DNA of 64,000 bases from Dillenia suffruticosa. Lineage: Eukaryota; Streptophyta; Magnoliopsida; Dilleniales; Dilleniaceae. The notes under the pieces are model-generated. The model searched no databases and had not been told where the DNA came from. It saw only the letters and a program-made list of their open reading frames with translations. Shown here in pieces: positions 1 to 64,000 of this stretch (the stretch's first letter is position 1; the number at the start of each line of letters is the position of its first letter). The translations under genes and the position numbers were made by a program. The stretch is taken from NCBI GenBank assembly GCA_033439265.1, contig JAVTVX010000015.1, positions 25,101,947 to 25,165,946 of the forward strand, given 5' to 3'.

Positions 1-231
1 ATGGATTTTTAGATTTTATGATTTTCTTATTAATACATTTTTTGGATAGAAGGTGCTTACAGCAAAGATGGCTACTTCAATCCAATTTTTTTTAAATAAC
101 CAATCAATATTTAAAATTATATTTTGATTAATTTAATTTAAATATTATCGGCTCCAATTTAAGGTGGACTCTTTCTATACATATTTTTTTTATTATCAAA
201 TTTTGAATTTGAAACTTAGTTAAGAAATTTA

Positions 232-601
232 ACATTTTATCCGCTAATCGACTGTCTGACGATACTACTCTAATTTATTTATTTTTTGTATAAGAAAATA
301 CAATTAAGTGAGATTAAATCCGGAAAGAGAGGATAAAAATGAAGATATTCTATCACTTGAGCTGTTCACTGCTCCGATCTAAATATATTTGCCAAAAAGA
401 GCCTAAGGACAGTTTGGGCCTTGTCCAAGTTTGACACTTTGGTGGTCCGTCAACACTCTTGGGCCCTATCAGTCGATCTTTTAAATATTTGGAGACGACA
501 ATTTGAACGGTTCCAGATTTGAGATAGATAGCAAAGTCTTTCATGGCAAATGCAGCCACCATTCAAACGTAGCCACGATTCAGATCGTATTGTAAAATTA
601 G
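232..601. repeat. Diverged direct repeat, copy 1
   Basis: This stretch is repeated in the same orientation at 1493-1822. Shared landmarks in order are a 'gactgtctgac' / 'gactatccgac' start, 'atctaaatatatttg', 'tttgggccttgtccaa', a 'cttgggccct' block, 'cttttaaatatttggag' and 'gatttgagatagatagc'. No coding potential was recognised. It may be two copies of an old dispersed element or a segmental duplication upstream of the annexin gene. Confidence 0.8.
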
Positions 602-943
602 GATATAAAATTATTGACTCTTTTTTCTATACTTTAAACTAAGAAAAAATTTATCTCACTTTGATCCTAAAAGCTTATCCACAATAATTTTAAAATGGTG
701 AAAAATTGTATAGATAAATAATATTTTGTCTATTTTTTTTTAACAAAATAGAATAATATATTTTATAAATTTTAAATGAGAAAATTTTCACTTTTTAAAA
801 TATTGATATTTTATAAATATATCTTTATCTTTGTAATATTATTTTAATTTTATATGAAATTATTATGTAGAAAAAAAACACGAGAGTTTAACTGCACACA
901 AACTTTTTTGTGATATAAGAATGGCAAACCAAAATAAATCCTA

Positions 944-1187
944 CACGTGGAAAAATTCATGCCATCTCAATTAGAAATTAATTTGTATGTAGCGTAGGAA
1001 AAGGTCATTTCTCCTTTAGCTTACAGGGGCAGGAGGCGTGAGATTATGAGCTGCCTTGAAGCATGCCACGTGTCCGTAGCTAGTGGGCTATGCGGCAAAT
1101 AATGAAGAGGTCGTGTTTTTGTAACTTCTGCTTAAGTGACACGTGCATTTTCTTTAGTGGTTAATTTAGAGGCGTACTTGACACGTG
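944..1187. promoter_or_regulatory. Cluster of four CACGTG (G-box/ABRE-like) motifs
   Basis: CACGTG occurs exactly at 944-949, 1067-1072, 1140-1145 and 1182-1187. This is a palindromic core bound by plant bZIP and bHLH factors, and with flanking T/G it resembles ABA response elements. A fifth copy is at 2988-2993, about 170 bp before the annexin start codon. The cluster is 2 kb upstream of that ATG, so a link to the annexin is an inference. Confidence 0.5.
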
Positions 1188-1492
1188 AACAACATAAACT
1201 TTATTTTATTTTATTTTATTTTTTTTTGCGAAAAACTTGAACTTAAATCTAGCTTCTGAATCTTCAATCTGTATAGTCAACCGTGAAAACGGGGCGAAAG
1301 GGTAAATATATAAATACATAAAAACCAATAATGATTAATTCAGTTATGTCTATATTTTTATATTTTAAAAAATTTAAATTTAAAATTTTAATTAAAAAAA
1401 TTTAGCGTTCTTTTTATACGACTCACAAGTTGTCTTTCATAATTAATAGTTTTCATTGTTACTGGCCAAATGTGTCTTGTTTGTTTGATTAA

Positions 1493-1822
1493 GAGATTTA
1501 GTATTTTTATTCACTGATTGACTATCCGACAGTACTACTCCAATCTAATTTTTATTTTATTTATATAAAAAATATAATTAAATGGGATTAGATTAGAAAA
1601 AAATAAGAAGATTTTACTATTTGAGCTTTCAACTTCTTGAATCTAAATATATTTGGGCAAAAAAGCCCGAGGGCAATTTGGGCCATGTCCAAATTGATAC
1701 TTTGGTGGGTCATCAACATCCTTGGGCCCTCCCAGCTAATCTTTTAAATATTTGGAGTCGACAATTTGAACACCAGATTTGAGATAGATAGCCACCATTC
1801 GGATTGTATTGTAAAATTAGGT
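1493..1822. repeat. Diverged direct repeat, copy 2
   Basis: Second copy of the repeat at 232-601, with the same block order and many substitutions and small indels. The roughly 890 bp between the copies is unique AT-rich sequence that holds the CACGTG cluster. Confidence 0.8.
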
Positions 1823-2820
1823 TGAATCGGACTATAATTAATAATTTAAAAAATTATTGATTGGTTTATCATTTTAAAAATTAAATTGAAATCGTATTTA
1901 TAAAAGTTGATTCTAATTGTTCATTTAAAAAAATTGAGAATAATCTGTTCACATTCCTTTTTTAAAAAATAAATTTTAAATGATTTTGAAACCATAGTAG
2001 CAGAGTCCCATTCCTTTTTTTGTCCCTGAGAATATTGAAAATCAACCAAATCTCATCAATAATTAAGGGGTGTTTGGGTAAAAACCCTTCTACCCATTTC
2101 TCTCCGTTGAAACTCTGGCCATGTTAATAAATTTTGGCATTGATATTTAAGAGGTGTGGGACACTCTTGAGAGTACAAATTTCATCTTGAGAATTCAAGT
2201 TTCATGGGCAGATATGGGAATTTTTAATCTACTAAAATGTTAGGTGTTTAACTAAGATTCCCAGAATATAAAGTGGATCTAATGAAAATTGTTTAAAATT
2301 ATTATTACAAATCAGAAGGGCCTAAATGCACACTTGACAAAAATTTATGATTATTTTAGAATTTCATTAAACAATGAGTGCACAGTGCAAGAATTAAAAA
2401 GTCTTATAAAAAATATTCATAATTATTTGAGAACTTTATATCACGTCTCTGTCAATACTCGAATCAAGAACCAACTCACAGATCTATTTAATTTTTTTTA
2501 AAGATAAATTAACATTTAAATTATCTGATTAATTCAAATTCAACGTTACGATATTTTTTTTCAAAAATTTAAAAGATCGACTTTTTTAAATATATTTTTT
2601 TATCATTTTAAATACTTGAATTCAAAATATCCGATTATTTAATTCAAAAGAATTTGATCCAGCAGAGCCAAAAAGTGATGTCTCCCCGTTGTTCCTTCCA
2701 CTACCAACTACCATTTATTATTCATTTATTTTCCTACCAACCCCCTGAGAAAACACATGATTTGTCACCTTATTTTATTTATAACCTGAATTGAGTGGTT
2801 CCCCAATCATATGTTGATAT
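1823..2820. other. AT-rich spacer upstream of annexin
   Basis: No gene, RNA or complete mobile element was recognised. The stretch is strongly AT-rich and its short open frames have no recognisable protein character. Confidence 0.5.
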
Positions 2821-2854
2821 TCAATCATGGGAAAGATATTGTTAGCAATAGGGA

Positions 2855-3164
2855 GAGTAGGACGTCACGTTAAAACTAAACCACAACAATGGGATATGTT
2901 TGGGAAATTGCAAATTACTTGTATCATACTATTTATTATATTTTTTTTATTCAAAATATTTTATTTTACAATGCTGCCATTGTTAAACACGTGTGTGCAA
3001 GTGGGGGTTGCGTGACGTACATACGCGTCCACTTCTGACTAAATTCATTTAAAATTGCTCTGCGCCACGGGAATCCTTCTTCCATCTGTGCTTCTTGCTG
3101 CTTACAACTTACGAAACAATACGGACACAGAGAGAGAGAGAGAGAGAGAGAGATTGAAGGGAAT
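2855..3164 (+). promoter_or_regulatory. Proximal promoter and 5' UTR of the annexin gene
   Basis: This stretch holds GACGTCAC (2861-2868), a perfect CACGTG (2988-2993) and TGACGT (3013-3018), all ACGT-core sites typical of bZIP-regulated plant promoters. A (GA)n tract at about 3129-3153 lies just before the ATG and is probably in the 5' UTR, as is common in plants. No convincing TATA box was found, so the transcription start is not fixed. Confidence 0.45.
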
Positions 3165-4910
3165 ATGTCGACTCTCACGGTTCCTCCTGTTCTTGCTTCA
3201 CCTAGAGATGATGCTGTTCAACTTTATCGGGCTTTCAAGGGTACCCCTCTCTCTCTATCTGTGGGAAATTATATTCATGTTGAAATCATGTGATCCTTAT
3301 TTGGTCAATTTTTCTTTTGATGATTCTAATTTTGTGCAATTCAGAATTTTATAGTTAACCTGCTGGAAACCGAGTAGTTTTCAGTTGGCCAAGGCTTGAA
3401 AATGGAATTTGAGGGAAATAAAAAAGGAAATGTAAAAAAAACTTTAATTTCTGCCAATTCATTTGGGGATCCAACATTGCTAGAAAATTGAGGGCTTTTT
3501 TTTTTGTTTTTGTTTTTGCTTGTGGATGGTAAGCTACTTTAATTTCAAGTTATGATAGTGAGAAAGGGCTAACCCTTTACGTATTGCAAGGAAAATTACA
3601 GGAAAATTGTGGGTGTTTTGCTTGTAGATGGTGAGTTACTTTAGATTCAAGTTAGAAGGGGCTAATAAGATGGCAAAAACCCTTTAAATATTACAAGGGT
3701 TAAATTTGGTTTTGGTTCCAACGTTTCCAAGTGGAAATTAGTGATTATTACCAATGAAAATTGAAAAAAGGTGGTAAAAAGAAAAACTTCTCTCGTGATT
3801 TAATCCTGTGGGAAACATATTTGGAACGTGTTGGTCAATCCTGCATCGTGGGTTAGTGTTAGAAACTGGGTTGGAGTTCCTTTTACTTGCTAATATGCTT
3901 TCTATTGTAGCCCAACCATATGCTTAGTTGAGACTTGGGAGAGGACGAAGACATTGACCCTATTGGTTCAGTGCGGTGGTCTTTCGGAGTATTTGGGTGT
4001 TGGCAGGGAGATCTTCTTTCACTTGGAAGTCTTAAACAAGTTTAGGGATTCTGCTGGGAAAGTTCTTTCATGCTCTGCGATTGATTTGGTTGTACTAGAT
4101 CTGGTTGTAGAAATTCAATACCTGGAGTCCATGCCCATTAGAAATATATCTAAAATTGTATTATGCTTAAATTTGTTTAATGGTTGAACTCGGCCAATAG
4201 ATGTAATTGTATGACTAGCATGATATTGACCATTTAAGCTATTCAAAGTTTAAAATTATACACATATGAAGCAAACCGATCTCACTTATTAATCTTCTCG
4301 TTAGACTCTTTGAATTTTCAAAATTGAATTAGTCATGTTGATGCTATTTTGGAATGTGGTGGACCATTTCCATTCAGACTAAACATTTTTTATTTGGCCA
4401 ACTGGGTTGTGCTGGCACCTCAAACAGATATTGTAGGCGTATACATGTGGAGATGTGGACTTATTCTTTTGCCTTTTTTCCCCTTTTATTGTTAAGGTTT
4501 GGTGTGTTGAAAGCCTTCAGTATAGTTTGGAAAGTAAGATTACTGTGAATTTGTTTTGTTGGATGAAAGGCTTTCTGGAGTTGTTTTGTTCCCTATTGCC
4601 AATTTCGTGGAATGTGGGCCGTAAAGCTTGATTTAAGTGCAACATATTTATCATTGGGTTTAAAGTGCATTCTGAAATCCCATTCAGTTCCTCATGGATT
4701 ATGGTCTATACCGGTCGATGGTTCAGGACAAGCAGTGACTATGTTCTAGACTTTGTTGGTACAACGTTCCTGGGAATACCTTTAAGATCACAAACGCCTC
4801 AATCATACTTACATGTTTTAATATGCTACCTTTTGTCAATGAGATACTTATGTCATGCTCACTCTGATGCTCAGAAGGCACATGTTGGACGCAACAGATT
4901 CCGAGCTTCT

Positions 4911-4947
<37 letters not shown>

Positions 4948-7900
4948 GAAGTGTGAAAATAAAGAAGCTATGACAAGCTATTATAAAACTTGTACAAAAT
5001 TAAATTTATTTATGAGTTATGTGTGTAATGGTGTGGATGATGAAAGTAATAACACATATCGTTATAAGTTAATAATTTATTTCCATACAGAAATAGATAT
5101 CTTATGCTTAAACGTTTGTTCAGGTCCAATTGTGCTGTGGCTGTCTTGTGGTCTACATTTTTCATATGTGGGAAATTCTTTAGTGCTATATCTTTTTTAT
5201 TTTATGATTATGGATTGTGCAATGGAAACTCTGTTTTAGAATTAAACATCATTATGAAATGATAACCAGCTTTGGTTTGCCATCCACTGATTTGTTGCTT
5301 GTAAGCATGAGTACAAACATAAATATATGAGACATGATTCAACAATATTAATTTATGACACGAAAATGAATTTATGTTTATCTTATCGGTGGTTCTCAAT
5401 ACTTCAGATTTAGCAATGAGCCATGCAGCTCAAATGTAGTCATCAATGTAATTTGCCCCTAACATAGAGACTCTAGAAAAATTTAATACAATGATTGTGA
5501 TACTGAAGTACCTGTTTAGTATCTTAGAAGCTTGTAGCATTCAAGCATCTGTGATATATCCACCAAGCGATTTGCAATTGTGTGCCCAGTCCAACGGAGG
5601 GTTTGACATGGGTGTATATTCACTTCGAAGGGTTTGTGCTTATAACTGTTTTCCAATATTATTTGTTATATGGTAGTATCATTTTCGAGTGAAGTAGGCA
5701 TGTGTAGCAATAATTGTTGATTGTTAGATTGTAAACACTAATATTATATAATTTCATCAGTCCCATTGATTTATATTTGCAATTGCTTCTTTTGCTCAAA
5801 ATACTATTAATAACATGATTTACAAGTCATATTTTCCTTTATCAACTTTGCCACTATAATAGGTGCATGACTTATATTGGTCTTACTAATATTGACAGTA
5901 ACAATGCTTCTTTTACAGGACTGGGCTGCGATACAGCAGCAGTTATCACTATTCTTGCCCACCGTGATGCAACACAGCGTGCTCTCATCCAGCAAGAATA
6001 CAAAGCTATGTATTCTGATGACCTTCTCAAACGTTTGTCTTCCGAGCTTCATGGGAAACTTGAGGTACTGGTACAATGCTCATTCTTGTGCTTTTCCTGT
6101 TTAGTGGCACGGGATGCATTTAAGTGCGACTATACATCTAATAGTGCCGCGAATTGTGTTTCATTATTTGGTTGCTATATTTGTCATATTATTTATTTTT
6201 ATTATCATTTCATGATCCGTGTCTTTTCATGTACCAGACTGCAGTTCTGCTTTGGGTTCATGATCCGGCAGCACGTGATGCGATTATAGTGAGGAAAGCA
6301 ATTGCTGTAGATGTTGTTAATCTTGGAGCTGCTACTGAAGTAATATGCTCTCGCACCCCATCCCAAATACAAGTTTTCAAACAAATTTACCATTCCATGT
6401 TTGGTGCCAGCCTGGAGGAAGACATCAAACTACGTTTAACTGGGGACATTATGAAGGTAAACTCTCCTTTTGGATCAATATTATTTGGTCTTTAATCCTT
6501 AAAAGCTTCTGAGAACAATGGTAGGAGAGATCCTACTATTATTTTTTTTTAACATGAAATTCATTTTAAAAATTTAATTTCAGGACTCATGACTATCTTA
6601 TCCTTTTGGAGTTCAGATTTCTAATTCTATGTATAGAAATACGAATGCTTCTGCAACATAACATGTGTAATTTGTGCTCTATTTTGCAAAAATAAAAACA
6701 TATTACTTATGGTGTGTAAAATTGAGATTCAGAGAAAATGCAATGGTGCAGCTTTTGCTTGCATATGTGAGCACATCACGTTATGAAGGCCCAGAAGTTG
6801 ATAGAGAGATGGCCGAAAAAGATGCAAAGATGCTCTTCAAAGCAGGTGAGAAGAAATTGGGGACTGATGAAAAGACATTCATCCGTATTTTTAGTGAACG
6901 AAGCAGGGCACAGCTAGCTGCTATAGATTTTTCGTATCACAATATGTACAAAAACTCACTTAAAAAGGTAGATCTTCCTTGTCCTCTGGTTCCATGATCA
7001 CTGATTCCTGCTTTGATACTCAGACAGATGCATTTGATTAGGCTGTGAAGAGTGAAACATCTGGATATTTTGAGTTTGGATTGTTGACAATTTTAAAGTG
7101 TGCGGAAAATCCTGCCAAGTACTTTGCTAAGGTATGCTTATGTTCTGTTTAGCTTAGTTGTTTGTTGCTTTACATGGTTGCTGTATGATTCATGTGAGGT
7201 TTTTTCTGTTTTTTTTTTGGGGGTGGGGGGGGGGGTGGGGAGAGTTTTTTATTCTCCAACATTGATTATTTTATCAAGTCTCTTTATTCTCTGGCCATAA
7301 TTTCTGCTCTGCCTAACATTGATATAGTAAATCAGAATTATTTTGAGAATCTTCTGCCAACCTAAATTTGGATGTTGTGCTTGAATTTGAATTTCAGCGA
7401 AGAAATTAGCAGGAACTGAACTTATAATTTGCCATGTTTGGAATGGGTTCACGTTTTATACAAATGACATAATTCTTATCGCCAGTCATAAAAATCAGTT
7501 TTGTTCTGGTAAAATAATATTTTGAAGGACCCCTTTCAAGGTCACAAATGGAGTAAAAAAATGGACAAAAAATGAAAAACTTTTATGAAGACAAAGATCT
7601 TTCTTTCTTTCTTTCTTTCTTCTTTATTTAAATTTTTTTTTTTTTTTTTTACTGAGTGAATTTCAATATCTGTTTTTTTTTCCCCTGCTCTTTGGAAGAG
7701 AAAACAACCATTATTAGTAAACAACATGTACAAAATAGAGTGAAGGTTGGCAGATTGGAATGTAGTGGATGATTGGTTCAAGGAGAATATTTAGATTTAG
7801 AAATAATCATATTAATGCATAAATGGGAGTGGCTCCATCTGATGAGAAATGAGGAGGAAAAAACACTAAAATGGTTATGTCAGCTGCATAAATCTTTTAC

Positions 7901-9280
7901 TGCGTTGGTTAGGAGAAGCGATAGTGCACAAATTCAAGGTCTAATAGATTCAGAAAAGGCATCATGATCCTTGGAAGAATCAGTGAGCCATGCTGTTTCA
8001 TTTTATAATTTTTAGAAGTAATGTAGCTTTGAACAAATATTAATGGTAAAATAATAAGTTACGACTAGAGAAGGTATAGATGTGTTAACTTGAATTGCAG
8101 TCAATTCCACAGTATAATGAGTTTATATTTCTGATCCGACGGCATTCTTTGCACAATCATTGTTGGAATTAATATACACATACACGCAAGCAGAAGCATG
8201 GTGAAATTTTTCGGAGTAATAAAAAGAACAAAGTAGGGTATACCTCAGTGAATTAAAACGCAGTAATTTGGGAAACCACGATACTTTCTTCGAACGTTCT
8301 CGTAGTCGAGATGATAATCACGTTACGAATTATTACCACAAAATCACGACGCCGCAACCCTCAAATTCGATAATAAAAGTGATACGATAATTCCCTTTTC
8401 GGAATTTTCGTAAACCCTCACTCTAAAGATCAATGTTTTCTCTCTCAATCAAAGTGTGCACTCACTATGTGTTTTCTCACACATTGTAAAATTGTTTGCA
8501 CTTCTCTCGATTGAAGAATAAACCACACCTTCACGTAGGTTTAGAATCTTGAGAAAAAATTGGGGGGTTGGGGGGTTAAGGATAATGGGTGGTTACCCAT
8601 TATCATTTAACCTCTAATTTGAATTTTTTACCAAATGGTAAATGCCCCACGTGGGCATCATTTACCAACAATCATCTTTCTTCAGGAACCAGTTAGTTTC
8701 ATCATCACACCAAGACGCTATAGTGTTGGATTTTAGTGCTTGAAAGTTGGTCAAAAGAAGAGTTAACAGGATAGGAAAGGTTACCTTTTCTGCAGATACT
8801 TGGTTCGCGTGCGAAAGTTGCAAAGTGAAATGATTTTGGCTAAAGAATGGCTATGAAATAAATGACAGAACTTATATATTTGAGAAAAATATGGAAGAGG
8901 AGACCTTCTCTTGCATTATAGATTATCTTTGATGTTATGAAAGTGAGGTCCTCTTAAGGAAAAAGACAATGGCTTGGTTAAAGAAGTGAATTTCTTATGT
9001 TGACAAGCAAATGCAGACATAGTTCTCTTCAAGTTTTTTCAATTTTTCTGATGAAATCTAGAATCTTTTTCAGGTTTTGCACAAGGCAATGAAAGGCATG
9101 GGAACTGATGACACGACACTGATCCGAGTTATAGTGACGAGGTCTGAGATTGATATGCAGTACATAAAAGCTGAGTACCACAAGAAATACAAAAGGTCAT
9201 TGAATGATGCAGTTCACTCTGAGACATCAGGCCATTACAGGACCTTTCTTCTCTCGCTTCTTGGTCCCACCACCCATTAG
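3165..9280 (+). CDS. ANN5: Annexin, plant ANN5-like (six exons)
   Basis: Calcium-dependent phospholipid-binding protein of cytosol and membranes. Coding exons are 3165-3240, 5919-6064, 6238-6456, 6752-6967, 7042-7131 and 9074-9280. All introns are GT-AG and the frame closes to 317 codons, close to the family's usual 315 or so. Four annexin repeats lie at about residues 15-80, 86-155, 170-245 and 246-313. Repeat I has GLGCD (26-30) in place of the usual GxGTD, followed by the conserved His40. Repeat III has KLGTD and repeat IV has GMGTD (257-261), a well-kept type II calcium site. The C-terminus is SLLGPTTH. The start matches the family's short N-terminus ending in PRDDA. Intron 1 (2.7 kb) and intron 5 (1.9 kb) are long, and intron 5 carries a solo LTR. 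Assignment to the ANN5 branch rests on remembered family features. No disabling change is visible. Confidence 0.95.
7219..7239 (+). repeat. Poly-G-rich tract in annexin intron 5
   Basis: A G-run of about 20 bases broken by single T's (gggggtggggggggggg type) lies 90 bp after the exon-5 donor. G-runs close to donors can act as intronic splicing enhancers or form G-quadruplexes. This is only a compositional observation. Confidence 0.5.
8161..8670. mobile_element. Solo LTR in annexin intron 5
   Basis: The 510-bp element begins TGTTGG and ends CCAACA, a 6-bp perfect terminal inverted repeat of LTR type. It is flanked on both sides by the 5-bp duplication ATCAT (8156-8160 and 8671-8675). There is no internal retrotransposon sequence, so this is a solo LTR left by LTR-LTR recombination. 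A diverged partial copy sits at about 62793-63085, sharing an early 'cacatacac' block, 'ggaaaccacga', 'gatgataa' and 'aaaccctcact' in the same order. The family could be copia or gypsy and I cannot assign it. The intron boundaries of the annexin are intact around it. Confidence 0.92.
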
Positions 9281-9560
9281 CCAAACCATTGCTTAATCAA
9301 CTGTTTCTCAAACCAATATGCAGATAATTCAAGAAGCTGATCCCACCTTGAATGTAAACTGCTGGGGGGGGGGGGGGTTTGTGTGATTTTCTTTTCCTAT
9401 TATTTGTACAAAAGGGTGGTAATAGAAACGAGTGTTTTTATCTTATCTTATCTAAGGCAAGTTTTTTCATTTGTTTGATGGGCCAGTTTAGGTTAGTGAA
9501 TCTACAAGTAAACTTATGGTTTGAATTATTTATTATAGAGTAAGCTTTTATTTATATATA
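9281..9560 (+). other. Probable 3' UTR and downstream flank of annexin
   Basis: Non-coding sequence right after the TAG stop. It has a homopolymer of about 13 G at 9365-9377 and T-rich stretches after it. No certain polyadenylation signal was identified. Confidence 0.4.
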
Positions 9561-11187
9561 TTTTTGCGAGTTGGGCCAATCATATAGTGGCATTAATTTC
9601 ATCCGAATGCTTTTAGTTTACTTGTGTTCCCTCACTCTCACTCATGGAGTACATTTTTGTTAGTGTGTAATGAATGCTTGCCGATCTAATGCTTGCCATC
9701 CGCTGCATTCACTGTTATCCTCATCCTCATCTCATCTTGCCAGCTTGGTTTTTCATCATTTCATCAATAAAGCACAAACAAATTAACACGTGCATTTTCG
9801 ATTTATTAGATTTCTTTTTGAAAACATCAATTATTACAAGATTTTGCACAAATTGGAGTTTTTACCCGTTGGAAAAGGGTATGTCCTTCCTCTGCCTAAA
9901 ATTGAAGGACAAAGAAGACTTTAAGCCTTGCAAATGCCAGACACCGACAATGGCCCCCTATCAATATTGGATGTAATCATAAAATAAGAGAGAGAGAGAG
10001 AGAGAGAGGTGCAATGCAATCTATTTTTGTCTGGGCTTAGCAAAATAAAGATGTAGGTAATCTAATTCAACCACATTAGTGCAGTAGCATTGAAAAAGAA
10101 GAAATAGTGACCTTTAAGGCATCATCCGTTTTCATTCCTCTCCCTCTCTGGTCCAAAGAAAAGATCCCTTTATAACTTTTCTCAATATGACTGGGGAAAA
10201 TTTAAAAATCCCTGTTGGTAATACACGAGGACAGTGGCTTCTTCATACAACAAGCATGATTATCATATGATAATTTAATAACTTTAAATAAATATTAATA
10301 TTCATAAAAATTGTAAAATGAGACTCTGATTGTGTAAGCATTCCTATCTTTCTGCCCACTATATCTTTTGATTGGTAGTGACTGTTCATTGTGCTCTAAA
10401 CCTCACGAGTAATATGGGGTATCCACTTTTCTAAATTGAACGTGTCAGATATAGTTTGTTATATGCTGTTAATATTTATCCTACGTTGAAAAGTTAGAAA
10501 AATTTTGATGGGTTTATAACTCATTAAATTTGAAACAATTTGAATTTGATTGAAATGATATGTTGGAGGAAAAATATGATTTTCATCAAATGATTCTTAA
10601 AAAATAAATAAATAATTATTTAGGGATCAAAGATAAGACACTTGGGCATTAGAAAATAAGTGTTTGTTTGGTTATTCATTATTTTATTTGAATGATACGA
10701 TTTTAAAAATTAAATAAAATGATATCTTTTAATTAAAATGTTATTTTATAATAATAAGTGATGTCTCTTGAATAAACTGATTTTTTTAATCAAAAGAACA
10801 TATTCGTTATATCCTTTAAACGAAGAGATATTTCATAATCGCAATTTTTCATTTTCTACAAATACTCTCTCTCATCATGGGAAAAATTCACTTTAGAATT
10901 TTCCATCATTGGTAATAAAACAACTCTTCATTTTTTTAAAATCTCTATTTTATTTTTGGAAGAAATTTGAGTTTTTACTATTTTAAATTTTTGTTTCGAT
11001 TAGTATATGCTTAAAAAATTTACTCTCAATCCAGTTAGCAATACAGTAGGAGTATAATTTTCTTAAGGGCATTCATTATTTCACATGCAAATTCTTTCAA
11101 ATTTTGCATTTCGAAATCCTTGGATTTGCCAACAGCAAGGTTGTTTCTTGAAGTAAAGACAAAGTCGACACTTCTATAGTGCCCGAG

Positions 11188-11223
<36 letters not shown>

Positions 11224-11590
11224 GGAGTTTGTATCAAACCATAATAATAAAATTGATGGAATTAATGGTCGCTCTATTTTTATTCAATGATTACTATTTT
11301 TAATAGGATAAAATAATAAAAAAATCAATGATCATTAAATAAACTTTATATATTTATATAATATGTCTACATACAATGTCATAATTTCATTAATATAATT
11401 CGACAATAAAAGAGTATAATGCAACATAAGAATTGATAGCCTGTCTGACGTTGCCGCATGAAATGCCCAAAAACCATAAAAATTGTGAATGAGAGAACAA
11501 ACTAGAATTTACACAAGTAATAAAGCTAAGTTAAATCAAAGCACATAAGAAGAGGTTAGCTTATTGTAAAAACAAAAAAGAGAAAGTAAT
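9561..11590. other. Spacer between annexin and DUF1677 gene
   Basis: AT-rich sequence with a (GA)n microsatellite at about 9987-10009 and a (TA)n run at about 11193-11221. No gene or bounded mobile element was recognised. The part nearest 11590 is probably the 3' flank of the minus-strand DUF1677 gene. Confidence 0.5.
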
Positions 11591-11617
11591 TAATACATGG
11601 ACGTACATGGTGTAGGA

Positions 11618-11962
11618 CTAGCTAGGAGAGGCACTGACAGAGGAAGGAGAAGGAGAAGAAGAAGAAGAAGGAGAAGAAGAGATGATCTTTTTGATGAGTT
11701 GGATGAGAGAGTGAGCAATGCATACTGAAGGAGGATTATCCTTATTTGAGGAGATTGTCTCTCTGAACACGGCATGAAGCCTGAGGGCCACACCAACTTC
11801 AACGCCCAGGCGTGCTTGCTCATCCTTGATGGCTTCTTCACATAGCCCACATACCCACACCCCTCCATACTTCTCCTCCACCCACCCTATGTAATCCAAC
11901 GTGCATTCTTCCCATATTCCACAACACCCACATACTGCTTTCTTCACTACTTCACTTGCCAT
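11618..11962 (-). CDS. DUF1677 family protein
   Basis: Single-exon gene of 114 codons. The N-terminal half has the plant DUF1677 signature: C-x-C-C-G (residues about 11-15), an EEC motif shortly after, then WVCGLCEEAI (about 36-45). The six or so cysteines suggest a small metal-binding or disulfide fold. The family is plant-specific and of unknown biochemical function. The last 23 residues are a Ser/Pro tract encoded by imperfect GGA/AGA-type repeats, typical low-complexity drift. The ATG at 11962 is directly preceded (in gene sense) by a GA-type repeat that is probably 5' UTR. No signal peptide or membrane segment is visible. Confidence 0.88.
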   Translation of the reverse strand: MASEVVKKAVCGCCGIWEECTLDYIGWVEEKYGGVWVCGLCEEAIKDEQARLGVEVGVALRLHAVFRETISSNKDNPPSVCIAHSLIQLIKKIISSSPSSSSSPSPSSVSASPS

Positions 11963-12110
11963 CTCTCTCTCTCTCTCTCTCGGATCAAAAAGTGTTGGGT
12001 TTGCAGATAAGATCTTTCATTGAAAGTTCCCTTGTTTTTCATGGCATTTTCATGTTCATATAACTGAGTAGTTTCTGAGAGAGAGAGAGAGAGAGAGAGG
12101 AAATATCTTT
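11963..12110 (-). repeat. Two CT/GA microsatellites upstream of DUF1677
   Basis: (CT)n at about 11963-11980, directly 5' of the start codon on the minus strand, and (GA)n at about 12078-12099. They probably lie in the 5' UTR and promoter of the DUF1677 gene. Confidence 0.6.
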
Positions 12111-12375
12111 GTGGGTAGTCTAATTTCTTGATGTCTACGTAGCTAGGGATTGTTTTGTTTGTTTGTGGGGAAGGACCAAAAAGTTATGGGCGGTTTGACT
12201 GCCTCTAGATGGAGTTGAAGATTAATAAATACTTTGATAAAGCAGTTCGAAATAGGATAAGAACACAACCTGTATTTTCCACAACTACTGATATTGCCAC
12301 ACTTAGCTTACAACAATTGGCCCTTCTTATATCTAAGAACATCAAATTGACCAAAAAAAAGAGACATGACAATGT

Positions 12376-12462
12376 AGATAATTATAATTATTATAATTAT
12401 AATAATAATTATAATAATAATTATAATAATAATAATAATAATAATTATTATTATTATTATGT
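12376..12462. repeat. AAT/ATT trinucleotide microsatellite
   Basis: Imperfect (AAT)n and (ATT)n run. It makes an apparent Asn/Tyr-rich open frame on the plus strand that I do not consider a gene. Confidence 0.85.
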
Positions 12463-14780
12463 TTTTATAGATATAATATTTTTACTTTTTTTTTCTTTTT
12501 CTCGTATTGATTTTCAAACGATCAACCTCAATATTTGAAATTAAAATTTAGTTTGCTGTTATAAGTTTATTATTTTATTATTTTCATTTTCAATTAAGTC
12601 CTAAGATGTTTATTATTTTTCCATCATATTTTATTTTTATAAATTTTATTAACTAAAATAATAAAAATTAAAATAAAAAAGGGAATGGAATCAACAAGCA
12701 TGAGAGGTAAATTATAAGCTAAAAGTAAAGAGGTAAGGGCAGCTTGGGGTGAAGGAGGTGGCACCAGTCCTGGCTTTTGGCTGAACATATCCATGTGCTA
12801 GTATAGATTGAGGGGTTGGCCAAAGAATTACTGACAAGGGCGTGGCATAGGCTAATCATCAGTTATGGGACGGTTGAGATGAATCCGCATAGTAATGTCA
12901 CATGGTATTCTTAGGTCCCAAATGCCTCCTAGGTTTTCATAGAGTCTCATTTCTTGTCTTATAAACTAGGGAAGTCTTAAATTTCGGCATTTTCTTGGTA
13001 GCCATAATGTCTGGCTTGTGGTAGTTGAATTCGTATATTTTTTAAATCGATTGCTTCGTGTAAGTTCACATCAACATGCGCCGCGCGCGCACACATACAC
13101 ACATAATTACTAATGAGCCGACTACCTCGACCATTTAATTCTCAATACTTTCAATTGATTTCACCAACAACAAGTCACTGTCTGCCAATGGTAGGTCGCC
13201 ATGATACTTTGCTATTATTGCATCGCGGGGCAATTTGTGTTGATAAGTTGCAAAATTATCTATAAGTTTTGTGCACGTCTCATTTTCCTAGATAATCGGG
13301 TGTATTTCCTAGGTTATTGTGTTATCAAGTTTCTGGATAGTCTATTTTTCCTAACCCTCAGCTTCTGTTTATGTTTATTGTATGGCACACTTAAGACGAT
13401 TTGTATAGGCATTCTGATCGGATCATCCTTGTGTTTATTGCGTTGCCCATGTCTAGATGATCTGTTTTGGCTAACTCCTAGATTGCTATTTGTTTTGCAG
13501 ATTGCAAATTTTGCTTAAATACCCAATTTGGTTAATATCGATTTTTTTTTTTCTTTTTAGGTATCACTATCGATGTTTAAAGTCATATTCCGATTAATCC
13601 GTTTTGAACATTTACGGTATCCTTATTCATGGGATAAGCTTTCCAATATAGTTTTTTCTATTCTCAAGTTTCGAATTCGAGATTTAGTTAAAAAATTTAA
13701 CACCCCATCCTATGATCCTATGATCCTATGATCCTATGATCCTATGATCCTATGAAACTGAACATTGGCTGGTTCATCCGGGTATCTTTGTGTTTTTCCT
13801 TTACGCTATCTATGAGTGAATGAAGAACTAATCCAAGATAAAAAGAAACTCTGCTGGCCTACGTTTAGAAGTTCATAGGCCTTCCGCTTGGAGCATTGAA
13901 GTCGTAGTTAGCATATGTTTACAAGTATGACCAAGTTCAAGTTTTTAACTCCCGCTTTGTTATAGCTTATGTTCCCGGCCTATGTTTATGTTTGACTGTT
14001 TTATACTTGGGAAATTCAAGCACGGCCGTCATACGTCGACAAGGCTAATACCAATATTAATAAGTCTGATATGACCAGCGCTTAGATGTTTATGTTCTAT
14101 TTCGATAATGATTTTCTGTATTGCACGTTGTACGGACCCCTAAGTGTGTTTCATGTTATCTTAGTTATTACTAAGTTTATATGAGTTGCCCATTCTTCCT
14201 CCTTTCTAAGAAATCAAGACAATAATAGCATACCTGTGGTAATAGCTGGCAAAAGGCTTCCACCAGTTTTAAACTAGTAAAGCCACTGGCTCTGTCCAAT
14301 CATGAAGAAACTTTCTACTGCCTCCTTGGGATGGAATAAGAGTTTTCTTGTGTAGAGATTAGACTAGATGGGCCTTAAATACCATGTTTTATGCAAATAT
14401 GGCTAATATTATGTTCGACCTTTTGTTTAACTTTTACCTTCTAAATAAAATAAAATTGTTTACCTTTTTAATAGTTTGAGTTTAGATTGTATCACTGAGA
14501 TTTTGGTCTAGGAGGAAAATTGTGACATATATCATTGAAGAAGTGTTAATATGACCATGATGAAGTAATAATATTATCGATAATAATTTGATTTAATGTG
14601 ATGTGACGTTAAATCTCTTAAATAAGATCTCAAGTTTGATTCAGGACTTGAATATAAAATAAACTATATTAGGAGAGTAATATTTAAATAGACCGTTATA
14701 TGTTTCGGATCACATTAATTAAACTATGAGTTTAGATATCGATTGATACTGTATAAAAAAAAGTATTAATATTTGTAATA
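12463..14780. other. Spacer before the CACTA remnant
   Basis: No gene was recognised. It holds the 8-bp tandem repeat described separately and is otherwise AT-rich. It may contain the eroded 5' part of the CACTA transposon that is readable from about 14800, but I could not find a CACTA terminus. Confidence 0.4.
13707..13754. repeat. Six perfect tandem copies of an 8-bp unit
   Basis: The unit ATCCTATG is repeated six times without error (48 bp). The perfect identity suggests recent slippage. No function is inferred. Confidence 0.9.
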
Positions 14781-14799
14781 CACCTTTTTGAGCCTAAAG

Positions 14800-16020
14800 T
14801 GCAGTGCAAGAGGCAAACAGTAGGGAGAAGCGATAGAGATTCTATTGATCCAAATATTAACTCTTCAATCCACTTGGGCGAGTACGAGGGGTATGTGTCG
14901 TGCAGTATGATTGATGACCATACATGGCTGCTCATAACCATGTTTTATTGAGTTGTCCAAAAGTGGAGCCATATCATAAGCAAATGCACATGATGTTACA
15001 AATTCTTGCATGTGACACTGCACTAGTCATGGCTTTTCTCTAACCAGGATTTTTTTTTTGGGATCTATGCTCCTTAGATTATTTGAGACTCTTGACCATT
15101 GGTGCCACCGCGAATTTGGTAAATAGTTCAACAATTATGTGAGTTTGTTTTCCCAATATATAGTTTTGAGTTCATATATAAACTGTTAGCTTAGTTAATT
15201 TATGATTGGTATGGCCCATGTATTTGTGTTGTAATACAAGAGTGTAGGTAGTCATTGTGCGCTTGGCTTCGTTTGCATTCTTAGAGAAGAGTCTACCACA
15301 TTTCAGTAGATTCTTAAAATTTTTTTACGGCTAAGGTCTATTTTCTTGATACACATACAGCGTTGGCTCACCCAATGGTCGCGTATTTGTTTAGATTATC
15401 TATGAACCAAAAAAATCTGTCGGACAAGAGATGCTGTATCATCTAGATTTGAGACCTAGCTCAAGAGTAAAATCATTGCCTAAATACTTCATAAATGAGT
15501 ATACTTTCCAAGCCAAAATACATGAAACGAACAAAGTGACAATGAATGGTGGTGTATGCCCTCGATTGTACAATTTTGGTAATTTGCGAGATGATTTTTA
15601 TGGATTGTTAGATAATGTCGTAGGATTGAACTACCTCAGCCTTGTTTGGCTGCGGGTCATGCTGTTCAGTGCACATGCTTTGGCCATGTGAAAGGGGACA
15701 GCAATACAATCTAGTTGATAATAATTAGAAGAAAACATGTAGAATTTATGAGCCATTTGTCTTGGCACAATGGGCCTTGCAGGTACATATGCACCATATC
15801 CCAATTTAAAATGCATGGATGGCTTTGGCTGTATGCAAAACCAAAGTCTGAAGAAAGATTAAGGAACTTTGGAATGATCTGATGTTTCAGCCAAACGAGG
15901 AGACCATGACTAAACGCGATTCCCTTTCATCAGATCCCATTGGTGTAGTGATTGAGGTTAATGATAACCCAGATAATAATATATGAAGATGTTGGATGAG
16001 GATGAAGATGATAATGAGGG
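14800..16020 (+). pseudogene. CACTA (En/Spm) TNP2-type transposase remnant with DUF4216
   Basis: Decayed, frameshifted remains of the C-terminal part of a plant CACTA transposase. At about 14940-15000 the frame reads HVLLSCPKVEPY, resembling the HxLLNCxEVxPY segment after the TNP2 catalytic region. The open frame 15431-15691 carries the downstream DUF4216 domain: an RVKSLPKYFINEYTF start and a DDFYGLLDNVVGLNY core, the usual 'xDFYGxLxxIxELxY' motif. The catalytic N-terminal part is not recognisable upstream. Assignment rests on motif recognition. Frameshifts and stops make it non-functional. Confidence 0.75.
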
Positions 16021-16159
16021 TATCATTTTTCCTTTCTTGTTATGGTGTTTAATGCATCAAAAATAAAATTTCTTAACATTTTAATACAATTTTGGTACAA
16101 AATTTGATTTTCAAACATAATTTTTTCCATTGATATTTGTTGCTAATGTCAATTGATAC

Positions 16160-17075
16160 TTCATTAGCGACGAAATTAGCAGTGTCGTCGCTACTAAGCG
16201 ACAATGGAATGCCCTATTGAAGCCTCTAATCCCTCCCCCCGATCCCTCGACAGCACTCTGACTCTTTTTTTTCTCTCTCGCTTCCCGCATTCCCGGAAAC
16301 GAATGAGACATTGCCTGCAATTGTAACTCCAATTTGTCTTGCCATCCGAGTTCCCAATTCTTGTTCCGACGACTTACTCACACGTCTCAGGTCAGCTCTC
16401 TCTCTCTCGGGTTTTGTTAGGGTTTTTGTTTTTCTCTCTTAAATTTTAAGTGCATTTTAATTTGTGGCTCCACAACTTTAAGGATGCAGAATTGAATTAT
16501 AGAAAAATCCCAATTCAGGATTTACAAAAAGGTATAAACAAATTGTCACATTTGTTCCGGAAATTGGATTCTTGGCAAGAGTGGCTAGGCTAGGTGGGGA
16601 AGGATTCTAACCCTAGACAATGTTCAGAGGAGAGGAATTGTTGTGGTTAACAGCTGTTCGTTTGTTATTCCCGTGCTTTTCGATTCGGTTGTTGTGGGAA
16701 ATTTATTATTGGTTCCTTGAATCAGTGAAATTCTTGAATTTTGATCGAATTTACACAATTCCACCATGCTTTGAATCGATTTGGTTATGAGAAAATTTTT
16801 TCCCCTTTTTCTTTAGGGTTATTTGGCTTGAGTGCTGCAATTGTTTGCTGCGTGTCTCTGAGTGAGAAGGAGACTAATTTTGTTTCATTTTTCAAGGGGA
16901 ACCACATGGTATGATTGAGTACTATTTCATAAACCGACCAGACCATCTTGAGTTACTATGATGAAACATTGCAGATGCTTAAAAAACATCCACTGAAATT
17001 AAAAGGTTCATAAACTGATGCTAATCGAAGAGGAGGAATAGAAGAAAGAACCAAACCCGAACACACACATGCGTG

Positions 17076-17119
<44 letters not shown>

Positions 17120-20040
17120 ACCTTCAATGGATACCAATGAAATTCGTATACCTTCCTTTTTTGTAATAGTACCATCCTCATCAACACCATTGAAAGTAGG
17201 AGTGCAACTCTTTTTGCACTGAAATTCCAACCTCTCATGAGAAAACTCACAATCTCTTCATGAGTTAACATAAGTCCCCACTCCAACATAATCACGATGA
17301 GTCTACTTTTGAAAGGGAGAGAAATGACTTTGACTTTTGCAAACGAGCCTTGTAATGTTGGAGCAATTAAGGGTTTGGACTGTCAATACTGTGGTGGTCT
17401 AAAACCATCATTGAATCAGAAATTCAACTGTGTTATGCCCAAAACTGTGGCAAATCCTAGGAGGGTTTTTCATAGTTAGGGCAAGTGAGGGATTGGGTGA
17501 ATCTATTCCGAATATGAGATTAGAGTTGAATAATATTAGACAAGGAAGTAAACTAGAGAGTCTCAACAGTTCTGGTCATCAAATGACAAATGAAATGAAA
17601 ATTTAAAAAAGTTGCCTAATTTTACCTAGCAGCAGCCAGCTTGGCCAAGCATTGTCCAGCGTTCAATATGATTTTCTTTTTGGTTTGATAAAAGAGCTGC
17701 CCAGTGCATGTGTACATAGTCTCTTTTTCTTTCACCTGATTTTGATTTCCCACATACTTTCATTCTCTCTTGCCCGTGCTGTCTCATGGCAAACAATCAA
17801 GTAACACTTTTTTTTTTTTTTTAATTTTTTACTTTTATTTTTTCCCTTGTTGGTTGATTTTTATTTTATTTTATTTTTGTCCCAAGTGCTTCTTTCATTT
17901 TTTCAAAGTATGGGCAGTTGGTTCTAAAGAGTGAACTGGAACCCAGTTGACTGGTCTGATGGTAGAGAGTTGGGGCAGGCATTTGAATAGCTTGGTTTTT
18001 CTCCATTCATTGGTAATATTCCACAAAAATTCATGTAGAATGATGGTTAAAAGGATTGAAAGCCTACAGAAGAAGTTGTTTATTTCCTGTTCTTAGCATA
18101 ATGTCCGGATGGTTCCTTTATTTTATTTTTTTTGTTAATTGCTTTTGCTCATATTTTGTGTTTGATATTTCAGTACTTGGTCAGTGTGGAAATCTGGATT
18201 TTTTTTTCAGCTTCAAATTCATGAATTAGAACACGACGAATTTTATTCAGCACGATCCTTTATATGATCTTTAGGCTGAGTTGGATACAAGCACTAATTT
18301 AGAAGTTTTGCCACATTATGTAATGACCTACATTCTCCGAGTTCATGGCAAAACATTTCATTCTAATGGAACAGTTTTGGTCCTTATCAAGGAGATGGAT
18401 TGATTTGAACCTTTGAATGCCTCTAGGCTACAAGCCCGGTAGGCATCATGTCTAAATAATAACATTAGTATCTCATTCTACATTGATTTTTTTTTTTCCT
18501 TTTTAGACTTTAATGAATTTTCTCATTGTTGGGTGTATATGTTCATATCGTTTGGTGGTGGCCATGGCTAGGCCTTTTGCAGGCTGGCTGTTATATTGTT
18601 GTTGTAGCTTGGCATTGTGGTTGTTGATTGAGGAGTGTAATGGTGTGGCCAATTTATTTATGTTTTAAGATGGGGGATGTTAGTAGCCATTGTGTTGGCT
18701 TGGTTTGTTGCATTTTTAGGGGAAACTCTGCTGGATTTTGGTAGATGCACGAGGTTTCAAGGCTAGAGTTTAATGATGTTATGAAATTAAAACAGGACCA
18801 CGCCCAGCCCAGTGGTGTAACTCCAGCTGGTGAGGAGGAGGACGACCGACCATAACCCCTTTTGGTTATTCATGATTGCTCTTTTTTAATGCTTTTCCAT
18901 TATAGTTATTTTACTTAATTTAATTAAAAGTACCAACTTATTTTTTTGTCTCCTTTTTGCAGATTCGGCAATGCATCAGAAGTTGTTACGAGACTAAATG
19001 ACTTGATCAAGGGTCTTTGGCAAGAGCCATTGATGAACTGGAAGTCGACACCCCAGTCATAGAGAGCATATGGTGGAACAAGTTCCGGGTAAGCATGCGA
19101 TATTAATTTTTCCAAATGAATGTTCTGCCTTAGGTATCACCAATATTTTTTCATTGTTTATAACTTTCCAGAAAAACTACAGGTGGGATCCAGTCCATGA
19201 GAAGAAAATTCATGAAGTCTGGCCACACAGTGTACAGACTCAAAGTTGAACAAAAAGGAAAACCATTGTCTCTGGGTGACACACAATGGGCAGTAGCACA
19301 GGAGAATTGGGAAAAAAAGGCCCACAAGAAAAGAAGAGTGAAACAAGAGAAACAAGAACGGTGCAAATTGGGAGAAAGGGATCAACAACAACCATGCAAC
19401 TAACAAGAGAAACAGGAAAGGTGCAGGAGGTGATAGCTATCCAGCACATGCCCGGGGGGGGGGGGCATTAGCATTTGGGAAGAGACAGGTAAGTTTTATT
19501 GAATTATGATGTCATTTGGCTTTTATATATTTTCACTTGTATGATGTCATTCAAATCATATGCACTTGTATTGATCATTTTAACTTATATTGACTAGGCT
19601 GATAGGTAAAGAGCCCACTTTCAGGGAGTCTTTTTGGACTGCCCATCAGAAGAACAAGACATGGACCCTGCTGCTCAGGTCCTTGTGGTGAGTAAAATTT
19701 GTCGTTATGATGTGTAAATCCTGATTTTTTTTGTGAACTAGTTAGAGTATCTCACATTTAATGTTTTTGACAATGTAGGGCAGGTACGAGGAACTTATGA
19801 GGACCCGTTCTGAAGGTGCCAGAAACTCTGTTGTTGCTGCTTCTTCAGAGTTGGTCAACGCATGGACACCTGCATTTTGTGTCCGGCAGCAAGAAGCATG
19901 GACGCATCCTTGGGATGGGGGACTGGGAAAGAGATGCTGAGCAAGCCAGGCCACATCCACAACCTGCAGGTGCGGATCCCCGCCTTCTGATGACGCTTAT
20001 CGGGTCACACAGCTAGAGGAGTGACTCCACTCTGCAGAAC
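16160..20040 (+). pseudogene. Second gene of the decayed CACTA element
   Basis: Following the TNP2 remnant are a 5'-UTR-like segment (about 16200-16390, then a GT donor-like site) and later exon-like blocks. The block at about 18960-19090 encodes a string containing IESIWWNKFR, 19173-19400 encodes a Lys/Arg-rich stretch, and 19650-19960 encodes a string with MDPAAQVL and YEELMRTRSEG. This is typical of the second, plant Ptta/En/Spm-like gene of CACTA elements. Stops interrupt all frames. TTAGCGACGAA-type subterminal motifs occur at about 16163 and 20290, as in the intact CACTA elements further right. The assignment is by position and composition and is less certain than for TNP2. Confidence 0.5.
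17079..17117. repeat. (GA)n microsatellite
   Basis: About 19 uninterrupted GA units, in the middle of the decayed CACTA region. Confidence 0.9.
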
Positions 20041-20541
20041 AGGAGAATGCTGGGCTTAGAGCACTGTACGGCAACATCATTCCCTTCTCCAGTGCCTCCA
20101 CCCAGCTCTTGGGTCGGCCCCATCTCCAAATCCTTGTCTTCTCCCACTAGTGAAGGTTGTTAAATGTGTTGAAAATTATGTGATTAAATTCGTAGCCGAA
20201 TAGTAATGAAATTAGCAATGATGTTAGTTTGTCAACAAAGCTTTAGCAACAAGTGGCCTCCTTAGAACCACAGCAATGACCATTCGTCACTAATTAAGCG
20301 ACGACTTTTGCGTTGCCAGAAGGATTTTATGTTGGACAGAATTTGACAACATTGTGTTTTGTGATGGAATTCGAAGAATCACTAATGGTTTAGGAATGAA
20401 AAGTAATACAACTTTTGTCGTTAAAAGCCATTGCTAAAATCTCCATTTTTATTTAAGTTCCTTGGAAAAATTCATCCATGCTTTCCCGTGAGACCTTCAC
20501 TAAATAGTCGTCGCCAATCCAAATATGTGGTCTCCGAGCAC

Positions 20542-22058
20542 TGGTGTGTCGTCAAATAATTAAAAATAAAATTACCTATTTCATTAAAGACAAGCTTAGG
20601 ATGAGCAGGGTCGAATTCACAAGAAACGGTAAATTTATCTATTTCAAGGAAAATGAAAATATGAGAGATTTGAGAGATGATCTAAGTCGAACAAAAATAA
20701 ATAAATCAATGAAAATTAATTAAAATAAAACAACAAAATAATACCGATTAAAAAAGAGTATCAACGAGAGAAAATCTAGTTAAATGAGTTATTTCCACTT
20801 TAATGTATTTGATTGATTATCGATACAAAAATTACTCGATATTATACGAATAAATTGGTTATAACCGCTAAATACCACGAAACGACCAATCTCTCCTTAC
20901 TTTTTCGGTAATCAAGATACCATTGTTAATTACTTCTCTAATCGAAAGATAACCCAAAAAATTCTCGTTAGATTTAATGTTCCGATAGTATTACGATTTA
21001 GAGAAACTCAATTCTAATCAATAAATTTCAATATGAATTTATTTAAATTAGATTATCTAATCTCTTGATATAAATCTTACCGCTTGCGAGATCATAAAAT
21101 TATATCAATTACTACTCTATTAAAAACACACAAAATTTACTGTTTTTAAATGATTGTAGATTATTCTAAAGTTGTTAAACATAAAACTCTATTTAACAAT
21201 CTCAAAACAATCATAAACATTAAATATAGAGATTAAATAAATACCCATAAATATCAAGCAAATAAGATCATTTAGATATCACAATCATCATTTATCAAAA
21301 TTTCAATAATCTTTTGACTAGAAAAATAAATTAATATGAAAAGAAAACTCACTAAAATGCTTTATTGATGTGGAAGAAAAATGAAATTACAAGAAACATG
21401 TCTCTTCCCGGCTGTAACTTTGTTTCTCCTAATATGTGTCTCCTTTTTTATTCCAAAAGCAAGGAAGAAAACTCCTTGAAGCTGTCGTCTGCAGCCTTTT
21501 TGGGGCTGCACAACCAAAAGTGCCTCCAAAAAGTGTGAACACTCATATATATATATATATATAAGAGTAGTAAACTCTAAAATTTTTTCCTTATTCAAAT
21601 TGGTTTTTAAGAAAGAATAAAATTTTCTAAAAAATAATATTCTAGAAATTTAAAATAAAAGAAAAGTTTCTAAAAATTTGAGATTTACATTTTCAAAAAT
21701 TCATTTTTTTAAATATTAGGAATGAAATAAAAATTTTCAATATCTCCAATTCCATCCGAAATTTCTCTTGAATATGCAATTAAGAAAGGAAATTTTACTA
21801 AAGGAAATTTTACTACAGTAAATTTTCAAAACCTTTTACTTGCCTTTTGAAATCCACGTGCCAACTTGCTAATGAAAGAGTATTGCTGTCCAATTTTCTA
21901 TATTTTACAAAATTGCTCCAATTTAACTCATTTTTCTTCATTTTTCATAATAAATATCCTCATAAATCAAATGTCATAAAACATAAATATTAGTGTAATA
22001 TTTATTCAAAAATAAAACAAAACCAATCGCAAATATTACATTTATTTAACTCCTATCA
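20542..22058 (-). repeat. 3' LTR of the Athila-like element
   Basis: The 1517-bp LTR is bounded on the plus strand by TGGTGTGTCG and CTATCA. It aligns along its whole length with 25462-26455 plus 28891-29393. It is the uninterrupted version and gives the empty site for the CACTA insertion in its partner. A (TA)n run lies at about 21546-21562. Confidence 0.9.
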
Positions 22059-24160
22059 AATTCCCCCACATCAATATGATGCTTGTCCTCAAGTATCTCT
22101 AATTAAAATAAAATTAAAACTATCCAACCTATTTTTTTCTTCCAAGCATTCAAGTCAACAATTACTATAAGAGTCAAACCAAAAATACAATCTAAATAAC
22201 AAATATTTTACAGCGATCCGCACTAAAACAACCACTATATATCCCAACAGTCACTTATGAAATCCAAACAATAAGATTCGACAATTCTCTCCATAGGATC
22301 ACTCTTATGCACTCGAAAGGGTTAAGAATATATATATATCTCTCAAATCAATAATATGAAATGTCATTACCATATGTTTACAAATATATCAAATCTCCAC
22401 CACTTAAAAATTAAAATTTCATGTATCAATTTAAAATATCAATTTAAAGGTCTTTTATTTTGTAACGGGGTTTGGGTAAAGGGTAGGATAAGATGATATT
22501 CAAGGGTTAAAAATGTACCAAAAGAAATATATAATTAGCCAAAAAATTTTTTTATAGCATTGATCGATCTTTGCCTCAATAAATAGCAAACAAAATTGAC
22601 TTCTTGCTCTACAAATGAATAAACAATAGCAAACAACATACAAAAATGTCAAATGCTTTCTCAATTTTCCATAACTGAAATGTAAATAAATTTTCAATCA
22701 AGATACAACACTTCTCTTTCTCATCCACTTTTTTTTTCTTTTTCTTTTTTTTTCATCATTTTTTTTCCCTTGCCTTTTTTTTCTGAACATATATCATTTT
22801 CACGAAAATGTCAATATCAAAATTTCAATCATCACCTTCTTATTGAGACGAACATAAAACCAAAATCATGCAATTAAATATATATACCTTTGGTACTAGG
22901 GTTTGAAATGAAGACTAAAATCAAAGGTTAGGTGTTGTATTGAGTAGGTTTTAAAGAAGAAAAATGGAAAAGACTCAAATTGGGTTAACTACGGGAAGGT
23001 AGAGATTTTAAGAAAGCCAAAAATGGGATAGACCCTAAGTGCCTTTATCATTTCGATGCACGAAATCCTAGAATGTGGTCTCGAAATGTATAACAATGCA
23101 AGTTCTAGAATGTGTAATCCAAGTATGATAATCACTCATCAAGAAAAATAATCTCGAGCACAAAGAATGAATTTGCTCGTTTATGACTCAAAATCTCACT
23201 TTTTAAATAGGGTTTGTGTCAAATTGTTGCATGTTCATCATTCAAAGAAAACTATTAAAGATATGAGCAGCCATTTTAAGCACAAAATCCATTGATACAA
23301 ACCATTTTTCATATATCTCTAGCTAACCAAATAACATACGTCAACTAAGAAAGTTCGGAAAATTTTTTTTTTTTCAATTTTTTTTTCATTTTTGAAGAAA
23401 CAAAATTTAAATTAATATAATAAAAAAACAAATATAGTGTCAAAAATCAAAACAAAGAGAAAAACACCTAATATCCCCCCACACCTAAATCATACATTGT
23501 CCTCAATGTATGCTCAAGTTAAGAGAGATAAAAAAAATGTATAAATAAATCAAATAAAATAAAAAGAACAAAGAACAAAGAACAAAGAACAAAGAACAAA
23601 GAACAAAGAACAAAGAACAAAGAAATAAAAGAGAAATGTGAGAACAATACTCCCCTAGGGTAGAGTGGAGAATGGAGAAACAATTCCAATGAACTCGAGA
23701 AAAGAGCTATGACGTGGACATGCCGTAATTATTAAGCATTTCGGTCCATTATTGAGGTTTCAAGGTGGAGAGAAAAATGCAAGTGTTAAAATAGAAGTGA
23801 AATTCGCCTCTCTCTCTTTTTCTCTCTCTTTTTTTTAGAAGTGAAGTGTGGTTAGGATATGGACACGCCCTAAATAAAGAGTGTTTCTGGTCATGCAGTG
23901 AAATGTATACTCATTTGACAGAAATGGAATTCACTTAGGGCGTGGGCACGCCATAAGCAAGGAGCAAATCTGTCCATGTGATCTGTGTGGGCAGAAATTG
24001 ATTTGATTTAAGGCGTGGACACGCCCTAAGCAAGAAGTACTTCTGTATTTTTTTTTTAAATCAATCATAAATCAAGCTAACATAAATGATAATAAATAAA
24101 CAAAAATAAAAATAAAAATAAAAATAAAAATAAAAATAAAAATAAATAAATCATAAAGAA
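22059..24160 (-). other. Non-coding 3' internal region of the Athila-like element
   Basis: It begins, in element sense downstream to upstream, with a polypurine tract (minus strand GTGGGGGAATT). No protein was recognised. It contains a run of about eight 7-bp units (agaacaa, about 23562-23623), a run of 6-bp units (aaaata, about 24100-24146) and four palindromic motifs listed separately. Confidence 0.7.
23710..24029. repeat. Four spaced palindromes of GGCGTGGACACGCC type
   Basis: Copies lie at about 23710-23730 (degenerate), 23852-23873, 23934-23957 and 24008-24029. The best copies read TTAGGGCGTG, a short centre, then CACGCCCTAA, so each could form a hairpin of about 9 bp. Spacing is about 75-140 bp. 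They stand out as GC-rich islands in AT-rich retrotransposon sequence. Confidence 0.75.
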
Positions 24161-24167
24161 AATATTA

Positions 24168-24195
24168 GATTGCCTCCGAATAAGCGTCTTTGTTT
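24168..24195 (-). other. End-of-pol signature remnant
   Basis: On the minus strand this reads GACGCTTATTCGGAGGCAAT, close to the CGCTTxxTGGGAGGCAACCC string that follows integrase in Athila-type elements. It marks where pol ended, so the deletion removed nearly everything between gag and this point. Confidence 0.5.
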
Positions 24196-24679
24196 AATAT
24201 CTTTGACTCGACATTAGTTCCTCATTTCAATCTCATTCAAAGATCGGTTCAGTCCATTTTGACTTCAACGTCCCTAACATGAATTTAAATCTTGAAATAA
24301 AAATTAAGGATTATTTGGCCTTCCATAAATTACTTTCGATATAGAGTTTGTCTTGAAAAAATTTGTCCCATTATGCAAAATTATTTGTAAAATTCTCTTC
24401 AAACTAAAAATCCAATTTATTTTGCACAAAAGAGTCATGAACAATGAAATCCATCTCATTCTTATCATCTTGTTCTTCGGAATATGCCAACCTACCAGGA
24501 AAAGGAGGAGAGATAGTTAATTTCAATTTTGAGTTGTTCGGTTCCTCACTTACCTTCATAGCCGATTCATTTAATATTGATACTTTGGTTTGTTCTGCCT
24601 CTTTATCTCCTTCAGTTGTCGATGAGTTGTCCTACAATTTCCTTTCATTCTTGACCACCATAACACTCACGTTTTCTCT

Positions 24680-25312
24680 CAGGTCGATCTCTACTTGAGA
24701 GGTTAGATTCCTATTATTTTTCTCCATTAGACTTATGGTCGTTGCCAGTTGTGACACCTGATTTTTCAAGTTTTGGATGCTGGTTTTTGTCTTTAGTTGA
24801 AATCGTTAGTTTTCCTGTTGTAACCGTTGGATTTCCTGTTGAAACAATTGAGTGTTGTTAACCAAATTTTTAATAATTTCTTCTATAGACATACCTTAAT
24901 TTAAAGATGGTTGATGCGGTTGAAATTGTGGTCGGCATTATAGTTATTGTGGGAACTCTTGTAACCAATTTCCATAATTGAATTTTGGTTGATCGCACCA
25001 TATTTGGTTGTAGATGTTTGAATATGGATCATCATAAAGAATGAGACACTTATCGGTTGAATGCCCCATGTTCGAGCAAATACCACATGTTTTCACTTGT
25101 TGGATTTGTCCTACAACCAATCTTTCCACAATAGAAGTTAGGGAATTTATTTTATATTTGAGAGAAGAACTACTTACCTTATTAACCCTTTTTTGAGCCT
25201 CTTGTCTTATTCCAAATTGATGGGGAGTCTCAATATTAGAAAAATCACTACAAAAAGTATATTCATTAAAATCAGCAAATAACAACTCTCTTAAAGTTTT
25301 TTGACTGACCAT
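24680..25312 (-). pseudogene. Athila-type gag fragment
   Basis: The minus-strand frame from 25312 carries a GIRQEAQKRVN segment and a zinc knuckle CGICSNMGHSTDKC (CX2CX4HX4C), typical of Athila/Cyclops-type gag. After a stop near 24940, the same gag continues in broken frames with SIQNLKNQVSQLATTI and LTSQVEIDLRENVS, matching the usual SIQNLExQxGQLA ... LPSQTxxNPxENVxA stretch. The beginning of gag is missing or unrecognisable and stops interrupt the rest. Non-functional. Confidence 0.85.
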
Positions 25313-25439
25313 ATCCGAATATTTAAAATCATTCTCTTCAATGTCGTTAACAAACTTCCAGTAAGTTCACTGTAAATATTAGTTTCAAAAATAAAAAAAC
25401 AAAACAAAACTTAAAAGAAATAAATCACTTAATACCGTT

Positions 25440-25461
25440 CCCCAGTAACGGCGTCAAAATT
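25440..25461 (-). promoter_or_regulatory. Primer binding site (tRNA-Asp type)
   Basis: Immediately inside the 5' LTR the minus strand reads TTGACGCCGTTACTGGGGAA. This resembles TGGCGCCGTTGCCGGGG, complementary to plant tRNA-Asp, with a few substitutions. Such priming is characteristic of Athila/Tat-type Ty3/gypsy elements. Confidence 0.75.
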
Positions 25462-27135
25462 TGGTGTGTCGTCAAACAACCAAAAATAAAATTACCTACT
25501 TCACTAAAGATGAGTTTAGGGTGAGTAGGGTCGAATGCACACGGAACGGTGAATTTATCTCTTTCAAGAAAAATGAAAATATGAGGCGTTTGAGAGATGA
25601 TTTAAGTTTAACAAAAATAAATAAATCAATGAAAATTAATTAAAATAAAACAACTAAATAATATCAATTAAAAAAGAGAATATCAATGAGAGAAAATCTA
25701 GTCAAAAGAATTATTTCCACCTTGATATATTTGATTGATTATCGATACAAAAATTATTCGATATTATGCGAATAAATTTGTTATAGCCGCTAAATACCAC
25801 GAAACGACCAATCTGTCCTTATTTTTTCTATAATCAAGATACCATCGTTAATTACTTCTCTAATCAAAAGACAAACCAAGAGTCTCTCGTTGGATTTAAT
25901 GTTCCGACAACATTACGATCTAAAAAGACCTAATTTTAATCAGTAAATTCCAATCTGGATTTATTTAAATTAGATTATCTAATCTCTTAATATAAATTCT
26001 ACCGTTTGCGAAATTATAAAATTATGTCAATTAGCACTTCATTAAAATCTTGCTATTCTTAAATGGTTGTAAATTATTCTAGAGTTATTAAATATAGACA
26101 TCTATTTAACAATCTTAAAACAATCATAAACACTAACCATAAATATTAAATAAATACTCACAAATATCAAGCAAATAAGATTATTTAGATCTCACAATCA
26201 TCATTTATCAATATTTCAATAATCCTTTGACTAGAAAAATAAATAAAAAATAAAGTATGAAAAGGAAAACTCACTAAAATGCTTTATTGATGTGGAAGAA
26301 AAATGAAATTATAAGAAGCATGTCCCTTACCGGCTGTAGCTTTGTCTCCCCTAATATGTGTCTCATTTTTTATTCCAAAAGTAAGGAAGAAAACTCATTG
26401 AAACTGTCGACTGTAGCCCTTTTGGGGCTGCACATCCAAAAGTGCCTCCAAAAAGCACTACAAAAAAACAGCCTTTTAGTCACAAATTTAGCGACGAAAA
26501 TTTTAAAAAAATTCATCGCTAAAAACATTAGCGACGGATTTAGCGACGAAAAATTTTTCGTCGTAAAAATTTAGCGACAAAAATTAGAAATCCGTCGCTA
26601 AATTTAGCGACGAGAATTGAAATACATCGCTAAATTTAGCGACGAGAATTGAAATCCGTCGTTAAATTTAGCGACAAATAATTTTTCATCGCTAAAATTC
26701 GTCACAAACTTTAGCGACGAAAAATTATCCGTCGCTAAATTAGCGACGAAAAATTATCCGTCGTTAAATTAGCGACATAAAAAAAATCCGTTGCTAAATT
26801 TAGCAACGAAAATCTAAAATTCGTCGCTAAATTTAGCGACAGATAATTTTTTTCGCTAAAATCGGTCACTAATTTAGGGGAAAAAAATCTATAATAATAA
26901 AAAAAATCCGTCGCTAAATTCAGCAACGGATTCCAAATCCGTCGCTGTTTTCAAATTCCGTTAAATGTTAAACTGTTCAGGGCACCCGTGCCACCCTTGC
27001 CCACCCGAGCCTGCCCGCCCGAACGCCCGAGACAGCGCACGTGCCACCTGAGCCAGCACCCTGTGCATGCACTCTTAATTGCTGGAAAATGCCGCGCCTT
27101 CTGCCTCCACCATGGTTCGAACTCCGAACTCCGAA

Positions 27136-27180
27136 CTCCTTCGAACTCCTGCACGCAACCTGTAAACCATCGAGCCAAAT
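27136..27180 (-). other. tRNA-like (pol III A/B box) module in CACTA, left copy
   Basis: On the minus strand TTTGGCTCGATGGTTTAC (A-box-like) is followed after about 12 bases by GAGTTCGAAGG (B-box-like). There is no full cloverleaf, so it is not a tRNA gene. It faces the matching module at 27766-27825. Confidence 0.5.
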
Positions 27181-27765
27181 ATATTATTATGATATAAATT
27201 TTTTTTTTATTATTTATTATCTTTATTTCATATTTTTTAATAATAATAAAATAATATATAATAATAATTTAAAATAATAAATATAATAACTTTTTTTTAT
27301 TTATACCACCCACCTAAAATAATATTAATTAAAAATAATAAATATGATAATTTTTAATAAAATAAAAAATAATAAAATACTAATTTAAAATAAAATAATT
27401 AATTAATTAAAAAATATGTTAATATTATATTTTGATTTCTTCTTTTTTCTTTTATCTTATTATTTTATTATTTTTTTCATTTTTATTTTATTTTTTTAAT
27501 CCATAATTTAAAAATGGATTACAATATCTCAAAACTATAAAATTATAATTATCAATAAATTATAATATATTAATAATTTAAAAAATCTATATATTTAATT
27601 ACAAAATTTTTTTATTCGTTATAATAAAATTATTATATATTATAATAAAATTATTATATATAAGAAATGAGAGTAAAAAGAAAAAAAAACCCAAAAGTAA
27701 AAATAAGGAAAAAAACGTGAGAATAGAAAACAAAGAGGAGGAAAAAAGTCACACAACAATATCAG

Positions 27766-27825
27766 TGGTGCAATGGTAACATATCTTCTGTTAAGTTTTG
27801 AGGTCCAAGTCCAAGATTCGAATCC
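27766..27825 (+). other. tRNA-like (pol III A/B box) module in CACTA, right copy
   Basis: TGGTGCAATGGTAAC (A-box-like, 27766-27780) and GATTCGAATCC (perfect B-box form, 27815-27825) are separated by about 34 bases, as in tRNA-derived SINEs. It is followed by the GC-rich island 27868-27945. No terminator-bounded tRNA fold is apparent. Confidence 0.55.
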
Positions 27826-29459
27826 CTTCAACTACATTTTTTGTATTAAAACAATAAAAGATGCCCAGACACGCCCCCAGGGCGCGGGCGCCCAGGCAGG
27901 CAGGCAGGCGCCCGTGCGTGCATGGGCCGGCGCCAGCGCATTAATATTTAATTAAAAAATTTATATTATTAAATAAAATAATACAAATAAAATAAAATTA
28001 CCTATAAAATAATAAAAAATATTAAATCAAAATAAAGAAAAAAAATAATAAATTAATTAAAAAATATATATAATTTAAATAAAATAAAATATATGGTTTT
28101 TTTAAGAATTAAGAAATATAATATAATAAAATAAAATGTAAATTAAAATATTATAAAATAATAATATGATTTGTTAATATAAATTAATAAAATAAAATAA
28201 AAATAAAATAAAATAAAAATAAAATAAAATTATAATTAAAAGACAGCTACGGATTTTCAAATCCGTCGCTGAAATTATTAAAATAAAATAAAAATAAAAC
28301 AAAATTCTAATTATTCAGCGACGGATTTGGAATCCGTCGCTGAATCAGCCACGGATTTGGAAATCCATCGCTAAATTAAATTACCAACTAAATTAATTTT
28401 TTAATTTAAATATTATATTAATATTATATTTTATTTAATTATATATAAAAAACCTATTTAGCAACGAAATAACGACGGATTTAGAATCCGTTGCTGAATC
28501 AACCACAGATTTGGAAATCCGTTGCTAAATTAAATTACCAATCGTGGTTTTTTAAATTAGTTTTTTAATTTAAATATTATATTAATATTATATTTTATTT
28601 AATTATATATAAAAAAAACTTATTTAGCGACGAAATTTACAACGAAATTTTTTTTTTATCGTCAATTAGCGACGAATTTACTCACGAAAATTTTTTCGTC
28701 ACTAATTAGCGATAAATTTTGCTACGAATGATGTTTCCGTCGCTAATTTAGCCACGACTTTCTTTTCGTTGCAAATTTTGTGGCAAATTAGCGACGAAAA
28801 AGTTCTTGTCGTTAAATTCGTCGCAAAATAGTGACGAATTTTTTCCGTCGTAAAAATCCGTGACTAAAACCGTGTTTTTTTGTAGTGAAGTGTGAAACAC
28901 TTATATATATATAGGAGTAGTAAATCCTAAAATTCATTCCTTATTCAAATTGGTTTTTAAGAAAAAATAAAATTCTCTAAAAAATAATATTTTAGAAATT
29001 TAAAATAAAAGAAAAGTTTCTAAAAATCTGAGAATTACATTTTCAAAATTTTTTTTTCCTAAATATTAGGAATGGAATAAAAATTTTCAATATCTCTAAT
29101 TCCATCCGAACTTTCTCTTGAATATGCAATTGGGAAAGAAAATTTTATTACAGTAAATTTTCAAAACTTTTTGCTTGTCTCTTGAAATCCACGTGCCAAC
29201 GTATTAATGAAAGAGTATTACTGTCCAATTTTTCATACTTTATAAAATTGCTCCAATTTAGCTTCTTTTTCTTTATTTTCCATAATAAGTTTCATTCTGA
29301 ATCAAATGTCACAAAACATAAATATTAGTGTAATATTTATTCAAAAATAATACAAAATCAATCGTAAATATTACACTTATTTAAGCTCTATCAGACACCC
29401 TCATGTATCCCCCTCTCCTTAATTTAATTTAATTTAATTTTATTTTTCAGTTATAGTAT

Positions 29460-30986
29460 CACTGCCAGAAAACATAGCATCAGCGATGAAAAATTACCGA
29501 CGGATTAACGACAGATTTTGTATAATTTTTTTTAATTTTTTAATTTTTTAATTTTAAGTTTTTTTTTTTTTTAATTTTGTTGTAAACCTATTAGCGACGA
29601 AATACCGATAGATTATCGATGGAAATTTTATTGAACAGAAATATTACCGACGGATTTTTAAATTTTTTTAAATTTTTTGTAAACTCATTAACAACGGATT
29701 ATCAAAACAAATTTTACTGATTGATTATCGATGAAAAAATTAGCGACGGATTACCTACGGAAAAATTAGCAATGGATTACCGACGGATTAACGACGGATT
29801 TTTTTTTTTTTTAATTTTTAATTTTTTTAATTTTTTTAATTTTTTTAATTTTTTTAATTTTTTAAATTTTTTTAATTTTTTTAATTTTTTTAATTTTTTA
29901 ATTGTTTTAATTTTTTTAATTGTTTTAATTTTAATTTTTATTTTATTTTGTAGAAGGATAATATTATTTTATTTTAAAAAATTTTTATTATTTTATTTTA
30001 AGCTTAAAATTTTATTTAATTATTTTTAAAAAAATTGTATTTTTATTATTATTAAAAAATTTTAATTTTATATTATTTTATTATTATCAAAAAATTATAA
30101 TTTTTTTATTTCTTTATTAATTCTTTTTTTATTTTATTTTGTCGAAAAATAATATTATTTTATTTTTTAAAATTTTTTATTATTTTATTTTAACCTTAAA
30201 CCTTATTATTTTATTATTAATAAAAAATATGAAGTAAAGATAATAAATAAAAAAAAGAGTATAGATATAAATGTATGTTTGGTCTGGTAATTTAGTTTCT
30301 TATTGTGTTTCACGTGTCTTAGGTTCGATCCAAGACCCCTAAACGGAGACATATTGAAGGCATTTTACACGGATTAGCGATGAATTTTTTTTTTATTTCT
30401 TATAATTTTTTTTATTTTATAATTTAATAATTTTATTTATTTTATTTTTTCAAATTTTTTATTATTTTATTTTAAGCTAAAATAAATTTATTTTATTATT
30501 TTATAATAAATTCTAATTTTATATTATTTTATTATTGTTAAAAAATTATAATTTTATATTATTTTATTATTGTAAAATAAATATGATATGAAGATAATAA
30601 ATAAAAAAAAAGAGTATGATTTGATAAGAAAGATGGTCTCGTGGTTGGGTTGCTAACATTCCTTCACGTGTGCTCGGGTTCAATGCAAGGCAGAGACGAT
30701 TGGAAGGCATTTTTAACAGATTAAAGCAATGGGCAAGCGAGATTTTTCGTCAATTTTTTTTAATTTTTTAAATCAACGCGACAGATATCTTTAACGATGA
30801 AAATTTTTCGTCGCTAATCCATCGCTGATATCAGTGACGGATATATTTTGATCGGTAAAAATTAGCGGGGTCGTTTTTTAGGACGGATTTTGTCCTCACT
30901 AAATCTGTCGCTAATATCTTTTAGCGACAGATTTTTGACTTTTAGCGATGGAAATTTTTATCGCTGATCTGTGTTTTCTAATAGTG
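29460..30986. mobile_element. Second non-autonomous CACTA transposon
   Basis: The element begins CACTGCCAGAAAACA and ends TGTTTTCTAATAGTG, an imperfect terminal inverted repeat (two or three mismatches in 15). It is flanked by a 3-bp duplication TAT (29457-29459 and 30987-30989). Subterminal motifs of GACGGATTA / TTAGCGACGA type lie at both ends. The interior has no transposase. It holds an (AATTTTTTT)n tract at about 29809-29935 and two related tRNA-like modules (about 30278-30331 and 30632-30686) in direct orientation. It sits 66 bp outside the Athila-like element. Confidence 0.88.
30230..30725 (+). repeat. Duplicated tRNA-like module in second CACTA
   Basis: Two direct copies start with 'aaataaaaaaaagagtat' (about 30246 and 30600). 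Each carries an A-box-like TGGTCT(G/C)GT string and a B-box-like sequence (GGTTCGATCC at 30322-30331; GGGTTCAATGC at 30676-30686). Each ends in 'gaaggcattttt' followed by a TTAGCGA-type or derived motif. This looks like an internal duplication of about 355 bp. Confidence 0.65.
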
Positions 30987-30989
30987 TAT

Positions 30990-32990
30990 TTCTTCTATAG
31001 GACAAGAATGTTGTACATAAAAATATAGAATTACTCAAATGATTACAATTTTGATTAAATATAAAGTAGTCATTATATCAATAAATTTAGATATTGATGC
31101 AACCTCTTCTCCTCTTACATTTTGGTTTTTCTGCACAACTCAAAGAGCAAATCACACAAATGCCAATCAAGCATTCAAACTAAAATCCAATTTAGAGCAA
31201 ATCACCACCGACCTGATTCTTTTTGTTTTCCCTTCTACTTTTGTTCTTTTATTACATCCACAGTTGAAGGTGGGGGTATTCCTACATAAAATTGACATTT
31301 GCAGATCTTGACAAAATACCCATGAATACTTGTATCTTAAGTGACTAGGAAACTATATCTATCTCTCATATTTTACGATACCAAACCAGCTGTGTTATTT
31401 GCCTTGCGTAATAGATCTGCCTACATTGAATTCCAAGTTAGGGTCCTTGTAGCCATGTCCTCTTCCCTGCAAGTGCACAAGTAAATCCAGTTCATTATCA
31501 TTGTTTAGAGATTACTGTAAGACATTGGGCAGACCAATTGTTAGCCCATTTCTCGGCAACATGTTTAATCATTGTCATACCCATCTGCACCTCACAAAAA
31601 AAAAGAGAGCCAAGAAGAAGAGTAAAATCAATACATCTTGGTGGTTTTTTGATGATTGTTGAGATGATGCAGTGGGTGATGGTGCAATTAAGCAAGCTCG
31701 TCTACCGTAAGAATGAAAACCAATCATCAGTCTCAAAATTATTTCTTATTATGAACATATTATAATCATGAGTTGCTTGATTCTATTGCGTGCGGTAAAA
31801 GGAGACAACCTATATTGTGTTACTTCAAATTGGCCTGCACAAACCTATCACAAGGAGCTTAAGGTACCTGGCACCAAAGGAAATCAGAAAGGACCCAAAC
31901 AAAACCAAAACCCGGACATCAAATGTGGCACTACGGAAGGTATCTTAACATGCCTAACCGCATGTGCCACAGTTCGAGCCTGATATCCCTAAAATAGCAG
32001 AAAAAGGAAAAGGAGAAGAAAAGAAAGAAACAAAACTGTTATTAAAAGAAAAAGAATAAACACAAAAAAAAAATACTCGACACAATATTTACGTGCCACA
32101 ACATAACTTGTTTATAACATTCATCTAATAGATTAGAGTAAACTTCCTTTTTCTTGAATCAAAATCCGATTATATTTAAAACACTCCCCTCCCGATTCTT
32201 TTTTTTTTTATACAATAATTTGAATCTTAAATCACCAGGTTGGGAGAGAAGGTTGTACCACTAGACTGTCCATTTGGGGACCTCCTCCCAACTCTTTCAC
32301 TCTCATACTCTTATTCTCTATTTTCTTGAACAAAAACACTCCAAACCAAACTATTTATGAGTGAAATCAAATTTCTACTAAATTTAGGAGTGTAGCTTAC
32401 AATACCAAGTATTTTCAAGCAACCATTATGCTACTACCATAGGGCATCCCTCTCTCTCGGAGAGCTCTTCACCATTTCTCAAATTTGATTCTTTTCACCA
32501 CTATCTTTCTTATCATCTATTTCTCTCTTGGCTGCTTCAAGACTCGACTCATCCTTCTCACCTTTCTCCATTCTTGTTGTTTTTCATATGCCTCTCACTC
32601 CAGTTTGAAATTCAAATGGAGATAAAATTAACATTTTCGTTCCCAATTTATGCCCAACTTTGATCTTCAAGTGGAGAGAAATTGTTTTCTTATGCCTCTT
32701 CTTTGCTGTTGTTTTCTTTCCAACCCCTACCAGTCTGGCAAGAGTGATTTTATACCAATTCTGGCTGATTCTTTAGGAAGTAAACTTGAAACTCAACCGT
32801 TGTCCATATGGCTCTGATTCAAAACCAACCCTACCTTGGTCATCGGTTTGGATCAAGGATCGGGGAGTTCTAGGCTGGCCCGATGGCAAGGACTATCTCT
32901 CATTAGATTCAACAAAGTGAAGTGGAATCAACAAATTGAAGAAAATAAGAATTCAAACTCTATGGAATTCAAACTCTAGGCTGTCATAAA
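30990..32990. other. Spacer with no recognised gene
   Basis: No supported protein was found. A minus-strand tRNA-like/SINE-like segment at about 32222-32262 reads TCTAGTGGTACAAC and later GATTCAAAT. The rest is AT-rich, with CT-rich patches near 32280-32700. Confidence 0.4.
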
Positions 32991-32994
32991 TTAA

Positions 32995-34460
32995 ATGCAA
33001 AATGTTGGAAAAGATATTAAAGATTCTTGTGTGGTTGACAAGATTCTCCGCTTTCTCAATTTAAAGTTCAACAATGTATTGCAAGGATTAAGAAAGATTT
33101 CCAACTCTTTGTGCGCTCAAGAAGAGAGGATAATTGGACTAAGAGAGAGCACAATGAGTAAATATTGCAAGCAAAACTGGGGCTGTTAATTCCAAAAGGA
33201 GATGGATTGCTAAAAGGTTGAAGAGGCCAATCATGAATTAGAGCTTGTGGACATGGATGTAGGCACGGTCAAGAAAGAGAAAGAGGCGATTAAAATTCCT
33301 CTAGTGCAAATTGATGAAGAGGAAGAAGTAGAAAACAAAGAAGAGGAAGAAGCAACAATGGAACAAGGCATGCCGAGTCCCAAGTTCAATTCTAACCATG
33401 TGATAGTTTTGGTTATTGTGCCTAGGACTACGAAAATATGAAGGTAAGAAACAAAACTTGTCTAGCTCAAAATTTGCTTCTTTCCTAAAAAAGACTCTAA
33501 AAGGAAAACAAGTACATGGGACTAGACAATCATGCAAGTAACCACATAACAAGTGATAGGGTCAAATTTGTAGAGCTGAATACAAAAATTCACTGAAGAT
33601 CTATGTTTTGGAGACAGCATAATGGTGGAGATCTACAAAGCTACTATCTTGTTCAGGTTAAAGATGATTGTCTTAAATTGCTAACCAATAAAATTTACAT
33701 TTCAAAGTTGTAAGGAAACATTCTTAGCTTGGGACAACTTTTGGAAATGGCTTTAAAATTTATATAGAACTCAGTTTTCTTTGATTAAAAGATTGTAATG
33801 CTAAACTTATTACCAAGGTACCTATGACGAACAACGGATAGTTTTTGTTGGATTTTTTTTCAAATGGATGAACCCATGTGCATGAAGGCATGTGTGAGGA
33901 ATCCATCATAGATATGGTATATAAGACTAGGCTACATCAATTTTGGAGACACCAATGCCTTACTGAAAAAGGCATTCCAATCGTCGACTTCCGCGACCAA
34001 ATATGTGAAACATGCTTACTCTGGTAAGTATCCAAAAAAGCCATGTCAAGGGCCTGTGAGTCACTCTAACTTGTCTATTCCGATATATATGGATCCATTG
34101 ACCCTTAATCCCTTAGTGCAAGTTCTTACTTTTTTTTTTAGTTGATAGTTATAGTAGGAAAGACTTGGATGCTTTTTTTGAAAAAGCAAATTTGAAGACT
34201 TTGATATATTCAAAAAAGGTTGAATCTTAAAAATGAGTTTGAATATGGGAGCCTCTTAGAACTAATAAAGGGGGAGAAAATAAATGCTAAAGTTTTTGTA
34301 AGACTAGAATCACGTAAGTAATGAATACCCCTAAAATCTCCCCCAACAAAATAGAGTTGTGGAGAGGTAGAATTGGACCATCCTCCATATTGTGAGATTA
34401 ATATTGAAGAACAAGAAAAAAACACAAGGATTTTGTGATGAAGTTGTGCCATTTATAGTT
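32995..34460 (+). pseudogene. Degenerate Ty1/copia fragment A (gag to integrase)
   Basis: Broken frames in copia order. A gag piece at 32995-33190 (DSCVVDKILRFLNLKFNN ... AQEERI) resembles the VVEKILRSLxxKF ... HEER pattern. An Asp/Glu-rich stretch follows at 33310-33360, then a protease-to-pre-integrase piece at about 33600-33760 containing NILSLGQLLE. Integrase pieces follow at about 33960-34440. Many stops; no LTR was found for this copy. It lies just upstream of fragment B and is a diverged relative of it. Confidence 0.7.
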
Positions 34461-37247
34461 TATTGTTGAAAAATAAACTTGATATTTATATGGACACAAA
34501 ATGGTTACCTACATGAGTCACAATTATGAAGAAGTTTGAAGATTAGTCATATTAAAAACTATGGAAATAAGGAGGATCATTGGAGTTCAATAGTCTCCCC
34601 AAAAACTAAGAAGTCAAGATACAAAATATAGAATATGTGCAAAATGCAAAATTCAATGATTTTTTTGTGGTTAAAAAATATTTTCATATGATTTTGTCTC
34701 TTTAGTTGTTGGGTTGTTTAATCTTCTCAGTCCTAACATTGAACAATTGTATTAAATGTGGGTGTCAACTAGAGTACTATATAAACCCACCTTGGTGCTG
34801 AGTTGTAATCAAGCCTCAAGCAATAATCATTATTTCTTAGATTATATCTTCTCTTCCCTCTTCCTTCTTGTGAGTATGTGAGTGATCTCTAGCAAAGTTC
34901 AAAATTTCTGAACTTACTTTCCATCAAAGTAGTATCAGAGTTAGGATCAGTTTACAAGATAGCTTCAAGGAACATCTCCATCGCATTCAAATATTGGAAC
35001 CTTACAAAGCTCAATTATGAAAACTGGGCTCTAGGAATGAAAGCAATTATTGGATCCCAATGAGTATGTGATATTATTGAAAGAGGTTTTGGAGAATCTC
35101 AAACTTCTTACTCTACCCGATAACAAATAGAAGCAATAGAGAATGAGAGAGAGAAGAATCGTACTGCTCTTATAATCATTCATCAAGGATTGGATGATGA
35201 TATGTTTGAGAAAGTCGCACACAATACCACTGCCAAGCAAGCTTGGGATGCTTTGAAAAGCACCCTCACTGATGTTGATAAAGTGCAGAAGGTCATACTT
35301 CAAACTCTTATAGCTGAGTTTGGAGCCTTTTCTATGAAAGATAATGAATCCATCTTGGATTACTTCACTTGGGTCAAGCTATAGTGAACCAAATGCAGAG
35401 GCCTGGTAATGATCTCAAAGATCTTCATGTGGTGGAGAAAATTCCGCGCTCCCTCAATTCTAAATTCAATCATGTGTTGCTTGCAATTGAAGAATTCAAA
35501 GATTTAGAGGAAGTGACTATTGAACAACTTAATAGTTCTTTGATTGCCCATGAAGAAAGAATGAATTGAAGCAATGGGGAGCAAAATGAACAAGAATTAA
35601 AAACAAGGGTAGTTGTCAAAGGGAAAGGATCAAGCAAACAAGAAAGAGGCTAATCAAAGGAAGAGGTTGAGCTCGTGGTCATGGTGGACATGGTCAATGA
35701 AGAGAACTAGGAGATCAAAATTCCCCTAATGTAAACCAAGGAAGCAGAAGAGTTAGAGGCTGAGGAAGAGAGACAAAACAACAATGAAAGTTACAATAAA
35801 TCTCAGATCCAATGCTATGCATGTCATAAATTTGGTCATTTTTCTTGGGAATGTGAAAGTAGCAATAAGTTAAATGAAGAGACACAATTTGTTGAATTGA
35901 GGGTAGAATATGATTCAAGACTATTGTTGTCTCTTGAAAAAGAATCAACCTCAGAACTGAGCACATGGTACTACTTAAACAATGGTGCTAGCAATTATAT
36001 GATGGGAGATCGAAACAAATTTGTTGATCTAAATACCAAGATAATAGGATATGTTCGATTCAAAGACAATACAAAGGTAAAGATTGAAGGTAGAAGTACC
36101 ATTCTATTCAAAACTATAAAAATGGTGATCATAAATTGTTAGTTAATGTCTCCTGTATTCCCAAGTTAACTAATAACATCTTGAGTTTGGGTCAACTTTT
36201 AAAAAATGGGTGCAAAATTTATATAGAGAGTAGATTTTTATGACTTAAGAGATCAGAATGCTAAATTGATAGTTAAGGTTCCTATGACAAATAACAGATT
36301 ATTCTTACTAGATCTTCAAACCACGAATTTTATATGCTTTGAAAGTTTCAGTTCAAAAAGTATCATGGCTTTGGCACATAAGATTCGGGTACATTAATTT
36401 CGTGGATCTCAAAACCTTAGGACTAAAAAGAATGGTGAAGAGAATTCTAACCTTAAACCACCCGGATCAAATTTGTGAAGGATATATGTTCGGAAAGCAT
36501 ATGAGGAAAAGTTTTTCAATGCAATCAAGTACTAAAGCCACCAAACAACTTCAGCCGGTTCATGTTGATGTCTACAAACCTATCAACCCTCTGCCATTCG
36601 ATAAAAGCTCTTGCTTTCTAACTTTCATTGATAATTATAGAGCAAAAACTTGTGCATTTGTTTTAACAATAAGTTTGAAGCTTTTAATTTATTTTAAAGA
36701 TTTGAATCCCAAGTAAAAAATGAGAGTCGGTATAAAATCCAAATTTTTAGAACCAATATATGTGGAGAATTTTCTTCCAATGAGTTCAATAAGTTTTTGA
36801 GTCTCAAGGAATTAGGCAGCTAATGACTGTTTCGAGATCTCTCTAATAAAATAGTATAATAGAAAGGAAGAATAGAACCATCCTCAACATAACAAGATTA
36901 ATGTTGGAGAGTAAGAGTATGCCCAAGCAGTTTTGGGCCAAAGCAGTAGCAAGTGCAGTTTATTTGTCGAACCGCTATCCGACCAAGAGTTTGGACTTCA
37001 TAACTCCGTAAGAAGCTTGGAGTGGTCGGAAACCAAGTGTTGCACACCTGAAGGTTTTATCGATAACCTATCCACAAGTCCCGTAGCAAGAAGAATCAAG
37101 TTGGTTGACAGAAGTTGGTCTTCATCGGGTATGACGAGAGCTCCAAAGGTACAAGTTGTTGGACCCTAGAATCAACAAAATAGTGATCAACCAAGAAGTG
37201 GAGTTCAATGAAGAGTCAATATCGGAATGGGGCCACCAACGTTTTGT

Positions 37248-37300
37248 TGGTCTAGTGGGAAGTGCACTAACGCTCCACACTAAAAATTGGGGTTCAAGTC
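37248..37300 (+). other. SINE-like pol III promoter segment inside copia B
   Basis: TTGGTCTAGTGGGAAG (A-box-like, from 37248) and GGTTCAAGTC (B-box, 37291-37300) lie at tRNA-like spacing. The surrounding roughly 150 bp does not match copia protein sequence, so this may be a small tRNA-derived SINE inserted in the integrase-RT linker. Confidence 0.5.
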
Positions 37301-37483
37301 TTGGTAGTGGTAAAAACGACGTTGAGAGAGCTCCATCCCGATTGAAACTCGACAGCAGTTAGACCGAAATTAGTTAGAGTAAAGTTCCAGATACTCGGCG
37401 GTAGACTAAATCCAGGAAACAAAAAAAAAAATATCGAAATGGAGCCAATTTGAGATAAGCTCATATGATTACTTCCTAACTAA

Positions 37484-38611
37484 TGTTAAATAATAATTTC
37501 TAATTGATAAGTTTGAAATATTAATAGTCCTTGGACTAATAAAGAATTTTCTTAGCATTCAGGTGAAGCAATCCAAAGGAGAGATTTTTATTTCTCAAGA
37601 AAAATATATAATAGATTTACTCAAAAAATTTTGCATAAACAATTGCAAACCAGTAGCAACTCCTATGGCTTTCAATGAAAAATTACAACAAAATGATGGA
37701 GCTGAAAAGTGTGATTCAAATATTTATAGAAGCCTTGTAGGTTCTTTGATTTATTTGGCAAATACAAGACCTGATGTTGTATATGCTGTCAGTTTAATAT
37801 CCAGATTCATGAATGCTCCAAGCAAGCTTCATTTTGCAGCAGCTAAAAGGATACTTCGATACCTTCAAGGGACTAAAATGCTGGGAATCAAATATTTGAA
37901 AGAAGAGGACAGTAAGTTGGCTGATTTCACCAATAGTGATTAGGCTGGAAGTCTTGATCATAGGAAGAGTACTTCAGCATATGTTTTTTTGTCTAGAATC
38001 TAAAATCATTTCATGGAGTTCAAAGAAGCAAAGTTCAGTTGCATTGTCCTCAGTAAAGGCTGAATATATTGCAGTAAATGAAGCTGTTCGTGAAATAGTC
38101 TGGTTAAGGAGAATTTTAGTTGACTTATAGCAAAAAGTTACAGATCCTAATCTTATTTATTGTGACAACAAGTCTACAATTTTAATGACCAAGAATCCAA
38201 TCTTTCATGGAAGATCAAAACATATAGAGCTGCGACACAATTACATTCGTGACATGGTTCAAAAGAAGGAAATTTATTTGGACTTCATTTTGATCACATA
38301 TCAACCGGCAGATATTCTTACAAAGAAAGTATCCATCCAAAAACTTCAGTGGTTCAAGGATATTATGAAGATCACAAATTAAGAGGGGGTGTTAAATAAT
38401 AATTTGTAATTGATAAGTTAGAAATATTAATAGTCCTTATGTTTTTCTAGACTTATTAAAGTATTTTTAGGTTCTCTAAGTCTTATTTTTCCAAATAATC
38501 TTTTATTATAAACTCTACTATAAAAACATGCTCTGAATATGAAATTCAATTCAATGAAAAATAGAGCAGAATTTTCCTCTTCTAAAAAATTTCCTTTCTC
38601 TTTCTCCAACA
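37484..38611 (+). mobile_element. Nested, internally deleted Ty1/copia element
   Basis: The left end keeps only about 55 bp of LTR (TGTTAAATAATAATTT...). The right LTR is complete (38390-38611, TGTTAAATAATAATTT...CCAACA, 222 bp) and is preceded by a purine tract AAGAGGGGG. Between them are the reverse transcriptase C-terminus and RNase H (about 37563-38382): YRSLVGSLIYLANTRPDVVY, ISWSSKKQSSVALSS and AEYIAVNEA. The flanks are a perfect 5-bp duplication ACTAA on both sides (37479-37483 and 38612-38616). The reading frame is fairly well kept with a few stops, so this is younger than its host element. Confidence 0.92.
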
Positions 38612-39569
38612 ACTAAAACTAGTGATACTGAGGTAACTCCTCCAATCTCAGCAACTCCAACAACACCCCCAAGAAGCCACTCCAACAGGATGAAGCTCCA
38701 AGATGAGTCCTCCATTAAGAACAGCTTTTGTTTCAACATTAAGTCCAGAGGTTGGAACCCATGGAACTTGGAACCTTGAAGATATCTTCCATGCCACTTA
38801 GATAGTAAATAATCTTAATCTTTTCTGTCTTTATGATGTTGTTGAACCTTTAAATTTTGAAGAAACCAAGAAAGATGAAAAGTGGGTTCAAGCTATGATG
38901 AAATTCAAGATATCAGGAATAATGACAGTTAGGAGTTAACAATGTTTTCAAAGGGTCATCAAGCAATCGGAGTCGGGTGTATAAAGTAGAAAAGAATTTA
39001 AAAGGAGTGGTGGAGCGATACAAGGTTGTGGTAAAGGGCTATAAACAAAAACATGTATCGACTATAATGAAGTTTTTGCTCCCATTGTCAGACTCGAGAC
39101 ACTTATTTTAATAGTGGCTCAAAAGAAATTGAGAATTTTCCAACTAGATGCGAAGTCAACTTTCCTCAACGACTATGTAGAAGATGAAATCTATGTTCAG
39201 CAAGCCCTTGGGTATGTAATCAAAAACAATGAAAACAAAGTTTTAAGGTTGAAGAATGCCTTATATGACCTTAAGTAAGTGTCGAGAGTATGGAACAACC
39301 ACATTAACAAATATTTTCAAGAGAATGGATTCAAAAAGTGCACTCATGAATATGCCCTTTAAGCTAAGGAAAATCAAGGTGATCTTCTCTATGTCTGCAT
39401 ATATATTGATTATTTAATATTCACGGGCAACAATATAGAAATGTTCAACAATACAAAAAAATTACAACATTTTTTTAGATTATATCCTCGCTTTCCTCTT
39501 CCCTCTTGTGATTGTGTAAGTGATTTCTAGCAAAGTTTAGCATTTCTAATCTCACTTTCCAGCATTTAC

Positions 39570-39720
39570 TTATCTTACTGTTGTCCAACCAAGGGTCTGG
39601 ATGATGTGACTTCTAAAAAAGCCTGGAGTACCTTGAAGCCAAGTGTAGCATACCTAAGCATTTTCAGATCCATTGCCTATACACCGGAAAGATCAATACT
39701 AGATGACAAAAGCCGGATCC
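39570..39720 (+). pseudogene. Copia integrase C-terminal fragment
   Basis: Encodes SKKAWSTLKPSVAYLSIF and ILDDKSR, matching the TPEEAWSGxKPSVxHLRVFG ... KLDDKS pattern of copia integrase. It is a separate fragment just after the 3' LTR piece of element B. Confidence 0.7.
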
Positions 39721-39724
39721 CTAA

Positions 39725-40747
39725 AGTCATCTCTAGTAGTGTTTTTACTCTATATAATTTGAAAAACAAAATTAAAAAAAAAAAATTACAATATATGTAG
39801 TGTTGATGCATTCTTTACAAGAAATATCATGTACAATTCTCAAAAAAGTCTCTTCTTACCTTGAACTCTGGATGTTTATATTATGGTTTAAAATGAGGTT
39901 TGATCCTTTGACAACAAATTGTACAATGGGAAGGGAGCAAAGCTGATCTGAGATTGAAAAAACCCTATTTTGTATCGTTGAGCTATCTAATTTTCGACAT
40001 TTGTCAATGGATATCACTTCTGTTTTCACTTTATCTTCTAATATTTAATTCTTTTTTTTAAAAAAAAAAAACTTTTTGTTGGATATTTAACATTTACTCT
40101 AATATTAAAGACTTTAGAAAATGCAATTTGTACATTTGTAAATTTTGAATTCCAGCAACTTTTTCTTTTTTTTTTCATGACCACTCTCACCATATTCTAA
40201 TATTGGGCTGAAAGCTTTGCCCATATTCAACTCAGCACTAGGACATCACACTTATAAGTTTTAGACCCAAAAGTTTTAGCAATTTTCAAGCCTTTTTTCA
40301 TCTAAGGACTTTTACTACTTGGAATCAAGGCTTTTAACAAATAAAAAAAGCAAAATATGAATGTCTGAATTTTTATTCTATAAGGAACATTTTTAAAAAA
40401 CAAAAATTAAACCAGTTCATTAGGTTTATATTATAAATTCCTGATTAGTTTGCAGGTACAGAAAATCTTCTCTTCTCATGTAAAATAGGGTAGAAAGTTA
40501 GTCAAGCAATAGCATGTCTCTTGACTGTCTCTCGTCTCATTAGAATAGAAATAGCACATAGAGATAGCAAATTAAAGAATTTGTTTTGCTTTATTATTTA
40601 TTTATTAAACACTTTCACCTTTTTTTTTTTTTACCCCTTTCTATCAAAAGCTGAATGGCACCATTAAAGAGACCTTTTGTCAAAAGTTTAATACATTAAT
40701 GAAAAGCTGCTAGCAAAGAACTCCTTTACAATTTGCGCGTACACAAA

Positions 40748-40835
<88 letters not shown>

Positions 40836-41740
40836 TCTCCAGAGTATAAAGTAAAGGTACTTAATGATATTGTTGTGTGTGAGTCTTTGGCAAATGGGGA
40901 GGGTTTGAGATGGAGAGGAGAGGATTGAAGAGTTCCCCTCCACTGTTTCTTCTTCCCTTCCAATTTTCCAAACAATAAGGGAAGAGAAAAGGCTTTATGA
41001 TTATTCTCTACTTTAGACCTTCAACGAGCCACCAAATCGCTCTTTCATTAGAATTTCAGTCACCATGGTAGAAATCTATTGTTGAGGTGTTCAACCATTA
41101 ACCTTATTGATTTTCCAAAAACAAGTTGTAACACTTTTATGATGAAATGTCAATTATTATAGCAACATCTAGTTGGTTGGACATGATACCTGAAATAATA
41201 TCGAGAATTTGAGTTTTGTGTAAATATATAAATGTCGAAAGAGTTTTGCTTTTAAGGGTCCAACCCTTTAAAGAGCCAATTCAGATTGAATCAAATTTAA
41301 TCGTGATTATGGTTTATAGGGAAAAAAGAAAGAAAGAAATATTATTGTAATTTTGGGGAATCCAATTAAACAATATCCATACCAAAATGCTACAAAATTA
41401 AATCACAATTTATAAAGGTTAAATCTTCCCAATTTATTAGGGCAGATGTGGCATTGTAAACAAGATATGTAAAAATAAATAAACAAATAAATAAATAAAT
41501 TTATGTATAGCAATTTGTATTATAACAAAGCATAATATTTCGAATTATAATAATTTTGAATTACTTAAAATATCTTTCAAATCAAATAAAAAATTACAAA
41601 ACTGCTAAATGGAGAGCCATATAAAATTCAGTCCATTTAATCTCTTTGGCAAGTTAAAATTATAAGCAGATGTTGATCATCGAACCATCTTATGTTGCTT
41701 ATTAAATGCTCAAATTGATAAAAGAGGAATATATTATTAC
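39725..41740. other. Spacer 3' of KANADI exon 4
   Basis: AT-rich with no recognised gene. It should hold the last exon or exons of the KANADI gene if they follow at normal distance, but I found no match to its conserved C-terminal motif. It contains a long (GA)n at 40752-40831. Confidence 0.4.
40752..40831. repeat. Long (GA)n microsatellite
   Basis: About 40 uninterrupted GA units, the longest pure dinucleotide run in the window. It lies 3' of the last recognised KANADI exon and probably varies in length between individuals. Confidence 0.95.
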
Positions 41741-42799
41741 CTGGAAGAGTTGCTCCAAATTTTAGCATTAGCAGATAGATCAATGTTTATATCCGGTGAA
41801 CCATCTGATTGTCCTCGACTGATGAAGTCATTTGCATTTTGATTTTTCCCCATGGTGGTAAGCAAGAAATCGTCATCCCCATCTGATAAAGCCTCCAACA
41901 ATATTCAAAAGCAACGGTGCTTCAATGATGACTAATTCTTATACACACACATATGTACATGTAGCTATATTTCAATGGTATAAGGGCAGTGCACCAAGTT
42001 TATTAAGAAAGCTAAAAGCCTAACCTCCCCCTCCCACCCAAAAAGGCCCATCCCTCCTAATAGAGAGAGAAACAATATACAGTTGATCTAGTAATAGGTT
42101 TCTTTAACCAAAGACTCAAATTCGGATCATAGAAACGAAAAGAATTATATTAGAAGACTTATCCCTATAGAAACTTCAAGGGTAAGGTAAGCTAAATTAA
42201 TTAGAGAATATGAGTCTGGAGAGTGGTCCGTCAAATAAGAGAGAGAAACGGGAGAGGGAAACTTCTGGTGCCAAGTGCAAAAATTAATTTGTTACCTGAT
42301 GATACTGCAGACTTGTCCGTGTTTTTAACAGTTCTATACATCTGCGAGAAGCAAAACAAAGTGGTAAAAGTAATGCAAAGCATGTGAGAGAAGAAAGATT
42401 TATTAAATGCTACTAATTTAGGACAATAAAATGTTGATTAATGTGCATATATCAGGTCACACTTTTTCTTTTCTTTTCTTATCTCTTTGTCTTCAAAGAA
42501 AAGGAAATAAAATAAACAATTGCAAAGAAAATCAAATCAAATCTTTTATGACTGAAGCACGAGGATCCAAGTTAGATGAGGTGAGTAAAGACTAAAGGGG
42601 TCTTTGTATTATTGAGAAATGATGACTACTTTTTTCAGTTTTGACATCTCATATTTCAAAAAGTAAAAGTTGTCCTGTATCACACCCAGCGACAGGCTCA
42701 ACTGTTGGTTCAATCATAGTTCACTCACAGCGTTCTTGCATCGACTACCGTGCCAAGATGGACATGGACCTTTACTTCTCACTGACCAACATAGGGAGG

Positions 42800-42835
<36 letters not shown>

Positions 42836-43633
42836 TGCAAATGGCTCTTGACATGAGCTAGAGTAAGGTCTTTTACGTCCATGAGCTCTAGAACTGACTT
42901 TGGTGTTGCTCCTAATAATACATAAGAGAAAGAAAGATCAAAGAACGAACTTAGTTCGAAACCATAGAGAGATGATGGGCTTACTTTCATGGCCACCGAG
43001 AAGGTCAACGGCATGGACAAAACGAGCATGGAGAGAGGAAGTCCAACGCATCCGAGGAGCTCTAATGTTTCTCTTAGTTAGTCTATTTGGCATCGTGAAT
43101 CCAGAACCAGATCTCATCATCACATCTGTAGAACTACCATCATGGCCATAGGGACTTCTTTGGTGTAAGTGGCTAAACTGATGATGATGGGGTTTTAATG
43201 TCTCCCTCGATAAGCCATTAAACCTCGGCGTTGCACCAAATCTGTAAGCTGAAGAAGAAGAAGGAGAAGAAGAGGGGTATTTCATTTGATAGACTGGAAT
43301 TCCTTTGATGGGTACTTCTAGTATTGATGAAACTGAAACCCCATGATTTGTTTGTTCTGTGAGGTTAATATTGTTGTACATAAGTGGACGATTGTTATCG
43401 ATAGGGCAAGAGGTCCCGGCTTCTAGAGCAAGTGAGAGGTGAGTGTCAGCTCCTGGAATATTGGATCTTAAAGACCCTTGGCTGTTTGATCTGAGGCCGT
43501 GATGGAGATTGAAGGCGGTGTCTTTGTTTTGGTCGAGCGAGGAAGGAGCACTGTTTGGAGGGCTAATGTGAAGTGAGAGATCAGGGATTTTATTTGAAGA
43601 GTGGTGCTCTTTAGCAAACTCTTTTAGGGACAT
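41741..43633 (-). CDS. KAN: KANADI-like GARP transcription factor (exons 1-4; 3' end unresolved)
   Basis: Nuclear DNA-binding repressor family that sets abaxial identity in lateral organs. Exons on minus are 43633-42985, 42911-42835, 42341-42296 and 41882-41741, with GT-AG borders and consistent phases (1, 0, 1). The N-terminus has the KANADI motif PDLSLHISPPNSAPSS (about residues 18-33), and mid-protein has PIKGIPVYQ. The GARP domain starts at APRMRWTSSLHARFVHAV and continues through LLGGHE into exon 2 (ATPKSVLELMDVKDLTLAHV, then KSHLQ) and exon 3 (MYRTVK). Exon 4 ends WSNSS, where family members normally continue with a W-containing segment and finish near LEFTLGRP. That terminal exon was not found downstream. 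Motifs favour the KAN1/KAN2 side of the family, but this is not certain. Confidence 0.9.
42797..42831 (-). repeat. (GA)n microsatellite abutting KANADI exon 2 donor
   Basis: On the gene strand, (CT)n starts right after the exon 2 donor (CAG|GTTTCTCTCT). It is thus the first 40 bases of intron 2. Length changes here could affect splicing of the GARP domain. Confidence 0.8.
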
Positions 43634-44080
43634 TTTCCTCGAGGAAAGCTTCTGTTTCTTCAGGAAAAAAATGTTATAGGGGAACCATGATTTTCAAGAC
43701 TATCAGGTGGGAATCAGAGGGTGGCTCTTTATTTTTGTGAAAAAGAAAAGCTTCAGTGAGAGAGAGAGATGTGGGGTATTAGAGAAATTAAAGGAGGAAA
43801 GGGAGAGAGACGTGGGGTATTAGAGAAATTAAAGGAGGAAAGCAAAGGATGGGAAGGAAGATGGGTTGGTTGCATTCTCTACTACCGAGGGTATATCAAA
43901 GAAAATGACAGTCCAAGAAAGTCCTCTCTCTCTCTCTCTCTCTCTCTCTGTCAAAAATAGTGAAAGATCGAACAGTTGGATGTCCAATACCCCGAATAAG
44001 ACGGGTTAAAATTTTCATGACAGAGGACTGCTTCCCAATGGGATTCCACTCTCTCTCTCTCTCTCTCTCTCTCCCCCCTT
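43634..44080 (-). promoter_or_regulatory. KANADI 5' flank with CT tracts and a short tandem duplication
   Basis: Upstream of the ATG (higher coordinates) lie a 42-bp direct tandem duplication (about 43762-43801 and 43804-43842, differing at about two positions) and CT tracts at about 43921-43949 and 44050-44073. These are likely 5' UTR and proximal promoter. No TATA box was assigned. Confidence 0.5.
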
Positions 44081-45900
44081 CACATTATCAGTTCCCTGTT
44101 CACATGAATTAAATGGGTGGGCGTAGATTCTCTCATCAGAGCACGGATAAACATACACTGTGGACGACCTAGAAGCGTGTAGACCCTAAAGTGTTGTTTG
44201 TTTGCTTCCAAATTCATTATGATATCCAAAACCCTAATTCCATGCAAATATACCTTATTGTATTAGTCTCCCTTTCAATAGTAAACAAATATTTCCTTCC
44301 ACACCCCCCCCCCAAAAAAAAACAACTGTCTGTTCTTTTATTTTATTATTAATTGCTGTGTCATCCCCACATATGTAATCTTTCCAATGACTCCAAATAT
44401 CTCCCAATCATAGGGTGGGTTCTCAAAGATTGGTGCACATTAACAAATATATTACTCATTTTTACCGGATTTAAATTATAACCTGTTAAATGTAACTATT
44501 ACAACAGTGGGAAAAAAAATCAGAATGGAATTTCTGTACCAATACTACATGGGGGGGGGGAACATGAATAGTTGTGTTATACATATCACAACCTAATACA
44601 AAAGTGAAGCATCAAAACTCCAAAACCTATAGTAGTTCATACATATTTATTGAGCTCAAAGATACCTGGTTCTTTTGCTATGCACCTCCCCAATTTAAAA
44701 TGAAAATAAAAATAAAAATTAAGTAAGTACATTAGAGGTAGTAAAAAAATTGTAAAATAAAACTCAAATCAAAAAGAGCGTCCTCCCTTGGTTGCCTTGT
44801 TTTCTGCGGTATTGGGATGTTACTGATATCTTTGTGGTAAATCAAATTGAACAGAAGGGGGCATGGGTTTGGCTTTGTTCATTTTCAAAATGTTTTTTGG
44901 ATGTTAAGAAGACCGAAGAACAGTGAAGCAGCATGTGGATTGCGAGAATAGCTTTATGCTCAATAAGTGAGGTGGAAACATATTCAATAAGAGCTTGAGA
45001 ACATATTCAAAGGGAAACATAGTATACAAAGTGGAAGAGGAAGATAAAGAATCGCTATCTAGGAGCATGGTTGGTATAGTTAGAGCTCCTGAAGTTATCC
45101 CCTCTCTCCATACTCACTTTGCCATGCCTAGAAATTTTGAGTGTTTCTGTACATCCTATGGTAAGAAATATAGTGCTTCTCACCCTTACATAGAAGAATG
45201 AGTTGGGATCTGTTCATGTGATGTTGATTAGTTAAGTGAACCGTATGAAGAGGTATATGATAGTGTGATGGACCTAACTTTTCTCCTAAGCTAAACACAT
45301 ACAACATCCACTTAGACACCACAACCAAAATCATAAGCCTATTAAGCCACTTGTCTCTTAAACTATTCACCCCTCTAGGTTTTTACAAACACTCTTTTCT
45401 ATTCTTTTTTTCCTTCGTCCTGAACTACCGACAAATTTTAATTTTTTTATTCATAATTTAACTCATTTTATTTATAATATTTTTTAAATAAAATAAAAAA
45501 TTTTAATAATAAAAATAATATTTTATAAATAAAAATTAAATTTTCTCGATAGAAAAGATCAATTTTACTTAATTTTAAATAAATCAAATTTCAATTTTTC
45601 CTTTGAAGATTACTCCCAAGTTTACCATGGTAGGTAGAATTAACGTTAGCAAAATTGTCCCGAACGTGGGACTGATAAAATAATGCTATTTCATCGGATT
45701 CTTAATTTTAAAATTAAAAAAAAAATTTAAAAGAATTAACCTAAAAAAAAAATTTATAATATTTAAATTAAATTAATCGAATCAGATTTAAATAAAAAAA
45801 TCGTGATTTCCATTTTATCTGCGAACCCGGGGCTTCTCGTAAATCCCAATTTTTGGTTTTTGTCTCGAAATCGGAGCAAAACAAAGGAAGGGAGCCTCGA
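44081..45900. other. Spacer between KANADI and SEC61A promoters
   Basis: The two genes are divergent. No gene was recognised; short A/T and C/G homopolymers lie near 44310 and 44551. Confidence 0.45.
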
Positions 45901-45965
45901 GGTCAACATCAAAAATAAAAATTTAAAAAAAATCCCTGCCGTGTACACGTTAGAATGATATTCAA

Positions 45966-46030
45966 CGTGGCAAATCATCATTGGTTAAGAAGCGTGGCTC
46001 AGGAGACACGTGGTGATGTCGTCAGACGTG
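45966..46030. promoter_or_regulatory. ER stress response element (ERSE) upstream of SEC61A
   Basis: CGTGG (45966-45970), nine bases, ATTGG (45980-45984): read on the minus strand this is CCAAT-N9-CCACG, the exact ERSE consensus bound by NF-Y plus an ER-stress bZIP (bZIP28/60 in plants). Nearby are GCGTGG (45992-45997), CACGTGG (about 46008-46014) and AGACGTG (46023-46029), further ACGT-type bZIP sites. It lies about 220 bp upstream of the end of the SEC61A 5' UTR exon, which suits a gene known as a target of the unfolded protein response. Confidence 0.75.
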
Positions 46031-46089
46031 AGAGTGTGTTTAAAAATTTGGAAAGAGAGTTTACAGATGTGATCGAATAGAGTCGGTGA

Positions 46090-46203
46090 GAGCTAAAAGT
46101 ATAACCCTTTGTCTCCAGATTTGCTATGAGGACGTCCGATCTGAGGGTTTTCCTCTGATTGTTACGCCCTTATATCTCCCTCCCTCCCTGTGAAAACCCT
46201 AGT
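46090..46203 (+). other. SEC61A 5' UTR exon and start of leader intron
   Basis: A CT-rich untranslated exon ends at the donor AGT|GTAAGT (GT at 46204). The leader intron runs to the acceptor GCGCAG at 47386, about 1.2 kb. The start codon follows 30 bases later. A leader intron is common in highly expressed plant housekeeping genes. The 5' end of the exon is approximate. Confidence 0.65.
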
Positions 46204-47386
46204 GTAAGTCCCCTTCGATTTCTTCTATTCTGCGTTCATCTGATCTAAGCTCTCTTCGTGTCTTGATCATGATCTGCTCGTCTGAATAATTGATTCGTGT
46301 TTTTGTTCTTCTTCGTTTCGTTAATCTTAATTTTGGGGTTGCCATTCCGAGATTCGATGCTCTGGGATTCTTATTTTGATTACTAAAAATTTTAGATCTT
46401 GGAGGTGTTTGTGCTGAATTGCCATATTTCTGTTTCAGATCTGTATTTTAAAACATTTCATTTCTAACAATTGGAAGCTTTGCAATCTAAATTATGTAAT
46501 GATGATTTTGGCCTGAATTTTTTTTTTTTTTTTTTTTTTTTGTGTGAGATATATCGTTCTTCCCATGTACTATTTGTTTCTGAGTGTTTCAATTTATGGA
46601 ATTCTCCAACAGAACTCACCTGTTTCAAATTCATAAGCGAATTCGCGATATATATAATATATATATATTTCTGGGGTTTTCAGCTCAGACTAGAAGGATT
46701 TTGAAATTTATTTATGCTCTTTGTTTCCTGTAGCATTTAAGCAAAGACCTTCACTGGTTGTTAAGCTTGTGATCTAATTTAGGCACTGAAAATTTGATAT
46801 TTTTTCATCGAACCAACGTTGTTTTGTTATGGTTTATATGTTTTGCGTTCTGATTTTCATGTCTGCCTGCTTTAGAATATCTGTTGTTTTCAAGCACTCA
46901 TTATGGAAACTTTTTATACTGTGATGCAATACAAGTTCGGTGATTGGAAACTATATTCCTTATATGATTGCCTCCAATGGTCAACTGTACTGCAGTGAAA
47001 ATTTTTTTCTTTTCTTATCTTAATTTTTAGTTACATTTACTACTGAAACCTACTTTTACAAAAAAGTAATGTATTTCCCATTCCGGGGGAAATACCCCCC
47101 CCCAACAAATCATTTGAGGTGGTTTAAAACAATCAGATGTTTGGAAACAATTCAAAGTTCTAGTGGGAACAAGCACCTCATTACCCCAACTCTGCATTGT
47201 CTTGGGGTTTTGGTGAATAAGGATTGCAGGGATTCTTCGTTGAGTGCAATTAATTATTATGTGCAAACACCTATAGCAATTTGATTTCTGACTCTGCAAG
47301 GCTGGCAGTTTCCTTGTACTTACAGTAGTGATTCATTTGATCAAAATTAGTACTGATGGTTAAACTCTCTTCCTTTCTGTGCGCAG
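46204..47386 (+). other. SEC61A leader intron
   Basis: T-rich intron in the 5' UTR, with a run of about 24 T at about 46519-46541. No coding potential. Leader introns of this type often enhance expression in plants; that role here is inferred. Confidence 0.6.
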
Positions 47387-47416
47387 GTTGTATTGATTTA
47401 GATATTAGTAGTAGAC

Positions 47417-50400
47417 ATGGGAGGAGGTTTCAGAGTACTGCATCTTGTGAGACCATTTCTTTCATTTCTGCCTGAAGTTCAGAGTGCTGACAGGAAGATC
47501 CCATTCAGAGAGAAGGTCATATACACTGTGATATCTCTATTCATCTTCCTCGTATGTAGCCAGCTCCCTCTCTATGGAATACATTCCACAACAGGAGCCG
47601 ATCCATTCTACTGGATGCGTGTTATCCTTGCATCAAACCGTGGGACAGTGATGGAGCTTGGGATTACCCCTATCGTGACATCAGGGCTTGTGATGCAACT
47701 TTTGGCTGGATCGAAGATTATTGAAGTTGACAACAGTGTTCGGGAAGATCGAGCACTCTTGTAAGTCTGTTGATCTGTTTAATTATAGTTTACACTTCAT
47801 TGTGTCCAGAAAACTTGTATAAATAACATGTTGCTGAAGTCCTTCTTGCCCTTTATACATCGTTAGTCCTGTCATCTCCTCAAAATTTGACTATTTACAA
47901 ACCTTTGGGGAATGCCACGAACATCAAATTTAATGACATGCCTATGTTTTGGAGAAGCTTAAAATGGGAAAATCTTATTGAGCATCAATCCATTGACCAA
48001 TGATAGTTCCTGCGCATTTCCCTGGTCATTGTGGACAATTCTAAACACCTTGCTTCATTATGGTGATATTGTGGTGGTGAGCCTTTGCCCGAGTTGTTGG
48101 GGGATCAGTCTTATTTATATTTCTCCTTTTCTGATGCTTGTTTTTAGACATATTATGCTTACCTCTGCCATGGTTTTCAGGAATGGTGCACAGAAATTGT
48201 TGGGCATCTTAATTGCTGTTGGTGAGGCCGTTGCCTATGTTTTGTCTGGCATGTATGGCAGTGTCAGCCAACTTGGTGTTGGGAATGCTATTCTTATCAT
48301 TGTTCAACTTTGCTTTGCTGGCATTATTGTGATATGCTTGGATGAACTTCTCCAGAAGGGTTATGGATTGGGATCTGGTATTTCCCTGTTTATAGCCACA
48401 AACATATGGTAAGCTCTACGATTTGCCATGATTTTGATTCTGTGTGGTGCATTTGCGATACATAGTTTTAATTCTGGTTGGTCTTGCAGTGAAAACATTA
48501 ACGGGAAAACATTTAGCCCCACAACCATTAATTAAGCCCAATAACTTGCTATTATTTTGAGTCTGTGTGTGGTGCATTTACAATACATAATTATAATTCT
48601 GGTTCACCTTGCAGTGAAAACATTATCTGGAAAGCATTTAGCCCCACAACTATTAACAGTGGGCGTGGAGCTGAATTTGAGGGTGCTGTCATTGCTCTAT
48701 TCCATCTGCTTATCACTCGGACAGACAAAGTTCGAGCTCTGCGAGAGGCATTTTACAGACAGAATCTTCCAAATGTGACAAATTTACTTGCCACAGTGTT
48801 GATCTTCCTCATTGTCATCTACTTCCAAGGTTTCCGTGTGGTTCTGCCCGTAAGATCAAAGAATGCCCGTGGGCAGCAGGGTTCTTATCCCATTAAGCTT
48901 TTCTATACCTCCAACATGCCTATCATCCTGCAGTCTGCTCTTGTCTCCAATCTGTACTTCATCTCACAGGTACCATATTTTAAACAGTTATGATGAGCTG
49001 TGTACTTGTAATATGAAGATAATGTGGAGTTTGTGATTTTTTGCAGTTGCTTTACAGGAGATACAGTGGAAATTTCTTTGTTAATCTGTTGGGCAAGTGG
49101 AAAGAATCTGAATATGGTGGTCAGTCAATTCCAGTTGGTGGTCTTGCTTACTATGTAACAGCTCCTTCAAGGTGATTAACTCCATATTTTTTCCATTAAT
49201 TTTTTATTATTATTTTGAATGATACCATCTTTTAACTTTTCTTTTTTTTGCTTTTATGCTGTCACTGTCGATGATTGTAAGAGTTGTCCTCTTGGCCTGA
49301 ATCTCTTGTGTGTTTGTGGTTCTAATGCAGCTTGGCAGATATGGCTGCCAATCCATTCCATGCGCTATTCTATTTGGTGTTCATGCTGTCAGCCTGTGCT
49401 TTATTCTCAAAGACATGGATTGAAGTTTCTGGATCTTCTGCTAGAGATGTGGCAAAGCAGCTCAAGGTATTGTTTTTTGAGTTTAATCTTTTCATGTCTT
49501 GCAATTTTGTCTTTGCTCTTTCAGTGAATGCTTTATGTTGTTACTGGTTTATAGTCTTTATTTTTCTGAAGTTTTATGCAAAGTTGTGTTGGAGCAAGGA
49601 TAAACTGAATATCAAGAGGGCAAAAACTGGTTACCCCTTTTAACTAGACCAACTCGAGCTCTAAAATGTCTTGAACTTGGCTCCTTATGAGCTGTAATCA
49701 GCCTTAGTTTATTTATACATGTTTATTACTCATAAAAAATTGCACAATGTTTATATTTAGAATTTTTCCATTCTTAATTACTTGATTTAGGAAAAGACTT
49801 GGTTTGTTCAAATAATATTAGCATTGAGCCATTAAACAAACCTGTTCAGTCTATACAGGCTGAGCCTCGTGATGTTTAAGATTTGCTCATATAAAATTAA
49901 GACTCATGTTGAGGTTCGGACTTGGTTGAATAGTAAATAATCAAGCCTGAATCTCTTATCGAAAACACAAGCTTGTATGCAATTGACTGCATTCTTTTTT
50001 AGAGGCAACTATTTGTTCTGTTCATAATTTTGTAAGTGTTTCAGAAAAAATTCGGTCCCTTTTGGGGTTTGATCATATTTTTCCCCCCGCCTGTTACCAT
50101 ACGTAGATTCAGCAAGTAGTCCTTGCTTCTTTGAAACAATTCTAATAGTTTTCTTTATTGTTTTTTCATTGTACTTTACAATTGTCCGGGTTTTAGCCTT
50201 TTTTAATACTTGTAACTTACTTGTTTGTCATCTTAAAAAATTCACCATAATTTGTTTATAGGAATGCTATGCTATACTACACTCTTGATGCAATCCATGT
50301 ATTGTCAGCGTCAAAATAATTTTGGCTCTAGAAGCTGAGATTTGTTGATTGATGGAAGTTTTTTGGTTTCAACTGAGCTTGACTTTTCCTCTTGGTATCT

Positions 50401-50734
50401 GTTGAGTGCATTTCCATTTGTTTTAAGTTTTTTCCTAGTGAGATTCTCCCATAATGTTTCGGAAATTGGTTTCACTGTTATGATCATTCTGTAGGAGCAA
50501 CAAATGGTGATGCCTGGACATCGGGACTCAAATTTGCAGAAGGAATTGAATCGCTATATACCAACTGCAGCTGCATTTGGAGGAATTTGTATTGGTGCTC
50601 TTACAGTGTTGGCTGATTTCATGGGTGCCATTGGCTCGGGTACTGGTATTCTACTTGCGGTGACTATAATTTATCAGTACTTTGAGACATTTGAAAAGGA
50701 GAGGGCCAGCGAACTGGGTTTCTTTGGCTTCTGA
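47417..50734 (+). CDS. SEC61A: Protein transport protein SEC61 subunit alpha
   Basis: Channel-forming subunit of the heterotrimeric ER translocon, through which signal-bearing proteins enter or insert in the ER membrane. Coding exons are 47417-47760, 48181-48408, 48615-48969, 49047-49171, 49331-49466 and 50495-50734. All borders are GT-AG and the total is 475 codons plus stop, the normal family length. The N-terminus [20 protein letters not shown] and the internal [20 protein letters not shown] and [20 protein letters not shown] are near-invariant SEC61 alpha segments. Cytosolic loops include [19 protein letters not shown] and [20 protein letters not shown]. The C-terminal exon ends in [12 protein letters not shown]. 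Ten membrane segments are expected. Intron 3 carries a tandem duplication of the exon 4 border. Confidence 0.97.
48431..48540 (+). pseudogene. Decoy pseudo-exon in SEC61A (duplicated exon-4 border)
   Basis: About 110 bp here repeats the sequence at about 48556-48660 at an offset of 125 bp, including the acceptor CTTGCAG|T and the first 40 or so bases of exon 4. In frame from the exon 3 donor it would read [14 protein letters not shown] and then TAA (48533-48535). The real copy reads [14 protein letters not shown] and stays open. The upstream copy is therefore a decayed duplicate acceptor. Confidence 0.88.
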
Positions 50735-51300
50735 GTTCTCCCGAGTATATTCTCCAAAAGACAATGACTGTTCCACTAAAGCATCTAAAAGTTCTGACGA
50801 CTAATTATGCGCAAATAGATGCATTTTGCATAACATCTCATAGCTGGAGTGGACACGATTGCAGCATGGTTCTGGCTTTGTTTACGCGCTACTATTTTAT
50901 TCTCAGGAACTTTAGAGACATCAAGGCGGAGCTGAAAACAAATGTAAACTTCTATACTTTGTACTCGTTTCACTTATAAAGCATAGATGACTAATTTTAG
51001 AATTTGGAGCTTTTTAGGTTTTATTATTATTATTTTTTATTTTTTATTTTTTTTCTTTCAACACTCTTTAAGGAAGAACTGGCTAGTGTACTGTTGCAAA
51101 TTAATTATATAGAGGTTATCATATGGAAGAAATCAGTTCTCAGTCACTCCCCCAAGCCTGCATATAAAGATGATGGGGTTTTTGTGGTTTTCCACTTTAG
51201 GTGTTCATGGTCCAGTTAACATGGATCAGTATACAGGGTAATTTCCTAGTTTAGCATATGAGCATCAACAGTTTGGCCACTATAACGTGTCTTACAGGTT
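50735..51300 (+). other. SEC61A 3' UTR and downstream flank
   Basis: Non-coding sequence after the TGA. It has no recognised element. The poly(A) site was not fixed. Confidence 0.5.
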
Positions 51301-52418
51301 GTGTCTAACCTCAAAGGTAACGCCTGGCTTTTGATTCGTGGCAGGGAAAAACGAATGAAATTGTTTTAAAATGTTTTTTCTTTATTTCCCATGGAGTGTC
51401 ATATTTTACCTTAAAAATAGGGTTAGTTGTTACCCAACAACGGCGTAGGGTATGCCCTTCGGAAAATTATTGGGACGTTATACCCGTCCATCTCCATCTC
51501 GTTGGTTTGCTTCTGTGCTTTATGATCTCAACTAAAGGCTAACCCCAAGCTCTACTGGAAAAAATATATATATACATAAATGTTCAAGTTTGAGCCTCAT
51601 TTGAATGACAACATTAAATGATGCATCAATTTCCTTCTTCCACTTGGGGGTGGCCACGGTTCCGCAACCACCGGTTCCGGTTCATCCAATGGAACCATAA
51701 TCGAACCTATTATCAACGGTTCTGATTTTGATTCCTCATGGTTTGATCTTGATTTCAGAACCGACGATTTTGATTCATCATCCATAAGAACTAGAATCAA
51801 ACCGCTTACCGACCGTTTCGGTTCCTTATGGTTCAATTTTGGTTCGAGCCGTATGGAACCGAAATTAAAATTATTTAATTTTAATTTTCTCATTCTTTTA
51901 TTAAGTCGACTTAACTATTTTGCTTTTCAATTCATGAACTTGATCGATTTATTTTAACTTAAATTACTTGTATTTAAATTATATTTAAATTCAAGTTTTA
52001 TATGTGAAGATTTGAATTAGATCGATTTATTTATTTTATGTAATTTTTTAAATCAAACACTTATCGTAAAAACATTTTTATCGAAATATATTTGAATAAT
52101 AAATTTAAATCACCAAACAAAAAAAAGAATACATATATTATCATTTTTATAATTAGAATACGTTATATTTAATTATTTGGTTTTACAATTAAAAAAAAAA
52201 AGGAAAATGGCTTGAACTTAATTTATATAAATTAAGCTGCCAACGTATCCTTTGGAGCCTAAGGAATCAAAGATCTCGTAGTTCACTTACCATTTGAATA
52301 TATGACTCTCTTATCTTAACTTAATATGAAATGTTGTCAGAGGTAGCGATTGATGTGCCTTCGATTGTAAATTCGTATAAGTTTTCATTATTTCTTTTTG
52401 TCTAAAATCTGCTCTACA

Positions 52419-54351
52419 CTAATCATCCAGACAGGTCTGTGCGTCCAGTGATTCGAGAGTCATACATGACCTTGTCTCATCCAAAATATTTCCTCCCGCA
52501 CTAAATGCCTGTTCCACCGCCATAGTTGAGATAGAAGTTGCTAAAATTTGTTTAGCAATATATGATAATATAGGAAAATTATTTGCATACTTTTTTCATC
52601 ATTCTAGAATTAAAAAATCCATTGAAAATGGATAGATACTAAACTCAAAAGAAGTTAAATATAAATCAATTTCAGATATAGAATTTGAATCTCTAGGTTT
52701 TTTTTATCTTTGAAATAATAGTTGTTCAGTTTTGTTTATTTTAGGAAATTCCTTAATATTTATAAATTGAGAAAATTGTTAAGTAGAATTATCAAATGTC
52801 ATACTAAATTCAATATATATATCAAAAATTAATTTTCTAATATAATTTATTTTTTGGTGCAACAACATAATCATTATTTCTAAATTTTTAACATAGAAAG
52901 TTAAATAATCAAGTAAACTATCTAATTTACATCTAGGATAAAAAACAACAGTAACAAGATAAATGTCAGGAATTTCACAAAAATAATTACACAATTTTAT
53001 TTTCATTAAATAAACTGTATCGTTTAAATTTTCATCATTTTCATACTCTTGCATAACATTTACAATATTAATACTTTGTAGTAAAAATAATGAAAATGTA
53101 GGATAACAAATACTAGACAATGTATATGTAGTATCATTAAACACTTTTAATAAATTTTAAATTTTTTCACAAATAGTCAATTGGTGTGGATATAAAATAA
53201 TAAAATTAACATTATTTGCAAAAAAAAAAAAAAGCACATAACAATTGTATATAAGAAAATAATTCATCTAATAATTCATAAGTTGAATTCCAACGAGTTG
53301 GATTATCTTTAGAAAATCTTTTAGGTCTTTTTCCATTTTCCTTACAAAATCTAGCCCAATATTTTATTAATTGTGGATGATTCCATAAATAAGAAATTGC
53401 TTTTTTAATTGGGGTAAGATAAATTTTAAGAGATTTTAATCCATCTTAAATACATAAATTTAATACATGACATGAACATCTTATATGAAAAAGTTTACCA
53501 CCAAAACTAGGTTTATAAATATTTTCTAAATCTCTAATGGAAACGATATTAGTAGAAATATTATCAAAACTAATAGAAAAATTTTATTCACTAAATAATA
53601 TTCTTATAAAATTGAACTAATAATTTTATAAATATTTTCAGCCATATGTTTTTCATTAAAAACTCTAAAAGCAATGATACGTTTTTGGAAATTTCAATTA
53701 TTATCAATCCAGTGACACGTAATATCCATATATGAATGTATTTATCAACGATCATTCCAAGTATCACTACATATAGAAACTTGACCATTAAAATTTTTTA
53801 AAAGCTTTTGTAAATTATTTTTCTCCATTTTATAAAGTTTATGAGTTGTACATGTAATAGTAGTTCTAGGCACACATTTTGCAGAAGGATTTAAAGTATT
53901 TTGAAAATAATTTATTTTTTCACCAAAACTAAAAAATAAATGTTCAATAGCAATCATTTTAGTTAATTTTTCTCTATTTTTTTATCAGAATAAATAAAAA
54001 GAGAAGAAAGATTAGAAGATGCAAATTCGGATATTTGAGTTTGTGTTTTATCAATACCATCTTCAGTTGGATGTTTGTTATTCAAATACTTTCTAAATGT
54101 CTCATATCATCTATTTTTGTTGAATTTGAATTGTTGTCCACAGTGATTGTAAATAACTTGTATTGAATTATTCGGTAAACGATTTTTTTTAAATATACCT
54201 TAAAAATGTTGGATTTCAATATTTTTTCTTTTTTTACACACATCTCTTCTTGATCATCATTTTCACCTTCAAGATTGATGTGTTGAGATTCTTGTATAGG
54301 AAAATTCTCACATTTTGAAAAGATTTCCCAGCTTTCTCTTGCCTCTATCAC
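52419..54351 (-). pseudogene. hAT transposase remnant
   Basis: Minus-strand, broken by frameshifts and stops. In gene order: an acidic N-terminal stretch (54351-54082, where the BED zinc finger would be), VSICSDTWND (about 53775), HVLNLCIQDGLKSL (about 53470-53430), NPTRWNSTYELLDEL (about 53310-53265), and VVFYPRCKLDSLLDYLTFYV (about 52960-52895, the LDPRxKL motif). The C-terminal dimerisation domain is STMAVEQAFSAGGNILDETR (about 52535-52475), ending at a TAG at 52419-52421. The order and motifs match plant RICESLEEPER-like hAT transposases. It is not functional. Confidence 0.9.
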
Positions 54352-54659
54352 TTGACATAATTTTTTGATAAATGAAATCGAATAGAACTAGATATTGAAA
54401 AAAAATGAGCAATTGAATATGAGAGAAAATGAAAAATTGTAAATATGAATTGAAAGTTGAGAAATTGAGACTGAAATTGTCAGAGTACATTGATAATAAG
54501 AAATAATAAATGAGAATTGATTTGTAAAGGGAAATGAAATTGAAATGGTATTTATAGAAATTTCATATTTTTTTGGACTAAAATTATCCTTTTAAAAGTT
54601 GTATAACAACTAATTTTGAAGGGTATAAAAGTAATTACGAATAATTTGAATTTTGAATT

Positions 54660-55200
54660 TTATGACACAACAACAGTACTATTAATTATTCTGATTGTGA
54701 CACAACAATGAAAAAATTGAATTTTGAATGAGTTTGATTATTGTGCATGTTGATTGTTATGACATAATAATGAAAATTTTGAATATTAAATGACTTTTAT
54801 CTTTGTGCATATTTATTGTTGTGACACACTAATAAAAATTTTGAATTTTAATTGATTTTGATTTTTGTGCATGTTTATTGTTGTGATTGTGATATAACAA
54901 TGAAAATTTTGAATTTTGAATGATTTTGATAATTGTGCATATTGATTGTTTTGATACAATAATAAAAATTTTGAATTTTGAATAATTTTGATTTTTGTTC
55001 ATTTTTTTTATTGTGATTGTGACACAACAATGAAAATTTTGAGTTTTGAATGATTTTGAGCTTTGTGCATGTTGATTGTTTGACACAATAATGAAAATTT
55101 TAAATTTTAAATGATTTTGATTTTTGTACATGTTTATTATTATGATTGTGACACAATAATGAAAATTTTAATTTTAAATAAGTTTAGTATTTGTTCAAAA
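54660..55200. repeat. Tandem repeat of about 62-68 bp inside the hAT element
   Basis: About eight diverged units. Each contains a core like TGAAAATTTTGAATTTTGAA, then GATTTTGAT, TTGTGCATGTT and GATTGT. The unit starts near 54708, 54771, 54832, 54901, 54963, 55031, 55092 and 55160. It lies between the transposase start and the right end of the element. Confidence 0.8.
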
Positions 55201-55464
55201 ATAAAAACTACTTATTTTCAAAAATTCAATTCCGATTTCAACAAAAAAAGACTTGGTTTCGGTTCCGGTTCCGGTTCCGATTCAGGTTCGGGTTCGATTC
55301 CGGTTTTAAAAATTAGGAACCGGAACTGAACCATATGTCTTTGGTTTCGGTTTCAATTTTGGTTTCTGAACCGAAACCGGAACCGAAAAGATGATTCCGA
55401 TTTGGTTTTTGAGCTTTCGGTTCTGGTTTGGTTCACGGTTCGAACCGAATCATGGTCACCCCTA

Positions 55465-55500
55465 TTTTCACTAGGTCGAAGATTTGTCACTTCTATTTGT

Positions 55501-55538
<38 letters not shown>

Positions 55539-56556
55539 CAACATGGGAGTATGTTTAGTGGTTATATCTCATCTTTTTTATTCGTGATCCCGAATTCAAA
55601 TCTCGTTGTAACAAAAAAAACAAGAAAGAAAAATCATGTCATTGATTTTCTATCTCAGCACCATTTAGGTGTGCAGCAAAACAAAATTAAAAAAAAAATA
55701 ATAAAGCAAATTATTTTTCAAAATTCAAAATTTCAATTTACTATATTGAAATTTGCTTTAATTTGGTAATGTATGAGATTTGCTATGAATGCACATTTAC
55801 GTCCTCTAGTAAATTGATGAACCTTTTGGCAACCATAAATAAAAATATTTTGGAGCGAATATAGTGTTGGAGGTTATTTACTCTTCTCACAAAATAGAGG
55901 TTAAGACTTGAATGTTTTGTTTGCATTTTAGTATATTTCTTAATTTAATACCCTCAAAATGCATTTAAAAAAAATCAAAAACATTTTATATATATGAGAG
56001 GTTTTGTGTGGCTTATAAAAATTTACCAAGAAAAGCCAATGACTTATAATTCAACTGGTATCGTTTCTCTCCCTATTATAAAAAACTCGAGTTTGAGCTT
56101 CCATATATATAAGTTTCCGAAGAAAAGAGTAAGTCAAACAGAGGAGTTCATCGAGGAAAATGATAGTTCATTGGAGTTCACCAATAAGATTATCGACTTA
56201 CTAAGAGAGTTCGAGGGTTGACCATTGGTACTCACTCGAGAGAGAGAACTATTTCTGCATCTCAAGCCACCTTGGCTATTGCCGCCATAAACGGATTCAA
56301 CACTTAGGTTTCAAGAAAGCAATTTGTCTGTTTGTGCCCTTAATTTTTCAATTTAATAGTTATTTCCAATTTTTTCCTCATTCAATTGCATGTTCATTTG
56401 CAAAATCAAAAGTTTTTCAACCATCCATACTTCTCATATTGCATTGCCTTTCCTTTATGGTCAAGGGATGCATACAAAAGTAGCAACAAAAACCTTTTGA
56501 GTCTGGTTTAACTACCTTACCTAACATAATTAAAAGTGAACTCCAATTTTATATTC
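55465..56556. other. Spacer with GA tract and SINE-like segments
   Basis: No gene was recognised. There is a (GA)n run at about 55505-55535. A tRNA-like segment at about 55550-55605 has an A-box-like TTTAGTGGTTATATC and a B-box-like AATTCAAATCTCG. A similar but weaker one lies at about 56045-56100. Confidence 0.4.
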
Positions 56557-58953
56557 TGTAACAACTATGGTTAGTAATTAATCATAATTAAAAATATTAG
56601 ATAATAATTAATAAATTAGTTAATAGTTAATAAAAGTGGTTAAATAGTTATAAAAATATTATAAATAATAATATTAAGACATATAATAGATATATAATAA
56701 AATTGTATTGAAATCTCTCTTTCTCTCTCTTTGTTTTCTCTCCATCTCTATCTCCTTAGGAGAAAGAGATAGGGAGGAAGAGAGAGATAAGGGAAAAAAA
56801 AGAACTCTTGAAAATCTCTTCTTCCTTCAGACCCTTCACCTTTTCTTCACACCATCCAAATCATCCAAGACAATTTGCACAACAACATCTTGATTTTTCA
56901 AAACTTTTTAGAACTATTTTCAATTTATTCTAACAACCCAAGAGCTGAATCAAAAGGGAAGCTTGGGGTTTCATCAAGATTGGTCATGAAGCTTACATTT
57001 GGAGGTAATTTTGTCTAAATACTTGAGAGTCTCTTAAAGCGAGTGCAAAATAAGCTTTAAATTCATGATTTAGGGTTTTGATTTATGGTGAATAGCATGC
57101 TCTAGATCTGAACTTATATGAGTATGGGAAGTGTTGGAATAAGATGAAACCTTTGATTATTTTTTACAAGCCGGATTGTTTGTACAGGTTGTGATCTTTC
57201 AGCCATAACTTCTTCTGTACATAGGCAAATCGAGTAAGGTTTTCTTTATATAAGTAAACTTTCATATGTTGAAAATGGCATATGATTTGAAGGATTTCGT
57301 TAAGAATTGGATTTTTAATAATTTTTCAAATTGATGCGTTTTGCAGTAGAGTGCTCTATTTCTGCCCTGTTTCGACTAAGAAATTTGCTTCAACTTTGAG
57401 ATACCTTATAATCTGAATTAGCCTAAAGTCTAAATACAAAATCTGTACATCTAAGTATTATCTTTAATTTGAGACTTGAATCAAATAAATTGGATATATA
57501 TAACTAAAGTTATGATCATTTTCCTATGATTGCGCATATATGAGTTATGCAATGAGGGTAAACACACGATAGACTTAAATATTTTTGTGTGATTGAAATG
57601 GATATAGATTATAAATGTCTAATCTTAATTTTATATTGTGATTTATATAATATTTAGGCCAAAGCCTTTCAACCAATGATAGAGTCAAGAATTTGGACTA
57701 ATGGGAGTGCAAACCTTCCCTAAACAGTGTGTTGAATTTTTATGCCTTGTTTAATGAGAAATAATTTTATATATTTTGAAAAACTTATTTTGAAGAGTGG
57801 TTTAATAATTCAGTTTGAGTGTGAAACGTTCTCTTGAAGTAGTAATGTTGGAAATGTGAGATTGACATATTAATACCACATGATTTACGTTACTTGATTG
57901 ATTAATGTTTATTAAGACAAAGACGAATATGAGTTGCAAAATGGTTTTGGAATTTAATTGCAAATGAAATGTTTTATAATGACCAATTGTTCATGCAACT
58001 GTTGTGATTTGTTGTTCACTCATGACCAATTGGAGTAAGAGCAGTATAAGTGGAGTGGAATATTAGATTGTGGCAGTATGACCAGGGGGTTCACCTATCC
58101 AAGTTTTCAGTTGGACAGTCATGCATCACCAATGGTGATATCCAAACCAATATCAAGGTTAGGATATTTTCGGATAAATGAATGAATAAAAACTCTATGG
58201 ATTTAATCCTTGATCCCGTCCAATGTTTTGGATTGAAAAGTATATTTTCGGTAGTCCCAAGGTTTTGAATGAGTTGCAACCCATTTTGATATCCAATTTG
58301 AATATCCATTTTGATATCTATTTAGAATACTCATTTTGATGCAAAAAAGATTTTTTTTAATGCAATGGTTTTGAAAATTGTGATTTCTTTTGAAATGATA
58401 AAATAAATTCAGTTGTTATGGATTTAAATCATAATCACACTCCTACTTATTGGCATATGCATAGATTTTTCATTCACTAACTATGATTGTACTCATCCAT
58501 TCTTTTCTCTTATATTTTTGGGTTTATAGTTAGTAGGTGTAGCTAGAAAACTTTCTTTTGAGACTTGTGATATCCACTTCTGTCAAAACCATTTACTTTG
58601 TGTGAGCTAGTTCCATTTTGACTTACTTTGTTGTAAATGGATCCATAGGAAAGATTAATGGAAGCTAAATTTATTGTATTATGGATTACTTGTAAAAGTT
58701 TTATTACTTTTGTATATATACATTCTTATTTTAATTGATCACTTGTATTAAAGTTATTTGAATTTTATTTATCTCATTTTAAAAGAGATCATATCGATAA
58801 TGATTTATGATTATAGAGAATTGGACGAGAATTGAGTTTATGTTGATGATAGATTAGCTTTGTGGGGTCTTGGAGTGTATGCCCGAGGTTGCACGTAGTT
58901 TGAGGTAGCACAGCGATTGTCCGGTGCTTGGGTGTGAGCACCGGGGCGTGACA
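56557..58953 (+). repeat. Long LTR of a Ty3/gypsy element
   Basis: The segment begins TGTAACAACT and ends GGGGCGTGACA, giving TGT...ACA termini and a length of about 2.4 kb. Immediately downstream, ATTGATATAAGAGTTTAGGT is a mutated tRNA-iMet primer site (consensus TTGGTATCAGAGCTTAGGT). Near its end, CCGGTGCTTGGGTGTGAG and a following CACCGG make a GC-rich palindromic patch. The start is less certain than the end. No partner LTR is in the window. Confidence 0.65.
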
Positions 58954-59085
58954 ATTGAATTGATATAAGAGTTTAGGTTAGTGACAATTTTATTAAAGTG
59001 TTTTAAAACTTCCCATGGATCCTAGGATACACGAATCTCATGCACGGTTAGTTAGGTATGTATAGATTAATTTGTTAGAATAAAT

Positions 59086-60060
59086 ATGGAGTTAGGTTCC
59101 ACCAGTAAAATCAACCCAAAACTCAAATACCACATTCACCACCACCAAACCCTACTACACCTCTGTCGACGGCTACACCTTCTATGCCGGTTGTCACATC
59201 CTCTACTTGTCCCACCACTACCTTATCCAAACCGATCAAGAAAGCATAGCCGTTGGGTTGTGAAACCATGATGTTATGGTAGCTAATGATTGGATAAATC
59301 GGGTCTCAGAAACTGTGTAGGATATGAGTTTGGGTGATGAAAATAAGCTGAAAGTGGTTGTTATATTGCTTGATAAAGGAGCACGGATTTGGTGGGAAAA
59401 TTTAAAAAACATTACTCTATTCCCATTACTTGGAGGAAATTTCTAAAAGAATTCGATGAAAAATACTATACCCATTTTTACAAAGATTAGAAGTGGAAGG
59501 AATTCTTCTATCTCAGGCAAGGGAATAAGAATGTGACTGAATATGAAACAGAATTAGGGATGTTTTCAATGTATGTGCCGAAAATGGTGGCCATGGAAGA
59601 GAATCTTTGTTCTAAGTTTGAGAAAGAGCTGAACCTCAACATTCAAGAGAAAATGATAGTCACTGATACCCATAACTTCAAAGATGTGCTACAAATGGTT
59701 TTAAAGGCTAAGAAAATGGTTCAAGAGAGTGGTCAAATCAGAGAGAACATTGGAAAGAAAAGGAAGTTTAGAAATAATCCCGGCTAATCATCTAAGAGGA
59801 GTCATAGTGTGACTTCCCAAGGCAGTGCTTCAATTGCCGGCTCAATTGTTTTACCAATGAATTAGTCTTATCCAAAAGCGGGTGTTTCCCCGCCAATGCC
59901 ACTTTTGGTGGGAGATCTTTCCGGGGTAATCATGACCAATGTCAGAATTGTAAGAAGGTGTATATCGGGGCTTGTCCTAAGCCTTAAAGATATTTCCATT
60001 ATGGAATAACTGATCATTTTAAAAGGAATTATCCTAGCTTAAGTGGTGAAGGATAAGGGA
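59086..60060 (+). pseudogene. Ty3/gypsy gag remnant
   Basis: Frames here carry the retrotransposon gag pattern: WKEFFYLRQGNKNVTEYETE (about 59491-59550), the start of the conserved gag domain, then CSKFEKELN and NFKDVLQMVLKAKKMVQE. Near 59940-60050 is a decayed double zinc knuckle (CQNCKKVYIGACPKP, then FHYGITDHFKRN with a Cys replaced). Stops interrupt it before and after. It follows the LTR and primer site at 56557-58975 as expected. Protease and pol do not follow, so the element is truncated. Confidence 0.85.
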
Positions 60061-60279
60061 GTCAAACTCTGCAATTTAAAATAGATGTTGCATTACCGCT
60101 CCCAATACTGGGATAGGAAGCAATACAGTGATCCAAGATCCTTCCTGTCCTCAGACATGTACACAAATTATGATATATACAATGACCAAGTGGGATGTTT
60201 AGTCCAACCCCGATGTTATCATAGGTAATGGGTTTAAAGTTTAAAATTTTTATAATTAATATTGTCAAAAAGTATGCAA

Positions 60280-61910
60280 AAAATTTTAAGAATATAGTGA
60301 AATATAATGATTGTGTATATGAATGATTGATATATGCTTAGAACTTAAACTTCTTTAACAATGACACTAAATATTTTGCATGATAATATTTATATGTTTT
60401 GGACCTCTGAAATTGCATGAAGGAAAATTGATGAATCATTATATTATTTTAGGTCTAAATGGGGAACAAAATCTAGTTGTGCAAATAGAGAGTTTCCAAA
60501 TATTGAGTAAAATAAGTTTTGATGATAATTAGGAGTACTAAAAGTTAATTTAGGGTAATTAATTTAAATTAGAAAGAAATTTAAAAAATTAATAAAATTG
60601 AATTCTAGATAGGTAAGTCGCCTTATACATATAGTGCAAGACGAGTCATGAGCATGAATGAGAAAAAATTGACTAAGTGTAATACCCAAAGTGATCTAAG
60701 AATAGACATAAGACGACTTAAGGTAGTCAAATCTCAGAAATCTAAGTCTGCACAACATGTAAGGCAACCTGAGTATTGACATGAGACGACCTGAGGAAGA
60801 CATGTCACAGAAGTATATGTCTACACATACCTAAGATGACTCAGATATAAGCACAAGGTGACCTGAATATAGAAAATAAAAGCAGAAGTCACCTCCATGA
60901 ATTCAACAAGATGACCTGAGGAAAACATGTATCAGAAATCTATGTCTACACATATCTAAGATGACTCAACCGTAGGGACATAACGACCTAACCTAAGGAT
61001 TTTAGAATGCAAGTCATCTTATCTAATATGCAAGTCGCCTTGTAAATTAAGAGACAAGGTTCAGACGACTCAATTAAAAATATAAGTCGCCTTGTAAGAA
61101 CATAATCACAGAAAGTGTTCTCTGCATACTTGAAAAGTCAACCCATGGCTAAGCAAGTCCTCTTATATTGATGTTAAGAAGACTTGACCAAAAACATAAA
61201 AAGACTCATGACTTAACAAGTATACTCATAGTCTACACAAGTCCCTTTACCTCTCACACTTCAAATCTTGACAAGTAGACTCAAGCACTCATCAAGGCGA
61301 CCTAGGAATTTAAAATGTAAAGACAAGTCGGTTTATGGTCTCGATAAATTGACTTTCTGTGTCTAACGTTTATTTGCTCAGAAAAGCTGGTGTGAATTTA
61401 ATGTACTATTCACCTACCTCATCAAACACAGCTATGCATTCAATGGTATCCAACAGCTAAACCCTATTCTTCGACTATAAAATCAATTCAAGAACGGAGT
61501 CGGCTGTTGCAAAAAATCTTGAACAACACCTAGAACATCATCGACAAGCTATGTTCTTTATTTCTTAATCTGTACAGTAATGAGCAATCTGAAGGTTAAG
61601 AGCTTCATCTTGCGTTTTATTTTCTCTCGACTTGTTGTGTAAAATCATAATCTCATTATTCTGAGTTTGTGTATAAGAGATAAAGAGAGGTATCAGATTA
61701 GGTTTTGCTTGATCCTGTGAAAAATCAAGTTAAAGTATTTGGAAAAATACTTGTATGGTTCACTAGTATTACAGAAAACTAGTTTGTAATTCTTTGAATA
61801 GAATAGTGGATTTAAAAATTTAGGTAAAACCTGAGAGTGGATGTATACCAAGAAAGTGGAACCACTATAAATTGTGTGTACCCACCCTTCTCACGGCTGC
61901 ACCCACCCTT
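60280..61910 (+). mobile_element. Probable Ty1/copia LTR fragment
   Basis: Non-coding. The terminal part resembles the right end of plant copia LTRs: GAGAGTGGATGTATACC, GGAACCACTATAAATTG, and CACCCTTCT before the next junction. Inside, 60640-61330 is full of short repeats related to AAGACGACT and AAGTCGCCTT, and a 100-bp block around 60760-60840 recurs around 60900-60970. Boundaries are uncertain. Confidence 0.45.
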
Positions 61911-62099
61911 CTTTATTGTTGAACATTTGTTTTCAATGATATTCATTATTTTAGTGAGTTTTTATTTTTATATATTTTCATTTTAATTTTTTTTCTAGTT
62001 GAAAGTTAGTTGAAACTTGGATTCATGAAATTGTGAGATCTAAATGTGTTTATTCTTTCAACAATCATAGGTATTTATTTAATTCATGTATTTCATGGA

Positions 62100-62792
62100 T
62101 CATGATTTTCTAGAATTTATTAAATAGTGACCAATATTTAATAGATTTAGAATAATCTACAACTAATTAAAACGGCAAATCCGTAATTGTTTGTTGTTTT
62201 TAATAAAGTGGTAATTGACATTCGTGTCATGGGAATAACATTCGTGTCATAGGATTAAATGATCTAATTTAAATGAACCCGGTGTGTGTTTGTTAATTAG
62301 AATTGGATTTTTCTAAATTTTAATATTATTGAGACCTTCAATTCTAAGAGTTTCTTTAGGGTTGATTCTCGATTAGGGAAATAATTAATGAGTTTCTCTT
62401 AATTATCGACAAAGTAAGGAGAGATTGGTCATTAGACGATTGTCGGTGACTATAATAAATTTATTTATGTATTGTTGAATTATCCTTGAACCAATAATCA
62501 ATCGATTGAATCAAAGTGGAAACGAACCTTTCAACTAGGTCAATTTATGTTGATTTTTATTCATTGAATTTTGCCCGATTTTAATTTGTTGTTTTGCTAT
62601 TTCGATTTTAATTCTTTGTTTATTTAGATTTGTAGTTAATTTAGTCGATTTTAAACCCCCAAATTTTATTTTAATTTTTATTACCTTAAAAGAAATAAAT
62701 CTCCTTTTTCCCTGTGAATTCGACCCTACTTGCCTTAGACTCATCTTTTCAAAGTAAGTAATTTATTTTTGGTTGTTCAACGACACACCAAT
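62100..62792 (+). repeat. Diverged LTR fragment of the Athila-like family
   Basis: Reverse-complement relative of 20542-22058 and 25462-26200. It shares GGAGAGATTGGTC, 'gtgaattcgaccctact', 'gactcatctttt', 'tttttggttgttc' and the CGACACACCA end at 62792. It is in the opposite orientation to the large element and has no primer site or gag after it. Its 5' end is not defined. Confidence 0.75.
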
Positions 62793-63085
62793 GCACATAC
62801 ACATACGGAAGCGAGACAAATTTTTGGAATAGTAAAAGTTTATATTTTCTGGCATATCTCAATGAGTAGATCGTAGAAAATTTAGGAAACCACGAGTTTT
62901 GCTCGAACGACCTCACTGTCGGGATGATAACCATAAAAATCGAGGTATCATCACAGCATCACAACACCACAATCCAAAACCTGGTGATGAATATGGTACG
63001 AAAAATTCTCTATGTAGAATTTTTCCCAAACCCTCACTTTTAAAGAATAGTGTTTTCTCTCAATTGTGTGTCCTCTCAATTGTGT
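62793..63085. repeat. Truncated copy of the annexin-intron solo LTR family
   Basis: Homologous in order to 8173-8455: CACATACAC, then GGAATAGTAAAA-like, GGAAACCACGA, GATGATAA, ATCACAACACC and AAACCCTCACT blocks. The TGTTGG start is missing because the Athila-like LTR fragment joins directly on its left. The right end was not found. Confidence 0.7.
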
Positions 63086-63700
63086 GCCGTCACTAGGATT
63101 TTTTGCCCTAATTTACTTTATTTTCATAAGGTTGATTTATTCTCCCATAACTACAAAAGGAATGAGGTGGGCATTAATTCCATCAATTATAATTTGTTTA
63201 ATACTTTATACAATCACCCATCATGGAGTATGAATATATTCTACAATTCAGTACTCGAGATTGTGAGTAAATTCCCCCCCCCCCTTTTTTATATAGTAAA
63301 ACTCGAACTCGAGATCTCTAAAGAAAAAAAAATACAATACCAATTAAGTTACAACTTATTGACAATCACCTATGTTTTTGTAATGTTATAATGTACACAT
63401 GGAAAACCTTTTACATTTGCTCGTCCATACTCAAATTTTTGTCTGAGGTAAGCTCTTTCTTGAATAACCTTTTCTTATTCGAATAATCACCATAGGATAC
63501 AACCTTAGTAAGGAAAACTTAACAAACATATCAAACAAAAAGCATGTGCCAAATTCAGCTGAAATCCAAATCAACATCATATACACAGAACAGCAGCACC
63601 CAAGAGCACCCTCGTTCAACTTGTCTTCAAGCTTGGGCACTCGACTACCATCTGGGTTAGTATATTGCTATGGCCCCTACCAAAAGTTCGCATTAGCTGG
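63086..63700. other. Spacer before the right-edge gene
   Basis: AT-rich, with a run of about 11 C at about 63276-63286. A minus-strand SINE-like segment at about 63290-63350 reads AATTGGTATTGT and later CGAGTTCGAG. The right part is probably the 3' UTR of the minus-strand gene. Confidence 0.4.
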
Positions 63701-63718
63701 CACACACATAACAAGACT

Positions 63719-64000
63719 CTAGTTTAGTACAAAATGATACCTCGAGTCCACGTAGCTCTCTACATCCCACAGAAAAGAACCAAAGGTCACGGCCTCCAGA
63801 ACCAATCTCCTCAAACCACCAAAGCTGATCTCGATGTGTTCATCCTTTGATGAATCTATAGTCCCTTGCGGCATAATAAGAATCTCCGGTCTCCCGAATA
63901 ATGCTTCCGTGTGCTTCTCAATGATACTGACAGCCTCTATGGATCTTATGGTTGCAAATCCTTGTAATGTGTCTGCATCAAAAGACATCACATATGTGCG
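63719..64000 (-). CDS. Partial gene of unknown family, final exon(s) at window edge
   Basis: Open on the minus strand from the window edge to a stop at 63719-63721, giving about 93 residues. The frame runs through the edge, so the start lies outside the window. Composition is that of a real globular protein: mixed charged and hydrophobic residues, no low complexity. Strings such as DTLQGFATIRSIEAVSIIEK and FGGLRRLVLEAVTFGSFLWD include predicted helical stretches. I do not recognise the family. No membrane segment is evident. A chance open frame cannot be excluded, but this composition is unlike the random frames nearby. Confidence 0.55.
   Translation of the reverse strand, partial: RTYVMSFDADTLQGFATIRSIEAVSIIEKHTEALFGRPEILIMPQGTIDSSKDEHIEISFGGLRRLVLEAVTFGSFLWDVESYVDSRYHFVLN

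Follow-up and report, generated by a model that had tools for sequence, protein, structure and literature searches.

An exact ERSE-I element upstream of one of the three SEC61A genes of Dillenia suffruticosa

We analyzed a 64,000-nt stretch of the Dillenia suffruticosa genome (C15:25101947-25165946), hereafter the window. It carries a SEC61A gene on the plus strand. When its six coding exons were joined, they gave 475 residues with no internal stops, and the SecY domain (PF00344, E = 1.6e-78) and the plug domain (PF10559, E = 1.2e-17) were both found in Pfam searches, together spanning the full length of the protein. The best solved chain for the protein was a Sec61-alpha, aligned over residues 6-474. 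Thus, the gene identity given in a preliminary description of this DNA was borne out by the open frame, the domains and the structure match. The gene and its promoter are laid out as follows.

45966-45984, minus strand: ERSE-I, exact match (CCAAT 45980-45984, N9, CCACG 45966-45970)
46040-46046, plus strand: TATA-like TTAAAAA, by reading of the sequence
46204-47386, plus strand: probable 5′UTR intron, GTAAGT...GCGCAG, 1183 bp, with splicing predicted from its sequence
47417-50734, plus strand: SEC61A coding region, 475 amino acids, six exons
47417-47760, 48181-48408, 48615-48969, 49047-49171, 49331-49466 and 50495-50734, plus strand: SEC61A coding exons, with GT/AG introns

Transcription of SEC61A would start at about 46065-46080. 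The distance from the ERSE to the ATG is 1433-1451 bp. Given the probable 5′UTR intron, the element would be about 1.4 kb from the ATG and yet only roughly 80-115 bp from the predicted start. The preliminary description had placed it in the SEC61A promoter. This is supported, as it lies upstream of an intact gene with an ER function, in what would be the proximal promoter if the TATA-like box and the 5′UTR intron are correctly predicted. The idea that the promoter is a repeat inside the window was rejected, because the promoter matched only itself there. A short upstream reading frame (MRTSDLRVFL, 46126-46158) is present in the presumed 5′UTR exon and would be transcribed only if the start precedes it. 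Between SEC61A exons 2 and 3, we also observed a diverged copy of the intron end and the start of exon 3 (48423-48531 against 48546-48656, 95 of 111 columns identical). The duplicated intron end provides a TTGCAG decoy acceptor, which ends at 48489 and lies 125 bp ahead of the true acceptor.

Several other features were seen in the window. A minus-strand reading frame at 42938-43693 is divergent from SEC61A and had no Pfam match for the exon alone; we take it to resemble a KANADI-type GARP factor. Copia-type retrotransposon fragments lie at 35735-37940, with Pol_BBD and gag_pre-integrs above the cut-off and RVT_2 just below it. There are also annexin exons at 5819-6492 (plus), a DUF1677 protein at 11621-12016 (minus) and a sub-threshold hAT-like transposase match at 52782-53156 (minus).

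The minus strand at 45966-45984 reads CCAATGATGATTTGCCACG, which is CCAAT-N9-CCACG without a mismatch, as the preliminary description had claimed, and agrees with the plant form CCAAT-N10-CACG. It is the only exact ERSE-I copy in the 64-kb window. When CCAAT-to-CCACG spacings from 0 to 30 were scanned in the window, 9 was the sole spacing present; ATTGG-N16-CCACG occurred once, at 20854, in a scan of the same spacings. Dinucleotide shuffles of the window had a mean of 0.04 exact copies, with at least one copy in 3 of 100 shuffles. The shuffles underestimate the background, because the window has seven forms with at most one mismatch (the exact one included) compared with 1.51 expected, and because exact copies are numerous genome-wide. 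The whole genome (596.357 Mb) has 1174 exact ERSE-I copies (598 + 576), and the reversed pattern has 328 (150 + 178). At the former rate, a 64-kb stretch is expected to contain 0.126 copies and a 500-bp stretch about 0.001. Many of the exact copies, among the matches listed, share a CCAATAGACGAGCACCACG-like sequence (e.g. C1:4308589-4308607). These copies are probably a repeat family carrying the motif, which would inflate the genome count.

Compared with published ERSE-I (CCAAT-N9-CCACG in mammals, CCAAT-N10-CACG in plants), the window element has the same consensus and spacing and lies near the predicted start of an ER-function gene. There is no sequence difference. Its orientation is minus relative to SEC61A, as in one calreticulin/calnexin-family pair of the same genome. 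It is a well-placed ERSE-I in an expected kind of gene, and a new instance of a known element.

Other ACGT- or CCACG-type sites surround the element, as given by a motif scan.

45946-45950, plus strand: CACGT core, upstream of the ERSE
45993-45997, minus strand: second CCACG box (CGTGG on the plus strand), across the CCAAT at a distance of 8 bp
46006-46013, plus strand: ACACGTGG, a G-box/ABRE-like core overlapping a CCACG box
46024-46031, plus strand: AGACGTGA, one mismatch from UPRE-I TGACGTGR

The three further ACGT- or CGTGG-type sites of the preliminary description are real, being CGTGG at 45993-45997, CACGTGG at 46007-46013 and ACGTG at 46026-46030. Minus-strand CCACG boxes lie at 45966, 45993 and 46009, and CACGT or ACGTG cores near the ERSE lie at 45946, 45965, 46007-46012 and 46026. 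That description was silent on CACGTG doubling as a G-box and on the probable 5′UTR intron. The site at 46007-46012 has the CACGTG core of a G-box/ABRE, from which ABA or light control does not follow. We gave the near-UPRE at 46024 no weight: AGACGTGA is weak as a UPRE-I because one-mismatch matches in the window (37 against 41.4 expected) are no commoner than chance. The only TGACGTGR in the window is at 23710. UPRE-III (TCATCG) occurs 17 times in the window, once in the region upstream of SEC61A, at 45691. The motif scan of the window found no ATTGGTCCACGTCATC, GATGACGCGTAC, ATTGGN2CACG or GATGACGTGK, and no pUPRE, pUPRE-II, ERSE-II of either form or XBP1-type site.

We compared the clustering of sites with simulations. 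With 65-bp windows, the highest count observed was three merged sites, which 3 of 300 simulations also reached. In 66-bp windows the maximum was four sites, and none of 500 simulations exceeded three (10 reached three). In 90-bp windows it was five sites, again with none of 500 above three (18 reached three); the sizes of 66 and 90 bp were picked after the 65-bp result, and the simulated sequences were poorer in sites (mean 41.6) than the real window (66). The cluster is suggestive support for the UPR reading from a partly post hoc test.

As a positive control, we surveyed the calreticulin/calnexin family in the same genome. Twenty Pfam PF00262 matches fell by position into a set of 11 loci, of which three are fragment-like. 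For each of the 11, we scanned the 3.5 kb preceding the first matched exon. The loci were tested at the family level, since calreticulin and calnexin labels would be guesses. Exact ERSE-I was present upstream of four of the 11 loci, compared with 0.0069 expected per region at the genome rate, from which upstream regions may deviate in composition. One pair (C4 and C18) has it at -1191 and -1202 in plus orientation, overlapping a TGACGTGG UPRE-I. The other pair (C15 and C9) has it at -1090 and -1217 in minus orientation, as SEC61A does. The members within each pair are alike, so there are perhaps two independent cases rather than four. The excess over the expected rate indicates that the element marks genes for ER chaperones in D. 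suffruticosa, in either orientation, and that classical UPR-type genes of the species use it. The other seven loci had no exact ERSE-I in the 3.5 kb scanned, which counts against the UPR reading. We also scanned spacings in 14 upstream regions (49 kb in all, from the 11 loci and three SEC61A genes). Spacing 9 gave five matches and spacing 11 gave two, both from the C15/C9 pair, whose loci each have CCAAT-N11-CCACG in addition to the exact ERSE. No other spacing from 0 to 20 was found in these regions, and the reversed pattern did not occur in them.

Two further SEC61A genes were found in the genome, at C2:299315 and C5:7560911. Over residues 1-115, each of them is identical to the window protein at 108 of 115 positions. 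In the 3.5 kb upstream of their ATGs, there was no ERSE-I of either form, ERSE-II, UPRE-I or UPRE-II. Thus, ERSE-I is confined to one SEC61A copy of three. The idea of conservation raised in the preliminary description fails among the paralogues, and the copies without it count against the UPR-promoter reading. The upstream regions of C2 and C5 can be aligned to one another (75% over 1882 columns), but neither aligns with that of the window gene. As C2 and C5 are a close pair whose upstream DNA is unalignable with that of the window copy, the claim is limited to one copy rather than refuted. The SEC61A protein gave no relatives in two further scans, both of viral or prokaryotic collections and so not informative for plants.

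Published work gives a context for these observations. ChIP-seq peaks of bZIP28 and bZIP60 have plant ERSE-I (CCAAT-N10-CACG) at their centre, and the element is bound in the promoters of BiP3 and ERdj3B under tunicamycin (PMC8752741). In mammals, CCAAT is bound by NF-Y and CCACG by a stress bZIP (PMC3645738, PMC8301375), and Sec61a1 is among the XBP1s targets (PMC8301375). In N. benthamiana, NbSec61-alpha-1 transcripts increase like those of ER quality-control genes, and the UPR genes examined there each had at least one UPR element in a promoter survey that took the 1000 bp before the start codon (PMC11022800). Microarrays cited in PMC6928836 had Sec61 translocon genes up during systemic acquired resistance. 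Neither PMC8752741 nor PMC7766468 has the word sec61 in its main text, and Arabidopsis SEC61A is therefore not documented there as bound or induced. No ERSE was named for a plant SEC61A promoter in the passages of mainly open literature covered, and we make no claim that such a case is unpublished.

Two known systems are close to the present case. Plant BiP promoters (soybean soyBiPD, Arabidopsis and potato BiP3) also have an ERSE no more than a few hundred bases from the start, and BiP is under stress-bZIP control (PMC4606518, PMC7347581). The soybean BiP ERSEs lie at -552 to -175 (PMC4606518). However, soyBiPD is a different gene with repeated ERSEs and a UPRE-I, whereas the window SEC61A has one exact ERSE. 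NbSec61-alpha-1 and mammalian Sec61a1 belong to the same family as the window gene and are UPR-induced (PMC11022800, PMC8301375). The element that drives them is not given in the passages covered, and for the window gene induction is predicted.

In our judgment, the window ERSE is likely the proximal unfolded-protein-response promoter element of one of three SEC61A genes, which would be controlled by NF-Y and stress bZIPs. This reading of the control is the best one because published plant ERSE-I is bound by bZIP28 and bZIP60 (PMC8752741). NF-Y would occupy the CCAAT box. When the ER is stressed, one factor of the bZIP28 type and one of the bZIP60 type would bind the CCACG half at its nine-base distance, and perhaps also the adjacent CACGT and CCACG boxes. 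Their binding would raise transcription of the window copy, and the C2 and C5 copies would provide the basal translocon, a division of labour that we infer, as we do the start site, the factor binding and the induction.

The same cluster might instead be a G-box/ABRE-type module for ABA, light or other bZIP/bHLH factors, with the ERSE spacing secondary. ACGT cores are read by many plant factors, and ACACGTGG at 46006-46013 is one of only three such 8-mers in the window. Nevertheless, this leaves unexplained both the CCAAT at exactly 9 bp and the use of spacing 9 upstream of calreticulin/calnexin-family loci, where nearly all other spacings are missing, and we consider it unlikely. Less probable still is a random exact match before an ER gene. 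The 1174 genome copies, some of them in a repeat family, predict about 0.126 per 64 kb; the search behind the preliminary description was free, and two of three SEC61A copies lack the element. However, the expectation falls to about 0.001 in 500 bp, and the motif is enriched upstream of a second ER-chaperone family, which makes a chance match very improbable.

A more specific extension of the UPR-promoter reading can be put forward only tentatively, and we regard it as rather doubtful. A second CCACG lies across the CCAAT, 8 bp off in SEC61A and 9 bp off in the C15/C9 pair. Possibly, the SEC61A copy (N8) and this calreticulin/calnexin-family pair (N9) share a composite module for ER stress, CCACG-N8/9-CCAAT-N9-CCACGT, with stress-bZIP boxes on either side of one NF-Y site. 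Such a module would make the window gene the stress-inducible translocon copy among the three SEC61A genes. The shared arrangement comes from one gene and one pair and was noticed after the fact.

The window ERSE leaves the known UPR pathway unaltered, and the contrast among the three SEC61A copies is a modest extra. Surveys that take the 1000 bp before the start codon would overlook this element, which is farther from its ATG. If confirmed, the UPR-promoter reading would put translocon supply under the same switch as the ER chaperones of this plant. It would predict stress induction of only one of the three SEC61A copies, with duplicated genes splitting basal and stress roles.
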